Of a DNA stretch of 8,411 nucleotides, positions 1-8,411 are shown in pieces. The stretch lies in the NCBI GenBank assembly GCA_021850555.1, contig JAJZLX010000124.1, positions 1 to 8,411 on the forward strand, in the 5' to 3' direction. The notes under the pieces are model-generated. The model was not told where the DNA came from. It did not search any database and saw only the letters and a list, made by a program, of their open reading frames with translations. Position numbers and translations under genes: made by a program. Each line of letters begins with the position of its first letter. Position 1 is the stretch's first letter. This stretch comes from Pseudomonadota bacterium (GTDB lineage: Bacteria; Pseudomonadota; Gammaproteobacteria; Steroidobacterales; Steroidobacteraceae).

Positions 1-1
1 G

Positions 2-1633
2 TCCAGCTCTTCGACATCGTCGTCGCAGGCTGCGGGCTCCGTCGTGCTCTCTTCATCGAGCTACACGGTCTCCCAGGGGGCCGGTACCCTGAAGGTGACC
101 GTCGATCGGAGTGGCGGCTCGAATGGCTCCATCAGTGTCTATTACGCCACCAGCGACGGGAGCGCCGTAGCGGGCGCGGATTACACGGCCACGTCCGGCA
201 CGCTACAATGGCCGAGCGGTAACTCATCGGCGAAGACCGTGCTCATACCCATCAGCAACGTCACTCCGTTCGCAGGGGACAAGACGTTCACGCTTACCCT
301 GTCTGAGGCCTCCGGTGGAGCGACGCTCGGCAGCCCGAGCAGCGCGACCGTGACGATCAGCGGCACGAGCGGACAGTCGTCACTGCCTTCGGCGCCAACC
401 GGGCTGGTGCTGGTCAACCAGGGCGGCCCCAATGTTTCCGACGCTTGGCAAGCTTGGTTGAACGAGCTGACCAATTATCAAGCGATCCAATGGCAGGCGG
501 CCGTGGCAGGCAACTATCCTGTCTCCTACTACGAGGTCTACCGAAACGGCATTGCGTATGCGAAGGTATCGGCACCGACTGAGTTCAAGGGATATATCGC
601 CGGCACCACATTGACGGTGACCTCCGTAATCTCCGGCACCGTCATCCAGGGAACGCGCTACAGTGGCACAGGTGTGGCGGCGGGCACGATGATCGATGCC
701 CCGCAGCTGAGCGGAACATCTGGCGCGGCCGGCACCTATCAGGTCAATGTGTCCCAGTCCGTGGGTAGCGTCGGCGCTCCGGTCACGTTCAGCGCCTGGC
801 AATTCATCGACACGGGGGCCACGGACAGCAACGATCCGGAGTTTAACACGCCGACCACGACGTACTCTTACGCGGTCGCCGCAGTGGATGCCCAGGGCCA
901 GGAGAGTCCGCTGACTTCGCAGTACACGGCGTACGGATACCGGAACGGCTACTCCAACTGGAGCGACTACAATTTCGATTACGGCGGTGCGGTTGCCACC
1001 TGGGACAGCGTCAATGGCAACCCTCAGGGCTCAGCGTTTGATATCGAGGCGGATGCCAGCGCCGGTGGCGGCTTTCTCTTCGTCGCGGGCGCTCCCCAGT
1101 CTCCGGAGGACGAAATTTCCATCGGAGCATTCAAGTCTTTCACGATCGACATCAATCCCGGATCTACGGTCGGCTACAAACTTCCCTTGAGCCTCTACAC
1201 GCGCTTGCCGCCCGGGGATGTGGCGCATTGGATGTCGATCCCCGACATCTTCGCCTACGGCCCTGCTCCCGTCCCGAATACCTGGGCGACGTACAAGGTT
1301 CCGCTGGAAAAGCTCGGCATCGGCACTTGCACCTTCACCGGCTCGATCTCGGGCACGACGCTGACGGTGACGTCCATCGACTCCGGTCCCGCGATCGTGG
1401 ACGCGGGGGGGTTCGTGACGGGGCCCGGGGTGCCGGCTGGCACCTATATCACCGCCTACGGACAGAATGGGCCGATCGGGACCTTCACGGTGGCAGGGCC
1501 AGGGATCAGCTCTTCGACGAGTGTGCCGAGCGAGACGATGACCTACCAGCGTGAGACCTTCTACAAGGCGGATATGCAGCCGAGCAGCGGTGTGATTCTG
1601 TACATGAACAACTTCGGCTTCACGACCAACTGA
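2..1633 (+). CDS. Modular secreted/surface protein, 3' part (Calx-beta, Fn3-like, C-terminal beta-sandwich)
   Basis: The frame is open to the window edge, so the gene begins upstream; residues are numbered here from the GTG at 44. A Ser-rich linker (SSSSTSSSQAAGS) comes first. Residues about 1-108 form a Calx-beta domain, with the typical DGSAVAGADYTATSGTL and FTLTLSEASGGATLG stretches; such domains often bind calcium in adhesins and extracellular enzymes. Residues about 117-290 are Fn3-like (YYEVYRNG, then TTYSYAVAAVDAQGQES). Residues about 297-529 look like a jelly-roll beta-sandwich ending in ILYMNNFGFT, as in some carbohydrate-binding modules. Two related about 70-residue modules interrupt the Fn3-like and C-terminal domains. 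A Ser-rich linker before Calx-beta is common downstream of a glycoside hydrolase or adhesin domain, but no catalytic domain is visible. No C-terminal anchor is seen. The secreted, modular nature is well supported; the enzymatic role is unknown. Confidence 0.8.
   Translation, partial: SSSSTSSSQAAGSVVLSSSSYTVSQGAGTLKVTVDRSGGSNGSISVYYATSDGSAVAGADYTATSGTLQWPSGNSSAKTVLIPISNVTPFAGDKTFTLTLSEASGGATLGSPSSATVTISGTSGQSSLPSAPTGLVLVNQGGPNVSDAWQAWLNELTNYQAIQWQAAVAGNYPVSYYEVYRNGIAYAKVSAPTEFKGYIAGTTLTVTSVISGTVIQGTRYSGTGVAAGTMIDAPQLSGTSGAAGTYQVNVSQSVGSVGAPVTFSAWQFIDTGATDSNDPEFNTPTTTYSYAVAAVDAQGQESPLTSQYTAYGYRNGYSNWSDYNFDYGGAVATWDSVNGNPQGSAFDIEADASAGGGFLFVAGAPQSPEDEISIGAFKSFTIDINPGSTVGYKLPLSLYTRLPPGDVAHWMSIPDIFAYGPAPVPNTWATYKVPLEKLGIGTCTFTGSISGTTLTVTSIDSGPAIVDAGGFVTGPGVPAGTYITAYGQNGPIGTFTVAGPGISSSTSVPSETMTYQRETFYKADMQPSSGVILYMNNFGFTTN
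584..790 (+). repeat. Inserted GTTLTVT module, copy 1 (within the Fn3-like domain)
   Basis: This codes for residues about 181-249 of the surface protein, counted from position 44. It begins YIAGTTLTVTSV and continues with SGTGVAAGTMI and AAGTYQVNVSQSVGS. It separates the Fn3 strand ending in KVSAPTEF from the strand beginning FIDTGATDS, so it sits in a loop of that domain. It resembles copy 2 at 1331-1543. From memory, similar GTTLTVT...GTYTV units occur in phage-tail-like and large surface proteins. Confidence 0.6.
1331..1543 (+). repeat. Inserted GTTLTVT module, copy 2 (within the C-terminal beta-sandwich)
   Basis: This codes for residues about 430-500. It begins TFTGSISGTTLTVTSI and continues with GPGVPAGTYI, IGTFTVAGPGISSST. 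It shares the order GTTLTVTS, SG, GxGVxAGT, GTxxV with copy 1 but has clearly diverged. It falls between LEKLGIGTCTF and MTYQRETFYKAD, interrupting what would otherwise be a continuous sandwich-domain strand pair. Confidence 0.6.
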
Positions 1634-1811
1634 CGCTGGCCGGCGACTCGCGCGCACCGTCCCAGAGCCGTATGGCCTCTCGTCAAGCCGGCAACTACGG
1701 CTTAGCCACTGTGAAATGGCCTCCGTCGACCGGCGGTCGCGCAAGCCTATCCGAGCGCGTATCAAAGAGCTCACGCCGAGCACTTCATTTTTTTTCTGAC
1801 TAATCTGATAT
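1634..1811. other. Intergenic tail after the surface-protein gene, with an 8-T tract
   Basis: No gene is seen. A run of eight T lies at 1788-1795, after a weak 4-bp stem (GCTC/GAGC at about 1770-1783). This could act as a poor intrinsic terminator for the upstream gene, but the stem is short and lies about 140 nt past the stop codon. The last bases, about 1796-1811, are the DNA flanking the right end of the IS1111-type element. Confidence 0.4.
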
Positions 1812-1826
1812 ATGGACTCCCCCTGC
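1812..1826 (-). repeat. Right-end inverted repeat of the IS1111-type element
   Basis: ATGGACTCCCCCTGC on the plus strand is the exact reverse complement of 3196-3210. It is the transposase-distal end. The flank beyond it reads CTGACTAATCTGATAT. Confidence 0.9.
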
Positions 1827-1927
1827 GTTGCAAGAGCGTGTTCGCTTCTGGATCCAGGATCGGACTGCGGACGATATATCCGGCCTCTGGTTGCCTCCGT
1901 CGAGGCGGGCCCTGATGACGATTCGCT

Positions 1928-1991
1928 CGCAGGAGCCTCATGAAGTTCTCGGTGTCTCGGCCACCGTTCAGACTATCAGGCTCTTCCTGCG
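1928..1991 (-). ncRNA. Candidate guide RNA (seekRNA/bridge RNA) hairpin of the IS1111-type element
   Basis: This lies in the 3' non-coding tail, about 100 nt past the transposase stop. On the plus strand the structure is as follows. The outer stem CGCAGG (1928-1933) pairs with CCTGCG (1986-1991). AGCC (1934-1937) pairs with GGCT (1979-1982), leaving a 3-nt bulge at 1983-1985. The internal loop has strands 1938-1949 and 1967-1978, 12 nt each. An inner stem CGGTG (1950-1954) pairs with CACCG (1962-1966), capped by a 7-nt loop. The strand 1938-1949, TCATGAAGTTCT, is identical to 3212-3223 at the left-end/flank junction. The opposite strand carries TATCAG (1974-1979, its last base in the stem), the reverse complement of CTGATA at 1805-1810 at the right-end/flank junction. 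Two guides in one loop, reading opposite DNA strands at the two junctions, are what IS1111 guide RNAs are known for. The ends of the mature RNA are unknown. The minus strand is inferred from the transposase direction. Confidence 0.75.
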
Positions 1992-2083
1992 TCGGTCTGA
2001 CCTGTTTCCATCAGCTTGTACGCTCTCGCAATTCCTGGTGGGTCGTACCTCCTCGATCTCGACTGCGGATTTGCTCCGGTGCT

Positions 2084-2100
2084 CGGCCTACGTCAGGCCG
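2084..2100 (-). promoter_or_regulatory. Hairpin over the transposase stop codon
   Basis: CGGCCT (2084-2089) and AGGCCG (2095-2100) form a perfect 6-bp stem with a 5-nt loop, and the TGA stop codon (2095-2093) lies inside it. No T run follows on the minus strand, so it does not look like a terminator. It could mark the boundary between transposase mRNA and the downstream guide RNA. That role is inferred. Confidence 0.4.
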
Positions 2101-3127
2101 TGGCTGCCGTGAGCTCCGCGGGTCGATATTCAGTTCCATGCGCCAAGATCGCCCAGGCGATGCGCGCGTGCTTGGCAGCGAGCGCGACGGCAGCGACATT
2201 CACGTGCCGGCGCTCCTTCAGCCGCCGCGCCCACTCGCTTTTGGCGTCGGTCTTCTTGTCGACGACGCGCAGGTAGGCTCGGGCGCCATGCACCAGGAGC
2301 GTGCGAAGGTACCCATCGCCCTGGCGAGTAATTTGCCCAAGGCGCCCCTTGCCGCCAGTCGAGTGCTGCCGGGGCGTAATGCCCAGCCAGGCGGCAAAGC
2401 CTCGCCCATTCTTGAACACGTGCGCATCGCCCACCGTGGCGACCAAGGCGGTCGCGGTCTGCGGCCCGATCGCCTCGATCCGCATCAGCCGGCGCGCCGG
2501 CTCGCTGGCCTCGGCCAGAGCGCGGATCTTGCTGTCGTAGGCGCGGATGTGCCCGTCGAGCTCCCGCAACTGCTCGAGCAGTCCAAAGAGCACCTCGCGC
2601 GCGAGGTCGGTCAAGGTGTTCTCCGCATCCTCGAGGATACCGGGCAGCTCGCGGCGCAGCCGCGCCACACCCTTGGGTACCGCAATCCCGAACTCGCCCA
2701 AGAGACCGCGGATCTGGTTCACCTGAGCGGTGCGGTTGGCCATCGTGAGCGTGCGGGCCCGGTGCACCATCAGCACCGACTGCTGCTCCTCGCTCTTGAT
2801 CGCCACGAAGCGCATGTTCGGTCGCCCGACGGCCTCACAGATCGCCTCAGCGTCGTTGGCATCGTTCTTGCCCCGCTTGCGGTAGGCCGCCACGTACTGC
2901 GGCGCCATCAGCTTCACCGTATGCCCGAGCTTGGTCAGCTCGCGAGCCCAGTAGTGCGCGGTGCTACACGCCTCGATCCCAATCAGACACGGCGGCAGCT
3001 GCGCGAAGTACTCCAGCACCTTCGCACGCGCCAGCGTCTTGCGCGCCTTGACTGCCCCGTGCTCGTTTACGCCATGCACCTGGAAAACCACCTTCGCAAT
3101 GTCAAGGCCCATTCGTGTAATCTTCAT
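2093..3127 (-). CDS. IS110-superfamily (IS1111-type) transposase / RNA-guided recombinase
   Basis: This 344-residue protein is the usual length for the family. The N-terminal RuvC-like DEDD domain shows D9 (MGLDIAK), E52 (IGIEAC), and D89 and D92 (GKNDANDAE). A helix-hairpin-helix lies at about 217-235 (IEAIGPQTATALVATVGD). The C-terminal transposase domain has FAAWLGITPRQHSTGGKGRLG, with S256 the likely nucleophilic serine. No frameshift is seen. These recombinases join element ends to target DNA using an element-encoded RNA and leave no target duplication. The ATG at 3127 is chosen over longer in-frame starts because GGGGGAG lies 5 nt upstream and MKITRMGLD matches family N-termini. That ribosome-binding site is part of a 12-bp copy of the terminal repeat. 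A long plus-strand frame opposite this gene is a GC-bias shadow. Confidence 0.93.
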   Translation of the reverse strand: MKITRMGLDIAKVVFQVHGVNEHGAVKARKTLARAKVLEYFAQLPPCLIGIEACSTAHYWARELTKLGHTVKLMAPQYVAAYRKRGKNDANDAEAICEAVGRPNMRFVAIKSEEQQSVLMVHRARTLTMANRTAQVNQIRGLLGEFGIAVPKGVARLRRELPGILEDAENTLTDLAREVLFGLLEQLRELDGHIRAYDSKIRALAEASEPARRLMRIEAIGPQTATALVATVGDAHVFKNGRGFAAWLGITPRQHSTGGKGRLGQITRQGDGYLRTLLVHGARAYLRVVDKKTDAKSEWARRLKERRHVNVAAVALAAKHARIAWAILAHGTEYRPAELTAATA

Positions 3128-3130
3128 CTT

Positions 3131-3142
3131 GACTCCCCCTGC
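3131..3142 (-). promoter_or_regulatory. Transposase ribosome-binding site embedded in a third copy of the terminal repeat
   Basis: On the minus strand GCAGGGGGAGTC ends 3 nt before the ATG at 3127, and its GGGGGAG core is a strong Shine-Dalgarno sequence. The 12 bases equal the inner part of the right-end repeat and are perfectly complementary to the left-end repeat (3196-3207), with a 53-nt loop between. A transcript entering the element through the left end could fold and hide the ribosome site. A transcript starting inside 3143-3195 would not. Control of translation is inferred. Confidence 0.65.
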
Positions 3143-3195
3143 TCTGTGATTGAACGAACTACAGTCTTCAATCTGGCACATCCGATGCCGTAAGG

Positions 3196-3210
3196 GCAGG
3201 GGGAGTCCAT
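3196..3210 (-). repeat. Left-end inverted repeat of the IS1111-type element
   Basis: GCAGGGGGAGTCCAT on the plus strand is the exact reverse complement of 1812-1826. It is the transposase-proximal end, followed outward by GTCATGA and then the apparent tip of the IS1634-type element. Confidence 0.9.
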
Positions 3211-3217
3211 GTCATGA

Positions 3218-3242
3218 AGTTCTTCCCCGCGTCTGAGCCGAC
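3218..3242 (+). repeat. Proposed left terminal repeat of the IS1634-type element
   Basis: It matches the reverse complement of 5131-5155 at 16 of 25 positions without gaps, with blocks AGTT, TTCCC and GC-GAC conserved. It begins right where the extended end of the IS1111-type element would stop. Confidence 0.5.
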
Positions 3243-3299
3243 GGTAGTCAGCAGATCTCGCATTTTCTAGGGTTTCGAAGCGCAGGCTTGGGCGTGTTT

Positions 3300-3328
3300 T
3301 TGTCGCAAAATGTAGTCACTAATACTAT
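3300..3328 (+). promoter_or_regulatory. Possible sigma70-type promoter for the IS1634-type transposase
   Basis: A -35-like TTGTCG (3300-3305) and a -10-like TACTAT (3323-3328) are separated by 17 nt, each matching consensus at 4 of 6 positions. A start site near 3335 would give a leader of about 30 nt before the ATG at 3364. The surrounding stretch is clearly more AT-rich than its neighbours. Confidence 0.45.
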
Positions 3329-3363
3329 TGCAATCACTTCTCAGATCAGCTATATTCCGTGGC

Positions 3364-5100
3364 ATGTCGCAAAGAGGAGGCGCGGTTCACGTCGTCACCA
3401 CACGGCGCCACTACAAAGGCCGGGTGTACGCCACGCATCTGCTGCGGCGCTCCTATCGCGAGGGGGCGCAGGTCAAGAACGAGACTGTTGGCAACCTCTC
3501 CCATCTTCCCGAGCCGCTGATCGAGGTGATCCGCCGCGCGTTGCGCGGGGAGACGTTCGTACCGATCGGTGAGCGGCTGCAGATCGTGCGCTCCAAGCCC
3601 CACGGACAGGTGCAGGCGGTGCGCGCGGCGATGCAGCGGTTGGGCTTTGAGTCCTTGATCGCCTCGCGGGGCAGTCCCGAGCGCGATCGGGTGTGTGCGC
3701 TGGTGGCCGCGCGGGTGCTCGCCCCGCATACGAAACTTGCGACCACGCGCTGGTGGCACACGACGACACTCGCCGAGGAGTACGGGGTCGAGGCGGCCGA
3801 CGAGAACGACCTCTATAGCGCGATGGACTGGCTACTCGAACGCCAGGGGCAGATCGAGCGCAAGCTCGCCGCACGACATCTGAGCGAGGGGGCGCTGGCG
3901 CTCTATGACCTCTCATCGAGCTATTTCGAAGGCACGCACTGTCCGCTGGCGAAGCTCGGCCATGATCGGGATGGGAAGAAGCACAAGCTCCAGGTCAACT
4001 ATGGGCTGCTGACGAGCCAGGCGGGCTGTCCCGTGGCGGTGTCGGTCTACGAGGGCAACACGGGGGATGCCAAGACGCTGATGCCGCAGGTCGCGAAGCT
4101 GCGCGAGGAGTATGGACTTAAGCAGGTGGTGTTGGTGGGCGATCGGGGCATGATCTCCCACAAGGCGATCCAGGAGTTGCGTGACCTCGAGGGGCTTTCC
4201 TGGATCACGGCGCTCAAGAGCACGCAGATCCGCACGCTCGTGGAAGGGGAGGTGCTGCAGCTTGGATTTTTTGATGAGCGCAATCTGGTGGAGATAAGCC
4301 ATCCCGATTACCCGGGCGAGCGGCTCATTGCCTGTCGGAATCCTGAGCTGGCGAAGCTGCGCAGCCATAAGCGCCAGGCGTTATTGGAAGCGACGCGCAA
4401 GGAGCTCGATAAAGTGCGCGCGAGCGTTGCAGCGGGGCGGCTGAAGGGCAACGACAAGATCGGCGTGCGCGTCGGACGCGTGGTCAACAAGTACAAGGTT
4501 GCCAAGCACTTCGAGCTCACGATCGAGGAGCAGCGCTTCGAGTTCAAGCTCCTCGATGAGCAGATCGCCGCCGAGGCGGCGCTCGATGGCATCTATGTGA
4601 TCCGCACCGCAGTCCCGAAGAGGCGCATGTCAGCGGCCGATGCAGTCAGAAACTACAAGGCGCTCGCGAACGTTGAGCGCGCGTTCCGTTCGCTCAAGAC
4701 CGTGGACCTGAAAGTGCGTCCGATCCACCATCGGCTCGAGGATCGTGTGCGCGCCCACATCTTCCTGTGCATGCTCGCCTACTATGTCGAGTGGCACATG
4801 CTCGAGGCCTGGCGGCCGCTGCTCTTCGCCGATGAAGATCAGGCGGCAAAAGCCGATCGCGACCCGGTGGCGCCCGCCGAGCGTTCCGAGGAGGCGTTAC
4901 AGAAGGTTCTCACGCACACTCTCCCCGACGGCACTCCGGCACACAGCTTCCGCACCCTGCTCGAGGATCTCTCGACCATCGTGCGCAACACCTGCCGCAC
5001 CCCCGGACCTGTCGAGCGCTCCGGCACCTTCGACCTCATCACCACGCCCACCGCAAAACAGCGCCGCGCCCTGGAGTTGATCGACACGATCGTCGTGTAG
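3364..5100 (+). CDS. IS1634-family DDE transposase
   Basis: This 578-residue protein has the normal length for the family. The N-terminal about 130 residues are an IS1634-type leader (YATHLLRRSYREGAQVKNETVGNLSHLP). The DDE catalytic core is visible: D182 in LALYDLSSSYF, D260 in VVLVGDRGMIS, and E438 in YKALANVERAFRSLK, the Y-R-E-K-type signature, followed by the VRPIHHRLEDRVRAHIFLCMLAYYVEW segment. The reading frame is intact, so the enzyme may be active; it would move the element by cut-and-paste. ATG 3364 is preferred over an upstream TTG at 3328, which falls in the -10-like box. ATG 3364 has no Shine-Dalgarno sequence. An AGGAGG lies just inside the gene at 3375-3380, but no start codon follows at a useful distance. 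Confidence 0.92.
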   Translation: MSQRGGAVHVVTTRRHYKGRVYATHLLRRSYREGAQVKNETVGNLSHLPEPLIEVIRRALRGETFVPIGERLQIVRSKPHGQVQAVRAAMQRLGFESLIASRGSPERDRVCALVAARVLAPHTKLATTRWWHTTTLAEEYGVEAADENDLYSAMDWLLERQGQIERKLAARHLSEGALALYDLSSSYFEGTHCPLAKLGHDRDGKKHKLQVNYGLLTSQAGCPVAVSVYEGNTGDAKTLMPQVAKLREEYGLKQVVLVGDRGMISHKAIQELRDLEGLSWITALKSTQIRTLVEGEVLQLGFFDERNLVEISHPDYPGERLIACRNPELAKLRSHKRQALLEATRKELDKVRASVAAGRLKGNDKIGVRVGRVVNKYKVAKHFELTIEEQRFEFKLLDEQIAAEAALDGIYVIRTAVPKRRMSAADAVRNYKALANVERAFRSLKTVDLKVRPIHHRLEDRVRAHIFLCMLAYYVEWHMLEAWRPLLFADEDQAAKADRDPVAPAERSEEALQKVLTHTLPDGTPAHSFRTLLEDLSTIVRNTCRTPGPVERSGTFDLITTPTAKQRRALELIDTIVV

Positions 5101-5130
5101 ACAGAAACCCTGCGCTCTCGCCGACCCTAT

Positions 5131-5155
5131 GTCAGCGAAATCAAAGGGAAAAACT
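5131..5155 (-). repeat. Proposed right terminal repeat of the IS1634-type element
   Basis: This is the partner of 3218-3242 in inverted orientation (16 of 25 identical). It lies about 30-55 bp past the transposase stop, a usual distance for an insertion-sequence end. Confidence 0.5.
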
Positions 5156-5439
5156 GTCCGGCGCGAGCATGAACTTCAGCCTAGCATGCGTTCACAGTTC
5201 CCACCCCGGCTGTTTGGGCAACAGCCTGCTGCCGACACCGCCGAAGCTCCCGCGTCGATCCCGCCCCGAACCGCTCGACAAAAAGTTTCGACCCAGTCGC
5301 CAGGGACAGGGATGCAAGTCCACACGCCCCGGATCGCGCAACGTACACGCCAAGTCGCGCACCGCTATGGGCGCATCCGTCCGGAGAAACGCCTCGCAGT
5401 CGTTTCGGTATTGCGCCGCCCGACGGGCGCGCGGCCTGC
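5156..5439. other. Intergenic region between the IS1634-type element and the cytochrome gene
   Basis: No gene is recognised. A perfect 7-bp hairpin (GGCTGTT 5208-5214, AACAGCC 5220-5226) has no T run on either strand. Near 5417-5429 a short GC stem (CGCCC/GGGCG) follows the cytochrome gene on the minus strand, also without a T run, so any terminator there is weak. Plus-strand frames across the region have no family-like features. Confidence 0.5.
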
Positions 5440-5898
5440 CTACTTTGCGCCCGGCTTCGACTTGCCGGCCAGTGAATGCACGTAGGCAACCAACTCCCAG
5501 ATCTTGTGCTTGGAAAACGACCACTTCCATGGTGGCATCGACTGGCCACCCACGACCCGACCATTGGAAATCGTAAGGTACAGATACGTCAGGGTGAGAC
5601 CTTTGCGCCCCTTCAGGCGCGGCCCGCGGCCGCCGGTTCCCTCGAACCCGTGACAGTAGGCGCAGGTCGACGCGAACGTCCGTTCACCGGCGGCGATCAC
5701 CTTCGGATCGTGGATGTTAACCAACGGCTGAAAGTGTTCGCTCAGAAACGCCGGTGTGGTGCCGTTTCCGGTCTGCCCCTCGACCGACCCCAAGGCGAAG
5801 CGGCCGAGCATACCGAGCCCCACCAGGCACGCGACTCCGGCTCCCACCAGCACCGTCCGCGAGTGCGTACCTGAATTCAACACACGACTACGGTTCAA
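5440..5898 (-). CDS. Membrane-anchored or secreted monohaem c-type cytochrome
   Basis: This 152-residue protein has an N-terminal hydrophobic segment at about 15-37 (TVLVGAGVACLVGLGMLGRFAL), serving as signal peptide or membrane anchor. A small class I cytochrome c domain follows: haem attachment C79-A-Y-C82-H83, the GTGGRGPRLKG loop after it, and the likely axial M121 in GQSMPPW. The C-terminal helix WELVAYVHSLAG is typical. It should carry electrons from the PQQ dehydrogenase encoded just upstream (91-bp gap) to the respiratory chain; this is inferred from position and family. The start is TTG at 5898, supported by AGGAGG 8 nt upstream. An in-frame GTG 15 nt further in is a weaker alternative. 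The domain layout matches the other cytochrome at 7897, suggesting two specialised copies of one ancestor. Confidence 0.9.
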   Translation of the reverse strand: MNRSRVLNSGTHSRTVLVGAGVACLVGLGMLGRFALGSVEGQTGNGTTPAFLSEHFQPLVNIHDPKVIAAGERTFASTCAYCHGFEGTGGRGPRLKGRKGLTLTYLYLTISNGRVVGGQSMPPWKWSFSKHKIWELVAYVHSLAGKSKPGAK

Positions 5899-5906
5899 AC
5901 CCCGAT

Positions 5907-5912
5907 CCTCCT
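5907..5912 (-). promoter_or_regulatory. Ribosome-binding site that fixes the TTG start of the cytochrome gene
   Basis: AGGAGG on the minus strand lies 8 nt before TTG 5898. No ATG is available nearby in frame, so this perfect Shine-Dalgarno sequence decides the start. Confidence 0.75.
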
Positions 5913-5940
5913 ATAAAATCCTCGCTTCTCCAAAACGGAA

Positions 5941-5968
5941 CCCAGTCGGCGCCGTGGCGCCGACCGGG
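5941..5968 (-). terminator. Strong intercistronic hairpin between the PQQ dehydrogenase and cytochrome genes
   Basis: On the minus strand CCCGGTCGGCGC pairs with GCGCCGACTGGG around a CACG loop, giving 12 pairs including one G-U. On the plus strand that pair would be an A-C mismatch, so the fold favours the minus transcript. TTCCGTTTTGG follows, only partly T-rich. It could be a leaky terminator lowering cytochrome expression, or a stem protecting the dehydrogenase message from 3' decay. Confidence 0.55.
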
Positions 5969-5989
5969 AATCCGTACTCGTTCAGCCTC

Positions 5990-7693
5990 TCATCGGTTGA
6001 GCGAGAATACCACGATCGCCGAACCCGCCTGCAGCTTGGTGATGGACGGGAATGCACTCGCCATGAAGCCCGGCGCCAGCGAGCCAAAGCCGCTCGTCAC
6101 GGCAATGTACTGCTTGCCGTTGACCGAGTAGCTCACGATGCCGCCACGCACACCCGAACCGACGTTGAAGTGCCACAGTTGCTGGCCCGTCCTCGCATCA
6201 TACGCGTGAACAATACCCTCCGGATCGCCGTTGAAGACCAGTCCGCCCGCAGTCGTCAGCACATCGCCGAGCCCCGGAATCGGGTAGACGATCTTCCACG
6301 CCACCTTGCCGGTGAACGGATTGAGCGCCTCGAGCCAGCCCCTGGCCGGCCGTCCCGGCGGATGGACCGCCTGCAGGCTCGACACACCGAGGTACAGACC
6401 GGTGATACCGATGGACTTCGGATTCTGCTTCGCGGGAACGGCATCCTCGCACACGTCCATGGTATTGAGGTACCACAGTCCGGTCTGCGGATTGTAGGCC
6501 CCCGGATTCCAGCTGGAGGCACCGATCAGGTACGGACAGATCAGGGTCTGCTTGCCCGGGGGCAAATTCCCCATCTCCCCGATCAATCGCCCTGTCTTCG
6601 GATTGATGCTCTTGACCCAGGTGTAGTCATGGAGCACCGACCAGACATTCCGCAGCTTGCCGTTTTTGGCATCCATCACCCACACGAACCCGTTCTTGTT
6701 CTCGTGGACCATTTCCAGACGGCCGTCGTGGTTGATGAACAGTGGGTCGTACACCGAGTCGAAGTCAAAGTGATCGTGGGGGACCTCCTGCCGATACCAC
6801 TTGATGTGTCCAGTCTGCGGATCGAGCGCCAGGACGCTCGACGAGTACAGGTTGTTGCCGTGGCGGTGATTGTAATAAAAATCCGGCGCCGCGTTACCCA
6901 CACCGATGTACGCGGTGTTGGTCTTCGGATCGTATTCGCCGACGTTCCAAGCCTGCGAACCGCCGACCTTCCATGTGTTGTCGGGCCAACTGGCCGGATC
7001 CGCCTTCGTCGTGAACAGCTTCCACATCAGCTTGCCGGTAAGCGCGTTGACGCCGAAGATCGTACCGCGAGTCGGCTGATCGCCTCCCGTCGTGCCTCCG
7101 ATCAGCACGTCACCGGCCAGCATCGGCGTTGACGAAAACACGCAACCGTAACATTTTTTTAGATCTGTCAGCTGCGTCGACCACACCCGCTTGCCCGTCT
7201 TCTGGTTGATCGCCACAACCCTACCGTCCAACGTCCCAAGGTAGACGAAGCCGTGACCCAGAGTGATGTTGCGGCTCTGATGATCATAGAAGCTCGCCGC
7301 ATGAATCGGCGCCAAGTGCGGTTGGTAATGCCAGATCACCTTGCCGGTGACCGCATTCAGCGCGTACACGTTGTTGTCCGGTGCAACGTAGTACATTACG
7401 CCGTTCTCGACCAGTGGTGTCGACAGCAACCCGTTCGTGACGTCGCCGGACTGCTGAATCCATGCGACGTGCAGGTGCTTGACGTTCGACGTGTTGATCT
7501 GGCCAAGCGGGCTGTACCGCCACCCGTTCCAGGTGCGATTGTACTGCGTCCAGTTATCCGGATTGGCGCTCGCGACGCTTAGCATATTCGCCCGCGCCTG
7601 CGAGACCCCCACTCCGAAAAGTGACAAAGCCAGGACGCCGGCCAGCGGCGCAGCGCGGACCCTGGTTCCTTTAAACGGCTTAAGATTCATCAT
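5990..7693 (-). CDS. Periplasmic PQQ-dependent (quinoprotein) alcohol dehydrogenase-like protein
   Basis: This 567-residue protein has a signal peptide at about 1-35 (cleavage likely after SQARA). The rest is an eight-bladed PQQ propeller, with repeated blade-closing motifs such as LNAVTGKVIWHYQP, INQKTGKRVWS, VNALTGKLMWKLF, LDPQTGHIKWY, LNPFTGKVAWKI and YDARTGQQLWHF. Active-site counterparts of methanol/ethanol dehydrogenases are visible: W249 under PQQ (GGSQAW), N267 (GVGNAAP), D310 (HDHFDFD), and K333 (ENKNGF) where ethanol-type enzymes have Lys. D312 gives an Asp-X-Asp pair. The usual metal-ligand Glu appears replaced, perhaps by D205. The adjacent-Cys pair is absent (HAASFYDHQSRN at 131-142); a C181-x-x-C184 occurs instead. 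The substrate is unknown, probably an alcohol or aldehyde. The start has GGAG 5 nt upstream (7699-7702). It is flanked by cytochrome genes on both sides. Confidence 0.9.
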   Translation of the reverse strand: MMNLKPFKGTRVRAAPLAGVLALSLFGVGVSQARANMLSVASANPDNWTQYNRTWNGWRYSPLGQINTSNVKHLHVAWIQQSGDVTNGLLSTPLVENGVMYYVAPDNNVYALNAVTGKVIWHYQPHLAPIHAASFYDHQSRNITLGHGFVYLGTLDGRVVAINQKTGKRVWSTQLTDLKKCYGCVFSSTPMLAGDVLIGGTTGGDQPTRGTIFGVNALTGKLMWKLFTTKADPASWPDNTWKVGGSQAWNVGEYDPKTNTAYIGVGNAAPDFYYNHRHGNNLYSSSVLALDPQTGHIKWYRQEVPHDHFDFDSVYDPLFINHDGRLEMVHENKNGFVWVMDAKNGKLRNVWSVLHDYTWVKSINPKTGRLIGEMGNLPPGKQTLICPYLIGASSWNPGAYNPQTGLWYLNTMDVCEDAVPAKQNPKSIGITGLYLGVSSLQAVHPPGRPARGWLEALNPFTGKVAWKIVYPIPGLGDVLTTAGGLVFNGDPEGIVHAYDARTGQQLWHFNVGSGVRGGIVSYSVNGKQYIAVTSGFGSLAPGFMASAFPSITKLQAGSAIVVFSLNR

Positions 7694-7896
7694 GTTTACT
7701 CCAGTTTCCTTAATTACTGTTCCAACGTTATTTCAACTAGACCAACCGTCTGGCGTCGCCGTACAGTTGCGGACCAGACACACCGACTACAACCGTTTCA
7801 CCCGCTGTGAAGGTGCAAACCGGGCAGTGGGGTCCCTTTGTACCTGATGAATGCAGCGCTGCCACTCCTCTTTTACATTCACTGTTGAGCAACTGA
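7694..7896 (-). other. Gap and leader between the upstream cytochrome and the PQQ dehydrogenase
   Basis: This 203-bp stretch holds the dehydrogenase ribosome site (GGAG, 7699-7702). A palindrome GCAGCGCTGC (7853-7862) lies about 35 nt past the cytochrome stop, with no T run. A TTGAAA-like element near 7727-7732 has no good -10 partner, so a separate promoter is possible but not shown. A short minus-strand frame encoding a peptide with PHCPVC ends near 7737; it is not supported as a gene. Confidence 0.4.
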
Positions 7897-8411
7897 TCAC
7901 GGTCGTCGCTCGAAGTGGCTGTTGCGCGAACGCTTGCGGTCCTGCGCCGCGATAACGACCGCCTCATGACGCAAATAAGCCACGATCTCGTGAATCTGCC
8001 GTGGAGTCAGTACCCGCCCCCACGATGGCATTTCCGTACCGGGACGTCCATTGGTTATCGTTGCGAACATGAGCGCAGCGTGGTTTCCTCCCCCCGGCGC
8101 CCAAGCACCGCGCACAAGGGTCGGGCATTTTCCACCGATGCCCCTCTGATTGTGGCACATCTGGCAATTGCGATTGAAAAGCGTCCTGCCCTTGATGATT
8201 GCCGCCCGCGAGCCCACACCGCTCCCGGTGCCGGCCGACGCCGTCAAGGACGCCTCATTCGCATGCACCTCACACGTCATCGCGCCAGCGAGCAGCGCCA
8301 ACACTACGACTTGAACCGCGAGTGCGACCAGTAAGGTGCCGCAACAGCGACGATGGCCGTTCCTCAGCGCTGCGCCACTTCGGCGATCCGCATGTTTCTC
8401 CGACGGCGTAA
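7897..8411 (-). CDS. Secreted monohaem c-type cytochrome, 5' end cut by window
   Basis: The frame stays open to the right edge. No convincing start is seen inside the window: no in-frame ATG, only GTG, CTG and TTG inside the hydrophobic stretch. The true start is therefore probably beyond 8411. Visible are a basic region (RNGHRRCC), a long hydrophobic signal segment (GTLLVALAVQVVVLALLAGA), and likely cleavage near EVHA-NEAS. Next comes a class I cytochrome c domain with the haem motif CQMCH, the GIGGKCPTLVRGAW loop, the axial Met in GTEMPSWG, and the C-terminal helix IHEIVAYLRHEA. A basic tail (DRKRSRNSHFERRP) ends the protein. It is the first gene of the visible locus, upstream of the PQQ dehydrogenase, and is the likely electron acceptor for it. 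An extra Cys in GGKCP is unusual next to the haem loop. Confidence 0.87.
   Translation of the reverse strand, partial: TPSEKHADRRSGAALRNGHRRCCGTLLVALAVQVVVLALLAGAMTCEVHANEASLTASAGTGSGVGSRAAIIKGRTLFNRNCQMCHNQRGIGGKCPTLVRGAWAPGGGNHAALMFATITNGRPGTEMPSWGRVLTPRQIHEIVAYLRHEAVVIAAQDRKRSRNSHFERRP

Follow-up and report, generated by a model that had tools for sequence, protein, structure and literature searches.

An IS1111-family element in the window (the whole 8,411-nt stretch of DNA analysed here) very probably encodes, in the non-coding tail behind its transposase gene, a guide RNA with two loops, one reading the target and one reading the element's own ends, with the tip of an IS1634-family terminal inverted repeat as the target. 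The preliminary description of this DNA had proposed an IS1111-type element whose tail, past the transposase, holds a guide RNA, two loop strands that each read a different strand of the target, and a target specificity readable from the sequence. The family hallmarks and the covariation of both guides with their own flanks support all three proposals; what goes beyond them is a second loop, which reads the element's ends, and the identification of the target. The anatomy of the element, the covariation of the loops with flanks and ends, and the empty site are observed directly; within the window they concern one copy and one insertion site.

Judged by its sequence, the element (Table 1) is a new member of the IS1111 family, whose RNA-guided mode of transposition was recognized only recently; its target is new and the comparative evidence unusually complete. 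Its transposase scores 349.6 bits against NF033542 ("IS110 family RNA-guided transposase," cut-off 140), its size and PF02371 C-terminal domain fit the IS1111 criterion (DEDD, 330–350 aa), and the family motif G--P----S(t)G is present as GITPRQHSTG, the variant with threonine (T in 37 and S in 89 of the 126 elements, out of 128, in which the motif was located). The solved structures matching the transposase represent two distinct sequences, IS621 and ISCro4, the latter of which we take to be an IS110-group member; the threonine of the window's motif aligns with a serine in ISCro4. From the stop codon to the right end there are 284 bp of non-coding DNA, located 3′ of the transposase as in the IS1111 family, and the subterminal inverted repeats measure 15 bp, compared with the usual 11–13 bp. 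Tips of 7 bp on the left and 3 bp on the right are stated for the family (PMC11187229); these lengths were imposed on the relatives when their ends were assigned, not discovered there, and they are borne out by the covariation of the loops with flanks and ends. They also agree with the empty site, where IS1634 copies read through the junction.

A search of positions 1500–3400 against Rfam gave no match at E up to 0.1. One relative of the element was found in viral contigs; in plasmids no near copy was found (0 of 807 records cover 80% of the element), and the best match to a plasmid protein among the matches listed was about 59%. A third copy of the subterminal repeat (3131–3142) lies over the ribosome-binding site of the transposase and folds with the left repeat (3196–3207) into a leader hairpin (−39 kcal/mol for 3100–3209) that is predicted to hide this site. 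The complementarity of the leader repeat is 8.16/10 to the own partner and 6.95 to those of others (0/5000 permutations, 128 elements), and translational control of the transposase is possible. Elsewhere, the window holds a PQQ-dependent methanol/ethanol-type dehydrogenase gene between two small cytochrome c genes (5440–8304; dehydrogenase score 437.5, below the family cut-off of 480), and a Calx-beta domain protein that is open at the window start (2–1633).

Table 1. Coordinates of the IS1111-family element, its putative guide RNA and its target in the window.
Feature	Position	Strand	Details
IS1111-family element	1809–3217 (1409 bp)	minus	left end 3217, right end 1809; 7-bp/3-bp tip rule of the family applied
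DEDD transposase, open frame	2093–3127 (344 aa)	minus	PF01548, PF02371, NF033542
Left subterminal inverted repeat	3196–3210 (15 bp)	minus	ATGGACTCCCCCTGC
Right subterminal inverted repeat	1812–1826 (15 bp)	minus	
Left 7-bp tip	3211–3217	minus	TCATGAC; donor side, core T included
Right 3-bp tip	1809–1811	minus	ATA
Conserved guide RNA, approximate extent	1857–2014	minus	conserved block of the alignment, judged by eye
Target-reading hairpin of the guide RNA	1928–1991	minus	fold and covariation
Guide 1	1967–1978	minus	UGAUAGUCUGAA; the 3′ nine (1967–1975) pair with the target top strand
Guide 2	1938–1949	minus	AGAACUUCAUGA; GAACU and core U read the left flank
Donor loop, 5′ strand	1908–1920	minus	GUCAU (1919–1915) predicted to pair with left-tip ATGAC; covariation
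Donor loop, 3′ strand	1865–1885	minus	AUAUA, U and C correspond to right end, core and next base
−35-like TTGCAA	1828–1833	minus	17 bp from −10-like TATCAT, formed only when the right end joins the left
Left half of occupied target	3218–3223	minus	AGAACT, inside the IS1634 terminal inverted repeat
Right half of occupied target	1801–1808	minus	TCAG, repeat tip; ATTA, flank
IS1634-family element	1805–5179 (1805–1808 and 3218–5179)	plus	NF033559; uninterrupted copies L126, L127
IS1634-family transposase	3364–5100	plus	NF033559
Right IS1634 repeat tip, second vacant target	5170–5183	plus	12/13 scored positions

The two stems enclosing 12 + 12 nt that had been drawn for the hairpin are present on the minus-strand RNA, which reads (1991–1928) CGCAGGAAGAGCC, guide 1 UGAUAGUCUGAA, CGGUGGCCGAGACACCG, guide 2 AGAACUUCAUGA and GGCUCCUGCG. 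This RNA folds with −26.6 kcal/mol (z −3.97; 0/200 shuffles reach this value). About seven bases are also paired across the 12 + 12 stretch in the minimum-energy fold, and the open loop therefore rests on the family alignment and not on this fold. Conservation of the stem-loop in homologues had been named as a check, and in 40 aligned hairpins (chosen by us from 78, 70–76 nt long) 86.4% of the cells pair. Their covariation score is 0.624, versus 0.165 when shuffled and at most 0.137 when slid, and 13 of the 15 stem pairs change on both sides (10.9 on average in shuffles).

Both guides track the flanks of their own element. Guide 1 pairs through UAGUCUGAA (1975–1967) with TTCAGATTA in the rejoined target, with one G.T pair; TTCAGATTA consists of the last left-flank base and eight right-flank bases, which is also the span of the guide 1 agreement. 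In a non-redundant set of 97 elements that includes the window's own, guide 2 scores 4.56 of 5 on its own left flank, versus 1.46 with the flanks of others, and guide 1 scores 5.32 of 9 versus 2.72, values that 0 of 10,000 permutations reach for either guide. This set was clustered from 113 of 128 elements, leaving out ten with short flanks (one of them L153), L164 (no guide) and L038, L098, L168 and L198 (hairpin absent or ends misassigned); the later locus scan comprised 178 loci, 38 of them without a repeat pair or hit. Of 80 relatives fetched, 70 gave a repeat pair. In the first set, the guide test used 78 of 89 unique elements in 65 guide clusters, without nine that had short flanks and without L038 and L098 (no hairpin). 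Here guide 2 scored 4.71/6 on its own flank versus 1.76 and guide 1 5.51/10 versus 2.96 (0/20,000 permutations for either), and for either guide of the window the top rank among the 78 elements went to its own flank.

The scoring windows were trimmed to five bases (guide 2) and nine (guide 1) after the per-position result of the first set, in which bases 2–6 of guide 2 agree with the flank in 77–97% (expected about 30%), the next base being the core. Base 1 of guide 2 shows no tracking in the relatives (0.17 versus 0.22), so its match in the window is not evidence. The relation between loops and flanks, another check that had been proposed, held up again in a later collection, assembled once the register had been set (35 of 39 unique elements, new yet not all distant from the first set): 4.54/5 versus 1.36 for guide 2 and 5.43/9 versus 2.72 for guide 1, with 0/10,000 permutations for either. 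As a control for kinship we used disjoint close pairs with different flanks. For guide 2 the own flank was better in 47 of 49 pairs, with 2 ties and none worse; for guide 1, 38 of 50 pairs favored the own flank, 6 were tied and 6 went the other way. The own flank was best or tied in 83/97 elements for guide 2 and in only 51/97 for guide 1, which is the looser of the two guides. In L034, L042, L050 and L075, guide 1 starts with UGAUAAC or CGAUAAC and the right flanks carry GTTA, presumably resembling integron attC core sites.

The identity of 1938–1949 with 3212–3223, put forward in the preliminary description as a loop strand copying the left junction, is exact and unique in the window. It was considered improbable by chance there, and when the tail was dinucleotide-shuffled, a 12-mer in common with the junctions arose in 3 of 5000 cases. 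Half of the identity is the element's own left tip: the 12 nt are composed of 6 nt of left flank (3218–3223, AGAACT) and TCATGA, 6 nt of the 7-bp left tip (3211–3217), which the tail AUGA of guide 2 matches.

The element splits an IS1634 element 4 bp from its left end. The joined flanks read CTGA up to the junction and AGTTCTTCCCCGCG beyond it, and align to the uninterrupted IS1634 copy L126 over 192 bp (96.9%), with only nine bases of the alignment to the right of the junction, and to L127 over 191 bp (82.2%). Both alignments have equal length on the two sides, so that a target duplication is absent for the IS1111 element. The transposase of L126 is 98% identical to that of the window's IS1634 element, and the same nine repeat bases are found inverted at its other end (5171–5179). 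Together, the match of the joined flanks and the inverted nine bases place the IS1111 element between bases 4 and 5 of the left repeat. The hexamers flanking the IS1634 element itself are unequal (left ACTAAT, 1799–1804; right CCTAGC, 5180–5185), both of the form NYTARN, and may reflect recombination between two copies.

The guides together spell AGAACT/TCAG-ACTA (slash at the insertion point), that is, the repeat tip followed by NYTA, with one G of the RNA accepting C or T. Of 20 IS1634 loci, 12 showed, among the candidates listed, a repeat pair flanked on both sides by the same 6 bases, and 11 were used; L145 was dropped (partial gene, unlike repeat, flank not NYTARN). All 11 uninterrupted copies kept, from five genomes, have 6-bp duplications NYTARN, and the NYTA that guide 1 spells is thus the consensus beside IS1634 elements (11/11). 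Guide 2 matches 5/5 at all 22 tips of these copies. Allowing wobble in the right half, 6 tips score 13/13, 10 score 12, 4 score 11 and 2 score 10, the tips being those of related copies and the 13-position score having been written after the site was seen; a background of 984,026 positions gave none at 13, 9 at 12 or more and 156 at 11 or more. A relative with a 65% identical transposase (L009) starts within the right-hand repeat of a different IS1634 element, following GAAC, at a site 74 nt past the IS1634 stop codon, the same distance (counted by hand) as in the window's vacant site; its junction differs by one base. Another relative, L003, adjoins a further IS1634-family transposase. On this comparison of sequences, what is new here is the target, the terminal inverted repeat of a neighboring IS1634-family element. 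Insertion into the terminal inverted repeats of other mobile elements is a feature shared with IS4321/IS5075 and IS1383. IS4321 and IS5075 reportedly target the terminal inverted repeats of the Tn21 family, and IS1383, which is IS1111-like, is said to target the inverted repeats of IS1384; here, the IS1634 family is concerned.

The 3′ half of the RNA contains a second loop that covaries with the element's ends. AUAUAUC (1879–1873) matches the right end and core (ATATA, T), and in the 97 elements the 3′ strand agrees with each of the two variable right-end bases in 96/97 (expected 0.71 and 0.64) and with the core in 94/97 (expected 0.44). The 5′ strand, which has one extra base (1920) relative to close relatives, agrees with the last two bases of the left tip in 72/97 (expected 0.28) and 90/97 (0.56). 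Each agreement is above expectation (0/5000 permutations), and among close pairs the own end is favored 29:0 at the right end; at the left tip the ratio is 30:1, with 13 pairs tied. A first donor-loop test had covered 84 of 89 elements, without L033, L035, L038, L098 and one with a missing flank. Potential donor-binding nucleotides were already reported for many IS1111 RNAs (PMC11208160), and the covariation gives a donor loop in IS1111 RNA strong comparative support.

We propose the following mechanism. In loop 1 (1928–1991), the two guides would divide the target between them and overlap at the insertion point, guide 1 pairing with the right half on the top strand and guide 2 with the left half on the bottom strand. 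Loop 2 (1908–1920 with 1865–1885) would read the element itself, pairing with its right end, its core base and its left tip where these abut in a circular intermediate. By analogy with published relatives, from which we infer that the guide RNA is produced, bound and needed, the transposase would bind this RNA, excise the element as a circle and catalyze insertion of the circle at the site read by loop 1, without duplication and with a preference for one orientation. The abutted ends would create a candidate promoter, TTGCAA-17-TATCAT, and in ISEc11 the circle junction forms an active promoter at the same place (PMC11187229).

A commonplace terminator or mRNA structure whose matches arose by chance can be practically dismissed as an account of the hairpin: GC-rich stems past a stop codon would suit such a structure, but the stems covary, the loops track the flanks beyond every one of 10,000 permutations and in close pairs, and a T-run after the hairpin was not found. 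Very unlikely, too, is the exact arrangement of the preliminary description, in which both strands read the integrated junctions and guide 1 does so through TATCAG (1974–1979), the reverse complement of CTGATA (1805–1810). Both hexamers exist and guide 2 does match flank and left tip, but the TATCAG register lacks covariation (1.75 of 6 with the own versus 1.67 with other junctions in 97 elements, reached by 1304/10,000 permutations; of the close pairs, 5 favor it, 10 go against it and 38 are tied) and UGAUA is common to relatives with different right flanks. Since this half is not above chance, we rejected it as the guide 1 register and, as a general rule, the TATCAG reading is refuted; the supported guide 1 strand is 1967–1978.

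A more serious alternative, which we nonetheless consider unlikely, holds that the short target hairpin is enough, that the protein recognizes the ends through the subterminal inverted repeats and that the 3′ half of the RNA is mere precursor. It is favored by ISEc11, for which an 82-nt seekRNA gave better transposition than the long form (42% versus about 15%; PMC11187229), a sufficiency with which the donor-loop covariation sits uneasily. Against it, the 3′ half covaries with tips that lie outside these repeats, which is hard to explain without pairing of RNA and ends at some step. It is also quite unlikely that the choice of target is real and the IS1634 specificity accidental, the tip having resembled some other, true target. 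The window offers a single copy, and a scan of one or two neighboring frames for each of L002, L004 (whose sequence stops 7 bases past its element), L005, L006 and L008 found no IS1634 transposase, so that the clade as a whole probably does not target IS1634; yet the guides spell the IS1634 tip and NYTA, and L003 and L009 adjoin IS1634-family transposases as well.

A guide RNA with a target-reading and an end-reading loop can be compared with the published systems, as far as the available excerpts describe them. With the seekRNAs of ISEc11, ISKpn4, ISPa11 and ISPst6 it shares subterminal inverted repeats, 7/3-bp tips and a location in the downstream non-coding region, and with IS1111-family seekRNAs in general the order of guides, the complement of the top strand (guide 1) lying 5′ of the bottom-strand match (guide 2); an overlap of the two matches within the target is described for ISEc11 (PMC11187229). 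It differs from those seekRNAs in its target and in an end-reading loop backed by covariation. Like the bridge RNA of IS621 and other IS110 elements (PMC11208160, PMC11208158), it would have target and donor loops, guide pairs for both strands and a shared core. In contrast to that RNA, it is located downstream and not upstream of the recombinase and the top-strand guide comes first.

There are weak hints of handshake pairing in IS1111 RNA. In the donor loop, the base past the core agrees with the target in 81/97 (expected 0.63) and with the donor in 25/97 (expected 0.20, 1/5000 permutations), the second base past the core in 44/97 (0.32) and 11/97 (0.12), respectively; in the later 35 elements the next base follows the target in 28 and the donor in 18. 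Close pairs for donor loop and target, few and often tied, give 6:1 (9 ties) and 18:5 (22 ties). In the target loop, the first base beyond the core follows the target in 71/97 and the donor in 41/97, each more often than in permutations; the bases after it correspond to the nearly invariant AT of the donor, matching in 77/97 (expected 0.76, 16/5000 permutations) and then 81/97 (expected 0.84), the latter giving no signal. The target loop gives 4:0 (9 ties) and 2:1 against the donor tip, in few close pairs, and 8:2 (6 ties) against its own target. IS1111 guide RNAs might thus be mirror-image bridge RNAs in which both loops are used and each 3′ strand, past a core of one base, spells the other DNA partner, that of the donor loop the next bases of the target and that of the target loop the left tip. 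As the evidence from the tail of the target loop is mixed, we regard this reading as tentative and somewhat doubtful. The handshake would lie here on the guide that pairs with the bottom strand (donor side), unlike in IS621, where the handshake guides are on the top-strand guide (PMC11208158). If true, IS1111 enzymes would cut and exchange the bottom strand first, opposite to IS621, and guide 2, AGAACU-UC-AUGA, would show flank, core and own tip directly.

The element landed in the tip of an IS1634 element, and its guides spell that tip down to the consensus of the IS1634 duplication. In the relatives sampled, a fixed register of the RNA reveals both the target of an element and its own ends. 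These observations bear on a current disagreement about IS1111 RNAs, namely whether their role ends with finding the target or includes bridging to the donor ends.
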